DNA of 64,000 bases from Mycobacterium sp. BK086 (GTDB lineage: Bacteria; Actinomycetota; Actinomycetes; Mycobacteriales; Mycobacteriaceae). Positions 1 to 64,000 of this stretch are shown here, piece by piece (the first letter of the stretch is position 1; every line of letters begins with the position of its first letter). The DNA lies in contig SNWL01000003.1 in NCBI GenBank assembly GCA_004362315.1, forward strand, positions 1,550,001 through 1,614,000. The letters run 5' to 3'. The notes beneath the pieces were generated by a model that worked only from the letters and a program-made list of their open reading frames with translations, searched no databases and was not told the origin of the DNA. Position numbers and translations under genes: made by a program.

Positions 1-2
1 CA

Positions 3-719
3 CCGTCCGCACTGGCCGCGCTGCTGCGCGGCATGCAAGTGCCGCTCGGCAGGGCCGACCTCCATCGGCTGGCCATCACTCACGGACTGGCCGGCCACGT
101 CGAACAGATCCTGGAAGCCCTGGTCAGCAGGGGTGTGGTCCGGGACCGGGCCCGCAGGCCGGCTGCCCGAGCACTGTCGATCCGGGTGCACGGCTGCGGC
201 CCGCTGACCGACCTACTGGTCGAGGCGTTGCAGCGCAGCGGGGCGCGGATCGCGCAGACCAGCCACTCCAACGCTTCGGTGTCGGCGGCGAGCGCGGACA
301 TGGTGGTGCTCAGCGACTACCTGGTCGCCGACCCACGGCTGGTCCGGGATCTGCACACCGCCGGCGTCCCGCACCTGCCGGTGCGGGTGCGTGACGGCAC
401 CGGGCTGGTCGGCCCACTGGTGATCCCCGGGGTCACGAGTTGTCTGGCCTGCGCCGACCTGCACCGCACCGACCGCGACGGCGCGTGGCCCGCGGTGGCC
501 GCCCAGCTACGTGACGTGATCGGCAACGCCGACCGTCCGACCGTGTTGGCAACCGTTGCTGTCGCGCTGGGCCAGCTACAGCGCATCATCACCGCTGTTC
601 GTGGGCAGGAAGCTGCCGGGGCGCCGCCGGCCACGCTGAACACCACCCTGCAAGTCGACGTGAACAGCAACACGATCTCGGCTCGTCGCTGGTCACGACA
701 TCCGAACTGCCAATGCTGA
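3..719 (+). CDS. Cyclodehydratase/ThiF-like protein, Rv3196 family (5' truncated)
   Basis: The reading frame is open to the left edge, so the start lies outside the window; an internal ATG at 33 is probably not the start. About 239 residues are visible. The central part reads like the E1-like fold of the 'TOMM leader-binding/cyclodehydratase' families, with a CLAC pair followed by LHRTDRDGAWP. A second cysteine pair (CQC) closes the C-terminus, so the two pairs could bind one zinc ion as in MoeB/ThiF proteins. No ATP-binding arginine finger is visible in this part. M. tuberculosis has a homologue (Rv3196) at the same place before the ABC1 kinase. The biochemical role is unproven and the family name comes from resemblance only. 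Confidence 0.7.
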   Translation, partial: PSALAALLRGMQVPLGRADLHRLAITHGLAGHVEQILEALVSRGVVRDRARRPAARALSIRVHGCGPLTDLLVEALQRSGARIAQTSHSNASVSAASADMVVLSDYLVADPRLVRDLHTAGVPHLPVRVRDGTGLVGPLVIPGVTSCLACADLHRTDRDGAWPAVAAQLRDVIGNADRPTVLATVAVALGQLQRIITAVRGQEAAGAPPATLNTTLQVDVNSNTISARRWSRHPNCQC

Positions 720-762
720 CATCGGTGGTTGCCAGAAGAGGTTCGTCAGGGATGATGGTCTC

Positions 763-2088
763 GTGGCAGACATCAAGCGCGGCCGTGCGGCCCGCAACGT
801 CAAGCTGGCGACCATCCCGGTCGGTTTCGCCGGCCGGGCGGCGCTGGGCTTCGGCAAACGGCTGACCGGCAAGTCGAAAGACGAGGTCCAGGCCGAGCTG
901 TTGGAGAAGGCCGCCAACCAGTTGTTCACCGTGCTCGGCGAGCTCAAGGGCGGCGCCATGAAGGTGGGCCAGGCGCTGTCGGTGATGGAAGCCGCGATCC
1001 CCGCGGAGTTCGGCGAGCCGTACCGCGAGGCCCTGACCAAACTGCAGAAGGACGCCCCGCCGCTGCCCGCGGCCAAGGTGCACCGAGTGCTCGACGGCCA
1101 GCTCGGCACCAAGTGGCGTGAGCGCTTCACCTCATTCGACGACACCCCGGTGGCCTCGGCCAGCATCGGCCAGGTGCACAAGGGTGTGTGGTCGGACGGC
1201 CGCGAGGTCGCGGTCAAGATCCAGTACCCCGGCGCCGACGAAGCCTTGCGCGCCGACCTGAAGACCATGCAGCGCTTGGTCAGTGTGTTCAAACAGCTGG
1301 CCCCCGGCGCCGACGTGCAGGGTGTCGTCGACGAGCTCATCGAACGCACCGAGATGGAGCTGGACTACCGGCTGGAGGCCGACAACCAGCGCGCGTTCGC
1401 CAAGGCCTACGAGGGACATCCGCATTTCGTCGTGCCGCACGTGGTGGCCAGCGCCCCGAAGGTGATGATCACCGAGTGGATCGACGGCGTGCCGATGGCG
1501 CAGATCATCCGCGAGGGCACGCCCGACGAGCGAGACCTTTGCGGCACAAGGCTTATCGAGCTGACCTTCGATGCGCCGTCGCGGCTCGGCATGATGCACG
1601 GCGACGCACATCCGGGGAATTTCATGATGCTGCCCGACGGCCGGATGGGTGTCATCGACTTCGGCGCGGTCGGCCCGCTGCCCGACGGCTTGCCCATCGA
1701 GATCGGCCAGATCATCTGTCTGGCCCGTGACAAGAACTACGACGAATTGCTGCCCACCATGGAGCGGGTCGGCTTCATCCAAAAGGGTGAGCAGGTGTCG
1801 GCGAATGAAATCGACGACATGCTGCGTCAGTACGTGGAGCCGATCGAGGTCGAGGTGTTCCACTACACCCGCCGGTGGCTGCAGAAGATGGCCGCGGCGA
1901 ACATGAATGTCTCGGCGGCACAGATCAAGACGGCCCGGTCGATGGATCTGCCGGCCAAGCTGGCGATTCCGCTGCGGGTGATCGCATCGACGGTGGCGAT
2001 CTCGTGTCAGCTCGACGCCCACGTGCCGACGCGGGAGCTGGCGGCCAAGCTGGTTCCCGGCTTCGTCGAACCCGAACCGGCGCACTGA
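763..2088 (+). CDS. ABC1/UbiB-family atypical kinase (Rv3197-like)
   Basis: The protein has 441 residues with a GTG start at 763, which gives the MADIKRGRAARN N-terminus typical of mycobacterial orthologues. The ABC1 (ADCK/UbiB) hallmarks are all present: KxGQ at 67-70, a VASASIGQVH loop near 130-139 in place of the normal P-loop, the ATP lysine in VAVKIQ (K152), HGDAHPGNF at 279-287 and the metal-binding DFG at 299-301. Family members are ATPases or atypical kinases tied to lipid or quinone metabolism. M. tuberculosis databases call it an ABC transporter ATP-binding protein, which the motifs do not support. It is convergent with whiB7, 19 nt away. Confidence 0.9.
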   Translation: MADIKRGRAARNVKLATIPVGFAGRAALGFGKRLTGKSKDEVQAELLEKAANQLFTVLGELKGGAMKVGQALSVMEAAIPAEFGEPYREALTKLQKDAPPLPAAKVHRVLDGQLGTKWRERFTSFDDTPVASASIGQVHKGVWSDGREVAVKIQYPGADEALRADLKTMQRLVSVFKQLAPGADVQGVVDELIERTEMELDYRLEADNQRAFAKAYEGHPHFVVPHVVASAPKVMITEWIDGVPMAQIIREGTPDERDLCGTRLIELTFDAPSRLGMMHGDAHPGNFMMLPDGRMGVIDFGAVGPLPDGLPIEIGQIICLARDKNYDELLPTMERVGFIQKGEQVSANEIDDMLRQYVEPIEVEVFHYTRRWLQKMAAANMNVSAAQIKTARSMDLPAKLAIPLRVIASTVAISCQLDAHVPTRELAAKLVPGFVEPEPAH

Positions 2089-2098
2089 CCGGTTCGGG
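2071..2098. terminator. Hairpin spanning the stop codon of the ABC1 kinase
   Basis: CCCGAACCGG at 2071-2080 and CCGGTTCGGG at 2089-2098 form a perfect 10-bp stem. The 8-nt loop contains the kinase stop codon. It lies between two convergent genes and could stop transcription from both sides. There is no U-tract, so it is either a mycobacterial 'I-shaped' terminator or only an RNA-stability element. Confidence 0.5.
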
Positions 2099-2107
2099 CC
2101 CGACGAC

Positions 2108-2377
2108 TCAAGCCGCGATCACGTCCTTACGGGGACGCCCACGCGGGCGCTTGCGCTCGACGATGCTGCCGCGCTCGATGATCTCGCCGCCCCAAACACC
2201 CCAGGGCTCACCGCGGTCCAGCGCGGCGGCCAGGCACTGACGCCTGATCGGGCATTCCGCGCAGAGCACCTTGGCGCGCTCCAGGTCGATCGGACTCTCG
2301 GCGAACCACAGGTCGGGATTCCCGACATGGCACGGCAACACCGGCAGCTTCTCCTGGCGGACTGTCGATGCCGACAT
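2108..2377 (-). CDS. whiB7: WhiB7, Fe-S transcriptional regulator of intrinsic antibiotic resistance
   Basis: This 89-residue protein carries the four WhiB cysteines that hold a [4Fe-4S] cluster (C16, C39, C42, C48), the EPWGVWGGE turn (57-65) and a C-terminal AT-hook RPRGRPRK (77-84). The AT-hook is what distinguishes WhiB7 from other WhiB proteins. WhiB7 binds region 4 of the housekeeping sigma factor, and its hook contacts an AT-rich element just upstream of the -35. It induces its own gene and resistance genes when translation is blocked. An AGGTGAG Shine-Dalgarno lies 7 nt before the ATG at 2377. The gene has a 5' leader of about 380 nt with an upstream ORF and an attenuator, annotated separately. 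Confidence 0.96.
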   Translation of the reverse strand: MSASTVRQEKLPVLPCHVGNPDLWFAESPIDLERAKVLCAECPIRRQCLAAALDRGEPWGVWGGEIIERGSIVERKRPRGRPRKDVIAA

Positions 2378-2457
2378 GTCTCGCTCACCTGCTTCCTGGT
2401 CGAATGGCTATCTCGTTTGAGAGGGATCCGGGACCAGGTTTCTGGTGGAAACACAGA

Positions 2458-2491
2458 GGCCACGGATCCTTTTGACTTCGGGTCCGTGGCC
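2458..2491 (-). terminator. whiB7 leader attenuator hairpin
   Basis: On the minus strand GGCCACGGA (2491-2483) pairs with TCCGTGGCC (2466-2458), nine perfect base pairs, followed by TCTGTGTTT. It lies 24 nt after the upstream ORF's stop and 80 nt before whiB7. The 5' arm can pair instead with GTCCGTGG (2539-2532) inside the end of the upstream ORF, an 8-bp antiterminator. A separate hairpin, GGAGCTT/AAGCTCC (about 2528-2506), covers the ORF's stop codon. This is the layout expected of ribosome-mediated attenuation, which is known for whiB7 leaders. The specific pairings here are my reading. Confidence 0.75.
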
Positions 2492-2514
2492 AGTGGCTGT
2501 GTCTGGGAGCTTTC

Positions 2515-2700
2515 CTAGATGAAGCTCCTGTCCACGGACGCGATCGTCGGGGCGGCGTTGGCGCGACGCTTGGGCTGAGCCGAAATAGCGGCTGCGCCAG
2601 CGGCATGGGCTGCATGCGACGGGGTCGCGACGACACCGAGGTAGGACCATCCGCGCCGCGCCATGCCAGCTACGCCAAATTTGGCTGTGGTGCTGCTCAT
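2515..2700 (-). CDS. Upstream ORF in the whiB7 leader (61 codons)
   Basis: The ATG at 2700 follows a strong GAGGAGGGA Shine-Dalgarno. The peptide begins MSSTTAKFGVAGMARRGW and ends SVDRSFI, with a TAG stop at 2515. It is alanine-rich and matches no domain. It lies wholly within the whiB7 leader, downstream of the whiB7 promoter. Its last codons contain one arm of the proposed antiterminator. Its role is probably as a translated sensor: slow or stalled ribosomes at its end would prevent the attenuator from forming. Whether the peptide itself has a function is unknown. Confidence 0.75.
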   Translation of the reverse strand: MSSTTAKFGVAGMARRGWSYLGVVATPSHAAHAAGAAAISAQPKRRANAAPTIASVDRSFI

Positions 2701-2764
2701 CGTCAGATCCCTCCTCTCGTCACGCCGCCCTGTAGCCATCGATCGGCACAGGATTGATGAATCG

Positions 2765-2802
2765 AGGCTAAACCCTAACACGATTTCAGCACAAGCGATT
2801 TT
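2765..2802 (-). promoter_or_regulatory. WhiB7-dependent whiB7 promoter
   Basis: On the minus strand the AT-rich box AAAATCG (2802-2796) sits immediately upstream of a -35 TTGTGC (2794-2789). After an 18-nt spacer comes a -10 TAGCCT (2770-2765). WhiB7-activated promoters are known to carry an A/T-rich block directly upstream of the -35 that the AT-hook contacts. Transcription would start near 2758, giving a leader of about 380 nt. Confidence 0.75.
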
Positions 2803-2899
2803 CTGACCTGCGCTTTTGCGGTTTGAGGCGTGCGGGAACTTCGTCTGCCGGGCCGACCCGGGCAGCGAGCTTGAAGGCGGTCCTGACAAACTGATTCCC

Positions 2900-3394
2900 A
2901 TGGCACAGATAACCCTGCGTGGAAACCCGATCAACACCGTTGGAGACCTGCCCGCCGTCGGCGCCCAGGCCCCCGCTTTCGACCTGACCGGCACCGACCT
3001 CGGCTCCGTGGACAGCGGCCAGTTCGGCGGAAAAGCCGTGGTGCTCAACATCTTCCCGTCGGTCGACACCCCCGTGTGCGCCACCAGCGTGCGGACGTTC
3101 AACGAGCGCGCCGCAGCCACCGGCGCGCCGGTGGTGAATGTGTCGAAGGATCTGCCGTTCGCCCAGAAGCGATTCTGCGGCGCAGAGGGCATCGAGAACG
3201 TCGTGACGGCGTCGGCCTTCCGCAGCAGCTTCGGTGAGGACTACGGCATCACGATCACCGACGGACCGATGGCGGGCCTGCTCGGCCGGGCCGTCGTCGT
3301 CGTGGGTGCTGACGGCAAAGTCGCCTACACCGAGCTCGTTCCCGAGATCGGCCAAGAGCCCGACTACGACGCAGCGCTCGCCGCACTGGGCTGA
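2900..3394 (+). CDS. tpx: Thiol peroxidase Tpx (atypical 2-Cys peroxiredoxin)
   Basis: At 164 residues it is the normal Tpx length, starting MAQITLRGNPINTVGDLP. The peroxidatic cysteine C60 sits in DTPVC and the resolving cysteine is C93 in KRFCG, as in Tpx enzymes that reduce alkyl and hydrogen peroxides with thioredoxin. A longer frame from 2816 would overlap the whiB7 promoter and adds nothing Tpx-like, so the ATG at 2900 is preferred. No clear Shine-Dalgarno is visible. It is divergent from whiB7 and 2 nt upstream of a DUF1254 gene, probably one operon. In M. tuberculosis tpx is elsewhere (Rv1932), so the location here differs. Confidence 0.95.
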   Translation: MAQITLRGNPINTVGDLPAVGAQAPAFDLTGTDLGSVDSGQFGGKAVVLNIFPSVDTPVCATSVRTFNERAAATGAPVVNVSKDLPFAQKRFCGAEGIENVVTASAFRSSFGEDYGITITDGPMAGLLGRAVVVVGADGKVAYTELVPEIGQEPDYDAALAALG

Positions 3395-3396
3395 CC

Positions 3397-4725
3397 ATGA
3401 CCTCAGGTTCTGACGGTTCCCCGGCCCCCTCGGCCGGGGAACCGTTGACCTCCGAGCAGGTCAGAGCCATCGCGAAAGAGGCCTACATCTACGGCTTCCC
3501 GATGGTCGACACCTACCGCATCCAGTACTCCTACTTCGTCGACACCGACAACCCCGAGTACAAGGGCGCCTGGAACCAGGTGCACAGCATTGCCCGGGTC
3601 TACACCCCGGCGGACACCGCGATCCAGACCCCCAACTCCGACACCCCCTACTCGATGGTGGGTGCCGACCTGCGCAGCGAGCCGCTGGTGTTGCACGTCC
3701 CGCCGATCGAGACCGGCCGCTACTACTCGCTGCAGTTCGTCGACGGCTACACCCACAACTTCGCCTACGTGGGCAGCCGCGCCACCGGCAACGGCGGCGG
3801 CACCTATCTGCTGGCCGGCCCGGGCTGGGATGGCGCGACGCCCGAGGGGATCGACGACGTCATCCGCTCCGACACCGATTTCGTGCTGGTCGTCTATCGC
3901 ACCCAGCTGTTCGGCCCCGACGACCTCGACAACGTCGAGACGATCCAGGCCGGGTACACCGCGCAGCCGCTGTCGGCATTCCTCGACCAGCCCGCCCCGA
4001 CACCGGCGCCGACGCTCGACTTTCCCGCCGCGTTGGCCCCCGACGAGCAGAAGACGTCGCCGGAGTTCTTCGGCCTGTTGACCTTTCTGCTGGGCTTCGC
4101 CCCCACGCTGCCGTCCGAGCAAGACCTGCGGGCCCGCATCGCCCGTCTCTCAGACGAACCACGGGATGCCCTGGCGGCCGGAATCGCCGACGCCTGGGTG
4201 GAATTCGGCGCTCTCAAACAGAAGATCGACGCCGGCCAGGTTCGCGCGGGTGAATTGTTCGGCACCAAGGACGATTTGGCGGGCAACTACCTGTATCGGA
4301 TGGCCGGTGCGGTTCTGGGCATCTACGGCAACTCCGTTCAGGAAGCCATGTATCCCGTGCTGGCCACCGATGCCGCGGGCCAGCCGCTGACCGGGGCACA
4401 CGACTACACCCTCACGTTCCCGGCGGGCGGGCTCCCACCGGTCAACGCGTTCTGGTCGGTGACGATGTACCGGCTGCCCGAAAGCCTGTTGGTGGACAAC
4501 CCGATTGACCGCTACCTGATCAATTCGCCGATGCTGCCCAACCTGCTCAAGGATTCCGACGGCGGGGTGACGATCTACGTGCAGAACTCCTCCCCGGGCG
4601 CGGACAGGGAAGCCAACTGGCTGCCCGCTCCGGGCGGACCGTTCGTGGCCGCGCTGCGGCTGTACTGGCCCAAGGCCGACGCGCTGGACGGGACGTGGCA
4701 GCCGCCAAAGATGTTGCAGGCCTGA
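3397..4725 (+). CDS. DUF1254/DUF1214 domain protein
   Basis: The protein has 442 residues and no signal peptide. The N-terminal half has DUF1254 features (AYIYGFPMVDTYRI near 25-40, TPNSDTPYS near 77-85). The C-terminal half has DUF1214 features (LPPVNAFWSVTMYRLPE, then YVQNSSPG and NWLPAPGGPF). Such two-domain proteins are widespread in bacteria and have no settled function. The start codon follows the tpx stop by 2 nt, so the two are probably co-transcribed, hinting at a role in the same stress response. That link is inference from position. Confidence 0.85.
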   Translation: MTSGSDGSPAPSAGEPLTSEQVRAIAKEAYIYGFPMVDTYRIQYSYFVDTDNPEYKGAWNQVHSIARVYTPADTAIQTPNSDTPYSMVGADLRSEPLVLHVPPIETGRYYSLQFVDGYTHNFAYVGSRATGNGGGTYLLAGPGWDGATPEGIDDVIRSDTDFVLVVYRTQLFGPDDLDNVETIQAGYTAQPLSAFLDQPAPTPAPTLDFPAALAPDEQKTSPEFFGLLTFLLGFAPTLPSEQDLRARIARLSDEPRDALAAGIADAWVEFGALKQKIDAGQVRAGELFGTKDDLAGNYLYRMAGAVLGIYGNSVQEAMYPVLATDAAGQPLTGAHDYTLTFPAGGLPPVNAFWSVTMYRLPESLLVDNPIDRYLINSPMLPNLLKDSDGGVTIYVQNSSPGADREANWLPAPGGPFVAALRLYWPKADALDGTWQPPKMLQA

Positions 4726-5078
4726 GCCGTACAACATTTGCGTTCTCTATGAGTCGCGTGACCCGGGCGGATTTCGGCGCCATCCTTGAGGAATGGACCA
4801 GATCACGCGAAATGACGTCAAGCACAATCTGATTCATCATCGCAACCGACCATCAGCAAGGCCGGTCGGTCCTATCGCGTCGATTGTGACGGTCGCGGCG
4901 ATCGACTCCACCGTCGCCGCGGCCGACAGCCCACACCGCGGTGAGTTGAGGGCTGTCACGGATCAGCCAACCGCCGACTGACCACGCCGGCCGCACGAGC
5001 AACGCCGCGCAGCCATTCATTTGCACTCGATCGGGCGTACTCTTGGTGAACAACAGGTGAACGAAAGGGTCCTAAATC
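4726..5078. other. Intergenic region without a supported gene
   Basis: This 353-nt gap follows the DUF1254 gene. A 62-codon plus-strand frame (4793-4981) and a 66-codon minus-strand frame (4853-5053) exist, but neither has a Shine-Dalgarno or a recognisable product. The last 40 nt must hold the promoter and leader of the next gene. I see no strong hairpin or repeat. Confidence 0.5.
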
Positions 5079-5504
5079 ATGAACAGGCGACAAATCATCT
5101 GGAAATTCGGGCTGGCCTCCACGTCCGTGGTCATGTCACTGGGCGGCTCCCCCATCGCGTCGGCCGACGGCGAATCAGGAGCGGTGACCGGTGCGGGCTT
5201 CGGACCGTCCGCCGGCGTCGGTGACGCGTCCAGCTACACCGGCGGCTCGACGTCGAACAGCCTGTGTGGCGAGTCGTCGCCGTATCCGGGCGCCTTCCCG
5301 GCCAATATCTGCGCGGGTGCCTCGGTCGGAGTCGGCGACGCGTCCAGCTATACCGGCGGCACCACGGTCAACAATCCAGGCGGTACGGCCAGCCTCGGCG
5401 TCGGCGACGTCAGCAGCTACACCGGCGGAGGCACCCCGGGAATCGCCGACAACGGGACCAATTCGACCACCAGGACGGTGAACTACGGCCCCGGCCACCC
5501 GTGA
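5079..5504 (+). CDS. Secreted protein with VGD(A/V)SSYTGG repeats
   Basis: This 141-residue protein belongs to no family I recognise. The N-terminus MNRRQIIWKFGLAS...SPIASA is a signal peptide with probable cleavage after A29. The RRQIIW start vaguely recalls a Tat motif. The mature part has three copies of VGD(A/V)SSYTGG at 47-56, 85-94 and 108-117, each followed by a Gly/Thr/Asn-rich linker. Two cysteines (C63, C78) between repeats one and two could form a disulfide. Charged residues are scarce, so it is likely an exported cell-wall or extracellular protein. An AAAGGG lies 9 nt before the ATG. It stands alone, convergent with uvrD2. Confidence 0.7.
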   Translation: MNRRQIIWKFGLASTSVVMSLGGSPIASADGESGAVTGAGFGPSAGVGDASSYTGGSTSNSLCGESSPYPGAFPANICAGASVGVGDASSYTGGTTVNNPGGTASLGVGDVSSYTGGGTPGIADNGTNSTTRTVNYGPGHP

Positions 5505-5519
5505 CATGATCCGGCCGAG

Positions 5520-7616
5520 TTAGTGGCGGGCGCGCACCAGATCGAGCACGTCGGGCCCGAACTGCTCTAGCTTGCGGGCGCCGATCCCCGGGATCGCCAC
5601 CAGCGCAGCGTCATCGGCCGGTAGCGATTCGGCGATCGCGATCAGCGTGTTGTCGGTGAACACCACGTAGGCAGGAACTTTCAGCTCCTTCGCGGTGCGC
5701 AACCGCCAGTCCTTGAGTTCGGCGAGCAGCTCGTCGTCGATATCGACCGAGCAGGTTTCGCAGCGGCGCAACATGATTGACGGCGCGGTGGTGAGCACCG
5801 CATTGCAGACCCGGCAGCGCGGAGTGGCACCCTTCTGGCGGCGCGGCTTGTTCGGCGTCGGCTCGGCCTGGGTCTGCGGCGCGATGCCGTTGAGGAATCG
5901 CGACGGGCGCCGGCCCTGCCGCCCGCCCGGGGTGCGGGCCAACGCCCAGCTGAGCTCCAAATGCACTCGGGCGCGGGTGATTCCGACGTACAGCAGGCGA
6001 CGCTCCTCCTCCACCGCCTCACTGTCGGGGCCGTGGGCAAGGGCATGCGAGATGGGCAGCGTGCCGTCGGCCAGGCCGACCAGGTACACCGCATCCCACT
6101 CCAGACCCTTGGCGGCGTGCAGCGATGCCAGCGTCACACCCTGCACCACCGGTGGGTGGCGGGCGTCGGCACGCACCCGCAATTCGGCCATCAGCGCAGG
6201 AAATTCGAGCTGCGGGCGCGCGGCCACCTCGTCGTCGACCAGTTCGGCGAGCGCGGTCAGCGCCTCCCAGCGCTCCCTGGCCTTGGTACCGGTCGGCGGT
6301 TCGGCGGTCAGCCCGAGTGGTTCGAGGACCGCACGCACGATCTCGGGCAGCTCGCCCTCGGCACCGCGTTCGGCCGCCCGTTGCAGCGCGACCAAGGACT
6401 GGCGGATCTCCTGACGGCTGAAGAAGCCTTCCCCGCCGCGCACCTGGAACGGGATGCCGGCCTCGGTCAGCGCCTCTTCGTACGCCTCGGACTGAGCGTT
6501 GATGCGGTAGAGCACCGCGATTTCGGCTGCGGGCGTTCCGGATTCGACCAGCCGCTTGATCGAGCGGGCGACCGCCGTCGCCTCGGCCACCTCGTCGGGA
6601 TGCTCGCGGAAAGTCGGTGACGGGCCGGGCGCGCGCTGACCGATCAGGTGCAGCTTGCTGCCCGCGACCCGGCCGCGCGCGGCGGCGATCACCTGGTTAG
6701 CCAGCGACACCACCTGCGGCGTGGAGCGGTAGTCACGCTCCAGGCGCACCACCGTCGCCTCGGGGAACTGCCGGGAGAAGTCGAGCAGGAAGCGTGGCGA
6801 GGCGCCGGTGAACGAGTAGATGGTCTGGTTGGCGTCACCGACGACGGTCAGGTCGTCGCGGTTGCCCAGCCACGCGTCGAGCACCCGCTGCTGCAGCGGG
6901 GTGACGTCCTGATATTCGTCGACCACGAAACACCGGTAGCGGTCCCGGAATTCGGCCGCTACCGCCGCGTCGTTCTCGATCGCCCCTGCGGTGTGCAGCA
7001 GCAGGTCGTCGAAATCGAGCAGCGCGACACCGTCGCGGTTGGCCTTCAGCTTTTCGTACCCCGCGTAGACGACGGACACCTTCTCGGCGTCCAGCGGGAT
7101 GTCGCGCTGAACCTTGGCGACCGCGGCGGCGTACCCCTCGGGGCTGATCAATGAGGCCTTGGCCCACTCGATTTCACCGGCAAGGTCACGGACGTCGTCA
7201 GTGCTGACCTGCAGCCGGTTGCGGCTGGCGGCTTGGGCGACGACCGAGAACTTGGTGTCCAGCAGCTCCCAGCGGGTATCGCCGACCACCCGTGGCCAGA
7301 AGTACTGCAGCTGGCGCCGCGCCGCGGCGTGGAACGTCAGCGCCTGCACCGAGCCGACCGGGGCACCGATGTTCTGCGCATCCATGGCGCGCAGCCGGGC
7401 CCGCATCTCACCGGCCGCGCGGGAGGTGAACGTCACGGCCAGCACCTGGCCGGCGGCGACGTGACCGTTGGCGACCAGGTGCGCGATGCGGTGGGTGATG
7501 GTGCGCGTCTTGCCGGTGCCGGCACCGGCGAGCACACACAACGGCCCGCGGGCGGCCAGCACGGCTTCGCGCTGTTCGTCGTCGAGGCCGGTCAAATGAT
7601 CGACGGTCACCGGCAT
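5520..7616 (-). CDS. uvrD2: UvrD2, SF1 DNA helicase with tetracysteine and HRDC domains
   Basis: I start it at the ATG at 7616 (698 residues, [15 protein letters not shown]) because that matches the length of known mycobacterial UvrD2; an in-frame ATG at 7625 is possible. Visible parts are Walker A GAGTGKT (31-37), Walker B VVDEYQD, motif [13 protein letters not shown], and motifs V-VI including [15 protein letters not shown] and YVGITRA. A C4 zinc motif (C601, C604, C619, C622) and a C-terminal HRDC domain follow (about 625-698, ending [14 protein letters not shown]). UvrD2 is a 3'-5' helicase reported to be essential in mycobacteria for its ATPase but not the HRDC tail. It is divergent from mycoredoxin. 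Confidence 0.95.
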
Positions 7617-7677
7617 GGCGTCCATCTTGGCAGGGGGTGGGGACATTGCACGCTGGCGCTCCGATAAGTTCGTGCCC

Positions 7678-7929
7678 ATGAGTGGCAACGATCCCCAGCT
7701 CACCATGTACAGCACCGTGTGGTGTGGCTACTGCAAGCGCCTCAAGACCGCGCTGAAATCGGCGGGGATCTCCTTCGCCGAGGTCGATATCGAACACGAC
7801 CCGGACGCCGCGAAATTCGTGATGTCGGTGAACAACGGCAACCAGACCGTCCCGACGCTGAAATTCGCCGACGGCAGTGCGCTCACCAACCCCAGCCTCA
7901 AAGAGGTCCAGGCCAAGCTGGCGTCCTAA
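7678..7929 (+). CDS. Mycoredoxin (glutaredoxin-like, WCGYC)
   Basis: This 83-residue thioredoxin-fold protein has the active site WCGYC (C16, C19). TVPTL marks the conserved cis-proline and the C-terminus is [16 protein letters not shown]. It corresponds to M. tuberculosis Rv3198A, mycoredoxin-1, which reduces mycothiol mixed disulfides using mycothiol as electron donor in the cytosol. It is divergent from uvrD2. It is convergent with nudC, their stop codons overlapping in the four bases CTAA (7926-7929). Confidence 0.93.
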
Positions 7930-8855
7930 TCCTGGGCCGCCCAGGATTCGATGATCTCGCGGGCGATCGATATCGATCCCGGCAGCAGCAGCCGCGACGA
8001 CGACTCGCTGCTCCAGTCGCCGTGCTCGAGTGCCTCACGAACCTCGGCGCGGGTGAACCATGCCGCCTCGGCGATCTCGCCGTCGTGAAAGACGAACTCC
8101 TGCTCAGGATCTCCGATCGCGTGGAACCCGACCATCAGTGACCGCGGGAACGGCCACGGCTGGCTGCCCAGGTATTCGACGTCGGTGACGGTCAGCCCGA
8201 CCTCTTCGTTCACCTCGCGCACCACGCACGACTCGAACGACTCCCCCGCTTCGACGAATCCGGCGAGCAACGAGAACAGCCGCTGCGGCCACACCGTCTG
8301 GCGGGCCAGCACCGCACGGTCGTGGCCGTCGTGGATCAACACGATGATGGCCGGATCGATGCGGGGAAATTCTTCGTGGTTGGTCAGCGGATTGACCCGC
8401 GACCAGCCGGCCTTGATCGCCTTTGTCGGCGAACCGTCGAGCGGGCTGTACCGGGATTGGTCGTGCCAGTTCAACAGGGCCAGCGCCGAGGCCACCAGCT
8501 GAGCGCTGACGTCGTCGAACACCTGGCCGCCCCGGCGCAGGTCCGACACCTCGGCCTCGCCGCCGTCGTCGGGGGCTTCCAGCGCGGCCCGCACCGCCCA
8601 CACATGGCGGTCGTCCGGCAGCCGGCCCAGGAACACCGCGTCGCGAGGCGGCTTGTCCGCCAGCTTGGCCGCCGAACCGAGCACCACCTGGCCGCCGGCG
8701 ATCATCACCTGATTGCGGTGGTCGACCCGCAACAGCGCGGCATCGGCCCAACCGGCGATCGCGGCGTCGATATCGGTGCGCAGATGGTCGGCACGGTCGG
8801 CACCCACGCGGGAGAGCAGCGGAACATTACGCAGTCGGAAGGCCACCGCGCTCAC
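7926..8855 (-). CDS. nudC: NudC, NAD(H) pyrophosphatase
   Basis: The protein has 309 residues with a GTG start at 8855. The Nudix box runs from G199 to L221 (GFVEAGESFE...REVNEEVGL). SQPWPFP (231-237) just after it is the signature of the NADH-pyrophosphatase subfamily. These enzymes cleave NAD(H) to NMN(H) and AMP and can remove NAD caps from RNA. The CxxC zinc ribbon of E. coli NudC is absent, as I recall for the M. tuberculosis protein too. The start overlaps the K+ channel's stop (GTGA), indicating translational coupling. In M. tuberculosis NudC is linked to isoniazid/ethionamide adduct breakdown. Confidence 0.93.
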   Translation of the reverse strand: MSAVAFRLRNVPLLSRVGADRADHLRTDIDAAIAGWADAALLRVDHRNQVMIAGGQVVLGSAAKLADKPPRDAVFLGRLPDDRHVWAVRAALEAPDDGGEAEVSDLRRGGQVFDDVSAQLVASALALLNWHDQSRYSPLDGSPTKAIKAGWSRVNPLTNHEEFPRIDPAIIVLIHDGHDRAVLARQTVWPQRLFSLLAGFVEAGESFESCVVREVNEEVGLTVTDVEYLGSQPWPFPRSLMVGFHAIGDPEQEFVFHDGEIAEAAWFTRAEVREALEHGDWSSESSSRLLLPGSISIAREIIESWAAQD

Positions 8856-9925
8856 TCTCCGGCGGTGCGGACGTAGAGCAGCCGGTCGGTCGTCTCCAGC
8901 GCGTCGACGGTCGGGTCGTCGACGCGCAGCAGCTTGCCGTCCCGCATCACGCCCAACACGATGTCGGGCAGGTGCCGCGGGGAACCGCCGACCTCTTTGT
9001 GCTCGACCTCCCGCTCGGCGATCGCGAAACCGGCGTCCGGGGTGAGCAGGTCTTCGATCATCTCCACCACGCTGGGCGCGCTGGTGGCGATGCCGAGCAG
9101 GCGGCCCGCGGTCTCCGAGGACACCACCACCGAGTCGGCGCCGGACTGGCGCAGCAGGTGCTGGTTCTCGGCTTCCCGGACCGAGGCGATGATCTTGGCC
9201 TTCGGGGCCAGCTCCCGCGCGGTCAGGGTGACCAGCACCGCGGTCGGATCGCTGTTGGTGGCCACGATGATCGAATTGGCGTGCTGGGCACCGGCCAACC
9301 GAAGGACGTCAGACTTGTTGGCGTCACCGCGGACCGTGACGAGCCCGGCCGCGTTGGCCCGGTCCAGTGAGGGCTGATCGGTGTCGACGACGACGATGTC
9401 GGCGGGCGCGACACCGTCACCGATCATCGCGGCGACCGCCGTCCTGCCCTTCGTCCCGTAGCCGATGACGACGGTGTGGTTGCGCACGCTGTTCCTCCAA
9501 CGCTGAATCTTGAGAGCCTGCCGCGACGCCGTGGTCAGGGTTTCGACGGTGGTACCGACCAACACGATCAGGAATGCCACCCGCAGCGGCGTGATGACCA
9601 GGACGTTGATCAGTCGGGCCTGCTCGGTGAACGGCGTGATGTCGCCGTAGCCGGTGGTCGACAGCGACACCGTGGCGTAGTACAGGCAGTCCAGGAAGGT
9701 CATTTCGCCGCCACGGACGTCGCGGTAGCCGTCGCGGTCGAGATAGACGATGACCACCGCGGCGAACAGCGCGGTCAGGGCGTAGAGCAGCCGGCGACCG
9801 ATGCGGCGACCGGGGCTGACGAACTTGTCCGGGATGTGCAGGTAGTCGACGAGCGCGCTGTCCGGCTTGGCTGCCAGGTTCTCGTCGATCGCCTCGAGCC
9901 TGCGCCGCAACCTACCCTTGGCCAC
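8852..9925 (-). CDS. Two-TM potassium channel with RCK/TrkA-N domain
   Basis: The protein has 357 residues with a GTG start. TM1 lies near 46-62, a pore loop contains the K+ selectivity filter TTGYGD (90-95), and TM2 is near 107-127. A cytosolic RCK domain follows, beginning VVIGYGTKGRT with a GxGxxG nucleotide-binding turn (155-160) and an acidic strand VVVDTDQ. A second regulatory lobe fills the C-terminus. The layout is that of MthK-like ligand-gated K+ channels (Rv3200c in M. tuberculosis). The stop overlaps the nudC start by 4 nt, so both come from one transcript. The ligand, perhaps a nucleotide or Ca2+, is not predictable. Confidence 0.92.
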   Translation of the reverse strand: MAKGRLRRRLEAIDENLAAKPDSALVDYLHIPDKFVSPGRRIGRRLLYALTALFAAVVIVYLDRDGYRDVRGGEMTFLDCLYYATVSLSTTGYGDITPFTEQARLINVLVITPLRVAFLIVLVGTTVETLTTASRQALKIQRWRNSVRNHTVVIGYGTKGRTAVAAMIGDGVAPADIVVVDTDQPSLDRANAAGLVTVRGDANKSDVLRLAGAQHANSIIVATNSDPTAVLVTLTARELAPKAKIIASVREAENQHLLRQSGADSVVVSSETAGRLLGIATSAPSVVEMIEDLLTPDAGFAIAEREVEHKEVGGSPRHLPDIVLGVMRDGKLLRVDDPTVDALETTDRLLYVRTAGE

Positions 9926-9988
9926 GCGACTCCGTCATCAAGCCCGACCCTCTCGCCTTGGGTGCCAACACTCCAGCATTATGTACCC

Positions 9989-10399
9989 ATGCCGACGACG
10001 ACAACCGAACTCGAACCCGCAAGCCGCGCCAGCCAGCTGCCGGCCTACCGCGCCGCGCTGATGCTCATCGGCATCGGCGTCGGACACTTCGCCGCGCCGA
10101 AACCGTTCGACGACATCGTGCCCGCCGAGTTGCCCGGCGACGCGCGGTTCTACACCTACGCCTCGGGCGTCGCCGAGGTCGGAATCGGCGCCATGCTGCT
10201 GGTGCCGCGGACCCGGCGTGCCGCGGCGCTGTTCGCGATCGCGTTGTATCTGGCGGTGTTCCCGGCCAACGTCAACATGGTCCGGCTCTGGAAAGACAAG
10301 CCGTGGCCGATGAAGCTCGTCGCGCTGGCCCGGCTGCCGCTGCAGGTCCCGATGATCACCCAGGCGCTGGCGATCAGGCGCAACGCTCCGAAGTACTAG
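9989..10399 (+). CDS. DoxX-like small membrane protein
   Basis: This 136-residue protein starts at the ATG at 9989 (MPTTTTELEP). The frame is open further upstream, but there it is antisense to the channel gene. The sequence ALMLIGIGVGHFAAPKPFDDIVP and the three to four hydrophobic segments that follow (one ending ALYLAVFPANVNMV) fit the DoxX/DUF417-like membrane family. Some members are subunits of redox complexes, but most are uncharacterised. It is divergent from the channel gene. Its TAG stop shares CTAG (10396-10399) with the stop of the hydrolase gene on the other strand. Confidence 0.75.
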   Translation: MPTTTTELEPASRASQLPAYRAALMLIGIGVGHFAAPKPFDDIVPAELPGDARFYTYASGVAEVGIGAMLLVPRTRRAAALFAIALYLAVFPANVNMVRLWKDKPWPMKLVALARLPLQVPMITQALAIRRNAPKY

Positions 10400-11619
10400 A
10401 CCCCGGCGAGCGTCTCGTCCAGCCAGTCGTAGATGCGGGCGAATGCCAGACGTCCCGCACCGGCTTGGCAGTGTGCGCCGGCACCCTCGGCGTCGGTGAA
10501 CTTCAGCAGTGTCTTCGGGCACGTGAGGTGGTCGAAGAGAATCTGGGGTTGGCCGTCGAAGAAGATGTCGCTGGCCGCTTCGCATACCAGCGTCGGGCAG
10601 GTGATCTGTTCGGCGATTCCGTCGGCGAGGGTGTAGTCCAGATACGAGGCGAAGAACGCCCGCGGGCTGCCGACGCCCATGACGTACTGGCCGTGGGTGG
10701 CGGCCCAGCGGATGTTCGGGTCGGTGGCCATCAGCGCGTCGATCATCGCGTCGACCTCGGGCGCGGACTCGGCTCTGAGTACGGCCTCCGCTTCGGCGCG
10801 CGGCACCGGCATGTTGCGCGTCACGGTCAGGCCCATGTCGTACACACCGTCGAACGCGATGCAGGCAGCCAGGCGATGTTCGAATGCGGCCGCCCTCGGC
10901 GCCAGCTCGCCGCCCATCGACGCACCGAACAGCGCGACCTTGTCCGGGTCGACGTCGGGCCGTTGCAGCGTCCAGTCGAGGACGGGCGTGACGACGTTCT
11001 CCCAATCGGGCCGGAAGACCAAACCGTCATAGTGCATCGCTGCCGGCTGACCGGGCCCGTCGAAGGTGACGACGTTGTAGCCGCGCTCCTGAGCGGCCGC
11101 GGCACCGAGAAAATGCATCTCTTCACAGGTGCCGTCGAACCCGCTGTGCATGATGATCGTCGGCTTCGGCCCGCTACTGCTGTCGCCGTGCGCCGGGTAG
11201 AAGTAGCCGTGCAATACGGTTGTCTCGTAAGGGATCTCGATCGGCAGAACCGGCGGGTCGAACAGGGCCGCCGCGGCTCTGAAGGAATCCCGAGCACGGG
11301 TGTAGGCGTGGCTGATGCGCGGATCACCAGGGTTGCCGTGCAGATAGAAATCGGCGGACCGGTAGTAGTTGCTGGCCCGCAATAGGCCGTCTCTGGCACT
11401 CACGAGATGCCCTGCCGCATGAGCCTTTTCCGCTTCGGCGGCGACCCGGTCGGCGACGGCCAGCCACTGGTCGTACCAGCTGTCGTAGTCGCCGGCCGTG
11501 ATCGCCTGTGCGGTGGTGATCACCTCACCGATATCGGCTCCGCCGTAGGTGGCGGCGCCGAGCACCCGCAGCGTTTCGAACCAGAACGAAGTGTCGTCGG
11601 CGAAGAGGACCGGTTCCAT
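10396..11619 (-). CDS. Alpha/beta hydrolase of the DUF1100/FrsA-like type
   Basis: This 407-residue protein has a helical N-terminal region (about 1-130) and then an alpha/beta hydrolase core. The oxyanion region is MHSGFDGT, the nucleophile S234 is in GASMGG, an acidic residue lies in EAASDIFF, and the histidine is probably in EGAGAHCQAGAGR. This layout resembles 2,6-dihydroxypseudooxynicotine hydrolase and FrsA-like C-C or ester hydrolases. The substrate is unknown. The gene is divergent from a TetR regulator, with three GCTTTAAGC-like boxes between them, so it is probably the repressor's target. It is absent from this place in M. tuberculosis. Confidence 0.82.
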   Translation of the reverse strand: MEPVLFADDTSFWFETLRVLGAATYGGADIGEVITTAQAITAGDYDSWYDQWLAVADRVAAEAEKAHAAGHLVSARDGLLRASNYYRSADFYLHGNPGDPRISHAYTRARDSFRAAAALFDPPVLPIEIPYETTVLHGYFYPAHGDSSSGPKPTIIMHSGFDGTCEEMHFLGAAAAQERGYNVVTFDGPGQPAAMHYDGLVFRPDWENVVTPVLDWTLQRPDVDPDKVALFGASMGGELAPRAAAFEHRLAACIAFDGVYDMGLTVTRNMPVPRAEAEAVLRAESAPEVDAMIDALMATDPNIRWAATHGQYVMGVGSPRAFFASYLDYTLADGIAEQITCPTLVCEAASDIFFDGQPQILFDHLTCPKTLLKFTDAEGAGAHCQAGAGRLAFARIYDWLDETLAGV

Positions 11620-11644
11620 GAGGTGCTCCTTAAGTCATTTCTAG

Positions 11645-11702
11645 TTGCTTTAAGCGACGGTACGACGGCGTTGCGCTAAAAGCAAGGGTTAATGCTTTAA
11701 GC
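11645..11702. promoter_or_regulatory. Three operator-like boxes between hydrolase and TetR genes
   Basis: TTGCTTTAAGCG (11645-11656) faces its near-exact inverse CGCTAAAAGCAA (11674-11685), and a third box TGCTTTAAGC (11693-11702) lies just before the TetR start. Each box is itself an odd palindrome GCTTWAAGC. They cover the divergent promoter region, as expected for autoregulated TetR control of both genes. Confidence 0.6.
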
Positions 11703-11709
11703 TTGCCGC

Positions 11710-12276
11710 GTGGTGGAAGACCCAGGAGTGCGCCGGCGGCCGGGTGGGCGCAGCGCCCGGGTCGCCGCAGCGGTCCACGAGGCGGTGGACGCACTGCTGG
11801 TCGAGGCGGGCCCGGGCGGTTTCACCGTGGCCGACGTCGCGCGGCGCGCGGGGGTGAATCCGACGAGCATCTATCGACGCTGGGGCAGCCTGGAGGCGGT
11901 CATCCTCGATGTCGAGGCGGCGAGACTGTCGGAGACCTCACCGGTGCCCGACACCGGGACGCTGCGCGGCGATCTGCTTGCCTACGCCCGCAACGCCGCC
12001 GCCGAGATCACCCAGCCGGGCCGGTTGGCGTTCCTGCAGGCATTGATCGGCGCCGGTGACCTGACCGCCGAGAAGCGTCGCGAGTTCCTGATTCAGCGGG
12101 CGATGCAGTTTCAGGACATGCTCGACCGCGGCCGCGAACGCGGCGAACCCGCATTGGACTACACCGTCATCGTCGACTGCATCCTGGCGCCCATCTACTT
12201 GCGCCACCTGCTGGGGCTGCGCGTCAGCGAGTCGGATCTCGGGCTGTTTGTCGAACGGGCGTTCACCGTCAAATAA
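11710..12276 (+). CDS. TetR-family repressor
   Basis: The protein has 188 residues from a GTG at 11710; another GTG follows directly at 11713. The N-terminal helix-turn-helix is clear: FTVADVARRAGVNPTSIYRRWGS near 40-60, with a Tyr-Arg-Trp recognition helix. The C-terminal part is an all-helical ligand and dimerisation domain of the TetR_C type (LAFLQALIGAGD...). It is divergent from the alpha/beta hydrolase gene with three shared operator-like boxes, so it probably represses that gene and itself in response to an unknown ligand. Confidence 0.88.
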   Translation: MVEDPGVRRRPGGRSARVAAAVHEAVDALLVEAGPGGFTVADVARRAGVNPTSIYRRWGSLEAVILDVEAARLSETSPVPDTGTLRGDLLAYARNAAAEITQPGRLAFLQALIGAGDLTAEKRREFLIQRAMQFQDMLDRGRERGEPALDYTVIVDCILAPIYLRHLLGLRVSESDLGLFVERAFTVK

Positions 12277-12289
12277 GCTCCGGACGGCC

Positions 12290-13117
12290 TTACCTGCGTT
12301 TCCCGAGCCATCCGGGCAATCCCGCGAGCCCTGATTTGATGCGCTCGATTCGGAAACCCGCACGCCTGCAGGCATTCTCGATCAGGTCGTCCATAGCGTA
12401 TGCAGCTACCAGGTGGCCCTCCTCGGTGCGCCAGCACGAATTGATGAGGAAGACCATCCGCTTTCTGGTTCGGTGTGGAAAAAGACGATGGACGGTGCCC
12501 GTCGTATACCGGTAGACAGGCCGACGCTGGACAACGATCACGGACGGAACTCGGATCGGCCAGCCTGCATAGAGTCCGCGAGCGTGTGAGTACTGCGCGA
12601 AGTCGATTGGCTCCCATCGTGCACGGTGGCGAAGAAAGATCTGGCCAGACGGCCGGTCAACCCGCAGACGTGTGATTCCCACCCGGGTACGTAGGACGCA
12701 CAGGAGTGCGACCGCCGCGAGGGCACTCGCGACCGCCCATTCGTGGTTGACCAGCGAAAGCACCGTTCCCAGCAGGAAGAATCCCGTTGCGAACCAAGCG
12801 CCCACAGCTTGCCGATGCAGCTCGCCCGCTATTTTGGCGCTGTCGGTTACGACGTAGTTCTTTGGCTTCGTGGGCGAGGTAGCGAGCCTGATTTCCTCCC
12901 TCACCGCGTTGGCAAGCGCATCGCCTGCCGCAGCATCCTCACCCAGGGCCGCCGCCAATGCCATTGCGGTTTCATGGATCTCACGCTGAAGCTCATTCAG
13001 CGTCATCGATGCCACGTTTGGATCACGGCTAATGTTCCCGGCCTTCATAGCCGCCTCGGCGCCGACCAGATCGCGCAGCCGATCGCTGAGAACACCGGCG
13101 TCGTTCGCTCGGTGCAT
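12290..13117 (-). CDS. Two-TM membrane protein of unknown function
   Basis: I start it at the ATG at 13117 (275 residues, MHRANDAGVLSDRL), preceded by GAGGAGGT. The frame stays open upstream but overlaps the next gene's 3' end. The first 130 residues are soluble and helical (LNELQREIHETAMALAAAL). A membrane hairpin follows (FATGFFLLGTVLSLV and AVASALAAVALLCVL). The basic C-terminal domain (about 175-275) begins TRLRVDRPSGQIFLRHR and resembles a PH-like beta fold, though only weakly. I do not recognise the family. It is convergent with the TetR gene. Confidence 0.65.
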   Translation of the reverse strand: MHRANDAGVLSDRLRDLVGAEAAMKAGNISRDPNVASMTLNELQREIHETAMALAAALGEDAAAGDALANAVREEIRLATSPTKPKNYVVTDSAKIAGELHRQAVGAWFATGFFLLGTVLSLVNHEWAVASALAAVALLCVLRTRVGITRLRVDRPSGQIFLRHRARWEPIDFAQYSHARGLYAGWPIRVPSVIVVQRRPVYRYTTGTVHRLFPHRTRKRMVFLINSCWRTEEGHLVAAYAMDDLIENACRRAGFRIERIKSGLAGLPGWLGKRR

Positions 13118-13182
13118 GCTCCTTGGCACCTCCTCGGTTGTCTCACTCAACGCGCACGCAACCGCGGAGTTCCGCTGCGACC

Positions 13183-13548
13183 CTAGGGGCAGGGCGAGGG
13201 GAAGAACAAGCCCCAGCACCACCCCTCCGGAATCGGCGGCGGCGGAACGAAGCCCTGTCCGGGAGGCGGTCCAGGCGGGTTCGGGCCATCCCAGATGTTC
13301 TGGGCGACGTTGCCCTGGCCGTGGTAGACGATGTAATACGAGTGGCATGCGTTGTTGTCCCAGATCACGGGGTTGGTCCGCTTGTTTCCGGTCTCCACCG
13401 GCGGATCTCCGGGGCACCACGAATAGGGCCCGCTCGGGTCGACGCTCGCCTGGGCGGTTCCCGCGGTAAGTCCCATGCCGATGATCGCAACGCCTACAGA
13501 CGTCACCGCCGCTGCGATGGTCCGCTTCCGCCGATGGCTCGTCTTCAT
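13183..13548 (-). CDS. Small secreted Cys/Pro-rich protein
   Basis: The protein has 121 residues from the ATG at 13548, with GAAAGAG 7 nt upstream. A basic start MKTSHRRKRT, a hydrophobic segment and the AQA cleavage site (after A34) form a classic signal peptide. The mature part is about 87 residues with four cysteines (SWCPG, NACHS, GWCWG, SPCP), likely two disulfides. A proline-rich stretch (PNPPGPPPGQGFVPPPP) lies between the cysteine pairs. There is no known domain. It resembles the many small exported proteins of mycobacteria. It sits 66 nt upstream of the membrane protein gene on the same strand and may share its transcript. Confidence 0.68.
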   Translation of the reverse strand: MKTSHRRKRTIAAAVTSVGVAIIGMGLTAGTAQASVDPSGPYSWCPGDPPVETGNKRTNPVIWDNNACHSYYIVYHGQGNVAQNIWDGPNPPGPPPGQGFVPPPPIPEGWCWGLFFPSPCP

Positions 13549-13630
13549 GGTGTGCTCTTTCTCAAGTGCGCCGCACCCTGCGGCGTCGATGCGGTAAGTG
13601 CACAAAACCGCCGGAGCTACCGATCCCAAG

Positions 13631-16600
13631 TTAATGTGCGTCCGCAGTGAGCTTGAGCGGCTCCCCCGGCGCGGGTGCGCGCTGCAACAGCGCCACCAAT
13701 TCCTCTGGGCCGGCGAGCTTTTCCGGTCTCACGGTGACACCTTGACGCACATAGTGAAAGGCCGCACGGATGTCTGACTCCGGGCAGTTCTTGATCGCCG
13801 CCCACGCCAGCCGGTAGACCGCGAGTTGGACGGCGGCGTGCTTTTTGGCCTCATCGTCGGCCGGTGGTTCGCCGGTCTTCCAGTCGACCACCGTCATGCC
13901 ACCGTCCGGGTCGGCGAACACCGCGTCGATCCGGCCGCGCACGACGGTGTCGCCGATCGCCATCTCGAACGGCACCTCGACGTCGACCGGGGTGCGGGCC
14001 GCCCACTCTGATCGAGTGAAGGCATCTTGCAGCGTCGCGAGTTCCTCGGTTTCGGTGACGGTCCCGTCGACGGCACCGGGCAGGTCGTCGAGGTCGAAAA
14101 GGCGCTCGGCGCCATAGAACCGCTGCACCCACTCGTGGAATGCGGTGCCCAGGATCGCATGCGGGTCCGGCCGGGACGGCAGCCGTCGGGTCAGCCGGCG
14201 CAGCGCGGTCGGGTCGCGGTCGAGTTCGACCAGCGCGCTGACCGACAGTTGGCCGGGTAGCTGCGCCGGCGGCGGGGTGAGAATGCGGGCCCGCTCGGCC
14301 AACAGTGCGTCGACGTCGGCGACCCAGCCTTCGGGATCCTCACCGGCGTCGGCAGTCTCGCCGTTCAGCGCCGCTCGCACCAATGCGGCGCCATTCTCGA
14401 CATCGACACGCGCGCGACCAAGCGGATCGGCCGGCCAGATCGCCTCACGGACGTTGTCGCGCAACGGGTTACGCTCGCCCTCGGCGGGCGGCGGGGCCCA
14501 GAGTTCGACCTCCCCGCAGGGCTCCCCCGCCGCGGCCGCCTCGTCGATGATGTCCTTGATCTCCAGCAGGAAGTCCGACGGACCGCGGGGTTTGCTTTCG
14601 CTGGCGCCCCAGTGGTGGCCCGACAGCAACAGGGTGTCTTCGGCCCGGGTGATCGCGACGTAGAGCAGCCTGCGCTCCTCGTCGAGGCGGCGCTGCTCGA
14701 GCTGATGGCGGTGCGCCATGATCGTGTCGGACAACGCCTTTCGATCGTTGACCTTCGCGGTGTCGAGCACCGGAACCCCGTGCAGACCTTCGGCCGCCCG
14801 GTCACCACGCAGCAGCGGCGGCAAATCGGCAGGATCGGTCAACCAGCTGCGCTTGGCGGCGGTGGACGGAAAAACCCTGGCGGACAGGTGCGGAACAGCA
14901 ACCACCTGCCACTCCAGCCCCTTGGCGGAGTGCACGGTCAACACCTGCACCCGCCCGGCCGCCACGCTGACCTCGGCGGGGGCCAGTCCGTTCTCCACTG
15001 TTTCGGCTGCGTCCAGGTAGGCCAGCAGACCGTCGGCGGACGCCTGCGGGCGGGCCGCGTAGTCGGCCACCACGTCGGCGAATCGGTCCAGGTGCTCGGC
15101 ACCGGCCCATCCTGCGATCACCGGCCGAGCAGCCCGCACCTCCACATCGACCCCGAGCGCACGACGCACCTCGCCGACGAGCTCGGTGACCGGGTGGCCC
15201 AAAAATGTTCGCAGCCTTGCCAGTTCACCGGCGAGGTCGGTGATTCTCTGGCGACCTTCTGGTGAGTATGCGGCCGCGGCGCCCGGATCGGCCAGCGCGT
15301 CAGCCAGGCTCGCGGTGTCCGCGTCGGGTCCGGCCGCGGCGATGATCTGCTCGGCGCTCGCCGCCGCCGGCCGCGCCCCGTCGAGCGCGACCGCGCGGCG
15401 CCAGAGCGCCGCGAGGTCGCGCGCGCCGAGCTGCCAGCGCGGGCCGGTCAGCACCCGCATGGCCGCCGCCCCGCCGGCCGGGTCGGCGACCAGGCGCACC
15501 ATCGCCACCACGTCGGCGACCTCGGGGATGGACAGCAGCCCGGCCAGCCCGACCACTTCGACCGGCACCCCGCGAATGGCCAGCGCCTCCGCGATCGGAC
15601 CGGCATCGGCGTTGCGCCGCACCAACACCGCGGCGGTCGGCGGTTGGTCATCGGCCGCCGCATAGCGCTGCGCGATGTGGTCGGCGATCCATTCCCGCTC
15701 GGCGGCAACGTCATTGAGCAGGGCGCAGCGCACCGTGCCGGGGTCGGCGCCGGGCCGCGCGCGCAGCGCGCGGACCGCCACCGACCGGCGGCGTGCTTCG
15801 GCCGACACGGCATTGGCGATGTGCAACGTGCTCGGCGGATTGCGCCAGCTGGTCCGCAGCTCGAGGGTCGGCGCGGGTGAGCCGTCGGCTTGGGGGAAGT
15901 CGGTGGTGAAACGCGGCAGGTTGGTGGCCGACGCTCCGCGCCAGCCGTAGATGGACTGGATCGGGTCCCCGACCGCGGTGAGCGCCAGGCCCTCATCAGC
16001 GCCTTCACCGAACAGCGAGGACAGCGCGATCCGCTGAGCATGGCCGGTGTCTTGGTATTCGTCGAGCAGGACCACCCGGAACCGGTCGCGCAGCTGCGCC
16101 CCCACCTGCGGGCACGAGGAGGCCAGGCGTGCCGCCGCCGACATCTGCGACCCGAAGTCCATCACCTTGTCGGCCCGCATCCGGGCATGCAGCGCGTCGA
16201 TCAGCGGCACCAGGGCGGTGCGTTCGGTCTGGGTGGCCAGCATCGCCAGCAGCCACTGGCTGGGGCCGCGGTCGCGCTGGTAGCGCCCGGCAGGCAGATG
16301 GTGCACCAGGCGTTCGAGTTCGACGTGGGTGTCCAGCAATTGGTCGGTGTCGACCAGATGCTCGGCCAGCTCGCCGGACAGCTTCAGCACCATCGCGGTG
16401 ACGCCCGCGGGATCCTTCTCGGTGTCCAACGGCCCCGGATAGCCGCTGACCACCTCGAAAGCCAGCTGCCACAGCTCGGTTTCGCTCAGCAGCCGGGCAT
16501 CGGGCTCCACCGGGAGCAGCGGCCCGAACTCGCGCAGCAGTGTGCCGGCGAAGGCGTGATAGGTGCTGACCGTCGGGGCGCCCTGCTGCGCCGACCCGCC

Positions 16601-16876
16601 GAGGTGGCCGGCCAGGCGGGCCAGCCGGGAACGCACCCGGCGCAACAGCTGGCCGGCCGCCTTACGGGTGAAGGTCAGGCCGAGCACCTGCCCCGGATCG
16701 GCGAATCCGTTGGCCACCAACCACACCACCCGTGCGGCCATGGTCTCGGTCTTGCCCGCACCGGCGCCGGCGATCACCACCAGTGGGCCGGGCGGGGCGG
16801 CGATGACGGCGGCCTGCTCGTCGGTGGGAGTCGGAAGGCCAAGGGCTGCAGCCAGTTCCGTGGGACTGTAGGTCAT
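13631..16876 (-). CDS. adnB: AdnB, helicase-nuclease subunit of AdnAB
   Basis: The protein has 1081 residues from the ATG at 16876 (MTYSPTELAAALGLPTPT). The frame is open further upstream but overlaps adnA there. The N-terminal UvrD-like motor shows Walker A AGAGAGKT (36-43), Walker B LLDEYQDT, motif III GDPIQSIYGWRG and motif VI YVAITRAED. The C-terminal RecB-like nuclease shows GRIDAVF and VVDWKTGE, whose acidic residues and lysine are catalytic. AdnB supplies the main motor that resects double-strand breaks with AdnA in mycobacterial homologous recombination. Its ATG overlaps the adnA stop (ATGA), so the subunits are translationally coupled. Confidence 0.95.
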   Translation of the reverse strand: MTYSPTELAAALGLPTPTDEQAAVIAAPPGPLVVIAGAGAGKTETMAARVVWLVANGFADPGQVLGLTFTRKAAGQLLRRVRSRLARLAGHLGGSAQQGAPTVSTYHAFAGTLLREFGPLLPVEPDARLLSETELWQLAFEVVSGYPGPLDTEKDPAGVTAMVLKLSGELAEHLVDTDQLLDTHVELERLVHHLPAGRYQRDRGPSQWLLAMLATQTERTALVPLIDALHARMRADKVMDFGSQMSAAARLASSCPQVGAQLRDRFRVVLLDEYQDTGHAQRIALSSLFGEGADEGLALTAVGDPIQSIYGWRGASATNLPRFTTDFPQADGSPAPTLELRTSWRNPPSTLHIANAVSAEARRRSVAVRALRARPGADPGTVRCALLNDVAAEREWIADHIAQRYAAADDQPPTAAVLVRRNADAGPIAEALAIRGVPVEVVGLAGLLSIPEVADVVAMVRLVADPAGGAAAMRVLTGPRWQLGARDLAALWRRAVALDGARPAAASAEQIIAAAGPDADTASLADALADPGAAAAYSPEGRQRITDLAGELARLRTFLGHPVTELVGEVRRALGVDVEVRAARPVIAGWAGAEHLDRFADVVADYAARPQASADGLLAYLDAAETVENGLAPAEVSVAAGRVQVLTVHSAKGLEWQVVAVPHLSARVFPSTAAKRSWLTDPADLPPLLRGDRAAEGLHGVPVLDTAKVNDRKALSDTIMAHRHQLEQRRLDEERRLLYVAITRAEDTLLLSGHHWGASESKPRGPSDFLLEIKDIIDEAAAAGEPCGEVELWAPPPAEGERNPLRDNVREAIWPADPLGRARVDVENGAALVRAALNGETADAGEDPEGWVADVDALLAERARILTPPPAQLPGQLSVSALVELDRDPTALRRLTRRLPSRPDPHAILGTAFHEWVQRFYGAERLFDLDDLPGAVDGTVTETEELATLQDAFTRSEWAARTPVDVEVPFEMAIGDTVVRGRIDAVFADPDGGMTVVDWKTGEPPADDEAKKHAAVQLAVYRLAWAAIKNCPESDIRAAFHYVRQGVTVRPEKLAGPEELVALLQRAPAPGEPLKLTADAH

Positions 16877-19800
16877 GACTGTTCCGTTCGCGCCGAGGTG
16901 TGCGCGGGGCAGCCGGCACGCATCGGGCAGTGCGCGCAGCCGTCGTTGACCCGGGCGAGGAACTGTGGGCCGGCGGTCGCACCCGCGGCCTGCTGCACAG
17001 TCTGTCGCCACTCGTCGGTGCTCTCGGGAGTCAGCGGGGACTGCTCGCGCTCGGTGGCACCCGACGCGTTCGGCTTGGCCACATACACCAGCCGCCCACC
17101 ACCGGGGCGATCGCCGTCGGCGAGCGCGCCCTCGGTGACGGCCAACTGGTAGAGGCCGAGCTGGGCGTGCCGCTGCGCCGCATCCTTGGTCACCGGACTC
17201 TTGCCGGTCTTGACGTCGACGATCACCAGCCGGCCCTCGGCGTCGCGCTCCAGCCGGTCGACCCGGCCGCGCACCCGCACCCCGGGCAGGTCCTGCCCGG
17301 GGGCGGCGATCGCCCCGTCGACGTCGATCTCGGTGCCGATCTCGGTCAGCTCGTGACGAGTGGCCGCGCGCCACGCCACGAACGTCGCGAGCATGGCCCG
17401 GTGCCGGTCCAGTTCGTTGGCGGCGTACCACGGCGAATCGAAGGGCAATGTGCTCCAGAGGGTTTCCAGCCGCGCGAACAACCGCTCCTCGCTGATCGTC
17501 GAATCGGCGATCAGCGCATGCACCACCGAGCCGAGGGTCGAGCGCAGGTCGCGGCGGTCGGAGCCGCCGTGACGTTCGGCCAGCCAGCGCAGCGGGCAGT
17601 CGGTCAGCGTCTGCAGTGTCGACGGGCTGAGGGTGACGGTGTGCTCGTCACCGCTCCATAGCGGCTCCGCCGTGCTGACGGTCGTCATGCCGTACCACTG
17701 CGACGGGTCGGCACCCGCGACGCCGTCGGCTGCCAGTCGCGCCAATTGTTGTGCGGCCGTGCCACGTTCACCGTCGGTGACCGCGCCGGCCGGGGCGCAG
17801 ACGACCGCGCGCAGCCGGCCGACGACCGCCGCCGGTGCGAGCACCGGCGGCGCGACGGCCGGCGCAGCAGGCTGTACATCCGCGGACGTGTAGCCGGCGA
17901 TCTCAGCGACGAACGGCGACGGCAGCGAAGCGCCGTCGCCGGCGTCGCTGTCGACGGCGGTGACCAGCAGGCCGCGCCGCGCGCGGCCCATCGCGGCGAT
18001 CAGCAGCCTGCGCTCCTCGGCGAGCAGCGGGGCGCGAGCCGAGACGTCATCCCCCAGCCCATCGAGCACGTCGAGCAGCCGCTGGGTGCCCAGCACCCCA
18101 CCTCGCGGTGTGGTGTTGGGCCACAAACCATCCTGCAGCCCGGCGATGACGACCAGGTCCCAGTCGCGGTCCAGTGCCGCGTGCGGGCTCAGCACGGCGA
18201 CAGTCTCGGTGACATGACCGTCACTGCTGACCGGCGGGAGTTGCAGCCCCGCAACATGATCGAGCAGACCGCTCAGAGACGCGCCGGTGGTGCGGGAGAC
18301 GTAGTCGTCGGCGATGTCGAACAACGCGGTGACGGCTTCGAGGTTGCGATCGGCCAGTGCGCCTTCGGTGCCGCCGCGCTCGGCCGCGGACAGCCAGCGC
18401 CGCTGCAGCGCGCTGCGCTCCCAGGCCTGCCACAGTGTGTAGCGCGGGTCGCGGTGCCGGCGGTGCCCGCGGCCGGCCGCCGTCAGCACCGCCCGCACTC
18501 GGTTGACCGGGCGAGCGAGCGTCGCAGGCAGATCCACCGGGCCGGTGGTCAGCGCCGCGACGAGTTGCTCGCCGAAGTCACCAGAGGCGTTGCGGCGCAG
18601 CGCACGACGCAACTGCCGCAGCGTCACCGGGTCGACTCTGCCGATCGGACCGGTCAGCAGGGACACCGCCTGCTGAGCATCGAGGCCGTCGGCGGTCGCC
18701 GCCAGGACCAGCAGCAGCGCCTGCGCCGCGGGCTGGTCGGCGATGGACCCTGCCAGCTGCGCCGCGGCGACCGGCACACCGGCACCCGCCAGCGCCCTGG
18801 GCAGGGCCGCGGCGGCCGACGGCGAGCGAACGATCACCGCCAGCTGCGACCACGGCACCCCGTCGACGAGATGCGCCCGGCGCAGCGTGTCGGCGATCAA
18901 CGCCGCCTCGGCGTGCGCCGAGCCCGCCACGCGAACCTGCACCGATCCGTCGTCGTCGGTGTTGCCCGCCAGATTGCGCCAGGCACTGTTGCCGGGCAGC
19001 CCCGCGGCGACCCCACTGATCGCGGCGGCCACCGCCGGCGCGCACCGGTGCGACCGGGCGAGCTCGACCATCGGGGTGTCGGACGCGGTCAGCATCGCCG
19101 GGTCGGCACCGCGGAAACCGAAGACCGCCTGATTGGGGTCACCGGCCAGCAGGGTCAGCTCGGCGCCGGCGGCCAGCACCCGGACCAGCCGCGCCGCCTG
19201 CGGATCGAGGTGCTGGGCATCGTCGACGAGCAGCAGGCGTACCCGCGAGCGCTCGGCGGCCAGCAGCTCGGCGTCGGAGGCCAGCGCCTCGAGCGCCGCG
19301 CCGACCAACTCGGCAGCGCCCAGCGCGGGCACGGTGGCCTGCGGCGCCGCGGTGCCGACGGCCGCGCGCAGCAGCATCACCTGTTCGTATTGCTGCGCGA
19401 ACCGGCCCGCTGCGGCCCACTCGGGCCGTCCGGACAGCCGGCCGATGCGTTGCAGCGCCAGCGGGTCCACTCCGCGCTCGGCGCAGCGGGCCAGCAGGTC
19501 GCGCAGTTCGGTGGCGAACCCGGCGGTGGTCAGTGCGGGGCGCAGCACCTGCGGCCAGCGTGATGCCGACGCGTCGCCGTCCTCGAGATCGCCCGCGAGC
19601 AGCTCGCGAATGATGCCGTCCTGCTCGGCCCCGGTGACCAGCCGAGGCGGCGGATCACCTGCGCGGGCAGCGGCCTGCCGCAGCACCGCGAACGCATAGC
19701 TGTGCAGCGAGCGGACCAGCGGTTCGCGCACCACCGCCCGGCACGGCTCGGCCGAGCGCGCCGCGAGCAAAGTGGCGGTGAGCGTCGCGCGGGTGGCAGC

Positions 19801-20004
19801 CGCGAGCCGACCCGAACCCGTCAGCAGCAGAACCGATTCCGGGTCCCGTCCGGCAGCGATGTGCGCGGCGGCCGCCGCCACCAGCAGGCTCGTCTTGCCG
19901 GTCCCCGGCCCGCCGACGACGCGCACCGTGCCGCGCAGCTCCGGGCGCAGCACATCGGCAGGCTCGGTCACCGGGGCAAGCAGGGCGGTCGTCATGGCAG
20001 TCAT
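16873..20004 (-). CDS. adnA: AdnA, helicase-nuclease subunit of AdnAB
   Basis: I chose the ATG at 20004 (1043 residues); an ATG at 19995 and a TTG at 20025 are alternatives. A UvrD-like motor has Walker A GGPGTGKT (31-38), Walker B LLLVDDAQHLD and motif QAVFGFRGADP. The C-terminal nuclease has GRVDRLERD and IVDVKTGKS. A cysteine in LTDCPLRW and a final C-x2-C-x5-C cluster (C1023, C1026, C1032) match the iron-sulfur staple of AddB-type nucleases. Together with AdnB it forms the heterodimer that processes broken DNA ends. The gene is divergent from lipV, 38 nt away. Confidence 0.94.
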   Translation of the reverse strand: MTAMTTALLAPVTEPADVLRPELRGTVRVVGGPGTGKTSLLVAAAAAHIAAGRDPESVLLLTGSGRLAAATRATLTATLLAARSAEPCRAVVREPLVRSLHSYAFAVLRQAAARAGDPPPRLVTGAEQDGIIRELLAGDLEDGDASASRWPQVLRPALTTAGFATELRDLLARCAERGVDPLALQRIGRLSGRPEWAAAGRFAQQYEQVMLLRAAVGTAAPQATVPALGAAELVGAALEALASDAELLAAERSRVRLLLVDDAQHLDPQAARLVRVLAAGAELTLLAGDPNQAVFGFRGADPAMLTASDTPMVELARSHRCAPAVAAAISGVAAGLPGNSAWRNLAGNTDDDGSVQVRVAGSAHAEAALIADTLRRAHLVDGVPWSQLAVIVRSPSAAAALPRALAGAGVPVAAAQLAGSIADQPAAQALLLVLAATADGLDAQQAVSLLTGPIGRVDPVTLRQLRRALRRNASGDFGEQLVAALTTGPVDLPATLARPVNRVRAVLTAAGRGHRRHRDPRYTLWQAWERSALQRRWLSAAERGGTEGALADRNLEAVTALFDIADDYVSRTTGASLSGLLDHVAGLQLPPVSSDGHVTETVAVLSPHAALDRDWDLVVIAGLQDGLWPNTTPRGGVLGTQRLLDVLDGLGDDVSARAPLLAEERRLLIAAMGRARRGLLVTAVDSDAGDGASLPSPFVAEIAGYTSADVQPAAPAVAPPVLAPAAVVGRLRAVVCAPAGAVTDGERGTAAQQLARLAADGVAGADPSQWYGMTTVSTAEPLWSGDEHTVTLSPSTLQTLTDCPLRWLAERHGGSDRRDLRSTLGSVVHALIADSTISEERLFARLETLWSTLPFDSPWYAANELDRHRAMLATFVAWRAATRHELTEIGTEIDVDGAIAAPGQDLPGVRVRGRVDRLERDAEGRLVIVDVKTGKSPVTKDAAQRHAQLGLYQLAVTEGALADGDRPGGGRLVYVAKPNASGATEREQSPLTPESTDEWRQTVQQAAGATAGPQFLARVNDGCAHCPMRAGCPAHTSARTEQS

Positions 20005-20042
20005 GTCACCACGCACCACCGACAAAAGGCAGAAGTGGCAGC

Positions 20043-20840
20043 ATGGCCCCCGTGACCCACGATCTTCACGTCCACCGCTTCGGTCCGGCCGGCCCCGTTC
20101 AGGTGCTGGCCATCCACGGCCTGACCGGCCACGGCTACCGGTGGCGCAGGCTGGCCGACGAGCACCTGTCCGAATTCACCGTGGCCGCACCCGATCTGAT
20201 CGGGCACGGCCGCTCGTCGTATGCGGCGCCGTGGACGATCGAGGCCAACATCACCGCATTGGCCACGCTGGTGGAGAACGACGCCGACGGCCCCGTTGTG
20301 GTGGTGGGACATTCCTTCGGCGGCGCGATCGCCCTCAATCTCGCGGCGGCATGCCCCGACCTGGTGTCCGGGCTGGTGCTGCTGGACCCGGCGATCGGCC
20401 TGGACGGCCAATGGATGTACGAGATCTCCGAGTCCATGCTGGCATCGCCGGACTACCCCGATCGGGAGCAGGCCCGCACCGAGAAGTTCACCGGTTCGTG
20501 GGCCGACGTCGATCCTGCCGAACTCGACGAGGATCTCGATGAGCATCTCATCGCACTGCCCAGCGGTCGCTTCGGCTGGCGGATCTGCGTGCCCGCGATG
20601 ATGTCGTACTGGAGCGAGCTGGCCCGCGATATTGTGCTGCCGCGCACCGGAACTCCGACAACCCTGGTGCGGGCGCAGTGGACGGACCCGCCCTACGTCA
20701 GCGACGAACTTCTCGACGGGCTGTCGACACGGCTGGGCGCGGACTTCACCCTCGTCGACTTCGCCTGTCAGCACATGGTTCCGCATGCCAAACCGCAGGA
20801 GACCGCCAAGGTCATCCGCGATCTCCTCGGAGCGAATTAG
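20043..20840 (+). CDS. lipV: Alpha/beta hydrolase LipV-like
   Basis: This 265-residue single-domain alpha/beta hydrolase has the oxyanion motif HGLTGHG (25-31), the nucleophile S91 in GHSFGG, and a likely catalytic histidine in ACQHMVPHAKP near the end. The catalytic acid is probably in the WTDPPYV segment. LipV of M. tuberculosis (Rv3203) lies at the same place and is an esterase or lipase acting on medium acyl chains. No signal peptide is present, so it acts in the cytosol. It is followed 2 nt later by the alkyltransferase-like gene, suggesting co-transcription. Confidence 0.85.
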   Translation: MAPVTHDLHVHRFGPAGPVQVLAIHGLTGHGYRWRRLADEHLSEFTVAAPDLIGHGRSSYAAPWTIEANITALATLVENDADGPVVVVGHSFGGAIALNLAAACPDLVSGLVLLDPAIGLDGQWMYEISESMLASPDYPDREQARTEKFTGSWADVDPAELDEDLDEHLIALPSGRFGWRICVPAMMSYWSELARDIVLPRTGTPTTLVRAQWTDPPYVSDELLDGLSTRLGADFTLVDFACQHMVPHAKPQETAKVIRDLLGAN

Positions 20841-20842
20841 CG

Positions 20843-21139
20843 ATGGCGCCGGTCACCGATGACCAGGTCGAGCAGGTGCGCGGGCTGGTCGCCTCGATAC
20901 CGGCCGGCCGGGTCGCCACCTACGGTGACATCGCAAGGGCGGCAAAGCTTTCCAGCCCGCGCATCGTCGGCTGGATCATGCGCACCGACTCCTCGGATTT
21001 GCCATGGCATCGGGTCATCACCGCGTCCGGCCGCCCGGCCGCCCATCTGACGACACGCCAGCTCGAACTCCTACGGGCCGAAGGGGTACTGGCCAAGGAC
21101 GGCCGGGTGAACCTGGCCCAAGACCGGCACGAGTTCTAG
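20843..21139 (+). CDS. Alkyltransferase-like protein (ATL), no active-site cysteine
   Basis: This 98-residue protein covers only the DNA-binding domain of O6-alkylguanine-DNA alkyltransferases. ATYGDIARAA (25-34) and SSPRIVGWIMR (38-48) hold the arginine finger and recognition helix. The usual PCHRV is PWHRV (54-58), so the alkyl-accepting cysteine is tryptophan. ATL proteins bind O6-alkylguanine without repairing it and pass the lesion to nucleotide excision repair. It corresponds to Rv3204. The wider frame starting at 20678 overlaps lipV and is not needed. Confidence 0.9.
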   Translation: MAPVTDDQVEQVRGLVASIPAGRVATYGDIARAAKLSSPRIVGWIMRTDSSDLPWHRVITASGRPAAHLTTRQLELLRAEGVLAKDGRVNLAQDRHEF

Positions 21140-21159
21140 AGCACCAAGGGTTTCCGGGC

Positions 21160-21224
21160 GCGCCGAGATCGACGTTATGTTGCGCCGTTCTCGCACTTTC
21201 CCGCCCAAACGTCGGTTTCGGCGC
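21160..21224. repeat. Imperfect inverted repeat between convergent genes
   Basis: The left arm GCGCCGAGATCGACGTT (21160-21176) and the right arm 21208-21224, whose complement is GCGCCGAAACCGACGTT, match at 15 of 17 positions around a 31-nt loop. It fills the gap between two convergent stop codons. It may be a bidirectional terminator or a dispersed palindromic repeat. No second copy was noticed in this window. Confidence 0.6.
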
Positions 21225-21235
21225 AGAACTGGAGC

Positions 21236-22099
21236 CTAGAGAACCAGCCTGATCAGCGCGGCGGTGCGCGCCAGACCGGGGAACGCGGCCGCCGTCGAAC
21301 GTGGATGCAGGGCATGCACAGCGAGCCGGAACATCAAAGCGCGCAACAACATCTGCGGCCACTCCGGCAGAGCATCCCAGCGCTCGATCAAACCATCGTC
21401 GGCCTCACCCCAGGCCAAAGCGTCGACCACGACCACCCCGGCCGCCCACGACGCCGGCCGCCAATAGGGCGTGATGTCGGTGATACCCGGCGCGGCCGTC
21501 CCGGCGAACAGGACGGTGCCGTACAAGTCGCCGTGCACCAGCTGATTGGGACTCTTGGTCGGCTTCCGCAACCCGGCCAGCTGATTGATCAGGTCCACCG
21601 ATCGCTCGCCGTCGGCAGTTCCGGGCGCCACCATCGCCCCGGGCGGCAGCGAATGCAGCGGACGGTCCTCCCAGGCGGCCCGGTCCGCGGCGATGAACAC
21701 GTCGACGTCGCTCCACGGTGCCACCGGCGCCTGGGTCAGAAATCGCGGCCGTTCCAGCTTGGCGGTGGCCTCATGCAGCCGCACCCCGGCCGAGACGACC
21801 TCGTCGTGGCGGGGTTCGGGCGTACCGGCGACGAATGTGTCTGCCCGCCAACCCGACACCACGTAGCGGCCGTCAGTCGAACGGACCGGGCGGGCCAGCC
21901 GCACCCCGTCGATGAACAACGTCTCGCGGGCCTTCGCCGACCACGCGGCCCTGGCGTGGTCGGCAATCACCGACAGCACTACCTCGCCGCACTTGAAGCC
22001 GCCTTCCCAGCCCGCACCGAGCGGTTCAGGATCCTGGCCCTTCAGCCCGAAGGTCGCCAGAACATGATCAGGCGGGCGTTCATCAGTCACCCCGTCCAC
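21236..22099 (-). CDS. TIGR02569-family protein (Rv3205c-like), phosphotransferase-like
   Basis: The protein has 287 residues with a GTG at 22099; a second GTG at 22090 is possible. The motif LVHGDLYGTVLFAG resembles the HGDxxxxNxL catalytic loop of aminoglycoside phosphotransferase-like kinases. The N-terminal GAGWEGGFKCGEVVLSVIA resembles their nucleotide-binding loop. The usual metal-binding D after the loop may be in DITPYWRPASWAAGV. Actinobacterial TIGR02569 proteins have no proven function. The gene is 36 nt downstream of moeZ on the same strand and could be co-transcribed. Confidence 0.8.
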   Translation of the reverse strand: MDGVTDERPPDHVLATFGLKGQDPEPLGAGWEGGFKCGEVVLSVIADHARAAWSAKARETLFIDGVRLARPVRSTDGRYVVSGWRADTFVAGTPEPRHDEVVSAGVRLHEATAKLERPRFLTQAPVAPWSDVDVFIAADRAAWEDRPLHSLPPGAMVAPGTADGERSVDLINQLAGLRKPTKSPNQLVHGDLYGTVLFAGTAAPGITDITPYWRPASWAAGVVVVDALAWGEADDGLIERWDALPEWPQMLLRALMFRLAVHALHPRSTAAAFPGLARTAALIRLVL

Positions 22100-22135
22100 C
22101 CCGACAGCCTAAATTGTCGCGACGCAAAGTAGCTG

Positions 22136-23332
22136 TCAGTACATGACCATGTCGGGATCGATTTGCTTCGCCCAGGCCACAATCCCGCCCTGCAGGTGCA
22201 ATGCATCAGAAAAACCGGCTTTCTTCACAAGGGCCAGCGCCTCGGCCGAACGCACGCCGGTCTTGCAGTAGAGCACCGGGACCCGGTCGTGCGGCAACTT
22301 GGTCAGGCCTTCCCCTGATTCGATCACCGATTTCGGGATCAGTTCGGCGCCGGTGATGTGGTTGATCTCCCACTCCACCGGCTCGCGGACGTCGATCAGG
22401 ACCAGCTTTTTGCCGGAATCCAGCAGCTCACGTAGCTCGCGCGGGGTGACCGTCGAATCCTGCGCGGCGTCGGCGACAGCCTCGGACACCACCCCGCAGA
22501 ACGACTCGTAGTCGATGAGTTCGGTGATCTTCGGCGTTTCGGGATCCTTGCGGATCCGGATGGTCCGATACGTCATGTCGAGTGCGTCGTAGATCATCAG
22601 CCGGCCCAGCAGGGTCTCGCCGATCCCGGTGATCAGCTTGACGGCCTCGGTGCCCATGATCGACGCGATCGAGGCGCACAGGATGCCCAGGACGCCACCC
22701 TCGGCGCAGGACGGCACCATGCCAGGCGGCGGCGGTTCGGGATAGAGATCGCGATAGTTGAGGCTGCGCTCGTTGCCGTCCTCATCGGCCGGCGCGTCCT
22801 CCCAGAACACCGAGGCCTGGCCTTCGAAGCGGTAGATCGAGCCCCACACGTAGGGCTTGTGCGCCAGCACCGCGGCATCGTTGACCAGGTAGCGGGTGGC
22901 GAAGTTGTCGGTGCCGTCCAGGATCAGGTCGTACCGCTCGAACAGCTGCACCGCGTTGTCGGGCGCCAGCCGCAGCTCGTGCAGGCGCACGGTGACCAGC
23001 GGGTTGACTTCAAGGATGGAATCGCGGGCACTTTCGGCCTTGGACCGCCCGATATCGGACTGGCCGTGGATGATCTGGCGCTGCAGATTGGATTCGTCGA
23101 CGACGTCGAACTCGACGATGCCGATCGTGCCGACACCTGCCGCGGCCAGGTACAGCAGCGTGGGCGAGCCCAGTCCGCCGGCGCCGATGACAAGGACCTT
23201 GGCGTTCTTCAGACGCTTCTGCCCGTCCACGCCCAGGTCCGGGATGATCAGGTGGCGGCTGTAGCGCGCCACCTCGTCACGAGTGAGCTCGGCGGCGGGC
23301 TCGACCAGCGGCGGCAACGAAGACACCGGCAC
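22136..23332 (-). CDS. moeZ: MoeZ, adenylyltransferase-sulfurtransferase
   Basis: The protein has 398 residues with a GTG start behind GCGAGGAGT. The N-terminal E1-like domain has the ATP loop GAGGLG (50-55) and DGTDNFATRYLVND. The C-terminal rhodanese domain has its persulfide cysteine C356 in CKTGVRS. MoeZ activates the C-terminal glycine of ubiquitin-like sulfur carriers (MoaD2, CysO) by adenylation. It then transfers sulfur for molybdopterin and cysteine synthesis in the cytosol. Unlike MoeB, it includes the rhodanese half. M. tuberculosis Rv3206c is the counterpart at the same position. Confidence 0.95.
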   Translation of the reverse strand: MPVSSLPPLVEPAAELTRDEVARYSRHLIIPDLGVDGQKRLKNAKVLVIGAGGLGSPTLLYLAAAGVGTIGIVEFDVVDESNLQRQIIHGQSDIGRSKAESARDSILEVNPLVTVRLHELRLAPDNAVQLFERYDLILDGTDNFATRYLVNDAAVLAHKPYVWGSIYRFEGQASVFWEDAPADEDGNERSLNYRDLYPEPPPPGMVPSCAEGGVLGILCASIASIMGTEAVKLITGIGETLLGRLMIYDALDMTYRTIRIRKDPETPKITELIDYESFCGVVSEAVADAAQDSTVTPRELRELLDSGKKLVLIDVREPVEWEINHITGAELIPKSVIESGEGLTKLPHDRVPVLYCKTGVRSAEALALVKKAGFSDALHLQGGIVAWAKQIDPDMVMY

Positions 23333-23444
23333 TCCTCGCTCTCGGCTTCAATCAATACGAGCCGGACGGACGTTCACCATCCATCTCAGCAGGTGGTCAG
23401 ACCAACGGCAAACAGCCGCGAATGCTTCCGCGAGACCTACGCGC

Positions 23445-24491
23445 TCAGGCGATCGGATATGGCCACGAGTTGAACCGGCAGGTCTTCCCGTCCGGTTTGA
23501 CGTACTCCGGGTCGAACTTCGACGCGTCGTTGTCGGCCGTCGAGAACGTCTGCTGCATCATCACCGGCGCCAGTCCGCCGTTCTCGTCGCACGGCTCGTG
23601 ATGCTGGTAGCCGATCGCGTGGCCCACCTCGTGGTTGATCAGGTACTGCCGGTACGAGCCGATATCGCCCTGGAACGGCACCGCGCCGCGCACCCAACGG
23701 GATTCGTTGATGAACACCCGCGGCTGAGCGTCGGGGCCGTAGGCCGGGTTGTAGCAGGACGACTCCAGCGGGATCTCGTAGCCGCAGCCCTCCCGCACCG
23801 TCATCGGTGATGTCAGCGACACCCGGAAATCCGGTTTGACGCCGGGGCTGCTGTCATCGATCCGCTCGAAGGCGAACTGCGGATTGTGAATCCAGCTCTT
23901 CGGATTGCCCAGCGTCTCGGTGACCATCCGGGCAAACCCCTCGTCACCGCCGAAGGACCCGGTGTCGACGCCGTCCTCGATCTCGACGGTGTAGGTGAAC
24001 GTCTTGGCGGTGCCCTCACCGACCTTGGGCGTGGTGCCCGGCACAACGTGCCACGTCTTGGCGCCCGCCTCGGTGAACGCCCCACCTTCGGGCAGGATCC
24101 CGGTCGGCAGGTTCGCGTCGAATTCGGTCAGCCCGCGCGGCGGCGCGCCGATGATCGCCGTACCACTCGACCCGATCGTCGGCGGGCCTTCGACACCGCC
24201 GTGCGCGACGGTGGGTTCGGTGGCCGGAGCCGCCGTTCCGGTGATGGTCTGATACAGCACCACTCCGGTGACCACCACGAGCACCGGTAGCGCATACGCG
24301 CGCCAGCCGTAGGTCGAGATGAATCGGCCCAACCAGCTCTGTTTGCGCCATTGACGACGCTGATCACGGTTGGATCTGACCCTGCCGTGCTCTTCGGCCA
24401 ACGGGTCCCGCAGCGCGCGCAGCGGCTCACGCCACTCGTTGCGCAACACAGGCACACGACCGCCGCCGCGGTGCCCCGGGTCGTAGGTCAC
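23445..24491 (-). CDS. DUF3152 membrane-anchored protein with metzincin zinc motif
   Basis: A GTG at 24491 gives 348 residues and the conserved start MTYDPGHRGGG. The frame runs further upstream without support. A basic cytosolic N-terminus (RSNRDQRRQWRKQSW) precedes one membrane segment YALPVLVVVTGVVLY, so the rest is outside. The C-terminal domain holds HEVGHAIGYQH (287-297), the HExxHxxGxxH zinc motif of metzincins. A downstream APVMM could be the Met-turn, and cysteines in SSCYN, EPCDE and TCRF may form disulfides. This is the Rv3207c family, which has no assigned role. A cell-surface metalloprotease is inferred. Confidence 0.85.
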   Translation of the reverse strand: MTYDPGHRGGGRVPVLRNEWREPLRALRDPLAEEHGRVRSNRDQRRQWRKQSWLGRFISTYGWRAYALPVLVVVTGVVLYQTITGTAAPATEPTVAHGGVEGPPTIGSSGTAIIGAPPRGLTEFDANLPTGILPEGGAFTEAGAKTWHVVPGTTPKVGEGTAKTFTYTVEIEDGVDTGSFGGDEGFARMVTETLGNPKSWIHNPQFAFERIDDSSPGVKPDFRVSLTSPMTVREGCGYEIPLESSCYNPAYGPDAQPRVFINESRWVRGAVPFQGDIGSYRQYLINHEVGHAIGYQHHEPCDENGGLAPVMMQQTFSTADNDASKFDPEYVKPDGKTCRFNSWPYPIA

Positions 24492-24587
24492 CGACCCAGG
24501 ATGGCACAACAGCCGTATGCGAGACTCCCGGCGCGCCCGTGCCTTCCCCGCGCGCGCTACGGGCCAGTAACCAGTAGCGGGTAGTAA

Positions 24588-25328
<741 letters not shown>

Positions 25329-25340
25329 CGGCGTTAGGGC

Positions 25341-25589
25341 TTAAGCGCCTGCGGGTCCCGCGGCGATCCCGAAACCAACCCGGCGCACGTCGGCGACACC
25401 GATCTCGACGTAGCTGATCTTGGCGGTCTGCACCAGGAAGCGGCGGCCCTTGTCGTCGGTCAGGCTCAGCACGTCCGAGCCACCCTTCGAGAACGCCGAG
25501 GTCACCAGCTCTTCCACCTCTGCAGGCGTCTGGGAGCTCTGGAACACGAGCTCACGCGGGCTGTCCGTGACACCGATCTTGACCTCCAC
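25341..25589 (-). CDS. DUF3107 protein (TB9.4/Rv3208A family)
   Basis: This 82-residue protein starts with GTG at 25589 (MEVKIGVTDSPRELVF). It ends in the typical segment YVEIGVADVRRVGFG. It is an ATP-binding-like DUF3107 protein found throughout actinobacteria, with no assigned role; the M. tuberculosis version was seen as a 9.4-kDa antigen. It is convergent with the TetR gene, 12 nt apart. Confidence 0.88.
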   Translation of the reverse strand: MEVKIGVTDSPRELVFQSSQTPAEVEELVTSAFSKGGSDVLSLTDDKGRRFLVQTAKISYVEIGVADVRRVGFGIAAGPAGA

Positions 25590-25774
25590 GCTGGCCCCTT
25601 CTCTCTTGTCTGCGTCGTGTGCGCGTCTTCCCCAGAAGGCTAGTGGACGCCCGCCGACCCGGTTGAGGCCAGCCGTTCGCGGTGAGCGAATAGGGCATCA
25701 AGCTGGGATAACAGCATGGCAACGGACAGGCGCGGCGCGCCGCTTCGAGGCTTGCGCGTCCATAACCTTGCCTC

Positions 25775-26347
25775 GTGAGCGACACCAAGCGCCGACGCCG
25801 GCTGGTCCAGTGGCCGCGGGTGGCGCTGACCACCGCGGGCGTGCTCGTCGCCGCCACCGCGACGACGTACGTCGTGCGCACCGGCGACGCCGCCTCCACG
25901 ACGCCGGAGTTCGGCGGCACGACACCGACCCGCACCGTGGTGGCCATCCCCGGCCCACGCACCTCGACCCCGCCGCTCGCTCCGGTCACCGTCACCGTCC
26001 CCGGCCTTCCGGTGGAGACACCGGTCATGCTCCCCCCGACCACCGCCCCGGCCGCCGCACCGATGGCCCAGACCACCGTCGATTCCGCCTTGGTCGTCTA
26101 CACCGTCGCCGGCAACCAGCGGCCCGACGATTCGGTGACCATCACCTACGCCGACGAGACCGGCGCGTTGCGCACGGTCGAGAACGCGTCGCTGCCGTGG
26201 CGACTGACTGTCGTCCCGACCGTGCCGGTCAACTACGTCACGGCCAGCAGCAACGGAAGTCAGCTGAACTGCTGGATCACCGACGCCGGCGGCGCGACCG
26301 TCGCGGCCCAGACCGACAACATGATCTCGGCGACCTGTAACCGCTAA
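25775..26347 (+). CDS. MmpS-like membrane-anchored protein (Rv3209-like)
   Basis: The protein has 190 residues with a GTG start. A basic cytosolic start (MSDTKRRRRLVQWPR) is followed by one membrane segment (VALTTAGVLVAATATTYVV). A Thr/Pro-rich linker of about 70 residues comes next. The C-terminal beta domain (VVYTVAGNQRPDDSVTITYAD...) has two cysteines, as in MmpS proteins. MmpS proteins assist MmpL lipid exporters, but no mmpL lies next to this gene, so a direct parallel is uncertain. Its stop shares CTAA (26344-26347) with the stop of the next gene on the other strand. Confidence 0.78.
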   Translation: MSDTKRRRRLVQWPRVALTTAGVLVAATATTYVVRTGDAASTTPEFGGTTPTRTVVAIPGPRTSTPPLAPVTVTVPGLPVETPVMLPPTTAPAAAPMAQTTVDSALVVYTVAGNQRPDDSVTITYADETGALRTVENASLPWRLTVVPTVPVNYVTASSNGSQLNCWITDAGGATVAAQTDNMISATCNR

Positions 26348-27027
26348 GCGAGCCCGAGCTGGCGCATCCGGTCGTCGTGCGTGCGCTGCAGCCGGTCGAA
26401 GAAGTCGGCCACCTGACCCAGCCCACCCGGACCGGCCAACACCAGGTCGACGAGTTCGTCGTGCTCGGCCAGCACGTATTGGGCCTGGGTGATCGCCTCA
26501 CCGAGCAGCCGGCGCGACCACAGCGCCAGCCGGCTGCGCTGCCGCCCGCTGGTGGTCACCGCCGCCCGCACCTCGGCGACCACGAACTGCGAGTGGCCCG
26601 TCTCGGAGAGCACCCCACGCACCACCGAGGCCACCTCGTCGGGCAGCACGTCGGCGATCTCCAGATAGAAATCGGCCGCCAGCGCATCGCCGACGTACGT
26701 CTTGACCAGAGCCTCGAGCCAGGTGCTCGGCGTGGTCAGCCGGTGGTAGTTCTCCAGCGCCGAGGCGTGGCGCGACATCGCCGGGACGACGTCGACGCCG
26801 CGGGCCTCAAGAGCGTCGTGTAGCAGCTCGTAGTGGGCCATCTCGGCGGCCGCCATGCTGGCCATGTTGATCCGGCCCAGCAGGTTCGGCGCCATCCGTG
26901 CCTCGTCGGTGAGCCGGTAGAACGCCGCGACCTCGCCGTAGGCCAGCAGCGCGAACAACTCGTTGACGCCGGGGTGATCGGCGGAGATGCGCGCGGCAGA
27001 TCCGGCGGCGGGTTGCGGGGCGGTCAT
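26344..27027 (-). CDS. Ferritin-like diiron-fold protein (Rv3210c-like)
   Basis: The protein has 227 residues from the ATG at 27027 (MTAPQPAAG). Four long helices carry carboxylates typical of ferritin-like proteins: LLAYGEVAAF, AAAEMAHYELLHDALE (an ExxH pair), LAADFYLEIAD and GVLSETGHSQFVVAEV (another ExxxH-like pair). It belongs to the 'ferritin-like fold-containing' actinobacterial family related to MiaE-type hydroxylases. The substrate is unknown. It is divergent from rhlE and convergent with the MmpS-like gene. Confidence 0.8.
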   Translation of the reverse strand: MTAPQPAAGSAARISADHPGVNELFALLAYGEVAAFYRLTDEARMAPNLLGRINMASMAAAEMAHYELLHDALEARGVDVVPAMSRHASALENYHRLTTPSTWLEALVKTYVGDALAADFYLEIADVLPDEVASVVRGVLSETGHSQFVVAEVRAAVTTSGRQRSRLALWSRRLLGEAITQAQYVLAEHDELVDLVLAGPGGLGQVADFFDRLQRTHDDRMRQLGLA

Positions 27028-27083
27028 GGCCGACACTGTAGTCGCGGCTGGGGCTGCGATCAGTCTCGGCAAGCGCGACCAGC

Positions 27084-27089
27084 TACAAT
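27084..27089 (+). promoter_or_regulatory. Probable -10 element of rhlE
   Basis: TACAAT fits the mycobacterial SigA -10 consensus TANNNT; no good -35 is visible. Transcription would start near 27096. That leaves a leader of about 180 nt before the rhlE ATG, long for this genome and worth testing for cold or autoregulatory control. Confidence 0.45.
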
Positions 27090-27276
27090 GGAACCTGACA
27101 TGCGCCGTGAGGCGCGGTCAAGGAAATGTGCGTGCACGCAGTGGGCCCGCCTCCCTCAGTGCGGGGCCCGGCGAATCGGCATCGAATCTCTTGACGCCGA
27201 CTCCATTCCGAAGTCAGAACTCGTGCGCGCTGGACACAGCAACGAGGAACGACATCGGAAGGCACAACGCCACCAC

Positions 27277-28782
27277 ATGACACCACTGACAACACACCCC
27301 CATCTGTCCTTTGCCCAGCTCGGAGTGCGTGACGAGATCGTCCGCGCCCTCGCGGAAGAAGGCAAGGAACACGCCTTCGCCATCCAGGAACAGACCCTGC
27401 CGATGGCGCTGGCCGGCGACGACCTCATCGGTCAGGCCCGCACCGGCATGGGCAAGACCCTGGCCTTCGGCGTACCGCTGCTGCACCGGATCACCACCGA
27501 CACCACGCGCCCGCTGACCAGCATTCCGCGCGCGCTGGTCGTGGTACCGACCCGCGAGCTCTGCCTGCAGGTGCACGGTGACCTCGTCGCCGCGTCGAAG
27601 TACCTCCAGGCCGACGAGTCCCGCAAGCTGACCGTCACCGCGATCTACGGCGGGCGCCCCTACGAGCCGCAGATCGAGGCGCTGCAGAAGGGCGTCGACG
27701 TCGTCGTCGGCACCCCCGGCCGGCTGCTCGACCTGGCCCAGCAGGGTCACCTCCAGCTCGGCGGACTGTCGGTGCTGGTGCTCGACGAGGCCGACGAGAT
27801 GCTCGACCTGGGCTTCTTGCCCGATATCGAGCGCATCCTCAAGCAGCTCCCCGAGAAGCGCCAGGCCATGCTGTTCTCGGCGACCATGCCGGACCCGATC
27901 ATCACGCTGGCCCGCACGTTCATGAACCAGCCCACCCACATCCGGGCCGAGGGCGTGCAGGGCGCAGCCACCCACGACACCACCGAGCAGTTCGTCTACC
28001 GCGCCCATGCGCTGGACAAGGTCGAGATGGTCAGCCGCATCCTGCAGGCGCAGGGCCGCGGCGCGACGATGATTTTCACTCGCACCAAGCGCACCGCGCA
28101 GAAGGTGTCCGACGAGCTCGGTGAGCGCGGCTTCAAGGTCGGTGCCGTGCACGGCGACCTGGGCCAGATCGCCCGCGAGAAGGCGCTCAAGGCGTTCCGT
28201 ACCGGTGATATCGACGTGCTGGTCGCGACCGACGTGGCCGCCCGCGGTATCGACATCGACGACATCACCCACGTCATCAACTACCAGATCCCCGAGGACG
28301 AGCAGGCCTACGTGCACCGCATCGGGCGCACCGGCCGGGCCGGCAAGACGGGCATCGCGATCACCCTCGTCGACTGGGACGAGCTCGAACGCTGGTCGAT
28401 GATCGACAAGGCGCTCAAGCTCGAGTGCCCCGACCCCGCGGAGACCTACTCCAGCTCACCGCATCTCTACGAGGAACTGAGCATCCCGACCGACGCCGGC
28501 GGCTCGATCGGTGGCCCGCGCAAGTCGGCGCAGGCCGCCAAGAAGCAGGACGGGACGCGGATCAGCTCGACGGACTCCAACCGGGAACGGCCGAGCCGCA
28601 ACCGGTCTCGTCGTCGCACCCGTGGCGGTGCTGGAGCCAGTGGACACGTCGAGACCGCGGCGGATTCGCCCGCTGCCGACAAGCCTGCGGCCACCGACGG
28701 CGGCGACGACAGCCCGGCTCGCAAGCGCCGGCGCCGGCGTCGGCCGCGCCCCGCCGCCGAGGCCCCGGCAACAGCAAGCTGA
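27277..28782 (+). CDS. rhlE: DEAD-box RNA helicase RhlE
   Basis: The protein has 501 residues from the ATG at 27277 (MTPLTTHPHLSFAQLGV); the upstream extension of the frame has no helicase sequence. It shows the Q motif (AFAIQEQTLP), motif I ARTGMGKT (54-61), DEAD (170-173), SAT, and motif VI HRIGRTGRAG. The C-terminal tail of about 100 residues is basic and disordered, rich in RRRR clusters, as in cold-shock or degradosome helicases. It unwinds RNA in ribosome assembly and mRNA decay. The Shine-Dalgarno is weak. The downstream Rv3212-like gene follows 20 nt later. Confidence 0.94.
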   Translation: MTPLTTHPHLSFAQLGVRDEIVRALAEEGKEHAFAIQEQTLPMALAGDDLIGQARTGMGKTLAFGVPLLHRITTDTTRPLTSIPRALVVVPTRELCLQVHGDLVAASKYLQADESRKLTVTAIYGGRPYEPQIEALQKGVDVVVGTPGRLLDLAQQGHLQLGGLSVLVLDEADEMLDLGFLPDIERILKQLPEKRQAMLFSATMPDPIITLARTFMNQPTHIRAEGVQGAATHDTTEQFVYRAHALDKVEMVSRILQAQGRGATMIFTRTKRTAQKVSDELGERGFKVGAVHGDLGQIAREKALKAFRTGDIDVLVATDVAARGIDIDDITHVINYQIPEDEQAYVHRIGRTGRAGKTGIAITLVDWDELERWSMIDKALKLECPDPAETYSSSPHLYEELSIPTDAGGSIGGPRKSAQAAKKQDGTRISSTDSNRERPSRNRSRRRTRGGAGASGHVETAADSPAADKPAATDGGDDSPARKRRRRRRPRPAAEAPATAS

Positions 28783-28802
28783 CGACCGCTATCGTCGCCT
28801 AG

Positions 28803-30026
28803 ATGGTCAGACCCGAGCGCCGCACCAAGAGCGATCTCATCGCGGCGGCGACGATCGCGCTTGTCGTGGCTGTCATCGCCGGCCTGTTCTGGTGGAACAG
28901 CTCGGCGCGGGCCACGATCAGCCGGCCGGCCACCTCGCCGCCGCCGAATCCGGTTCCGGCACGGGTGGTTCCCGACACGCTGCATCAGCTGTGGACGGCG
29001 GCCAGCCCGCGCACGCTGAGCCCGATCGTGGTCGGCGGCACCGTGTTGACCGGGGACGGGACGACGGTGGAGGGCCGCGACCCGCAGACCGGACAGGTCC
29101 GCTGGACCTATGCCCGCGACACCGACCTGTGCGGAGTGTCCTACGTCTACGACCTCGCCGTCGCGGTGTACCCCGACGTTCGGGGCTGCGGTCAGGTCAG
29201 CGGCATCAACGGCGGTACCGGCCGCCGCGGCCCGACCCGCACGTCCTACGCCGACAAGCGAGTGGTGCTCAGCTCCAACGGCAGCGCTGTCCTCTCGGCC
29301 GGCCCTACCCGGCTGGAACTGTGGCGCTCGGACCTGGTGCGGATGCTGTCCTACGGCGAGATCGACGCCAGAGTCAAGCCGGTCAATCAAGGCGTCGGCA
29401 CCGGCTGCACCCTGATGTCGGCGGCCGCCAGCGACGAAGCGGTGTCGGTGCTGGAAGCCTGCCGGGATCAGAAGGATCTGCGCCTGACACTGCTCAAACC
29501 GGCCAAAGAGGAAGACGAACCCGACACCAAGAACGTGCCACTGCCCGGCGTGAGTGCCGATTCCGAGGCGCGGGTGCTTGCCGTGGCGGGCACGACGACC
29601 GCGGTCTACCTGCCCGCGCCGCAGCCCGAGATCGCCGTCTACGACGACACCGGCACCAAGATCGCCAGCACATTGCTGAAAAAGCCTCCGGTGCTTGCCA
29701 ATTCGGCCCAGGCCGTCACCAAGGCCGGCGACATGTTCACCTGGTGGACCGGTGACAGCGTGGAGGTCTTCGACTCCCGGCTGTCCTATCGCTACACCAT
29801 CGAGGCGTCCGCCGCGGTGGGCCCGCTGGGCCCGGGCGCGATGATGGCCGGCAAGTTGCTCATTCCGCTGACCAACGGCCTGGGGGTGTACGACCCAGCC
29901 AAGGGCGCCAACGAGCGCGTCATCGCCATCACCCACCCGGACGGCTCAGGACCGGTGGTCCCCACCGTCACCGACTCGAAGGTGATCGAGCAGCGCGGTC
30001 AAACGCTGGCCGCCTTCGGCCCCTAG
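28803..30026 (+). CDS. Membrane-anchored beta-propeller-like protein (Rv3212-like)
   Basis: The protein has 407 residues. An N-terminal basic segment and one membrane helix (LIAAATIALVVAVIAGLFWW, about 12-31) anchor it, with the rest outside the cell. The extracellular part has repeated PQQ/quinoprotein-like strands such as VEGRDPQTGQVRWTYARD and a final ANERVIAITHPDG segment, suggesting a seven-bladed propeller. Cysteines in TDLCG, RGCGQ, GTGCT and LEACRD may pair. The function is unknown; in M. tuberculosis it follows rhlE in the same way. Its stop codon overlaps the parA stop (CTAG). Confidence 0.8.
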   Translation: MVRPERRTKSDLIAAATIALVVAVIAGLFWWNSSARATISRPATSPPPNPVPARVVPDTLHQLWTAASPRTLSPIVVGGTVLTGDGTTVEGRDPQTGQVRWTYARDTDLCGVSYVYDLAVAVYPDVRGCGQVSGINGGTGRRGPTRTSYADKRVVLSSNGSAVLSAGPTRLELWRSDLVRMLSYGEIDARVKPVNQGVGTGCTLMSAAASDEAVSVLEACRDQKDLRLTLLKPAKEEDEPDTKNVPLPGVSADSEARVLAVAGTTTAVYLPAPQPEIAVYDDTGTKIASTLLKKPPVLANSAQAVTKAGDMFTWWTGDSVEVFDSRLSYRYTIEASAAVGPLGPGAMMAGKLLIPLTNGLGVYDPAKGANERVIAITHPDGSGPVVPTVTDSKVIEQRGQTLAAFGP

Positions 30027-30823
30027 ACCTCAGGGGTGAAGGTCGGCAATTCCTTGCCGGACTTCCAGTGCTTCAGCAACGACTTCGCCAGTTCGCGATA
30101 AGCCGTGCCGCCCTTGCTCTTTCGGCCCGCCAACACCGACGACCCGGACGCACTGGCCTCGGCGAAGCGCACCGTCCGCGGGATCGGCGGCGCCAGCACC
30201 GGCAGGTTGTAGCGGTCGGCGACGTCCAGGAGCACATCGCGGCTGTGCGTGGTGCGCGAGTCGTAGAGCGTGGGCAGCGCGCCGAGCAGCTTCAGGTTCG
30301 GGTTGGTGATCTGCTGCACGTCGTCCACGGTGCGCAGGAACTGGCCGACGCCGCGGTGCGCCAGCGTCTCGCACTGCAGCGGCACGATCACCTCGTCGGC
30401 GGCGGTCAGCCCGTTGAGGGTCAGCACACCCAACGAGGGCGGACAGTCGATGATCACCACGTCGAACTGGTCGAGCTTGTCCAGCGCGCGCTTCAGGGCG
30501 TACTCGCGGCCGGCCCGCATCAGCAGCATCGCCTCAGCGCCGGCCAGGTCGATGTTGGCCGGCAGCAGCGTCATGCCCTCGGCCGTCTCCACCAGCGCGG
30601 CGCTGGGCTCGACATCGCCGAGCAGCACCTCGTGCACCGACACCGGAAGTTTGTCCGGATCGGTGCCCAGCGAGAAGGTCAGACAGCCCTGCGGGTCGAG
30701 ATCGATGAGCAGGACACGCTTGCCCGCATCAACGAACGCCGCCCCCAGAGATGCGACCGTGGTTGTCTTGGCCACCCCACCCTTCTGGTTGGCCACCGCC
30801 AATACTCGGGTCACGGTGACCAT
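30023..30823 (-). CDS. ParA/Soj-family ATPase (Rv3213c-like)
   Basis: This 266-residue protein has the deviant Walker A KGGVAKTT (14-21), the DxD loop LIDLDPQGC, and Walker B VVIIDCPPSLG. ParA-type ATPases bind DNA or membrane cooperatively and position cargo such as chromosomes or protein clusters. No ParB gene or parS-like inverted repeat is next to it, and this is not the chromosomal parAB locus near the origin. It may therefore position something other than the chromosome. The M. tuberculosis counterpart occupies the same place. Confidence 0.9.
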   Translation of the reverse strand: MVTVTRVLAVANQKGGVAKTTTVASLGAAFVDAGKRVLLIDLDPQGCLTFSLGTDPDKLPVSVHEVLLGDVEPSAALVETAEGMTLLPANIDLAGAEAMLLMRAGREYALKRALDKLDQFDVVIIDCPPSLGVLTLNGLTAADEVIVPLQCETLAHRGVGQFLRTVDDVQQITNPNLKLLGALPTLYDSRTTHSRDVLLDVADRYNLPVLAPPIPRTVRFAEASASGSSVLAGRKSKGGTAYRELAKSLLKHWKSGKELPTFTPEV

Positions 30824-30893
30824 CCTTGCAGGTTCACCGCCGTTGCGTCCCGGCTGTTACGGCGCGCCTGGTCATCGGGCAGAATCAGTCAGC

Positions 30894-31499
30894 GTGAGCG
30901 TCGGAACGCATCGGCTGGTCCTGCTTCGGCACGGCGAAACCGAATGGTCCAAGAGTGGCCAGCACACCAGCACGACCGATATCGGCCTCACCGAGCAGGG
31001 ACGCGAGCAGGCCAAACTGGCCGCCCTCACACTCGACCACCTCGGACTCGACAATCCGCTGGTGATCAGCAGCCCGCGCAAACGCGCGCTGGAAACCGCC
31101 GAGCTGGCCGGGCTGACCGTCGACGAGGTGTCTCCGCTGCTGTCCGAATGGAATTACGGCGACTACGAGGGCCTGACCACCCACCAGATCCGCACCGACA
31201 CCCCCGGCTGGCTGCTGTGGACCTACGGCTGCCCCGGCGGCGAGAGCGTGGACCAGGTCAGCATGCGCGCCGATCAGGCGGTATCGCACGCGCTGGAGAA
31301 CATGGTCGAGAGGGATGTGGTGTTCGTCAGCCACGGCCACTTCTCCCGCTCGGTGGTCACCCGCTGGGTGGAGCAGCCGCTGCGGGAAGGCGCCCGGTAC
31401 GGGTTCGGGACGGCCTCGGTCGCGGTGTGCGGTTTCGAGTACGGCCTGCGGCAGCTCTCGGCGCTGGGTTTGACCAGCCACCGGGTCACCGGGACGTGA
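30894..31499 (+). CDS. gpm2: Histidine phosphatase (Rv3214/Gpm2-like)
   Basis: The protein has 201 residues with a GTG at 30894. The catalytic RHGET holds the phospho-accepting H13. SPRKRALETAEL, LSEWNYGDYEG and VSHGHFSR supply the rest of the pocket. Although named after phosphoglycerate mutase, the M. tuberculosis protein behaves as an acid phosphatase rather than a mutase. The physiological substrate is uncertain. Its TGA overlaps the entC ATG (TGATG), placing it first in an operon with entC and an acetyltransferase. Confidence 0.9.
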   Translation: MSVGTHRLVLLRHGETEWSKSGQHTSTTDIGLTEQGREQAKLAALTLDHLGLDNPLVISSPRKRALETAELAGLTVDEVSPLLSEWNYGDYEGLTTHQIRTDTPGWLLWTYGCPGGESVDQVSMRADQAVSHALENMVERDVVFVSHGHFSRSVVTRWVEQPLREGARYGFGTASVAVCGFEYGLRQLSALGLTSHRVTGT

Positions 31500-32590
31500 T
31501 GGCCCCGCTCTCCTTTGTGCTCAGCGGGCCCGCCGGGACGGTCGTCGCCGAAGGGATCCAGACGGGGTACGACGATGTCGCTGCGGCGTCGACCGCGCTG
31601 GCCGACGGGTCGGCCGATGTGGTGGTCGGCGCGTTGCCTTTCGACATCCGGGGCAAGGCGGCGTTGTTGTCGCCGACCTCGGTGACATTCACCGACGCCT
31701 TGCCCGCCTGGCCGATGACGGCGTTGCCTGCGGTTCGCATCGCCGCGACCCTGCCCTCACCCGAGGAGCACCGTGCCCGCATCCATACCGCCCTGGGCCG
31801 TCTCACCAACCCTGAAAGCGCTTTGCAGAAGGTCGTTTTGGCGCGTGCGTTGCGTCTTGTCGCCGACGGTTCGCTGGACGAGCGAGCGATCCTGCACCGG
31901 CTGGCTGCCGACGCCGAGGCCACGGCCTACCTGGCCGACCTGTCCCCCGCCGGTGGCGACTACGCCGGCACCGCCCTGGTGGGCGCCAGCCCCGAACTGC
32001 TGGTCGCCCGGTCCGGTGAACTGGTCAGCTGCCAGCCGTTCGCCGGGTCAGCGCCGCGCTCGGCGGACCCACAGACCGACGCCGCCAACGGCGCCGGTCT
32101 GGCCGAGTCGGGCAAGAACCGCCATGAGCACCAGCTGGTCGTCGACACGATGCGGGCCGCACTCGAGCCGCTGTGCGCCGAACTCGAGGTCGCCGAGCAG
32201 CCACAGCTGAGCCACACCGCCGCGCTGTGGCACCTGTCCACCCCGATCCGCGGCCGGTTACGCGACTCCTCGGTCACCGCAATCGATTTGGCGCTGGCCC
32301 TGCATCCGACTCCGGCGGTTGGCGGGGTTCCGACGCAGGACGCAGTCGATCTGATCGCGCAGCTGGAAGGCGACCGCGGCTTCTACGCCGGCGCGGTGGG
32401 CTGGTGCGACGCCCGCGGTGACGGCCGGTGGGTGGTGGCGATCCGCGGCGCACAACTGTCCGCCGACCGCCGCGTGGCGCTGGCCCAGGCCGGCGGCGGT
32501 ATCGTCGCAGAATCGGACGCGGATGACGAAGTAGCAGAAACCACAACGAAATTCAGGACCATCCTGTCTGCATTGGGAGTGCAATCATGA
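31499..32590 (+). CDS. entC: Isochorismate synthase EntC-like
   Basis: The protein has 363 residues from the ATG at 31499. It is a chorismate-utilising enzyme of the anthranilate-synthase-I fold. LQKVVLARALRL, GASPELLVARSG, NRHEHQLVVD, LHPTPAVGGVP and GDRGFYAGAVGW are the conserved active-site blocks. In this family it would convert chorismate to isochorismate for salicylate/mycobactin or menaquinone. The first 90 residues are less conserved. It overlaps gpm2 upstream and the acetyltransferase downstream (ATGA), so all three genes are coupled. Which pathway it feeds cannot be told from this window. Confidence 0.9.
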   Translation: MAPLSFVLSGPAGTVVAEGIQTGYDDVAAASTALADGSADVVVGALPFDIRGKAALLSPTSVTFTDALPAWPMTALPAVRIAATLPSPEEHRARIHTALGRLTNPESALQKVVLARALRLVADGSLDERAILHRLAADAEATAYLADLSPAGGDYAGTALVGASPELLVARSGELVSCQPFAGSAPRSADPQTDAANGAGLAESGKNRHEHQLVVDTMRAALEPLCAELEVAEQPQLSHTAALWHLSTPIRGRLRDSSVTAIDLALALHPTPAVGGVPTQDAVDLIAQLEGDRGFYAGAVGWCDARGDGRWVVAIRGAQLSADRRVALAQAGGGIVAESDADDEVAETTTKFRTILSALGVQS

Positions 32591-33066
32591 CGCTGATCCG
32601 CTTGGCCCGTCCCGGCGACGAGGCCGACATCGTGACGATGATCCGCGAACTCGCCGAATTCGAACATGCGCTCGACCAGTGCACTGTGACCGAAACTCAG
32701 ATCACCGCAGCACTTTTCGCCGAGAATCCGGTCGGGTCGTGCCACATCGTCGAGGTCGACGGTGAAGCCGCCGCGGTTGCCCTGTGGTTCCGCACCTTCT
32801 CCACCTGGGACGGCGTGGCCGGAATCTACCTGGAGGACTTGTTCGTTCGCGACAAGTTCCGCCGTCGCGGGCTGGCCCGCACCCTGCTCGCGACGTTGGC
32901 CAAGGAATGCGTCGACAACGGGTACACCCGCCTGGCGTGGGAAGTGCTCGACTGGAACGTCAACGCGATCGCGCTCTACGACGCCGTCGGCGGCAAGCAG
33001 ATGTCGGAATGGCTCAATTACCGGGTGAGCGGCCCAGAGCTCCAGGCGCTGGCTTCAGAAGCCTGA
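32587..33066 (+). CDS. GNAT-family acetyltransferase (Rv3216-like)
   Basis: This 159-residue protein has the GNAT acetyl-CoA motif A (LEDLFVRDKFRRRGLARTLLATLA; R/QxxGxG-like RRRGLA) and the motif B core AWEVLDWNVNAIALYDAVGG. This resembles diamine or spermidine N1-acetyltransferase relatives. The substrate is unknown. The start overlaps the entC stop (ATGA). The 3' end overlaps the XRE regulator gene on the other strand by 49 nt, unusual for this compact but mostly non-overlapping region. Confidence 0.88.
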   Translation: MTLIRLARPGDEADIVTMIRELAEFEHALDQCTVTETQITAALFAENPVGSCHIVEVDGEAAAVALWFRTFSTWDGVAGIYLEDLFVRDKFRRRGLARTLLATLAKECVDNGYTRLAWEVLDWNVNAIALYDAVGGKQMSEWLNYRVSGPELQALASEA

Positions 33067-33917
33067 CCGGCCGCCCACGATGCCAGCAGCGCCAGATCGT
33101 CAGCGGTCGGTGTGCCTGCGGGCGCGGTGTAGACGGTGAAGTGCAGGCCGGGGTCGGCGGGCAGTTCCAGGGACTCGACGTCCAAGTCGAGCTGGCCGAC
33201 GATCGGATGGTGCATCCGCTTGCGTCCGGACCGGTGCAGCCGCACGTTCTGAGATGCCCACCGCTGCCGGAATAGCTGGCTGCACGTTGACAATTCGCCG
33301 ACCAGCGCGATGAGCTCCTCGTCGTGCGGATTGCGGCCGACCTCCATGCGTAGCTTCGCGGCCACGTCATCGGCAATCTGGTCGAAGTCGACGAAGAACT
33401 GTCTTGCCGCGTCGGGATCCAGATAAATGAACCGAGCCGTGTTCGCGGGTCGTCGCGGGTCGGCCAACACCGGCGAAAACAGTGCGCGGGCAAGATGATT
33501 GGTGGCGAGAACGTCATAACGGCTGTTGCAAATCCACGCCGGCGCATCGGAGATGGCGTCGAGTACCCGTTGCAACGTCGAGCGCACCGTCACCGCAGGA
33601 TTACGCCGGCGTGCGCCGCTGCGCGCCCCAGATCGGCGTGCGAGGTGGAACAGGTGATCGCGCTCGGCCTCATCCAGCTGTAGGGCCGATGCCAACGCCT
33701 CGAGCACGCCATCGGAGGCACCGGCGAGGCTGCCGCGCTCCAACCGCACGTAATAGTCGACCGATACCCCCGCCAGAAGCGCTACCTCCTCGCGACGCAA
33801 ACCTTTGACCCGACGGTTGCCGCCGGAGGCGGGCAGGCCCGCCTGCTCGGGTGCGATGCGGGCGCGACGCGAGCTGAGAAAATCGCGGATATCGGCACGT
33901 AGATCCATCGTGGCCAT
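33018..33917 (-). CDS. XRE-family regulator with MmyB-like ligand domain
   Basis: This 299-residue protein may start at 33917 or at the ATG at 33908. The N-terminal helix-turn-helix (LRREEVALLAGVSVDYYVRLERG, about 40-62) is followed by an MmyB-like sensory domain with its typical WICNSRYDVLATNHLARALF, DFDQIADDVAAKLRMEVGRNP and HFTVYTAPAGTPTADDL. Such regulators often sit beside an SDR gene and control it in response to a small ligand, perhaps a fatty acid. Here the SDR gene is directly upstream on the same strand, 57 nt away. It is not part of the M. tuberculosis layout I recall. Confidence 0.88.
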   Translation of the reverse strand: MATMDLRADIRDFLSSRRARIAPEQAGLPASGGNRRVKGLRREEVALLAGVSVDYYVRLERGSLAGASDGVLEALASALQLDEAERDHLFHLARRSGARSGARRRNPAVTVRSTLQRVLDAISDAPAWICNSRYDVLATNHLARALFSPVLADPRRPANTARFIYLDPDAARQFFVDFDQIADDVAAKLRMEVGRNPHDEELIALVGELSTCSQLFRQRWASQNVRLHRSGRKRMHHPIVGQLDLDVESLELPADPGLHFTVYTAPAGTPTADDLALLASWAAGQASEASAWSSGPLTR

Positions 33918-33974
33918 CCCTCCACCGTAAGCTCGCCACGCAATCCGAGGGAGGCACTGCGAGTACCCCGCCGC

Positions 33975-34778
33975 CTAGGTGCCCGATGCGGTTGTCGCGA
34001 TGCCCCCGTCTACCGGGATGACGGCACCCGTGAGGTATGCGCCCGCCCGGCTGGCGAGAAACACGGCGACACCCGCCATGTCGTCGTCACGCCCGAGGCG
34101 GCGCAGCGGGGCCGCGGCAGCGATCGTGTCGCCGATGGCATCGAGCGTGGAGGCCATCATCTGCGACGGGAACGGTCCCGGCGCCACCGCGTTCACCGTG
34201 ACGTGCTGTGGGCCAAGCTCTCTGGCAAGCACTCTGGTGAGTTGATGCAGTGCCGCTTTGCTGCTGGCGTACGAGTAATTGGGCGACTGGGCGACGTGGA
34301 TCGCGGCGATACTCCCGATGTTGATGACCCGTGCTGGGTCATCGGCAGTGCCCGCCCTGCTGAGTGCCGGGAGCAGCGCCTGCACCAGCCAGAACGGCGA
34401 CTTGAGGTTGAGGTCGATCACCGAGTCCCAGGCCTCGTCCGGGAAGGTCGCCAGCGGCTCACGCCACATCGCTCCGGCGTTGTTGACCAGGATGTCCAGG
34501 CGTCCCGACTCGACCGTGACAAGGTCAGCGAGGCGTTGACACTCGTCGTGCCTGGACAGGTCCGCGGGGATCGCGTGAACGTCACCGAATGCGGACAGTA
34601 GACGCTGCGCCTCCACGCAAGAATCGGCGTTGCGTGAGCTGATGACGACGCGGGCGCCCGCCTGGAGAAGGCCGCGCGCGATCATCAACCCAATGCCCCT
34701 GGTGCCGCCAGTGACAAGGGCGTACTTTCCGCTTAGATCGAAAAGTTCTGTGTGAGTGGTGAATTGGCTGTCCGTCAT
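33975..34778 (-). CDS. Short-chain dehydrogenase/reductase
   Basis: This 267-residue classical SDR has the cofactor loop TGGTRGIG (about 23-30), NNAG at 99-102, the active-site serine in INIGSIA and the catalytic YASSK. The C-terminal IPVDGG is typical of FabG-like family members. The arginines after the first beta strand (SSRNA) suggest NADP(H) preference. The substrate is unknown. It is upstream of, and probably co-transcribed with, the MmyB-like regulator. A short palindrome overlaps its Shine-Dalgarno, possibly the regulator's target. Confidence 0.88.
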   Translation of the reverse strand: MTDSQFTTHTELFDLSGKYALVTGGTRGIGLMIARGLLQAGARVVISSRNADSCVEAQRLLSAFGDVHAIPADLSRHDECQRLADLVTVESGRLDILVNNAGAMWREPLATFPDEAWDSVIDLNLKSPFWLVQALLPALSRAGTADDPARVINIGSIAAIHVAQSPNYSYASSKAALHQLTRVLARELGPQHVTVNAVAPGPFPSQMMASTLDAIGDTIAAAAPLRRLGRDDDMAGVAVFLASRAGAYLTGAVIPVDGGIATTASGT

Positions 34779-34832
34779 CCAACCAGGTTGACAGGCATGT
34801 TCGGCCGCTGGGAGATCCTGCCGATACAGGTA

Positions 34833-35219
34833 CTACTGGGCCCCCGATGCCCAGCGCAGCGCCGGCGGGCTGAACAGCAGCCCGAGCACCGCGATGGCCA
34901 CCCCGCCGAGAGCGACGGCGTAGACCGGCTGGTGTGCGGCCACGATGTACCAGGCCACCGGCAGCAGCAGCAGATTCGCGAAGATCGCGATCCCTCGGCC
35001 CCAGCGCCGCCCGGTGATCAGTGCCCACCCGGCGGCCAGGACCGCGGCGCCCATCACGGCGAACCAGCCGGCCGTCCCGTATCCGTTGACGATGTGCTGG
35101 TCGGCGCCGCCGACGGCGCGCACCACCAGCACGATGGCCACGACGATGGCCACCACACCTTCGGCCGCCGCAGTGAAACCGGCGTAGCGGACCACGGATG
35201 GGAGAGCAGATTGGGTCAC
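34833..35219 (-). CDS. Four-TM small membrane protein (Rv3217c-like)
   Basis: I start it at the GTG at 35219 (128 residues, MTQSALPSVVRYAG), with TACGGGG directly upstream. Four hydrophobic helices are visible: GVVAIVVAIVLVVRAV, FAVMGAAVLAAGWALI, IAIFANLLLLPVAWYIV and AVALGGVAIAVLGLLF. No conserved polar motif points to a function. A homologous integral membrane protein lies just before the lipid kinase and whiB1 in M. tuberculosis. It follows the acyltransferase gene by 22 nt on the same strand and may share its transcript. Confidence 0.75.
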   Translation of the reverse strand: MTQSALPSVVRYAGFTAAAEGVVAIVVAIVLVVRAVGGADQHIVNGYGTAGWFAVMGAAVLAAGWALITGRRWGRGIAIFANLLLLPVAWYIVAAHQPVYAVALGGVAIAVLGLLFSPPALRWASGAQ

Positions 35220-35241
35220 CCCCGTAAGGTAGCCCGTCCGA

Positions 35242-36147
35242 TCACGCCGGTTCCGGCCGCGCCGCACGGAACCAGCCCAGCGGGCTGAGCCCGCGATAGG
35301 GATCGGTCTCCCGCAGCACCAACAGGTCGTCGAGAATCTGCTCGAGATCGGTCTGCGTGCGCCGCTTGACCTCCTCGGCCCAGCCCGCGGCGTCGATTCC
35401 CACCGGCGTCGAGGTGTCGATGGGAGCGCCGAAGCGCAGATACATCCGCTCCGGGCGTGGGATGAGCGTCGGTCCGACACCGCGCAACAGCGGAATCGCC
35501 ATGTCCTCTCGTCCGCCGAACCGGCTGCTCACGGCCTGACTGAACCGGCCCCACGCGCTGTCCCGCGACGTGATGGGCCGGTAGACGTCGTCCCCGCCGA
35601 CCAGCCCGACCGGCACGATCGGATAGCCGGTTTCGATTGCGACGCGGGCGAATCCGGACCGGCCCTGCCACCGCAGGGTGTATTCCTCACCCTTGAATTT
35701 CGGGATCTCGCGGCCGCCGCCGGGGAACACCAACACGGTCTGGTCATGACGCATGAGCTCGCGGGCGGTCGCCGGGGCGCCGACGACGCCGCCATAGGCG
35801 GCCATGAGATCGCCGGGGAGGCCACCCATTTGACCGAACTGGCGGTCGGCCAGCGGCCGAACCCGAACCCCGATCTGCCGGCGCACGGCATACGGAATCA
35901 GGAAGGTCTCGGCGCTGCCCATCTGAGTGTGGTTGCCCACCAACAGAAATCGGCCGTCGGCCGGGATGTTGCTCAACCCGTCGATGTAGGGGCGCCACAG
36001 CTCGATCACCGGATCGATATTGTCGGCGACAGCGCCCAGCACGCGTTTGAGGGCACGAACCCTCGGCGGATGCTCCATGACGGCAGCCAGCGCCGCCTCT
36101 TCGGTCATTCCCCGCGACGGCCACGCGGGCTCTGGTCGGCTTCCCAC
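35242..36147 (-). CDS. PlsC-like acyltransferase (LPLAT, diacylglycerol type)
   Basis: I prefer the GTG at 36147 (301 residues), 6 nt after GAGGA; a GTG at 36153 is also possible. The acyltransferase core shows LLVGNHTQMGSAETF, where the usual HxxxxD reads HxxxxxE. VFPGGGREIPKFKGEEY is the glycerol-phosphate-binding motif of the MGAT-like LPLAT group, and PIVPVGLVGGDD is also present. It would acylate a lysophospholipid, diacylglycerol or similar lipid at the membrane. The gene is divergent from a TetR regulator with a perfect 16-bp palindrome between them, so it is probably regulated by that repressor. Confidence 0.85.
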   Translation of the reverse strand: MGSRPEPAWPSRGMTEEAALAAVMEHPPRVRALKRVLGAVADNIDPVIELWRPYIDGLSNIPADGRFLLVGNHTQMGSAETFLIPYAVRRQIGVRVRPLADRQFGQMGGLPGDLMAAYGGVVGAPATARELMRHDQTVLVFPGGGREIPKFKGEEYTLRWQGRSGFARVAIETGYPIVPVGLVGGDDVYRPITSRDSAWGRFSQAVSSRFGGREDMAIPLLRGVGPTLIPRPERMYLRFGAPIDTSTPVGIDAAGWAEEVKRRTQTDLEQILDDLLVLRETDPYRGLSPLGWFRAARPEPA

Positions 36148-36165
36148 TGCCACTCCTCATCCACA

Positions 36166-36181
36166 AACGAACTAGTTCGTT
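36166..36181. promoter_or_regulatory. Perfect palindromic operator between acyltransferase and TetR
   Basis: AACGAACTAGTTCGTT is a perfect 16-bp palindrome, 19 nt upstream of the acyltransferase start and 18 nt upstream of the TetR start. The position and symmetry are those of a TetR operator that silences both divergent genes. Confidence 0.75.
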
Positions 36182-36198
36182 CTTTATACTCTTGCTTT

Positions 36199-36768
36199 GT
36201 GAGAAGCACCTCAGAGCTGCGCGAACACATCCTGACCGCCGCACGCACCGAATTCGCCCGGTACGGATTCGCCGGCGGGCGCATCGACCGCATCGCCTCG
36301 GCGGCCAGCGCGAGCAAGGAACGGCTCTACGCACACTTCGGCGACAAGGAGGCACTCTTCCGCGAGGTACTCGCGGTCGACGTCGCCGAGTTCTTCCAGG
36401 CTGTCCAGATGCGGGCCGACGCTGTCCCCGAGTTCGTCGGCGACGTCTTCGACGTCAATGTGCGTCGCCCCGAGCACCACCGCATGGTCGCGTGGGCCCA
36501 TCTCGAGGGCCTCACCCTCGAAGAACCCACCGCCGACGGCCAGCACCTGCCCGAACTGGCCATCGCGACGATCGTCGAGGCTCAGGCCGCCGGGTACGTC
36601 GATCCGTCCTGGGACCCGCGCGACCTGCTCGTGACGTTGTTCGGGATCGCCCTGGCCTGGGCGCACTGGCCCGATCCCGGGGCGGTGACGACCTCGTCGG
36701 CGGTCTTGGCGCACCGGCGGGCGGCCGCGGTCGAGGCGGCCTCCCGCGTCATCTCCCCCGCCCGGTGA
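36199..36768 (+). CDS. TetR-family repressor
   Basis: A GTG at 36199 gives 189 residues (MRSTSELREHILTAA); the frame is open upstream but antisense to the acyltransferase there. The helix-turn-helix FAGGRIDRIASAASASKERLYAHFGDK fits TetR_N. The C-terminal ligand domain (QMRADAVPEFVGDVF..., DPRDLLVTLFGIALAW) resembles the TetR_C_35-like group. Its likely operator is the 16-bp palindrome directly before the gene. It probably controls the divergent acyltransferase gene and itself. Confidence 0.88.
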   Translation: MRSTSELREHILTAARTEFARYGFAGGRIDRIASAASASKERLYAHFGDKEALFREVLAVDVAEFFQAVQMRADAVPEFVGDVFDVNVRRPEHHRMVAWAHLEGLTLEEPTADGQHLPELAIATIVEAQAAGYVDPSWDPRDLLVTLFGIALAWAHWPDPGAVTTSSAVLAHRRAAAVEAASRVISPAR

Positions 36769-36769
36769 G

Positions 36770-37243
36770 TCAGCGCCGGAACACCACCCAGCGCATCGCG
36801 CAATACATGTAGATCCCCTCGCAGGCACCGGCCGCGATCCGCGCCACGTGGTACTCGACCCCGAGCACACGCAACGCGCTGGAGACCCCGAGGATGAATG
36901 CCAAGTAGTTGATGACCACCACGACGACGTAGACGGCCACCTGCGGCCCGACCGCACCGTGGGACTGAAAGTTCACCACCCGGTTCAGGACATAGCTCGC
37001 GGCGGAGGCACATGCGTAGGCGAGCGTCACCGCGAGCCCAAACGGCATATGCAGGACGCCGTGCAGCAGCGTGAGCACCACCAGATCCAGCGCGAAGGTG
37101 CCGGAGTTGATCACCACGAAACCCAGGAACGTTGGCGCCACAACGGAATTCAGACCGAATGGGAGTCGGGCGACAACCGCTTCACAGGCCCGGTGGAACC
37201 ATCCGAGCGCACTGGCCGACCCCTGCTCCGACCCCACAATCAC
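36770..37243 (-). CDS. GtrA-family membrane protein
   Basis: The protein has 157 residues from a GTG at 37243 (a second GTG lies at 37237). Four membrane helices are visible: FLGFVVINSGTFALDLVVLTLL, LAVTLAYACASAASYVLNRVVNF, VAVYVVVVVINYLAFILGV and a final amphipathic one. The NRVVNFQ and MRWVVFR endings of helices two and four are GtrA signatures. GtrA proteins are thought to move lipid-linked sugars across the membrane for wall polysaccharides. The stop is 1 nt from the TetR stop. No glycosyltransferase is adjacent, so the partner is unknown. Confidence 0.83.
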   Translation of the reverse strand: MIVGSEQGSASALGWFHRACEAVVARLPFGLNSVVAPTFLGFVVINSGTFALDLVVLTLLHGVLHMPFGLAVTLAYACASAASYVLNRVVNFQSHGAVGPQVAVYVVVVVINYLAFILGVSSALRVLGVEYHVARIAAGACEGIYMYCAMRWVVFRR

Positions 37244-37334
37244 GCCGCGAGCATGCCACCGGCAGCTGACCCCTTGATGATGCGCAGGCAAACACTTCGA
37301 ATTCCCGGCCGCCACGCGGATAGGCTCATGGCTC

Positions 37335-38306
37335 GTGCGTGCCGTCCTGATCGTCAACCCGAATGCCACCTCCACCACCGCAGCCGGCCGCGACCTGCTC
37401 GCCCATGCGCTGGAAAGTCGTGTGGACCTCAACGTGGTCCACACCGATCACCGCGGTCACGCCATCGAGATCGCCGAAGCCGCCAAGCACGACGGCACCG
37501 ACGTGATCATCGTGCACGGCGGCGACGGCACGGTGAACGAGGTGGTCAACGGGCTGATGGGCCGGCCGGGACGGGAACTGCCCGCATCGATGCCCGCCGT
37601 CGCGGTGGTGCCCGGCGGGTCGGCGAACGTCTTCGCCAGGGCGCTGGGCATCAGCCCCGACCCGATCGTGGCCACCAATCAGCTGGTCGACCTGCTCAGC
37701 GCCCGCCGCAACGGCGCAGCGTGGCGACGGATCGGGCTGATGGACTGCGGTGAGCGCTGGGCGGTGTTCACCGCCGGCATGGGCGTGGACGGCGACGTCG
37801 TGGCCGCTGTCGAAGCGCAGCGGGCCAAGGGCCGCAAGGTAACTGCGGGCCGCTACATTCGGGTAGCCGTGCGCGAGATGCTGTCCAGCGCCCGCAAAGA
37901 GCCCCTCCTGACCCTCGAGCTGCCCGACCAGGCACCGGTGACCGGCGTCTACTTCGCCTTCATCTCCAACTCGAGCCCGTGGACCTACGCCAACACCCGG
38001 CCGGTGTGGACCAACCCGGACACCACCTTCGAGACCGGACTGGGTCTTTTCGCCGTGACCAGCATGAACGTCTGGAAAAACCTGATGCTGGTGCGACGCA
38101 TGGTGTCGGCGAAGCACAACATCAAGGCAAAGCACCTGATCCGCGACGACGACGTGGCCTGGGTGCGGATCAAGAGCTCCGAGCCGGTCGCCAGCCAGAT
38201 CGACGGAGATTTTCTCGGGCTGCGCGAAGAAATGACGTTCCGGTCGGTTCCCGGTGTGTTGAGCGTTGTCGCTCCGCCCGCTTCCATACCCTCTGACCAG
38301 CGGTAA
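37335..38306 (+). CDS. Diacylglycerol kinase-family lipid kinase (Rv3218-like)
   Basis: The protein has 323 residues with a GTG start. The DAGK catalytic domain shows VLIVNPNA, the nucleotide-binding VHGGDGTVNEV (about 60-70) and VPGGSANVFAR. The C-terminal beta domain contains IDGDFLG. Members phosphorylate diacylglycerol or a related lipid at the membrane face. M. tuberculosis has a homologue directly upstream of whiB1, as here. It is divergent from gtrA with a 91-nt gap. Confidence 0.88.
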   Translation: MRAVLIVNPNATSTTAAGRDLLAHALESRVDLNVVHTDHRGHAIEIAEAAKHDGTDVIIVHGGDGTVNEVVNGLMGRPGRELPASMPAVAVVPGGSANVFARALGISPDPIVATNQLVDLLSARRNGAAWRRIGLMDCGERWAVFTAGMGVDGDVVAAVEAQRAKGRKVTAGRYIRVAVREMLSSARKEPLLTLELPDQAPVTGVYFAFISNSSPWTYANTRPVWTNPDTTFETGLGLFAVTSMNVWKNLMLVRRMVSAKHNIKAKHLIRDDDVAWVRIKSSEPVASQIDGDFLGLREEMTFRSVPGVLSVVAPPASIPSDQR

Positions 38307-38387
38307 TAGCGTCACGCGGTCTGCCCGAGGGCGCAGATGGGTTGAGTGTAGTACAAACGGGTAGAGGGTTTGGTAACCCACCCCCGC

Positions 38388-38425
38388 AGTGACATTGCAC
38401 ACGTGTTAACTGAGTCCTATTGACA
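38388..38425 (+). promoter_or_regulatory. CRP-like site and -35 upstream of whiB1
   Basis: AGTGACATTGCACACG (38388-38403) is close to the GTGNNANNNNNCACA motif bound by mycobacterial CRP (Rv3676) and to a site I recall upstream of M. tuberculosis whiB1. TTGACA (38420-38425) is a perfect -35. The -10 is unclear, near 38442. The remaining leader to the ATG at 38543 is about 90 nt. The stretch 38307-38387 shows nothing else I can name. Confidence 0.6.
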
Positions 38426-38542
38426 TCCGTCGAGGCTGTGAAACGATCGGATGCAACAGCACAGAAACATTCGTGTGCACGCGTTAACAGCCGAAGAAAA
38501 GCGAGCGCGGTTAGTCGCGCACTTAGTAAGGAGTAGCGAGAA

Positions 38543-38797
38543 ATGGATTGGCGCCACACAGCGGTCTGTCGCGACGAGGATCCGGAACTGTTCTTCCCGG
38601 TCGGGAACAGCGGACCGGCGCTCGCCCAGATCGCTGACGCAAAGCTGGTCTGCAACCGGTGCCCGGTAACCACCGAGTGCCTGACCTGGGCTTTGGACTC
38701 CGGCCAGGATGCCGGCGTCTGGGGCGGCATGAGCGAGGACGAGCGTCGCGCGCTCAAGCGTCGCAATGCCCGCACCCGCGCGCGCAGCAGCGTCTAA
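38543..38797 (+). CDS. whiB1: WhiB1, NO-sensitive Fe-S regulator
   Basis: This 84-residue protein has the WhiB cluster cysteines C9, C37, C40 and C46, the GVWGGMSEDERR turn and a basic C-terminus KRRNARTRARSS. A strong AAGGAG precedes the ATG. WhiB1 binds region 4 of SigA through its [4Fe-4S] cluster. Loss of the cluster by nitric oxide converts it into a DNA-binding repressor. It is essential in M. tuberculosis. The upstream CRP-like site points to cAMP control. A strong terminator follows. Confidence 0.96.
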   Translation: MDWRHTAVCRDEDPELFFPVGNSGPALAQIADAKLVCNRCPVTTECLTWALDSGQDAGVWGGMSEDERRALKRRNARTRARSSV

Positions 38798-38814
38798 GCC
38801 GCTTTCAGACTTCA

Positions 38815-38855
38815 AAAAATCGCGGCCCCGGCAAATGCCAGGGGCCGCGATTTTT
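38815..38855. terminator. Bidirectional intrinsic terminator between whiB1 and pdtaS
   Basis: AAAAATCGCGGCCCC (38815-38829) and GGGGCCGCGATTTTT (38841-38855) form a perfect 15-bp stem with terminal A/T runs on both sides. The loop has its own GGC/GCC pairs. It serves both convergent genes and is one of the few classical U-tract terminators in the window. Confidence 0.92.
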
Positions 38856-38884
38856 ATTGTGCAATGTCATGTCCGTCACATTTG

Positions 38885-40381
38885 CTATTGCGGAACTCGC
38901 GCTCCCGAACGCCGGCCGAGTGGCACACGTAACACGACGTCTGTCCCGCCGCCGGGAACGTCGTGCATTCCCAGGGAGCCGTCGAGCTCCGCGGTGACCA
39001 ACGTCCGCACGATCTGAAGGCCCAACCGGTCGGACTTTTCCAGGCTGAACCCGTCCGGCAGCCCGCGTCCGTCGTCGTGCACCACGACATCCAGCCATCG
39101 CGCCGAGCGTTCGGCCCTGATGGTCACGCAGCCCTGTTTGGCCGACGGCTCGAAAGCGTGCTCGATGGCGTTCTGGACAAGCTCCGTCACCACCATCACC
39201 AACGCGGTCGCCCGGTCGGCGTCGAGCACGCCCAGCGCCCCGTCCCGGTTGATGCGGATGGGCGTGTCGACGCGGGCGACGTCGTTCATGATCGGCAGGA
39301 TCCGGTCGATCACCTCGTCGAGGTTGACCTCCTCGTCCACCGACATCGACAACGCCTCGTGCACCTGCGCGATGGAAGCCACCCGGCGCACCGACTCCAT
39401 CAGCGCCTCGCGCGCCTCTTCGTTGCTGGTGCGTCGGGACTGCAGGCGCAGCAGCGCCGCGACGGTCTGCAGGTTGTTCTTGACCCGGTGGTGGATCTCG
39501 CGGATGGTCGCATCCTTGGACAGCAGGGCCCGGTCACGGCGCTTCACCTCGGTGACGTCCCGGATGAGCACCGCCGCCCCGGCAGCGGCGCCGTGGACCA
39601 CCAGCGGCAGCGTGCGCATCAGCACCGCCGCACCGCCGGCGTCGACCTCCAGCCGCATGCTCGACCCACCTGCGAGCGAGTCACGAACGTGCTCGGCCAG
39701 TTCGAGGGCCTCGAACGGATCGGAGATCAGCGGGCGGGTGATGGCCACGAGGTTGTGGCCCTCGAGTTCGGCGGCCAAGCCCATGCGGTGATAAGCCGAC
39801 AACGCGTTGGGGCTGGCGTAGACCACGACACCGTCGACGTCGAGACGGATGAACCCGTCACCCGCTCGTGGGCTCGAGCGGGACAGTGCCAGATCGCCGA
39901 CGTTGGGGAACGTGCCCTCCGACAGCATGTGCAGCAGGTTGCCCGCACAGTCCAGATAGGCCCGCTCCAGCGGCGAGGACGTCCGGCGCTCGGCCAGCGC
40001 GGTCTGGTGGGTCAGGACGGCCACGACGTGGTTGGCGTAGCGCACAGGGACGGCTTCGACGTCGATATCGGGCGCGCGCTGCTCGAGGTCACTGTCGCCG
40101 CGGCCGATCGCACCCGAGGTGAATGCCGACGTCACCAGCGGCAGCTCGCCCTCAGCCACGACGGTGCCGACGGCATCCTTGAGCAGGACCGTCGGAGCGG
40201 TGTTGGGCCGGCACTGGGCCACGCAGACCAGCGCGCCGTCGTCGCGGCGCACCCACATCAGGTAATCGGCGAACGAGAGGTCCGCCAGCAGCTGCCATTC
40301 GCCGACCACCGCGTGCAGGTGGTCCACAGCGCTGCCCGGCAGCACCGTGTGCTCGGCGAGCAGGTCACCGAGGGTGGACAA
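38885..40381 (-). CDS. pdtaS: PdtaS, sensor histidine kinase
   Basis: I start it at TTG 40381 (498 residues), giving STLGDLLAEHTVLPG as in known PdtaS; this codon follows the biotinyl-protein stop by 2 nt. A GAF domain (about 1-140) and a PAS domain (about 170-280) precede a HisKA_2 domain with the phospho-accepting histidine in REIHHRVKNNLQ. A HATPase domain follows (ELVQNAIEHAF, DDGRGLPDGF, GGGTDVVLR). It has no membrane segment, so it is cytosolic. It phosphorylates the antitermination-type regulator PdtaR. It belongs to the Rv3220c position of M. tuberculosis, with the response regulator gene elsewhere. Confidence 0.94.
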   Translation of the reverse strand: MSTLGDLLAEHTVLPGSAVDHLHAVVGEWQLLADLSFADYLMWVRRDDGALVCVAQCRPNTAPTVLLKDAVGTVVAEGELPLVTSAFTSGAIGRGDSDLEQRAPDIDVEAVPVRYANHVVAVLTHQTALAERRTSSPLERAYLDCAGNLLHMLSEGTFPNVGDLALSRSSPRAGDGFIRLDVDGVVVYASPNALSAYHRMGLAAELEGHNLVAITRPLISDPFEALELAEHVRDSLAGGSSMRLEVDAGGAAVLMRTLPLVVHGAAAGAAVLIRDVTEVKRRDRALLSKDATIREIHHRVKNNLQTVAALLRLQSRRTSNEEAREALMESVRRVASIAQVHEALSMSVDEEVNLDEVIDRILPIMNDVARVDTPIRINRDGALGVLDADRATALVMVVTELVQNAIEHAFEPSAKQGCVTIRAERSARWLDVVVHDDGRGLPDGFSLEKSDRLGLQIVRTLVTAELDGSLGMHDVPGGGTDVVLRVPLGRRSGARVPQ

Positions 40382-40383
40382 AG

Positions 40384-40599
40384 CTAGTCGATCACGGCAA
40401 TGAGGTCGCCGGCCTGGATGACATCGCCGACCGCGACGCTGACCTCGGTCACGGTGCCGCCGACTTCGGCCAGCACCGGGATCTCCATCTTCATTGACTC
40501 CAGAAGCACCAGGGTGTCGCCCGCGCCGATCTGGTCTCCCTTGCTGACCACGACCTCGAGCACACTGGCCACGATCTCGGCGCGAACATCCTCGGCCAT
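40384..40599 (-). CDS. Small biotinyl-lipoyl attachment protein (TB7.3)
   Basis: The protein has 71 residues from the ATG at 40599 with GAGGGTGAA upstream. The sequence is one biotinyl domain with the attachment lysine K37 in LLESMKMEI. It lacks any carboxylase part, so it must act as a free carrier for acyl-CoA carboxylases, or have a role not yet known. It corresponds to Rv3221c (TB7.3). It lies directly upstream of pdtaS and is probably co-transcribed. Confidence 0.93.
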   Translation of the reverse strand: MAEDVRAEIVASVLEVVVSKGDQIGAGDTLVLLESMKMEIPVLAEVGGTVTEVSVAVGDVIQAGDLIAVID

Positions 40600-40716
40600 C
40601 TTCACCCTCACTCTTCGCTCGTCTAGCGGCTCTATCGAACCACAACACCGGGTGGTCAAAGGTGCGATGGGGCCGTGAGACACTGTATGCAGCGTCAAAT
40701 CATCTGGAGGTACATC

Positions 40717-40791
40717 ATGGCCAAGCGTGGCCGTAAGAAGCGCGATCGCAAGCACAGCAAAGCGAACCACGGCAGGCGTCCCAACGCCTGA
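40717..40791 (+). CDS. Ribosomal protein bL37 (24 residues)
   Basis: The ORF has only 24 codons beginning MAKRGRKKRDRKHSK and ending GRRPNA, about half basic residues. A strong GGAGG lies 6 nt upstream of the ATG. Its sequence matches, as I remember it, the small 50S protein bL37 found in the Mycobacterium smegmatis ribosome structure. It is too short for routine gene callers. A perfect terminator follows directly, so it is a monocistronic gene between TB7.3 and the convergent rshA. Confidence 0.88.
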   Translation: MAKRGRKKRDRKHSKANHGRRPNA

Positions 40792-40796
40792 TACAC

Positions 40797-40824
40797 AAAG
40801 TGCCCGGCAGCTGCCGGGCACTTT
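40797..40824. terminator. Bidirectional intrinsic terminator after bL37
   Basis: AAAGTGCCCGGCAG (40797-40810) and CTGCCGGGCACTTT (40811-40824) make a perfect 28-bp palindrome. It ends in a T-run toward bL37's downstream side and an A-run toward rshA. It should stop transcription from both convergent genes. Confidence 0.9.
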
Positions 40825-40835
40825 TGTTTGCGCTG

Positions 40836-41147
40836 CTATCCGCGCCGGATGATCGTGGTCTGACTGATCTGCAGGCGCACCCGCTCCAGCAGGTGCTTAG
40901 GCGCCGTGTCGCCACTGCACCGCGACGCGACCAGCTTCTTGATGCGCTCCTCGATCCCGTAGTGCTGCAGGCACGTCGGGCACTCCTCCAGGTGGTGGCG
41001 AAGTCGGTCCTTCGTCTCGGCCGTGCACTCACCGTCGAGCAGCGTCCACACCTCGGCGATCACCGCTGCGCACTCGGGATGGTCCGGATCCACCGGGCCG
41101 ACCGGCGGGCGCCACATCTCGTCGTCGGATACGTTCTCGTCGCTCAT
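40836..41147 (-). CDS. rshA: RshA, zinc anti-sigma factor of SigH
   Basis: This 103-residue protein has the ZAS-family motif H52-x3-C56-x2-C59 plus upstream C26 and C41. This is the redox switch that releases SigH when oxidised. Its ATG overlaps the sigH stop (ATGA), so the sigma factor and its inhibitor are made in a coupled fashion. Disulfide or heat stress frees SigH to transcribe thioredoxin and other thiol-stress genes. In M. tuberculosis this is Rv3221A. The 3' end meets the bL37 terminator. Confidence 0.94.
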
Positions 41148-41779
41148 GACGACACCTCCTCCGGCGCGTCCTCCGCCTGGCCGCGGTTGAACCCGCGTTC
41201 CTTGGCGACGTCGGCGAGCAGGGAGCGCAACTGGCGCCTGCCTCGGTGCAGCCGGGACATCACCGTCCCGATCGGGGTATCCATGATTTCCGCGATCTCC
41301 TTGTAGGGGAAGCCCTCGACATCTGCGTAGTACACCGCCATCCGAAACTCCTCCGGCAATGCCTGCAGAGCTTCCTTGATCTCGGTGTCCGGCAGCAGTT
41401 CGAGTGCCTCGACCTCGGCAGAGCGCAACCCCGTTGAGGTGTGCTCGGCGTTGGCCGCCAACTGCCAGTCGGTGATCTCCTCGGTCGGATATTCAGCCGG
41501 CTGGCGCTGCTTCTTGCGATAGCTGTTGATGTACGTGTTCGTCAGAATCCGGTACAGCCACGCTTTGAGGTTGGTGCCCTCGCGGAACGAGCGGAACCCG
41601 GCATAGGCCTTGACCATGGTTTCTTGCAGCAGGTCTTCGGCGTCGGCCGGATTGCGGGTCATCCGCAGGGCACCGCCGTAGAGCTGGTCCAGAAGCGGGA
41701 TCGCGTCACGCTCGAAGCGTGCGGTCAACTCCGCATCGGACTCCTCGCGAGCGGGAGCCTCGGTGTCGATATCGGTCAT
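41144..41779 (-). CDS. sigH: SigH, ECF sigma factor for oxidative and heat stress
   Basis: The conserved protein starts at the ATG at 41779 (211 residues, [18 protein letters not shown]) with sigma2 ([20 protein letters not shown]) and sigma4 ([31 protein letters not shown]). The frame runs upstream to a GTG at 41893 that has a much better Shine-Dalgarno (AAGGAGAG, 7 nt away), adding 38 residues. Both starts may be used, as with SigR/SigR' of Streptomyces. SigH directs RNA polymerase to GGAA/GTT promoters of thiol-stress genes. It is held by RshA, encoded next with a 4-nt overlap. Confidence 0.94.
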
Positions 41780-42013
41780 CGTGGGTGACACAGTCCCTTC
41801 TGCCGCGGTGCTCCAGAGCTCCGGCAGCGGTATCGGACGGATGAGAAATGCGGGTGCCTGCTCATGCGACATCATGCAGACTGCGACTGACACCGGACTT
41901 CTCTCCTTCCGATCCTAAGGCTGTGACCAACAGTTTTTACGATCGCGGGCTCTAAGAGCTGCGATCACCGTCCATAACAGGATTTCTCACCGGGCTATTT
42001 CCCGCTGTTAACT

Positions 42014-42508
42014 GTGGCGGTGAGTCGTGCCGCAACGCCCGCGATCGCCACGCTGGTGGCAGCCGGTGCACCGCATGAGGTGCTGCGTTACCACCATGAC
42101 CCGCGGTCGCAGTCCTATGGCGACGAGGCGGTCGCCGCGCTGGCGGGTGATTCGCTGGTAGCAGAACAGATCTTCAAGACACTGGTCATCGCGTCGGGAT
42201 CGGTGCTCGCGGTGGCGGTCTTGCCCGTGCCGTGGAAGCTGTCGCTGAAAGCCGCCGCGGCGGCACTGGGCCTGTCCAAGGTCGCGATGGCCGACCAGGC
42301 GGCCGCCGAGCGCGCGACGGGCTACGTGCTGGGCGGGATCTCGCCGCTGGGTCAGCGCAAGCGACTCCCGACCGTGGTGGACGCGTCCGCGCTGGGCTTC
42401 GAGCGGGTGCTGTGCAGTGCGGGCAAGCGGGGCTGGGATGTGGCGCTGGCGCCGCAGGATCTGGTGCGTCTGACGCAGGCGGTCACCGCCGATATCCGCG
42501 CGGTCTAG
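42014..42508 (+). CDS. YbaK/ProX-type aminoacyl-tRNA deacylase
   Basis: This 164-residue protein with a GTG start has the YbaK-domain core, including QIFKTLVIA with the essential lysine, AVLPVPWKLSLK, ISPLGQRKRLPTVVD and a C-terminal AGKRGWDVALAPQDL. YbaK proteins hydrolyse mischarged Cys-tRNA(Pro) or similar mis-acylated tRNAs and act as free-standing editing enzymes. It is divergent from sigH, with the two promoters in the 120-nt gap. The SDR gene follows 9 nt later. M. tuberculosis has this pair as Rv3224B/Rv3224 in a different order. Confidence 0.88.
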   Translation: MAVSRAATPAIATLVAAGAPHEVLRYHHDPRSQSYGDEAVAALAGDSLVAEQIFKTLVIASGSVLAVAVLPVPWKLSLKAAAAALGLSKVAMADQAAAERATGYVLGGISPLGQRKRLPTVVDASALGFERVLCSAGKRGWDVALAPQDLVRLTQAVTADIRAV

Positions 42509-42517
42509 GGTGACGGA

Positions 42518-43366
42518 ATGTCCTTCTCCGGCAAGACCATGTTCATCTCCGGCGCGAGCCGCGGCATCGGCCTGGCGATCGCCAAGCGCGTCGCGGCCGA
42601 CGGGGCCAATATCGCTCTGGTGGCCAAGACCACCGAGCCCCACCCGAAGCTGCCGGGCACCATCTACACCGCCGCCAAGGAAATCGAGGATGCCGGCGGC
42701 CAGGCCCTGCCGATCGTCGGCGATGTCCGCGACGGTGACTCGGTGGCCGCCGCGGTCGCCAAGGCCGTCGAGCAGTTCGGCGCCATCGACATCTGCGTCA
42801 ACAACGCCTCGGCGATCAACCTCGGCTCGATCGAGGAAGTACCGCTCAAGCGCTTCGATCTGATGAACGGCATCCAGGTGCGCGGCACCTACACCGTCTC
42901 GCAAGCCTGCATCCCGCACATGAAAGGCCGGGAGAACCCGCACATTCTCACCCTGTCCCCGCCGATCCGGCTGGAATCGCAGTGGCTCAAGCCGACGCCG
43001 TACATGATGGCCAAGTTCGGAATGACCCTGTGCGCGTTGGGTATTGCCGAAGAGATGCGCGAGGCCGGGATCGCATCCAACACACTGTGGCCGCGCACCA
43101 TGGTCGCCACCGCGGCGGTACAGAATCTGCTGGGCGGCGACGAGGCGATGGCACGCTCCCGCAAACCCGAGGTCTACGCCGACGCCGCCTACGCGGTTCT
43201 GAGCAGGCCGTCCCGCGAATACACCGGACAGACGCTGCTGTGCGAGGACGTCCTGCTGGATTCCGGCGTCACGGATTTGTCTGTCTACGACTGCATTCCG
43301 GGCTCCGAGCTGGGCGTGGACCTGTGGGTCGATACGCCGAACCCGCCTGGCTACACGAATCCCTAA
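42518..43366 (+). CDS. SDR-family oxidoreductase (HSDL2-like, Rv3224-like)
   Basis: This 282-residue protein has the cofactor loop SGASRGIG (11-18), NNAS in place of NNAG, the active-site serine in ILTLSPP and the catalytic YMMAK. The inserted HPKLPGTIYTAAKEIEDAG is typical of hydroxysteroid dehydrogenase-like 2 relatives. The substrate is unknown. Its stop (TAA) shares CTAA (43363-43366) with the stop of the diguanylate cyclase gene on the other strand. Confidence 0.88.
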   Translation: MSFSGKTMFISGASRGIGLAIAKRVAADGANIALVAKTTEPHPKLPGTIYTAAKEIEDAGGQALPIVGDVRDGDSVAAAVAKAVEQFGAIDICVNNASAINLGSIEEVPLKRFDLMNGIQVRGTYTVSQACIPHMKGRENPHILTLSPPIRLESQWLKPTPYMMAKFGMTLCALGIAEEMREAGIASNTLWPRTMVATAAVQNLLGGDEAMARSRKPEVYADAAYAVLSRPSREYTGQTLLCEDVLLDSGVTDLSVYDCIPGSELGVDLWVDTPNPPGYTNP

Positions 43367-45120
43367 CCCGCAACGACGGCGTTGCGGCCCGTCTCCTTGG
43401 CCCGGTACATCGCCTCGTCGGCCCGCGCTGTCGCCGCAGTCGCATCCTCGCCGGGAATGGCCAGGGTCGCGCCAATGCTCAAGGTGGCGTGGATGATTCC
43501 GCCGGGATAGTCGATCGGTTCGGCGGCGCGACTGCGGATCGCCTCGGCGACCGTCGCGACCTCGTCGAGGCTGCGGACGCCGGGCAATAGGACGAGAAGC
43601 TCGTCACCACCTGTCCGCCCGACCGTGTCACCGTGGCGCACGCTCTCCTGGATCCGCGCTGCCAGGGTGGCGAGCACGATGTCGCCGACCGCATGCCCGT
43701 AGGTGTCGTTGATCCGCTTGAATCCATCGACGTCGCAGAAGAGTACGCCGATGTGCTGGCCGTCCACCCGTGGGCCGGCCAGCGCCGACTCCAGGCGCTC
43801 GATGGCCTCGCCACGGTTCGCCAAGCCGGTCAGGACGTCGAAACGGGCCAGTTGCTCCAGGCGCCGCTCGAATTCGACCTGGTCGTCGACCACCCGCAGG
43901 GCGGCGATCACGCCGTCGTCGTTCCCCTCGGCGTCGACGTACGGCTTGGACCGGCAATCGACCCAGTGGAAGCCGCCGTCGCTCGCGTTGATCCGGAATC
44001 TTTCGACCGGGGATTCCCCTGTGCCACTTCGCTGCTCACCGATATTCACGAACGCGGCATCGTCGGCGTGGACGTGGCTGCTGAAATCGGACCCGATCCA
44101 CGATCCGGGCGCATCGCCGAACGTGGTCTGTATCGACGGCGAGGTCCACACCACCTGCGCACCGCGAAGGTGAACGACCGCATCCACCGCGTTCTCGGCA
44201 AGAATGCGATAGCGCGCCTCGGCGTCCTCGCGCTGCCGGATCAGCAGCGACCTGTCGATCAAGAGTCGCTGTTCGCGTTGGCTGAGATAGAACACCGCCA
44301 CACCGATGACGACCGCGCTCATCGATATCGACAACGCCCACACAGCGTCCTCGCGTACGCCGACAGCCAGGAAGGCCAATCGGGACAACCCGGTGACGAT
44401 GGGCAGGGCGGCAAACAGCGCCATCATCCGCACGAGCGCGCGGCCATCGGGCCGGGTCAGCAACCAGGCCACCGGATTCCAGTCGGGTCGCGCCGCAAGG
44501 GCTGCCACGACCACCAGCGCCAAGCCGACGGCGGTCGCGATCCCCATACCGTTCGAGGGCGCCACCACGACCACAGACAACGTCTGCATGGTGTAGCCCG
44601 TGATGACGAAGAACAGCACCGCGACCGCCGCCGTCAGGCCCACTGTCCTCGCCACCCGAGCCCATCGACGATCCACGCGCGTCAACCCGACTGCAATCGC
44701 CAGCAGCAGAACCGTCACGGCGGTCTGCGGGCTGGGACGGCCGGGCCAGGTTCGCTGCAGGGTACTGACGTTGCCCGGGAACCAGAGCAGATCCAGGCCG
44801 AATGTCCGGCGGGTGAGGTACTCGGCGAGGACGGTGATGACGACCGCCGCGGCCGCCGCGGCCAGGCCACGTCCCACCCAGACTCGATTACCTGACGGCT
44901 GCCCCGACTGAACCAGGACCCCGGCCGCCAAGGTTGCCAGCAACAGGGCCGTCCAGGGCGTCATCTGCGGCCAGGAGCGAAAAATCCGTGTCAGGCCTTC
45001 GTTGCCGGTCGCCCAGCCGAACCAGTTCGACGCCGATATTCCGAACACCACCGCAAGCGCCGCACGACCGCCCCTGCGCACCAGCTTTTCCAGCTGCGCA
45101 TCTGGCTCGGTCTTGGCCAT
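43363..45120 (-). CDS. Membrane diguanylate cyclase (PAS-GGDEF)
   Basis: This 585-residue protein has an N-terminal membrane domain of about eight helices (1-290), then a PAS domain (about 320-420, YRILAENAVDAVVHL...). The GGDEF domain (about 430-580) has the active GGDEL and the inhibitory I-site RxxD (RHGD) exactly five residues before it. FARFDVLTGLANR-like sequence (LARFDVLTGLANRGEA) marks its beginning. It should therefore make cyclic di-GMP and be feedback-inhibited. No EAL domain is present. No counterpart is known at this place in M. tuberculosis, so it is probably an accessory gene. Confidence 0.9.
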   Translation of the reverse strand: MAKTEPDAQLEKLVRRGGRAALAVVFGISASNWFGWATGNEGLTRIFRSWPQMTPWTALLLATLAAGVLVQSGQPSGNRVWVGRGLAAAAAAVVITVLAEYLTRRTFGLDLLWFPGNVSTLQRTWPGRPSPQTAVTVLLLAIAVGLTRVDRRWARVARTVGLTAAVAVLFFVITGYTMQTLSVVVVAPSNGMGIATAVGLALVVVAALAARPDWNPVAWLLTRPDGRALVRMMALFAALPIVTGLSRLAFLAVGVREDAVWALSISMSAVVIGVAVFYLSQREQRLLIDRSLLIRQREDAEARYRILAENAVDAVVHLRGAQVVWTSPSIQTTFGDAPGSWIGSDFSSHVHADDAAFVNIGEQRSGTGESPVERFRINASDGGFHWVDCRSKPYVDAEGNDDGVIAALRVVDDQVEFERRLEQLARFDVLTGLANRGEAIERLESALAGPRVDGQHIGVLFCDVDGFKRINDTYGHAVGDIVLATLAARIQESVRHGDTVGRTGGDELLVLLPGVRSLDEVATVAEAIRSRAAEPIDYPGGIIHATLSIGATLAIPGEDATAATARADEAMYRAKETGRNAVVAG

Positions 45121-45179
45121 CGGTCTCCCACCCGCGTGATGTGAACCGCATTCTGCCGTAGCGACGTGCAGAAGCGGCG

Positions 45180-46346
45180 CTAGAGGGTGAAGTCGATGAC
45201 CCCGCGGAGGTTGCGCCCTTCGCGCAGATCCGTGATCGCGTCGTTGATCTGGTCCAGCCGGTAGCGCCGGGTCACCAGCTCGTCGAGCTTGAGACGTCCG
45301 CTCTGATAGAGCGACAGCAACTTCGGGGTACTGGCTCGCGGGTTCATCCCGCCGTAGAGCAGACCCTTGAGTTGCTTGCCGTACTGGATCATGTCGACGA
45401 GGATCAGCGGGACCGACGTCTGGCTCATCCGCGGCATCGCCGTCATCAGGCAGGTGCCGGCCTTCCCGGTCAGCAGCACCCCGGCACCCACGAGATCCTC
45501 GTCCAGCACGGCCGGTGTGAGGACCACCCGGTCGGCCATGGCGCCCAGCGTGAGGTCACGCACCAGGGCCATGGCTTCCCATGCCGACGGCGCGGTGTGG
45601 CTCGCTCCGAATGCGATCGCCGAATCACGTTTGAACGCACTGGGATCCACCGCGATGACGTACTGGGCCCCGGCCGCACGGGCACCCTGGACCGCGTTGA
45701 TGCCGACGCCGCCGGCACCGATCACGACGACCGTGTCACCGGGGCGGGTGCCGACGCCGGTGGTGCCGGATCCCCAGCCGGTCGCCACCCCGCACGACAC
45801 CAGCGCCGCGGCGTGAAACGGGATGGACTCGTCGACTTTGATCACCGATTCCTCAGCGGCGACAACGTATTCGGCGAAAGTCCCCAGTTGCGTCATCGCC
45901 GTCAGATCTTCGTCGTCGACGTGGCGCCGAGGTGTGCCGTCGGTCGTCATCCCTTTGTCGAAGAGCAGGGCGCCGGCATCGCACAGCGGGCTCATCCCGG
46001 ACACGCACCACCGGCAGCTTCCGCAGGCCGGAATGAACGACGTCGATACGTGGTCCCCTGGCTGTACCGAGCGCACCCCGGGGCCGACGGCTTCGACCAC
46101 TCCGGCACCCTCGTGGCCACCCACCATCGGAAAGTAGTCGGGCACCTGCGCGCCGGCCGCCTCGATGAGTGGCGCGAGCTCGGGCCCGGCGACCCCGTCG
46201 CCGGTGGCGTAGTGATCGTCGGAATGACAAATCCCCGCGACCGCCATCTTGACCAGCACTTCACCCGCACGGGGTGGGTCAAGCTCGATTTCGCAGACTT
46301 CCCAGTCTTTTCCGATCCCCCGCAGCACCGCGGCCTGACACTTCAT
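45180..46346 (-). CDS. NDMA-dependent, zinc-containing alcohol dehydrogenase
   Basis: This 388-residue MDR enzyme has the catalytic zinc site GICHSDDH (38-45) and GGHEGAGVV. The structural zinc loop is CGSCRWC...PLC. The nicotinoprotein-type cofactor domain has GAGGVGINAVQG. Its length and the segment MKCQAAVLRGIGKDWEVCEI fit the mycobacterial NDMA-dependent alcohol dehydrogenases, which hold NAD tightly and pass electrons to mycofactocin-type acceptors. It lies 25 nt downstream of the aldehyde dehydrogenase gene in the same orientation. The pair would oxidise an alcohol to a carboxylate. No mycofactocin genes are in this window. Confidence 0.88.
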   Translation of the reverse strand: MKCQAAVLRGIGKDWEVCEIELDPPRAGEVLVKMAVAGICHSDDHYATGDGVAGPELAPLIEAAGAQVPDYFPMVGGHEGAGVVEAVGPGVRSVQPGDHVSTSFIPACGSCRWCVSGMSPLCDAGALLFDKGMTTDGTPRRHVDDEDLTAMTQLGTFAEYVVAAEESVIKVDESIPFHAAALVSCGVATGWGSGTTGVGTRPGDTVVVIGAGGVGINAVQGARAAGAQYVIAVDPSAFKRDSAIAFGASHTAPSAWEAMALVRDLTLGAMADRVVLTPAVLDEDLVGAGVLLTGKAGTCLMTAMPRMSQTSVPLILVDMIQYGKQLKGLLYGGMNPRASTPKLLSLYQSGRLKLDELVTRRYRLDQINDAITDLREGRNLRGVIDFTL

Positions 46347-46371
46347 CTCGGAACCCCCCGTTCCGCCCGGC

Positions 46372-47910
46372 CTACTTGCCGGGCTTGAAACCGAACCGCC
46401 GCAGTCCCTTTCCGGCGAAGGCCCGCATCACCGCAAGGGCGATCCGGCCCTGCTGGCGCGAAGACGAGTACCAGACCAGCTCGGATTTCTGAGTGGGGAT
46501 CCGCGGCGCGGTGATCGCCTGCTGACGACAGAACTTGATCAGCCCACTGGGCCCGCCGGCCCGGTAGCCGATGCCAGAGTCCTTCCAGCCGCCCATCGGA
46601 AGTGACGGGCAGAAGACGTTGGTCAGCGCGTCGTTGATATTGACCGCACCGCATTCCAACCGACGGGCAACCCGTTCCCCGCGTTCGACGTCGCCGGTCC
46701 AAACGGTCGCCGAGAGGCCGTATTTGGAGTCGTTGGCCAACCGGATGGCCTCTTCTTCGTCGGCGACCTTGACCACCGGCAGCGTCGGCCCGAAGGTCTC
46801 CTCGGCGATGCAGGTCATGGACGGAGTGACGTCGGCCAGTACGGTCGGCTGGAAGAAGGTGCCGACCCCGGTGGGCTTACCGCCGGCGAGCACCCGCGCG
46901 CCGGCCGCGACGGCGTCCTGGACGTGACGGTCGACGATATCGCGCTGGGCCGCGGTGGCCATCGCGCCGGTGTCGTACTTGAAGCCCGAATCTTCTTGGC
47001 CCTGAGCGATATTGCGGACACTCTCGGTGAGCTTGCCGATGAACTCGTCGTACACCGGAGCCTCGACGTAGACGCGCTCCACCGAGATGCAGACCTGCCC
47101 GGAGTTGAACATCCCGCCCCAGGCGATGCCGTTGGCCGCGCGGTCGATGTCGGCGTCGGCCAGCACGATCGCCGGATCCTTGCCGCCGAGTTCCAGACTG
47201 AACGGGATCAGCCGCTCGGCACACGCCACCGCCACCTTGCGGCCGGTGGCCGTCGAGCCGGTGAAGTGGACGTAGTCGGAGTTCTCGATCACCGCCGCGC
47301 CGGTCTCGCCGTACCCGGTCGCCAGCCCGAGGATCGGCGGCGCACCGACTTCGGCCCAGCCGCGGGCGAACTCGACGGCCGAAAGCGGGGTCACCTCAGA
47401 CGGTTTCAGCAAAACGGCGGCGCCGGCGGCCAACGCCGGCACCACATCGAGTGCCAGCATCGCCAGCGGGAAATTCCACGGCTCGATGATCCCGATCAGT
47501 GGATACGGCCGGTACACGGTGGTGAGCTTCTTGATCTTGTACAGCGGGCTGTGCGCCTTTGGGTGCGCGTCCGCCAGGAATGCCTCGGCGTTGCCCGCCC
47601 AGTAGTTGATGGAGTCGGCCAGCGCCACCGGTTCCAGGCTGGCGTCGCCGTGCGACTTACCGCTCTCCGACATCAACACCTCGGTGAGGTGGTCGGCGTT
47701 GTCGAGGATCCAGTCCTGCCACTTGAACATCCAGGCCTTGCGGCCACGCGGGCCGATGGACTCCCACTCGGTCTGGAACAGCCGCAGTTCCGCCGCCTTG
47801 GCGGCGACTGCGTCGGCGCCCACGACCGGGACGGTGCCGGACACTCTGCCGTCGGCAGGGTTGCGCACGGTGATGGTGGCTTGATCGGCCTTTGGCTCGA
47901 CCGCGGTCAT
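46372..47910 (-). CDS. Aldehyde dehydrogenase
   Basis: I start it at the ATG at 47910 (512 residues, MTAVEPKADQAT). The NAD site PWNFPLAM and FTGSTATGRKV, the catalytic glutamate in LELGGKDP and the nucleophile in GQVCIS are all present. ETFGPTLPVVKV follows. The closest family appearance is succinate-semialdehyde or broad aldehyde dehydrogenases (Rv0147-like). A basic tail (FAGKGLRRFGFKPGK) extends beyond the usual end. It is followed by the NDMA-dependent alcohol dehydrogenase, together a likely alcohol-to-acid oxidation unit. It is not at this place in M. tuberculosis. Confidence 0.9.
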   Translation of the reverse strand: MTAVEPKADQATITVRNPADGRVSGTVPVVGADAVAAKAAELRLFQTEWESIGPRGRKAWMFKWQDWILDNADHLTEVLMSESGKSHGDASLEPVALADSINYWAGNAEAFLADAHPKAHSPLYKIKKLTTVYRPYPLIGIIEPWNFPLAMLALDVVPALAAGAAVLLKPSEVTPLSAVEFARGWAEVGAPPILGLATGYGETGAAVIENSDYVHFTGSTATGRKVAVACAERLIPFSLELGGKDPAIVLADADIDRAANGIAWGGMFNSGQVCISVERVYVEAPVYDEFIGKLTESVRNIAQGQEDSGFKYDTGAMATAAQRDIVDRHVQDAVAAGARVLAGGKPTGVGTFFQPTVLADVTPSMTCIAEETFGPTLPVVKVADEEEAIRLANDSKYGLSATVWTGDVERGERVARRLECGAVNINDALTNVFCPSLPMGGWKDSGIGYRAGGPSGLIKFCRQQAITAPRIPTQKSELVWYSSSRQQGRIALAVMRAFAGKGLRRFGFKPGK

Positions 47911-47965
47911 GGCGGTTCCTCTCGCTGGTCGGATCTCGTCTGTGAGCGTAACCGCCGCGGTCTCG

Positions 47966-48730
47966 CTAGAACAGGCCAACCGGTTGGTTGTGCGGATCGA
48001 CCGGCTCGATCAACTCGGGCCCGTTGTTGCGGACCGCATTGACCAGGGTGGAGACCTCCCGCAGGTCGATACCGGCGATATCCGGAGGCGCCGCCAGCAG
48101 GTCGGCGTCGGCAGGCTGGTCGGGGTCCAGCCAACGATCCCAATCCCGCTCCTCCACGATCAGCGGCATCCGGTCGTGGATTTCGGCGAGCTCCCCCACC
48201 GCGTCGGTGGTGATGATCGTGCAGGTCAGCAGCGGCGACGCCTCGTCGTCCTTCTTCCAGACCGACCACAGCCCGGCCATGAACAGCGGTTCGTTGTCGG
48301 CCCGGTGCATGTAGAACGGCGTCTTGCGGGACTTCTTGCCGGCCGGGGTGTCCGGATTGGGCTTCCATTCGTAGTAGCCGTCCATCGGCACCAGGCAGCG
48401 CTTGCTCTTCGCCGACGCCCGAAATGCCGGTGAGCTGGTGATCTTCTCGGCACGCGCGTTGATCAGCAGTGGGCCCTTGGTCTCCGGCGTGCCGTCGGCG
48501 GTCGCCTTGACCCACGGGGGCACCAGACCCCACCGCATCAGCCGCACCCGGCGGGTCGGGGTGTCGTCCGGTTCGGAATGGCGGCTGACCACGGTCGCGA
48601 TGGTGGCCGTCGGGGCGACGTTGTAGTTGGGGCCCCGGGCCTCCTTGGCGGCCTCGGTGGCCTCGTCGATGGCGTGGATCTTTTCGGCCAGCAGCGCCGG
48701 GTCGGTGGTCACCGCGAATCGTCCGCACAT
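47966..48730 (-). CDS. SRAP-domain protein (HMCES/YedK)
   Basis: The protein has 254 residues from the ATG at 48730. The SRAP motifs are complete: catalytic C2 in MCGRF, LINARAEKI, RCLVPMDGYYEW and the histidine of EIHDRMPLI. After Met removal, Cys2 forms a covalent thiazolidine link with abasic sites in single-stranded DNA and protects them at replication forks. M. tuberculosis Rv3226c is the counterpart. It is divergent from aroA. Confidence 0.93.
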   Translation of the reverse strand: MCGRFAVTTDPALLAEKIHAIDEATEAAKEARGPNYNVAPTATIATVVSRHSEPDDTPTRRVRLMRWGLVPPWVKATADGTPETKGPLLINARAEKITSSPAFRASAKSKRCLVPMDGYYEWKPNPDTPAGKKSRKTPFYMHRADNEPLFMAGLWSVWKKDDEASPLLTCTIITTDAVGELAEIHDRMPLIVEERDWDRWLDPDQPADADLLAAPPDIAGIDLREVSTLVNAVRNNGPELIEPVDPHNQPVGLF

Positions 48731-48805
48731 GCCTCCATCGTGACGCAAAGTTCGATAGGCGGCCTCTGCCGAGGCCGACCGCGCCGACAGGGCAGGATGT
48801 AAGCC

Positions 48806-50092
48806 GTGAGCACCGAGCTGTGGGCAGCCCCGTCGACGACGAGCGCCGTGCAGGCCCGCGTGACGGTGCCCGGCTCGAAATCGCAGACCAACCGCACCCT
48901 GGTGCTCGCGGCCCTGGCCGCCGCGCAGGGTCAGGGTGACTCCACGATCAGCGGCGCGCTGCGCAGCCGCGACACCAACCTGATGATCGGCGCGCTGCAG
49001 GCACTCGGCATCGAGGTCACCGGGGCGGGCGCCGAGCTGACGATCGGCGGCACGCTGGCGCCCGGGCCGCAAGCCCGCATCGACTGCGGGCTGGCCGGCA
49101 CCGTGCTGCGCTTCGTGCCGCCGCTGGCCGCACTGAGCACGTCCGTCGTCGAGTTCGACGGTGACGAGCAGGCCCGGACACGGCCGATCGCTCCGCTGCT
49201 CGACGCACTGCGCGGGCTCGGCGTCGACATCGACGGCACCGGGCTGCCGTTCTCAGTGCGCGGTCGCGGAGCTGTCAGCGGCGGCACCGTCCACATCGAC
49301 GCCTCGGGTTCGTCGCAGTTCGTCTCGGGCCTGCTGTTGTCGGGCGCGGCATTCACCGAGGGCCTGACCGTCGTGCACACCGGGACGTCGGTGCCGTCGG
49401 CGCCCCATGTCGCGATGACAGTGACGATGCTGCGCGAGGCCGGCGTCGACGTCGACGACTCGGTGGCCAACCAGTGGCGGGTGACGCCGGGACCGATCGC
49501 GGCGCGGCACTGGGATGTCGAGCCCGACCTGTCCAACTCGGTGCCGTTTCTGGCCGCGGCTGTGGTGACCGGGGGCACGGTGGGTATCACCGGCTGGCCA
49601 ATGGCCAGCGTGCAACCCGACGACGCCATTCTTGGCATCCTGAAACTTCTCGGAACCACTGTGCACCAATCGGATTCGGTGCTCGAGGTGCGGGGCCCGC
49701 AGTCCTACGCCGGTTTCGACGTCGACCTACATGACGTGGGCGAGCTCGCTCCTGCCGTCGCGGCGCTGGCCACCCTTGCCGAGACCGGCTCGGTATCACG
49801 GCTGTCCGGTATCACGCATCTGCGCGGCCATGAAACCGACCGGCTGGCCGCGCTGCGCGCCGAAATCACCGGCCTGGGTGGCGATTGCGCCGAAACCGAT
49901 GACGGACTGGTGATCACAGCCACTCCCCTGCGGGCCGGCACCTGGCACTCCTACGCCGATCACCGGATGGCGATGGCGGGTGCGATCGTCGGGCTGCGGG
50001 TACCCGGCGTCACGGTCGAAGACATCGGCACGACCGCCAAGACCCTGCCGGACTTTCCGGCCATGTGGACCGAGATGGTGGGCCGCGGTTGA
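48806..50092 (+). CDS. aroA: AroA, EPSP synthase (3-phosphoshikimate 1-carboxyvinyltransferase)
   Basis: This 428-residue protein with a GTG start has the shikimate-3-phosphate and PEP-binding motifs: [18 protein letters not shown] (lysine and arginines), [15 protein letters not shown] in place of GNAGTAx[22 protein letters not shown] and YADHRMAMA near the end. It catalyses the sixth step of aromatic amino acid synthesis. The class I glyphosate-sensitive type fits the sequence. Its TGA overlaps the rsgA TTG start. Confidence 0.94.
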
Positions 50093-51078
50093 GCCCTCGC
50101 GAGTACGACGAGTCCGACGTCAAGATCAGGTCGGGCCGTGGCTCGCGGCCCCGCACCAAGACCCGTCCCGAGCACGCCGACGCGGTGTCGGCCATGGTGG
50201 TCACCGTCGATCGCGGTCGCTGGGGCTGCGTGCTGGAGGGCGATCCGGACCGACCCGTCACCGCGATGCGCGCCCGCGAGTTGGGCCGTACCCCGATCGT
50301 CGTCGGCGACCAGGTCGATGTCGTCGGTGACCTGACCGGCCGGCCCGACACCCTGGCCCGGATCGTGCGCCGCAGTGAACGACGAACGGTGTTGCGCCGC
50401 ACCGCCGATGACACCGACCCCACCGAACGCGTCGTCGTCGCCAACGCCGATCAGTTGCTGATGGTGGTCGCGCTGGCCGACCCGCCGCCACGAACCGGGC
50501 TGGTGGACCGGGCGCTGATCGCGGCGTACGCCGGCGGGATCCGGCCGATTCTGTGCCTGACGAAGACCGACCTGGCACCGGCCGAACCGTTCGCCGAACA
50601 GTTCGCGGATCTGGAGCTGACGGTGCTCACCGCCGGCCGGGGTGATCCGCTCGACGAGGTAGATGAGCTGTTGGCGGGGCAGGTCACCGTGCTGCTCGGC
50701 CATTCCGGGGTCGGCAAGTCGACCCTGGTGAATCGCCTTGTGCCACAGGCAGACCGGGCCACCGGCGAGGTGTCGGGTGTGGGCAAGGGCAAGCACACGT
50801 CGACGCAGTCGGTGGCTCTGCCCTTGCCGGGCGGCGGCTGGGTGATCGACACGCCGGGCATCAGATCGTTCGGCCTGGCCCACATCGAACCCGACGATGT
50901 GCTGCGGGCGTTTTCGGATCTGGCTGATGTCATCGAGGACTGCCCGCGCGGCTGCGGTCACATGGGACCGCCCGCCGACCCGGAGTGCGCACTCGACGCA
51001 CTGACCGGCGCACCCGCCCGGCGCGTCGACGCCGCCCGCCGCCTGCTGTCCGCGTTGTCAGAAGGCGCGGCGTATTGA
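50089..51078 (+). CDS. rsgA: RsgA, ribosome small-subunit-dependent GTPase
   Basis: The protein has 329 residues from a TTG at 50089, giving [11 protein letters not shown], which matches the M. tuberculosis N-terminus. The GTPase is circularly permuted: the G4 motif LTKTD precedes G1 GHSGVGKST and G3 DTPG. An OB fold comes first, and a C-terminal zinc knuckle (CPRGCGH...PEC) closes the protein. RsgA tests 30S subunit assembly and releases itself on GTP hydrolysis. The start overlaps the aroA stop (TTGA). Confidence 0.93.
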
Positions 51079-51118
51079 TAATTGTTTGCAACACCTATCG
51101 AGAGGGCACGCCGCACAC

Positions 51119-51967
51119 ATGAGCACTGTTCCGAACTTGACCCTGAACGACGGCACCCAGATCCCCCAGCTCGGGTTCGGCGTGTTCCAGATCGCGCCCG
51201 ATGAGACCGCGGCCGCAGTGCGCACCGCCCTGGAGATCGGCTACCGCCACATCGACACCGCCGAGATGTACCAGAACGAAAAGGGTGTCGGAGAAGGCGT
51301 GCGGGATTCCGGGATCGACCGCGGCGAGGTGTACATCACCAGCAAGCTCAACAACGGTTTCCACAAGCCCGACGACGCCCGGCGCGCGTTCGACAAGACA
51401 ATCGAGCTTCTGGGCTTCGACTACGTCGATCTGTTCCTGATCCACTGGCCGTTGCCGGGACTCTATGACGGCGATTTCGTCTCCACGTGGAAGACGTTGG
51501 AGGAGTTCAAGAACGACGGTCGAGCCCGCAGCATCGGGGTGTCCAACTTCCAGATCCACCATCTCGAGCAGCTCGCCCGCGATACCGAGACCGTGCCCGC
51601 CGTCAACCAGATCGAGGTGCATCCCTACTTCGCCAACGACGCGCTGCGCGCCTACGGCACCGACCACACCATCCTCACCGAAGCGTGGTCCCCGATTGCC
51701 CAGGGCGCGGTGCTCGGCGACCCGGTGATCGGTGCGATCGCCGAGCGCCTCGGCAAGAGCCCGGCCCAGGTGACGTTGCGCTGGCACATCGAGCGCGGCG
51801 ATATCGTATTCCCCAAATCCGTTACCCCGGCACGGATCAAGGAGAACCTCGAGATCTTCGACTTCGAGCTCAGCGACGACGACATCGACGCCATCACCGG
51901 CCTGGACAAGGGCGAGGCGGGACGTCAGGGCCCCAACCCGGACGACTTCAACTGGGTTCCGGAGTAG
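51119..51967 (+). CDS. Aldo/keto reductase
   Basis: This 282-residue protein has the full aldo-keto reductase tetrad D46, Y51, K76, H109 and the C-terminal cofactor loop VFPKSVTPARIKENLEIFDF. The overall sequence resembles the 2,5-diketo-gluconate reductase/Rv2971 type, which reduces methylglyoxal and other carbonyls with NADPH. In M. tuberculosis the homologue is elsewhere, so this copy is an insertion in the gene order. It lies 40 nt after rsgA and may be co-transcribed. Confidence 0.9.
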   Translation: MSTVPNLTLNDGTQIPQLGFGVFQIAPDETAAAVRTALEIGYRHIDTAEMYQNEKGVGEGVRDSGIDRGEVYITSKLNNGFHKPDDARRAFDKTIELLGFDYVDLFLIHWPLPGLYDGDFVSTWKTLEEFKNDGRARSIGVSNFQIHHLEQLARDTETVPAVNQIEVHPYFANDALRAYGTDHTILTEAWSPIAQGAVLGDPVIGAIAERLGKSPAQVTLRWHIERGDIVFPKSVTPARIKENLEIFDFELSDDDIDAITGLDKGEAGRQGPNPDDFNWVPE

Positions 51968-51971
51968 GAGC

Positions 51972-52484
51972 TCAGTCCCGACCGGCGAACTTCGACAGGT
52001 ACAGCCAGGTCGGCCGGTAACCGAGACGTTCGTAGAGACGAAGGGCGTCCCGGTTGCCGGGCAGCACACCGAGCACGAGATCGTCGACACCGGATGTCCG
52101 CAAGTGCTCCTCCAACCGCGTCAGCAGCTCGGTACCCAGCCCCGATCCGCGGAATTCCGGTAGCACCGAAAGGGATTCGATCTCGCCGATCCGTGACCCG
52201 GTGGCCCAGGTGTCGGCCACCCAGGTGTCCTCGACGGCCATGACGTGCGCGAGTCCGTAGCCGATCACCCGGTCGTCGACACTCGCGATCAACAGCAGGG
52301 TGTCCGGTTTGGCGAGCAGGTCCTCATAGAGGATGCGGCGCATCTGCCACGTCTGCCCGTCACTGACATAGGGGCTCAACTCCGGCATCGTCTCGGCATG
52401 CCGGTGATGCACTGCCACCCACAAGGGTTCGACGATGTCGAGATCGCCCGCACTGCCGGTCCGCACCTGCCACGGCTGACTCAC
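51972..52484 (-). CDS. GNAT-family acetyltransferase
   Basis: The protein has about 170 residues from a GTG at 52484; a GTG at 52508 is also possible. The GNAT motif A (IESLSVLPEFRGSGLGTELL; RGSGLG) binds acetyl-CoA, and motif B is NRDALRLYERLGYRPTW. The substrate is unknown. It is convergent with the aldo-keto reductase gene, only 4 nt between the stops. It lies downstream of desA3, so it may belong to that transcript. Confidence 0.83.
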   Translation of the reverse strand: MSQPWQVRTGSAGDLDIVEPLWVAVHHRHAETMPELSPYVSDGQTWQMRRILYEDLLAKPDTLLLIASVDDRVIGYGLAHVMAVEDTWVADTWATGSRIGEIESLSVLPEFRGSGLGTELLTRLEEHLRTSGVDDLVLGVLPGNRDALRLYERLGYRPTWLYLSKFAGRD

Positions 52485-52517
52485 GGGATCATCATGCCCC
52501 GCAAGCACAACCGGTGG

Positions 52518-53753
52518 CTAGGCCGCTTTGGCCGCGCGCGTCACCCGGCGCTTGGCCCGCACGGCCGCGATGGCGGACTTGAGCCCGCGCTGCGGATCGT
52601 CGCCCAGTTCGGCGAACATCCGCTCGCTGCGGGTCTCCGGTGCGTCGTCGGCGGTGTCGCGCAGGTACTTGTCCGGCAGCGACAGTTTCGCGATCGTGCG
52701 CCAGGTCTTGGCGTACTGCACCAGGAACGGCCCGGTGGTGTAGGGCAGGTCGTACTTGTCGCAGATCTGGCGCACCCGAACCGAGATCTCGGCCAGCCGG
52801 TTGCTCGGCAGGTCGGGGTACAGGTGGTGCTCGATCTGGTACGACAGGTTGCCGCTCATGAAGTCCATGGCCCGGCTGCCCTCGATGTTGGCGCTGCCCA
52901 GCATCTGACGCAGGTACCACTGGCCCTTGCTCTCGCCCACCATATCGGTCTTGGTGAACTTCTCTGCGCCATCAGGGAAGTGGCCGCAGAAGATGATCGC
53001 GTTGGCCCACACATTGCGGATCACGTTGGCCACGGCGTTGGCGGTGGCCGTCGAACGGTAGGTGGCGCCCGGCGACAACGACGTGATCGCCGGGTAGGCG
53101 ACATAGTCTTTGAGCAGCTGGCGACCGGCCTTGGCACCGAACTCGCCCACCCGGATCATGGTGGCCTTGCGGTCGTCGCGGCCCTTGAAGATCTTGCCGA
53201 GCTCCAAGTGCTGCAGTCCGACGCCCCACTCGAAGCCGATGGCCAGCAGGGTGTTGAACAGCAGGTTGCCGTACAAGTTGAACGGCTTCCACTTGGTATC
53301 GCGGGTGACCCGGATGACGCCGTAGCCGACGTCGTCGTCCATGCCCAGGATGTTGGTGTACTTGTGGTGCATGAAGTTGTGGGTGAACCGCCAGTGCTTG
53401 GACGCCCCGCTCATGTCCCACTCCCACGACGAGGAGTGAATCTCGGGATCGTTCATCCAGTCCCACTGGCCGTGCATGACGTTGTGGCCGATCTCCATGT
53501 TCTCGATGATCTTGGCCACGCCCAGGGTCACGGTGCCGGCCCACCAGGCCGATCGTTTGGAGCTGGCGGTCAGAATCAGCCGTCCGGCGATCTCCAGCGC
53601 GCGCTGGGCGGCGATGGTCCGGTGGATGTAGCGAGCGTCGCGCTCACCCCGGGAATCCTCGATGTCCTGGCGGATGGAGTCGAGTTCGACCGCCAGGCTT
53701 TCGATGTCCGCGTCGGTCAAGTGCGCAAACGCGTCAACATCACTAATAGCCAT
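52518..53753 (-). CDS. desA3: DesA3, acyl-CoA delta9 desaturase
   Basis: This 411-residue membrane fatty-acid desaturase has the three histidine boxes for the diiron site: HNVMH (90-94), HNFMHH (125-130) and QIEHH (306-310). Several hydrophobic stretches lie between. It converts stearoyl-CoA to oleoyl-CoA with electrons from the reductase encoded just upstream. M. tuberculosis Rv3229c is the target of isoxyl. The operator-like palindrome 53776-53810 lies upstream of the start, and the reductase gene has the same sequence before it, indicating shared control. Confidence 0.94.
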   Translation of the reverse strand: MAISDVDAFAHLTDADIESLAVELDSIRQDIEDSRGERDARYIHRTIAAQRALEIAGRLILTASSKRSAWWAGTVTLGVAKIIENMEIGHNVMHGQWDWMNDPEIHSSSWEWDMSGASKHWRFTHNFMHHKYTNILGMDDDVGYGVIRVTRDTKWKPFNLYGNLLFNTLLAIGFEWGVGLQHLELGKIFKGRDDRKATMIRVGEFGAKAGRQLLKDYVAYPAITSLSPGATYRSTATANAVANVIRNVWANAIIFCGHFPDGAEKFTKTDMVGESKGQWYLRQMLGSANIEGSRAMDFMSGNLSYQIEHHLYPDLPSNRLAEISVRVRQICDKYDLPYTTGPFLVQYAKTWRTIAKLSLPDKYLRDTADDAPETRSERMFAELGDDPQRGLKSAIAAVRAKRRVTRAAKAA

Positions 53754-53775
53754 AAGTCACGCCTCCCTTCTCATG

Positions 53776-53810
53776 CCTACGGTACCGTAACCTACGTACC
53801 CGTAGGTTAC
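53776..53810 (-). promoter_or_regulatory. Operator-like palindromes upstream of desA3
   Basis: The 12-bp palindrome TACGGTACCGTA (53778-53789) overlaps a second inverted repeat GTAACCTAC (53787-53795) / GTAGGTTAC (53802-53810). The 21-bp block 53776-53796 recurs at 54997-55017 with one mismatch. It sits 23-57 nt before the desA3 start, a position suited to a repressor. Confidence 0.72.
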
Positions 53811-53823
53811 TAGCCAGTAAACC

Positions 53824-54972
53824 TCAGGCATCGACGACGCAGTCGCCCGATGCCGCCGATACACACGTCTGGATCCGGGTGCCCGGCTCATGCTCGGCGC
53901 CCGTCCTCAGATCGCGGACGTGCCCGTCGACCAAAGACACCACACAGGACTGGCAGATGCCCATGCGACAGCCGAAGGGCATCCGGATCCCGGCCTGCTC
54001 GCCGGCCTCCATCAACGACGTCGCGGCGTCGGCAGCCACCGTCTTTCCGCTGCGACCGAACGTCACCGCACCGCCCTGGCCGTGTGCGGCCGCCCGCGAC
54101 GCGGCGAACCGTTCGAGATGCAACTGCTCGCCGATGCCGGCCGCACGCCACACTTTCTCCGCCTCGGCGAGCATCCCCTCCGGTCCGCAGGCCCAAGTCT
54201 GACGCTGCCGCCAGTCCGGGACCACGTCATCGAGCTGGTGCAGATTCAGCCGGCCCTGGGCGCGGGTGGCCCGCACGGTCAGCCGATAGGTGTCGTGCTC
54301 GCGAGCCAGCACGGCAAGCTCGCTTGCGAACATGACGTCGGATTCGGTTGGTGCGGAATGGATATGGACGATGTCGCCGATCTGGTCGCGCCGTTCCAGC
54401 GTGCGCAGCATCGACATCACCGGGGTGATACCCGAGCCACCGGTCAGGAACAGCACCGATGCGGGCGCGGGGTCGGGCAGGACAAAGTTGCCCTGCGGCG
54501 CGGCCAGCCGCACGATCGTGCCGGGCTTGACCCCACCGACCAGATGCGTCGACAGGAACCCCTCGGGCATCGCCTTGACCGTGATCGTGATGGTGCGCGA
54601 GCGACCATGGCCGTCCGAGTGCGGGCTCGACGTCAGCGAGTACGACCGCCACCGCCAACGCCCGTCGACCAGCAGGCCGATGCCGACGTACTGCCCGGGC
54701 TGGTAGTCGAAGGTGAATCCCCAGCCCGGCTTGATCACCAGCGTCGCCGAGTCCTCGGTCTCCCGGCGGACCTCGATCACCCGCCCGCGGAGCTCGCGCG
54801 CAGACCACAAGGGGTTCGCCAGCTTCAGATAGTCGTCGGGCAGCAACGGTGTGGTGATCCGCCCCACTAAGCCACGGACCGCGTCAATCGCGGGGTTCCG
54901 ACCCTCGCCGGCCACTGTCGGCCGAACCGTGTCGACCACATTCGCACTGATCTTGACCTGGTTCTTCGCCAT
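53824..54972 (-). CDS. Desaturase electron-transfer reductase (FAD, NAD(P)H, 2Fe-2S; Rv3230c-like)
   Basis: The protein has 382 residues from the ATG at 54972, with AGGAGGTGC upstream. The FAD site is RSYSLTSSP and the NAD(P)H site is [16 protein letters not shown] with WACGPEGML. The C-terminal plant-type 2Fe-2S ferredoxin domain has CRMGICQSC and a final cysteine (TCVSAASG). It feeds electrons from NADPH to DesA3, as shown for Rv3230c of M. tuberculosis. The desA3 gene lies downstream with its own operator-like copy, so the two may be separately initiated but co-regulated. Confidence 0.92.
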
Positions 54973-54996
54973 CACGCACCTCCTACTGGCCGTTAA

Positions 54997-55017
54997 CCTA
55001 CGGTACCGTAACTTACG
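54997..55017 (-). promoter_or_regulatory. Operator-like sequence upstream of the reductase gene
   Basis: CCTACGGTACCGTAAC followed by TTACG repeats the block upstream of desA3 with one mismatch in 21. It is centred on the palindrome TACGGTACCGTA (54999-55010) and lies 25-45 nt before the reductase start. Confidence 0.72.
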
Positions 55018-55034
55018 GTCCAGTATCGAGGCGT

Positions 55035-55547
55035 TCAGAGCAAATCGAGCAAGAACGGCAGTTCCTGGGTGGCATACCAGGCCAGCGCATGGTCCTGGGC
55101 GTCGCCCACGACGAACTCGGCGTCCTCGTCACCCAGATCGGCCTCGTCGATGACGGCGATCGCGGCCTTCACAGCTGGCTCTGCCTCGGCGTTGTCCACG
55201 TAGGCGGCGGCCACCCGATTGAGGTTCACCCGACCGCTGACCCGCACCACCGCGTCGTCCAGATCGGGCCGGACGGTTGCCTCCGCGTCGGCGATGACGA
55301 CGGCGCGGCGCAGCGGAAGCCCTTGGGAAGATGGGTCGGACGGCACCGCCTCGGCCGCCAGCAGCCGCAGCGAGGCCAGCGCCGCCTCACCGATGGCCAC
55401 CTCGGCCAGCTCCTCGTCGTCGCCCTCGGCATAGGACTCGCGCAGGGTCGGGGTGACAGCGAATGCCGTCCCGCTCAACGGCTGAAAAGATCCGTCGGCG
55501 ACCAGCTGTTGCAGCATGGCCAACGTGGCCGGAATGTAGACCCGCAC
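55035..55547 (-). CDS. DUF6912-family protein (Rv3231c-like)
   Basis: This 170-residue protein starts [16 protein letters not shown]. The rest is acidic, with a helical core containing [12 protein letters not shown] and [11 protein letters not shown] near the C-terminus. It is an actinobacterial family without an assigned role and without catalytic motifs I can name. In M. tuberculosis it sits between the reductase gene and ppk2, as here. It is 10 nt downstream of ppk2 on the same strand. Confidence 0.83.
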
Positions 55548-55556
55548 TACGGCAGA

Positions 55557-56411
55557 TTAGCCGCCGTTCTCGGCATCCCCGAGCAGGGTGGACACGTGAT
55601 CGTCGACATAGGTCGCCAGTTCACGCGAGGGTCGTTGGTAGTCGCCGATCGGCGGCCGTTTGGGCAGCTCGACCTTCGGGTGTCCGACGTGGTCGTAGTC
55701 GATGCTCTTGAGCAGGTGGGCCATCATGTTCAGCCGCGCATGCTTTTTGTCGTCGGACTCCACCACGAACCAGGGGCTCGCCTTCGTGTCGGTGCGCGTC
55801 ATCATCTGGTCCTTGGCCCGCGAGTAGTCCTCCCAGCGGTACACCGACTCCAGGTCCATCGGGCTGAGCTTCCAGCGCCGAAGCGGGTCCTTGCGCCGAG
55901 ACTTGAACCGGCGCAGCTGCTCGTCATCGGATACCGAGAACCAGTACTTGAGCAAAATGATCCCGTCGTCGAGGAGCATCTGCTCGAAGATCGGGCACTG
56001 CCGCAAGAACAGCTCGTGCTCCTCCGGCGTGCAGAAGCCCATCACCACTTCGACGCCGGCGCGGTTGTACCAGGATCGGTCGAACAGCACGATCTCACCG
56101 CGGGCCGGGAGGTGCTCGACGTAGCGCTGGAAATACCACTGGCCGCGCTCACGTTCGGTCGGCGCGGGCAACGCGGCGATGCGCGCGATCCGGGGGCTGA
56201 GGTATTCGGTGATGCGCTTGATCGTGCCGCCCTTGCCTGCCGCGTCGCGACCCTCGAACACGACGACGACCCGAGCGCCGGAGGCCTTGACCCATTCCTG
56301 CAACGACACCAATTCGGTTTGTAGCCGGAACAATTCGGCTTCGTAGATGTCCTTGGGAATCTTGCGATTGACTCTGGCGACCTTGTCACCCTTTGATTTG
56401 GCCTTGCCCAC
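55557..56411 (-). CDS. ppk2: PPK2 polyphosphate kinase
   Basis: The protein has 284 residues with a GTG at 56411. Walker A is GRDAAGKGGT (54-63), Walker B is DRSWYNRAG (111-119), and the lid motif has RRKDPLRRWKLSPMD. The single-domain class I PPK2 uses polyphosphate to phosphorylate nucleoside diphosphates, mainly GDP in M. tuberculosis. It acts in the cytosol and helps set the polyphosphate/GTP balance in stress. It corresponds to Rv3232c. Confidence 0.94.
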   Translation of the reverse strand: MGKAKSKGDKVARVNRKIPKDIYEAELFRLQTELVSLQEWVKASGARVVVVFEGRDAAGKGGTIKRITEYLSPRIARIAALPAPTERERGQWYFQRYVEHLPARGEIVLFDRSWYNRAGVEVVMGFCTPEEHELFLRQCPIFEQMLLDDGIILLKYWFSVSDDEQLRRFKSRRKDPLRRWKLSPMDLESVYRWEDYSRAKDQMMTRTDTKASPWFVVESDDKKHARLNMMAHLLKSIDYDHVGHPKVELPKRPPIGDYQRPSRELATYVDDHVSTLLGDAENGG

Positions 56412-56426
56412 CGACGAATCTTACGT

Positions 56427-57836
56427 CTACTGAGCAGCTTCGAGCAGTTCCTCGAGTGATTCGGCCAGCAGTGTGGGCAACACGTCGACGTCGCTCATGG
56501 CATCGCGGTCGGCGTTGATGCCGAAATACAGCATGCCGCAATACGAGGTGACGCCGATGGCCAGCACCTGGTTGTGCAGCAGCGGCGGCACCGCGAAGAT
56601 CTCCAGCAGCTTGGCGCCGGCCAGATACATCTGCGATTGCGGCCCTGGCACGTTCGTGATCAAGAGGTTGAACTGGCGCGCGTTGAACTGGGTGGCCACC
56701 CGGGTGCCCATCGCGTGCAAGGTCGGCGGCGCGAAACCGGACAGCGTAACGATCGTGCGGGCATCCACCAGACTTGCCGCCGCCGAATGTGATTCGGTGG
56801 TGTGGGCGATCTGGGACAGCCGCACCACGGCGTTGCCTTCGCCTACCGGCAGGTCGACGAGGAAGGGCGCCACCTCGCTGATGGCCTGCCCGGGGCCCGA
56901 CGATTCCAGCACGGCCTCCGGGTACACCGACGTCGGCGCCATCGCCCGCACCGTCGAGCTGTTGGTCACAGGTTCACCGCGCGACAGCAGCCAGTTGCGT
57001 AGCGCACCGGCGATCACGGCCAGCACCACGTCGTTGACGTCGCACTCGTAGCGCGAGCGCACCAGCCGGTAGTCGGCCAGCGAGCCGGCGGCGACAGTGA
57101 ATCGGCGGTTGCGCGAAACCTTGGTGTTCAGCGGACTGTTGGGTGCGGTGCCGCGGGCGACCGTGCGCGCGACATCGGTCAGCCGGCGCGCCAGATCGAC
57201 CACTTCACCGCTGTTGCGAGCCAGCTCGCCGATCGCCGAGGTTACCGCTTGCATCTGCACCCGCGGGCGGGCCAGAAACTCCCCGACCGCGCCGAGAAGT
57301 AATTCGTTGTTCGTCGGTTCCCGGCCCGGAATCCAGATGTCCTCACCGAACGCCGGCGGCTTCTGGGTGCGGTCGGCGACGACGTGACCGACTTCGAGTG
57401 CCGTCATCCCGTTCACCAGAGCCTGGTGGGACTTGGTGTAGACGGCCAGCCGGTTCTTGGCCAGGCCTTCGATGAGATACATCTCCCACAGCGGGCGCGA
57501 GCGGTCCAGCGGGCGCGAGCCGAGCCGGGCGATGAGTTCGTGCAGCTGCGCGTCGCTTCCCGGCGACGGCAGCGCCGAGCGCCGCACGTGGTAGGTGATA
57601 TCGAAGTCGGGATCGTCGACCCAGACCGGACGCGCCAGATTGAGAGTGACCTCCCGGATCTTCTGGCGGTAGCGCGGGATCTGGGGCAGGCGACGCTCGA
57701 CGGTCTCCAGCAGGGTTTCGTAGCTCAGGCCGGAACGTGGCTTGCGCAGGATCGACAGCGAGCCGACGTACATCGGGGTCGAGGTGTTCTCCAAGTGATA
57801 GAACGACGCATCTGATGCTGACAACCGGGTCACCAT
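56427..57836 (-). CDS. WS/DGAT-family acyltransferase, degenerate active site (Tgs3-like)
   Basis: At 469 residues this is the usual length of wax ester synthase/diacylglycerol acyltransferases. Family motifs are PLWEMYLIEGL (115-125), an NVPGP in LLITNVPGPQSQMYL and a C-terminal ADRDAMSDVD. The catalytic HHxxxDG reads HQALVNG (137-143), with the second histidine changed to glutamine and the aspartate to asparagine, so acyl transfer is doubtful. M. tuberculosis has the same locus split into Rv3233c/Rv3234c (tgs3). The single intact frame here, despite the changed motif, suggests a kept non-catalytic or altered function. Confidence 0.88.
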   Translation of the reverse strand: MVTRLSASDASFYHLENTSTPMYVGSLSILRKPRSGLSYETLLETVERRLPQIPRYRQKIREVTLNLARPVWVDDPDFDITYHVRRSALPSPGSDAQLHELIARLGSRPLDRSRPLWEMYLIEGLAKNRLAVYTKSHQALVNGMTALEVGHVVADRTQKPPAFGEDIWIPGREPTNNELLLGAVGEFLARPRVQMQAVTSAIGELARNSGEVVDLARRLTDVARTVARGTAPNSPLNTKVSRNRRFTVAAGSLADYRLVRSRYECDVNDVVLAVIAGALRNWLLSRGEPVTNSSTVRAMAPTSVYPEAVLESSGPGQAISEVAPFLVDLPVGEGNAVVRLSQIAHTTESHSAAASLVDARTIVTLSGFAPPTLHAMGTRVATQFNARQFNLLITNVPGPQSQMYLAGAKLLEIFAVPPLLHNQVLAIGVTSYCGMLYFGINADRDAMSDVDVLPTLLAESLEELLEAAQ

Positions 57837-58014
57837 CGTCGCGTCTATCCCCTCACCGAAGTAATCCCCGACTCCGTCTCGACACGGTAGCCGTCAACCC
57901 CCCACCCCCGCATCGCGGGTGCATACACCGATGCGACGAGTGTGCCATCATGGCGCCATCGGCTCGCCCCTCTCCGGCCGCCGGTCCCCATCGACCGATC
58001 ACCGGAGAGTGCCC

Positions 58015-58476
58015 ATGTCCTGCGTCGTCCCCGTCGTCGACTACGAGCCACCCGTCCTTCGGGCCGCACCCGAGCGGGTTCATCTGGCGCGTCCGCGCGG
58101 CGCCCCAGCACCGCGCCGGCCGGCGCCACCGACAGCCCAGCCCGCACCGCTGCGCGCGGCCGCCGGCTTCGCCGATGCGGCACTGCGACGAGTGCTCGAG
58201 GTGATCGACCGGCGGCGCTCACTGGCGCAGCTGCGACCCCTGCTGGCCGCCGGGTTGGTCGACTCGCTGTTGCCCGCGATCGCGCGCCAGGAGGGTCGCG
58301 GCGCCGCGCAGCTGCGCCGCTTGCGGATTCAGCCGGTCGGGACGGACGGATCAGTCGCCGAGGTGGCAGCCACCTACAGCCGAGACGACCGGACCCATGC
58401 CATCGCCTGTCGCGTCGAACAGGTGGCGACGCCGACTGGAGTGCGCTGGCAGGTGGTCGCCCTGCACATCGGCTAG
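58015..58476 (+). CDS. Rv3235-family protein
   Basis: The protein has 153 residues from the ATG at 58015 with GGAGAG upstream. The first 55 residues are Pro/Ala/Arg-rich and disordered. The C-terminal half has the family sequence ALRRVLEVIDRRRSLAQLRPLLAAGLVD and ends in VRWQVVALHIG. Rv3235-family proteins occur next to secA1 in many actinobacteria. The function is unknown, and a link to SecA1 is suggested only by position. It is convergent with secA1, 6 nt between the stops. Confidence 0.85.
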   Translation: MSCVVPVVDYEPPVLRAAPERVHLARPRGAPAPRRPAPPTAQPAPLRAAAGFADAALRRVLEVIDRRRSLAQLRPLLAAGLVDSLLPAIARQEGRGAAQLRRLRIQPVGTDGSVAEVAATYSRDDRTHAIACRVEQVATPTGVRWQVVALHIG

Positions 58477-58482
58477 GGGTAC

Positions 58483-61263
<2,781 letters not shown>

Positions 61264-61338
61264 GTGTTTCCCCTGTGGATTGGAGGTTGAGCGCCCTCCA
61301 TCCTAGGTGACGCGCTGGTCGAGCTCGGGCAGCGGCAA

Positions 61339-62013
61339 TCAGCCCAGGCGGATCAACCCATAGTCATAGGCGTGCCGGCGATAGACGACGCACGGCCGAT
61401 CGGTCTCCTTGTCCTGAAACAAGAAGAAGTCATGGCCGACGAGCTCCATCTCGTAGAGCGCGTCGTCCACTGTCATCGGCTTGGCCGGGTGCTCCTTGGT
61501 CCGCACGATGCGGCCCGGCTCATGGTCGTCGACCAACGCCTCCTGGACGGCGGGCTGCTCGGGCTTGAAGGCGGCGGCCGCGTCGATGAGCTGCGTCACC
61601 GACGTGGCCTCGTGCAGTGACACCGGTGTCTTGTCGCCGTAGTGGACCTTGCGCCTGTCCTTGGTGCGCCGCAGCCGATTCTCGAGTTTGTGGACGGCGG
61701 CCTCGAAGGCGCCGTAGAAGCTGTCAGCGCAGGCTTCACCACGGACGACCGGCCCGCGTCCACGCGCGGTGATCTCGACGTGCTGACAGTTCTTGCGTTG
61801 GCGGCGGTTGCGTTCGTGCTCGAGCTCGACGTCGAAGCGGTAGATCGAACGGTCGAACCGTTCGAGGCGAGCGAGTTTCTGCGCGACATAGACGCGGTAG
61901 TGATCGGGAATCTCGACATTGCGGCCGCACACCTGCACTTCGGCATTGGCGTCGGGTTCGGCAAGGTCGTCGTCGGCGAGTAGTTGACCGGAGTTCACGG
62001 ATTCGATTGACAT
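61339..62013 (-). CDS. Long-form ribosome hibernation factor HPF/MPY
   Basis: The protein has 224 residues from the ATG at 62013 (MSIESVNSGQLLADD). The N-terminal S30AE domain (about 27-125) has VQVCGRNVEIPDHYRVYVAQKLARLERF and basic ribosome-binding residues. The C-terminal dimerisation domain (VGHDFFLFQDKETDRPCVVYRRHAYDYGLIRLG region) is that of the long form. It blocks the decoding centre of idle ribosomes and is called MPY in M. smegmatis, where it acts in zinc starvation. No zinc-regulator palindrome is obvious upstream. The leader is about 295 nt long to the comF stop and holds nothing else I can name. Confidence 0.93.
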   Translation of the reverse strand: MSIESVNSGQLLADDDLAEPDANAEVQVCGRNVEIPDHYRVYVAQKLARLERFDRSIYRFDVELEHERNRRQRKNCQHVEITARGRGPVVRGEACADSFYGAFEAAVHKLENRLRRTKDRRKVHYGDKTPVSLHEATSVTQLIDAAAAFKPEQPAVQEALVDDHEPGRIVRTKEHPAKPMTVDDALYEMELVGHDFFLFQDKETDRPCVVYRRHAYDYGLIRLG

Positions 62014-62308
62014 GCTTGACAACTCGTTTCTCTTACGGGTTGCACGCACTCTGGCGTGCCGGCCTGTCTTCGGTAGTTGCACCGGCAGGATCGGCACGAG
62101 ATTTCACCCGCCGGCGCCAGGGGTCGAGGAACCTCACCTCCTACCGCAATCGGCGAAGTGGCGGGCCTGTGGGTGTAGGCCGCCCCGTGATGTGTTCACG
62201 GTGTGTTGGCTCCGAAGGTAGTCGTTGTTCACGGGGTGGTGCCACCTTTTTGCGCACCTGTTTTCAGTTCTTTCGACCCCCGTTACATGGACCGCAGGCC
62301 CCACCTGG

Positions 62309-62938
62309 TCAAGCGTGGGCAAGTGTTAGAAGAGCCCTAACTTTTGCGCCAGTTTCGTGCAGCACGCGGACCGCTTCCCGGGCGGTGGCGCCGGTGGTCA
62401 CGATGTCGTCGACGAGCAGGACCTCGCCGGCGACCGGCCTTGCGATCTTGATGCGGCCGGCGAGGTTGCGTTCGCGATCGGCGCTCGTGAGGCCGACGGA
62501 GTCGCGGACCCACGCGCGGGTCCTGACTGCCTGGGTGACGGTGATGTCCGGATGGTTCTGGGTGGCCTTCTGCGCGATGCGGGTGACGGGGTCCCCACCG
62601 CGGCGGCGGGCGGCGAGCACCCGGGTCGGGGCCGGGACGATCACGAACGGGGTGTCGAGGATGCCCCAGCCGAGGAGCTGGTGGATGCCGAGTGCCAGGG
62701 CGCGGGCCAGCGGGGCGACGAGGTCGCGGCGGCCGTGTTCCTTGAGCGCGACGATGGCTTGGCGGCGCGGCCCGGCGTAGTGGCCCAGGGCGAAGACGGG
62801 CACGCCCGGGTCTACGCGTGGGGTGACGAGGTGAGGCTCGTCGGTGTGGACGTTCAAAGTCGTGGCGCAGGCGTCGCACCATTTGGTCGAGGGTGTACCG
62901 CAGCCGCCGCATTCGAGCGGCAGGACGAGGTCGAGCAT
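62309..62938 (-). CDS. ComF-family phosphoribosyltransferase-like protein
   Basis: I start it at the ATG at 62938 (209 residues, MLDLVLPLECGGC); the frame is open to 62986, almost to the divergent hydrolase start. A zinc ribbon (CGGC...CDAC) comes first, then a phosphoribosyltransferase fold with the PRPP loop VLLVDDIVTTGAT. ComFC in naturally transformable bacteria helps DNA uptake, but mycobacteria lack obvious competence genes. M. tuberculosis Rv3242c is the counterpart, and its role is unknown. Confidence 0.87.
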   Translation of the reverse strand: MLDLVLPLECGGCGTPSTKWCDACATTLNVHTDEPHLVTPRVDPGVPVFALGHYAGPRRQAIVALKEHGRRDLVAPLARALALGIHQLLGWGILDTPFVIVPAPTRVLAARRRGGDPVTRIAQKATQNHPDITVTQAVRTRAWVRDSVGLTSADRERNLAGRIKIARPVAGEVLLVDDIVTTGATAREAVRVLHETGAKVRALLTLAHA

Positions 62939-62991
62939 GGGCTCGAGTGTGACCGCTTTCGGTGACGTCCCGGGAGTACTGTCCACAGGAG

Positions 62992-63813
62992 ATGACTGGG
63001 ACGACTGGATTCGTCGAGGCGAACGGACTGACGTTCGCCTATATCGAGGAGGGCTCAGGCCCTCTCGTCCTTCTGCTTCATGGCTTCCCGGACACCGCCC
63101 ACACGTGGGACGATCTGCGGCCGCGGATTGCCGCCAAGGGGTACCGCGCGGTCAGCCCATTCATGCGGGGCTACCACCCGAGCGAGGTGCCGCACGCCGA
63201 TCCCTCGCAGGAGACGCTGGTCCGCGATGCCCTTGGGCTGATCTCTGCGCTGGGGGCTGCGGAGGCAGTGGTGATCGGGCACGACTGGGGTGCGGCGGCG
63301 GCGTACGGCGCGGCGGCGCTGGGGCCGGAGCGGGTTTCCAAGCTCATCACTCTTGCCATCCCGCATCCCGCCACCTTGGTGCCGACTCCTCGGAAACTCT
63401 GGGGTGCAAGGCATTTCGGTGCGTACAAGCTCCCGGGTGCTGCGGAACGCTTCGCGCGCAGCGACTTCGAAGCGTTGCCTTTAATTTACCGGAGGTGGTC
63501 GCCTACCTGGCGTCCTCCTGCCTCAGAGTTCGATGCGGTCCGGGAGTGCTTCGCGAGCCCGGGGAGCCTGGATGCGGCATTCGGCTACTACCGAAAGCTC
63601 TCTCCGCTGCCCTCAGCATCGTTGAAGGCGAAGATCACCGTGCCGACTGTCGTGTTCGCCGGCCTTGACGATCCGGTCGCCGAGCTATCCGACTACCGCC
63701 GGGCAGCGCGGAAGTTCCTCGGCGAGTACGTCATTGAGGAAGTTCCGGGTGGGCACTTCATGCACCGGGAGCATCCCGAGGTGTTCGCGGAACGCGTGCT
63801 GGCGCACTTGTGA
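62992..63813 (+). CDS. Alpha/beta hydrolase (epoxide hydrolase/haloalkane dehalogenase-like)
   Basis: The protein has 273 residues from the ATG at 62992, with AGGAG close upstream. The oxyanion motif is HGFPDTAHTW, and the nucleophile is an aspartate in GHDWGAAAA, as in epoxide hydrolases and haloalkane dehalogenases rather than serine esterases. The catalytic histidine is in GGHFMHREHPE and the acid is probably in FAGLDDPV. The substrate is not predictable. It is divergent from comF. Part of its 3' half has lower GC and odd codons (TTAATTTACC), so it may be a recent arrival. Confidence 0.86.
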   Translation: MTGTTGFVEANGLTFAYIEEGSGPLVLLLHGFPDTAHTWDDLRPRIAAKGYRAVSPFMRGYHPSEVPHADPSQETLVRDALGLISALGAAEAVVIGHDWGAAAAYGAAALGPERVSKLITLAIPHPATLVPTPRKLWGARHFGAYKLPGAAERFARSDFEALPLIYRRWSPTWRPPASEFDAVRECFASPGSLDAAFGYYRKLSPLPSASLKAKITVPTVVFAGLDDPVAELSDYRRAARKFLGEYVIEEVPGGHFMHREHPEVFAERVLAHL

Positions 63814-63817
63814 GGGG

Positions 63818-64000
63818 TTAGCGCACCAAGTACGTGTAGTACCTCCCGAGCGCGTTGACCGCTTCCGCGGAAAGCTCGGGATGCCGTTCAGCCATGATGG
63901 CCATGACAGCCTGCCCGCCCTCGCTTAGAGTCAGCCCAGTCCAGTCAACATTGATCTTTATCGCCTCTGTGAGGATTGTGCCTACGCGTACGCGCATCTG
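63818..64000 (-). CDS. Partial gene of unknown function at the right edge
   Basis: On the minus strand the frame is open from the edge to a TAA at 63818. An internal ATG at 63997 would give 59 residues: RVRVGTILTEAIKINVDWTG, then LTLSEGGQAVMAIMAERHPE and a tail ending YYTYLVR. I do not recognise the family. Codons such as ATA, CTA and ACA are rare elsewhere in this window, hinting at foreign origin, perhaps a phage or mobile-element gene beyond the edge. It is convergent with the hydrolase, 4 nt between the stops. Confidence 0.45.
   Translation of the reverse strand, partial: QMRVRVGTILTEAIKINVDWTGLTLSEGGQAVMAIMAERHPELSAEAVNALGRYYTYLVR

What the first reader, a model, noticed from the sequence alone, without database searches (positions are those of the whole stretch)
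2458..2700. Readable whiB7 attenuation circuit: uORF, stop-codon hairpin, terminator and alternative antiterminator
The 61-codon uORF has a strong Shine-Dalgarno. Its final codons contain GTCCGTGG (2539-2532), which pairs perfectly with CCACGGAC (2489-2482), the 5' arm of the 9-bp attenuator (2491-2458). A further 7-bp hairpin covers the uORF stop. The two main structures exclude each other, so ribosome position on the uORF could decide whether whiB7 is made. Attenuation of whiB7 by a uORF is known in mycobacteria; the exact pairings in this strain are my reading.
Basis: partly seen in the sequence, partly recalled or inferred. Interest (0 to 1): 0.75.

Follow-up and report, generated by a model that had tools for sequence, protein, structure and literature searches.

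The report
whiB7 leader switch with ribosome-site lock
This is the RNA leader that keeps a mycobacterial antibiotic-response gene off until ribosomes stall; that switch is already known, but the comparison suggests the same RNA may also hide and release the gene's own ribosome-binding site.

Summary
The terminator stem covaries across related actinobacteria (double changes at 4 of 9 pairs; 101 leaders). The uORF arm looks selected as RNA: its serine codon is TCC in 64 of 64 cases against 14 of 207 serine codons in whiB7, and 7 of 103 uORFs keep the same bases in another reading frame. whiB7/wblC attenuation, with an antiterminator overlapping uORF and terminator, is already in print.

In the 103 mycobacterial leaders aligned here, the terminator's 3' arm can also pair with a downstream block (arm 4, 2438-2424), which can instead pair with GACCAGG (arm 5, 2401-2395) beside the whiB7 Shine-Dalgarno. 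The window's two best folds tested are terminator plus 4:5 (OFF, -75.2) and antiterminator plus 3:4 (ON, -70.6). Arms 4 and 5 change jointly in a few lineages; 3:4 shows conservation only. I propose that one ribosome stall releases both transcription and translation. That second layer is inferred. Nearest precedents: B. subtilis vmlR and tlrB.

The parts
2108..2377 (-). whiB7 coding sequence (89 aa, WhiB domain, RGRPRK AT-hook-like tail)
   Evidence: Pfam Whib 3e-15; one strong hit in its own genome, E 2.4e-58, next listed 1.8e-9; AT-hook label recalled
2709..2718 (-). Shine-Dalgarno of the uORF (GAGAGGAGGG)
   Evidence: sequence read directly; G-rich sites before many relatives' uORFs, by eye
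2515..2700 (-). uORF, 61 codons, 16 Ala
   Evidence: a uORF was assigned in 103 of 103 mycobacterial leaders that carry the terminator motif
2532..2539 (-). arm 1, GTCCGTGG, uORF codons for A-S-V-D
   Evidence: exact complement of arm 2; TCC 64 of 64; kept in another frame in 7 of 103; exact 8-mer in 49 of 103
2506..2528 (-). hairpin over the uORF stop codon (7 bp)
   Evidence: predicted in the window; a hairpin pairing or enclosing part of the stop was counted in 70 of the 70 leaders folded (3 of 73 without the TCCGT anchor were left out), mean z -1.39, 19 of 70 at p<0.05 (the listing flags L109 as not enclosing it)
2458..2491 (-). intrinsic terminator: arm 2 (2491-2483) and arm 3 (2466-2458)
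   Evidence: motif in 103 of 110 loci; covariation across related actinobacteria
2449..2456 (-). U-tract CTGTGTTT; it can pair with AGACACAG (2504-2497)
   Evidence: constrained fold of the window
2424..2438 (-). arm 4, CCTGGTCCCGGATCC: pairs with arm 3 (GGATCCG 2469-2463, GGCC 2461-2458) or with arm 5
   Evidence: 95.4% of cells paired with arm 3 in 73 leaders, slid controls 6-48%, no double change
2395..2401 (-). arm 5, GACCAGG, directly upstream of the whiB7 Shine-Dalgarno
   Evidence: 95.9% of cells paired with arm 4 in 73 leaders, slid controls 6-44%; joint changes in a few lineages
2385..2394 (-). whiB7 Shine-Dalgarno, AAGCAGGTGA
   Evidence: sequence and spacing to ATG 2377
2765..2803 (-). 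likely promoter: AT-rich GAAAATCGC, TTGTGC (2794-2789), 18 nt, TAGCCT (2770-2765)
   Evidence: read directly; the resemblance to WhiB7-activated promoters is recalled; the consensus scan found none; a crude motif matched 23 of 73 leaders

Best explanation
It is the whiB7 attenuator of a mycobacterium, and it probably works as a five-arm relay. When the uORF is translated to its stop, the ribosome covers part of arm 1 and melts the stop hairpin. Arms 2 and 3 then form the terminator. In transcripts that leak through, arm 4 pairs with arm 5, which lies against the whiB7 Shine-Dalgarno, so they are poorly translated. When a ribosome stalls earlier in the Ala-rich uORF (drug or amino-acid shortage), arm 1 pairs with arm 2. 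Arm 3 is freed, transcription continues, arm 3 takes up arm 4, and arm 5 with the Shine-Dalgarno stays open. The terminator and antiterminator layer is known biology, with comparative support here. The ribosome positions are inferred. The ribosome-site lock is inferred from conservation, joint change and predicted folds.
For: Terminator covariation. RNA-level constraint on arm 1. In the window the free minimum is terminator + arm 4:5 (-75.2 kcal/mol); antiterminator + arm 3:4 is -70.6, and the mixed state antiterminator + arm 4:5 is worse at -67.8. Anchors for arms 4 and 5, searched with permissive patterns written after seeing the leaders, were found in 103 of 103 leaders with the terminator motif. 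Arm 3:4 is paired in 95.4% of cells and arm 4:5 in 95.9%. With arm 4 held fixed in the swap test, the native arm 5 is best for UGGUUCC/GGAACC and CUGAUC/GAUCAG, narrowly best for UCUGGUC/GACCAGA, and best for the canonical class apart from classes with the same arm 5. The segment enclosed by arm 3:4 has variable sequence but is stable (mean z -1.50 in 96 leaders, 33 at p<0.05). With arm 3 present, predicted openness of arm 5 + Shine-Dalgarno rises from 0.31 to 0.45 (up in 76 of 96 leaders; 0.31 with arm 3 shuffled). Ten mycobacterial leaders taken as lacking the two arms have longer U-runs (mean 5.8 against 3.8).
Against: No expression, probing or termination data for this RNA. Arm 3 hardly varies, so arm 3:4 shows no covariation. 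On the 73-row alignment arm 4:5 has only two cells changed on both sides; 15-22 of 500 shuffles reach the counts of double changes and pair types, 3-5 of 500 the covariation score and percentage paired. The swap test is weaker the other way: with arm 5 held fixed, canonical arm 4 pairs with GAUCAG about as well as the native arm 4 does (-11.2 to -11.8 against -11.6), and for the CCGG, CUCGG, CCCGGUC and lostG rows the native arm 5 was not best. The UGGUUCC class is 7 loci with only 3 distinct arm pairs, the CCGG class 8 loci with 7, so few independent events. The window's relatives with CCUGGCC and GACCAGG, and the CCCGGUC class, lose one arm 4:5 pair. Native arm 5 beat its shuffles in 73 of 117 leaders. 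The arm 4:5 helix ends just before the Shine-Dalgarno core. In 20 of 96 leaders openness did not rise. The enclosed hairpin is weak in the window's own clade. The U-run comparison is not corrected for relatedness.
Confidence: 0.57

Rival explanations
1. Transcription attenuation alone: uORF, terminator and antiterminator act as published, and arms 4 and 5 are merely an ordinary 5' UTR with a conserved extended ribosome-binding site.
For: The published mechanism needs only arms 1-3 (passages in PMC10727445 and PMC9618640). Leaders outside the genus (by eye) and some mycobacteria show no such arms. Arm 3:4 has no covariation.
Against: GACCAGG lies upstream of the Shine-Dalgarno and is largely kept while the spacing to the start codon varies. 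Arms 4 and 5 change together in a few lineages. The two best folds tested for the window pair terminator with 4:5 and antiterminator with 3:4.
Confidence: 0.27
2. Arms 4 and 5 form a DNA operator or a protein- or RNase-binding hairpin that affects mRNA stability or binding of a regulator, unrelated to the attenuator.
For: A 7-bp inverted repeat (CCTGGTC/GACCAGG or variants) was found in the 103 mycobacterial leaders aligned.
Against: The spacing between the repeats varies from 18 to 56 nt, unlike a dimer operator. Arm 4 also keeps complementarity to terminator arm 3, which this view does not explain.
Confidence: 0.05
3. Arm 3:4 mainly stabilises the antiterminated state by holding arm 3 away from arm 2; the Shine-Dalgarno effect is incidental.
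For: Arm 3:4 can form only after the polymerase has passed the U-tract (inference from order), and arm 4 is kept where arm 5 is weak (L176, L179; read by eye).
Against: It does not explain why arm 5 is conserved and changes jointly with arm 4.
Confidence: 0.11

Closest known systems
whiB7/wblC uORF-mediated transcription attenuation (Lee et al. 2022; Burian and Thompson 2018; neither read, known through citing papers)
   Same: uORF, Rho-independent terminator, and an antiterminator using sequences of both (passages in PMC10727445, PMC9618640, PMC11550727)
   Different: The passages of ten papers seen here mention no ribosome-site lock for whiB7. The exact base pairs given here are for this genome and its relatives.
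Bacillus subtilis vmlR leader (PMC9226507, passages)
   Same: uORF stall, antiterminator, terminator, and a hairpin partly sequestering the Shine-Dalgarno; pairing in readthrough RNA is proposed to open that hairpin
   Different: Different gene (ABCF ATPase), phylum and sequence; it has an anti-antiterminator and NusG pausing, which were not tested here
Bacillus subtilis tlrB (yxjB) leader (PMC6851288, passages)
   Same: Transcription and translation attenuation together control an antibiotic-response gene through a stalled leader ribosome
   Different: No overlapping antiterminator was identified there; the stalled ribosome itself blocks the terminator and the Shine-Dalgarno hairpin
Amino-acid attenuators of the trp/ilv type, such as the M. 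tuberculosis ilvB1 leader (PMC13236596, passages)
   Same: Mutually exclusive terminator and antiterminator chosen by ribosome position on a leader ORF
   Different: Output here is a stress regulator; there is an additional predicted pairing at the gene's ribosome site

Membership tests
whiB7/wblC uORF attenuator | uORF with Shine-Dalgarno upstream of whiB7 | tested here: met
   translation itself not shown
whiB7/wblC uORF attenuator | Rho-independent terminator between uORF and whiB7 | tested here: met
   stem and covariation met; U-tract poor and the simple scan found none; termination not shown
whiB7/wblC uORF attenuator | Antiterminator that uses the uORF end and the terminator's 5' arm | tested here: met
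   8-bp pairing, codon bias and frame-independent conservation; function not shown
whiB7/wblC uORF attenuator | Downstream gene is a WhiB7 protein | tested here: met
   Pfam Whib 3e-15; no NCBIfam match; AT-hook read by eye
whiB7/wblC uORF attenuator | Induction by ribosome inhibitors or amino-acid shortage | not testable with these tools
   no expression data
whiB7/wblC uORF attenuator | WhiB7-activated promoter upstream | tested here: inconclusive
   motif read in the window; crude pattern in 23 of 73 leaders
Dual transcription/translation attenuators (vmlR, tlrB) | Hairpin that sequesters the gene's Shine-Dalgarno in the off state | tested here: inconclusive
   arm 4:5 predicted and conserved but it ends just before the Shine-Dalgarno core; not shown by experiment
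Dual transcription/translation attenuators (vmlR, tlrB) | Stall of the leader ribosome relieves both layers | not testable with these tools
   needs reporters or in vitro assays
Curated Rfam family | Match to a known RNA family | tested here: not met
   0 matches in the window at gathering thresholds

The most novel reading that the evidence does not exclude
The whiB7 leader of many mycobacteria is a five-arm relay in which one ribosome stall unlocks transcription (1:2 instead of 2:3) and then translation (3:4 instead of 4:5). The translational lock arose within mycobacteria and makes up for a weak U-tract, since leaders without it have longer U-runs.
Probability: 0.43. Interest if true: 0.65.

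Novelty: new variant of a known kind. Interest (0 to 1): 0.5.

Why it matters
WhiB7 controls intrinsic resistance to ribosome-targeting drugs in mycobacteria, and the papers seen here explain its low basal level by termination. A second lock on the ribosome-binding site would explain how weak terminators still give little WhiB7. Reporters on the terminator alone would then underestimate control, and sequence differences beyond the terminator would need to be read as regulatory. It would also be a parallel to the dual attenuators of Bacillus resistance genes in an unrelated phylum.

Tried and rejected
Rfam scan of the window: no family. Promoter and terminator consensus scan of 2000-3000: nothing. 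A combined arm 4/arm 5 pattern as a genome-wide marker (169 of 248 genomes) was dropped because many listed matches do not look like whiB7 leaders. The pattern arm 2-arm 3-first half of arm 4 was used instead (172 of 248 genomes, no match of the reversed control in any row); it does not cover arm 5. RNAalifold on gapped MAFFT alignments gave weak consensus folds, I think because the enclosed loops do not align. Synonymous recoding as a test of arm 1 pairing was only modest (17 of 73 at p<0.05); the codon and frame evidence is stronger. In one search the automatic start choice gave over-long uORFs for some leaders (for example L001, L036), so uORF length figures, also those, are not used. In one search the arm 5 pattern for L142, L144 and L157 appears to have hit the wrong place, so that class is not interpreted. 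The automatic classes (58 of 60 loci; 2 without a located gene) were re-read by eye.

Full report
The sequence. On the minus strand the window holds whiB7 (2377-2108; Pfam Whib, 3e-15). It is preceded by a 61-codon uORF (2700-2515) with a strong Shine-Dalgarno, a 7-bp hairpin around the uORF stop, and a 9-bp hairpin at 2491-2458. The uORF's GTCCGTGG (2539-2532) is the exact complement of CCACGGAC (2489-2482). The folded 3' leader is more stable than shuffles (z -4.89). Rfam has no matching family at its thresholds.

Comparative set. 110 loci came (30; 80, the best hits to this WhiB7, so biased towards its relatives). The terminator motif was found in 103 of 110; the seven without it were L028, L085, L087, L097, L099, L108 and L110. 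Of the 103, 96 are distinct in the 3' leader and 73 remain after removing near-duplicates. A strict pattern of arm 2, arm 3 and the first half of arm 4 matched 172 of 248 genomes drawn from the genus, its reversed control none. Of the 76 negatives I searched 74 for whiB7 (the other two leaders were already in hand); 65 had one at E 1e-20. I read 60 of those 65; of the other five, three were already in hand and two were partial or at a contig end. 25 more leaders, 22 from other genera of the order and three mycobacterial, came and the first five.

Known layer. Within the genus the terminator core is almost invariant. Across 101 leaders with 24 distinct stems (73 mycobacterial plus 28 others; three further loci without a located gene were left out), pairs 1, 5, 6 and 8 change on both sides and stay paired, pair 1 in one stem only. 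Arm 1 lies in coding sequence, yet its serine codon is TCC in 64 of 64 uORFs that have the SV motif (of 73), against 14 of 207 serine codons in the whiB7 genes. In 7 of 103 leaders the same bases are read in another frame, as RPW or SPW. So the bases rather than the peptide appear to be conserved. These counts are not corrected for relatedness. The exact GTCCGTGG is in 49 of 103, a TCCGT core in 95 of 103. Seventeen of 73 leaders beat synonymous recoding at p<0.05, which is weaker support. Outside the genus many antiterminator candidates use a different block (CCTCGAGG types) with compensatory forms, while a few leaders gave only weak candidates. The stop hairpin was counted as pairing or enclosing part of the stop in 70 of 70 leaders folded, mean z -1.39, 19 at p<0.05, although its listing flags L109 as not enclosing it. 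Passages of PMC10727445, PMC9618640, PMC11550727, PMC4128351 and PMC13236596 describe this circuit, or parts of it, for whiB7/wblC. Whether drugs stall ribosomes inside the whiB7 uORF was still called untested in a 2025 paper (passage of PMC12121999).

Second layer. Downstream of the terminator the leaders carry a block CCTGGTC...GGATC (arm 4) and, 18-56 nt later, GACCAGG (arm 5) just before the whiB7 Shine-Dalgarno; with permissive patterns, written after seeing the leaders, both were found in 103 of 103. Arm 4 can pair with terminator arm 3 (95.4% of cells in 73 leaders; slid controls 6-48%; no double changes because arm 3 hardly varies) or with arm 5 (95.9%; slid controls 6-44%; two double-changed cells; 3-22 of 500 shuffles reach the several measures). 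Among leaders missed by the strict pattern, some lineages have other complementary arms: UGGUUCC with GGAACC (7 loci, 3 distinct arm pairs) and CCGG with CCGG (8 loci, 7 distinct). CUGAUC with GAUCAG (L058, L163) and UCUGGUC with GACCAGA (L060) also occur. In the swap matrix with arm 4 fixed, the native arm 5 is best for UGGUUCC and CUGAUC, narrowly for UCUGGUC, and for the canonical class apart from classes sharing its arm 5; it is not best for the CCGG, CUCGG, CCCGGUC and lostG rows. With arm 5 fixed, canonical arm 4 serves GAUCAG about as well as the native one. Native arm 5 beat its shuffles in 73 of 117. The segment enclosed by arm 3:4 varies in sequence and length (10-44 nt) but folds better than shuffles (mean z -1.50, 33 of 96 at p<0.05); it is weak in the window's own clade.

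Energetics. For the window the free minimum is terminator + 4:5 (-75.2 kcal/mol); antiterminator + 3:4 is -70.6 and antiterminator + 4:5 is -67.8. Over 96 leaders, adding arm 3 raises the mean openness of arm 5 and the Shine-Dalgarno from 0.31 to 0.45, and a shuffled arm 3 leaves it at 0.31; the rise is seen in 76 of 96. These are equilibrium predictions without polymerase or ribosome.

Distribution. Ten mycobacterial leaders taken as lacking both arms (eight clear by eye, L162 and L190 less so) have longer U-runs (mean 5.8, against 3.8 in 73 with arms; Mann-Whitney p 0.0002, not corrected for relatedness). The leaders outside the genus show no such block by eye and many have long U-runs. This suggests, without proving it, that the ribosome-site lock appeared in mycobacteria and goes with weak terminators.

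Mechanism and standing. Shown by sequence: the elements, their complementarity, their conservation, and covariation of the terminator. Supported: RNA-level selection on arm 1, and joint change of arms 4 and 5 in a few lineages. Inferred: ribosome position as the switch (published for the family) and the translational lock (new here as far as I could see). The closest precedents for a combined lock are vmlR and tlrB of B. subtilis (passages of PMC9226507 and PMC6851288). Searches for whiB7 with uORF/attenuation/terminator, antiterminator, wblC, Shine-Dalgarno with secondary structure, and leader with ribosome binding site and hairpin gave listings, and the passages I opened from them show no report of it; not every listed paper was opened. 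Lee 2022 and Poulton 2024 are not held, and Burian and Thompson 2018 was not looked up, so prior description there cannot be excluded.

Noticed in passing
window 763-2088 (+): The gene converging on whiB7 matches NCBIfam macrolide-binding ATPase MABP-1 (886 bits, cut-off 800), an ABC1-type atypical kinase (Pfam).
   Followed up: partly
window 2816-3394 (+): Thiol peroxidase (NCBIfam PRK00522, 2.8e-68) lies divergently upstream of the uORF.
   Followed up: partly
window 38576-38803 (+): A further WhiB-like stretch with one in-frame TAA inside the matched region (G000:C1:1588576-1588803).
   Followed up: no
G255:C2:313672-313741 and 315715-315784: Two copies of the attenuator motif about 2 kb apart in one mycobacterial genome, which may mean a tandem whiB7 duplication.
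   Followed up: no
G099, G107, G151: Three mycobacterial genomes at least 97% complete with no whiB7-like match at E 1e-20, so whiB7 may be absent or diverged there.
   Followed up: no
L025, L026, L057, L058, L080, L081, L094: uORFs whose C-terminal frame differs while the antiterminator bases stay the same, a natural frame-shift control.
   Followed up: yes
L117, L118, L122, L125-L128, L130, L132 (other genera of the order): Antiterminator candidates built on a CCTCGAGG-type block beside the terminator stem, a different register from the mycobacterial one.
   Followed up: partly
window 2504-2497 with 2456-2449: In the window the U-tract can extend the terminator stem by 8 bp, leaving hardly any free U-run.
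   Followed up: partly
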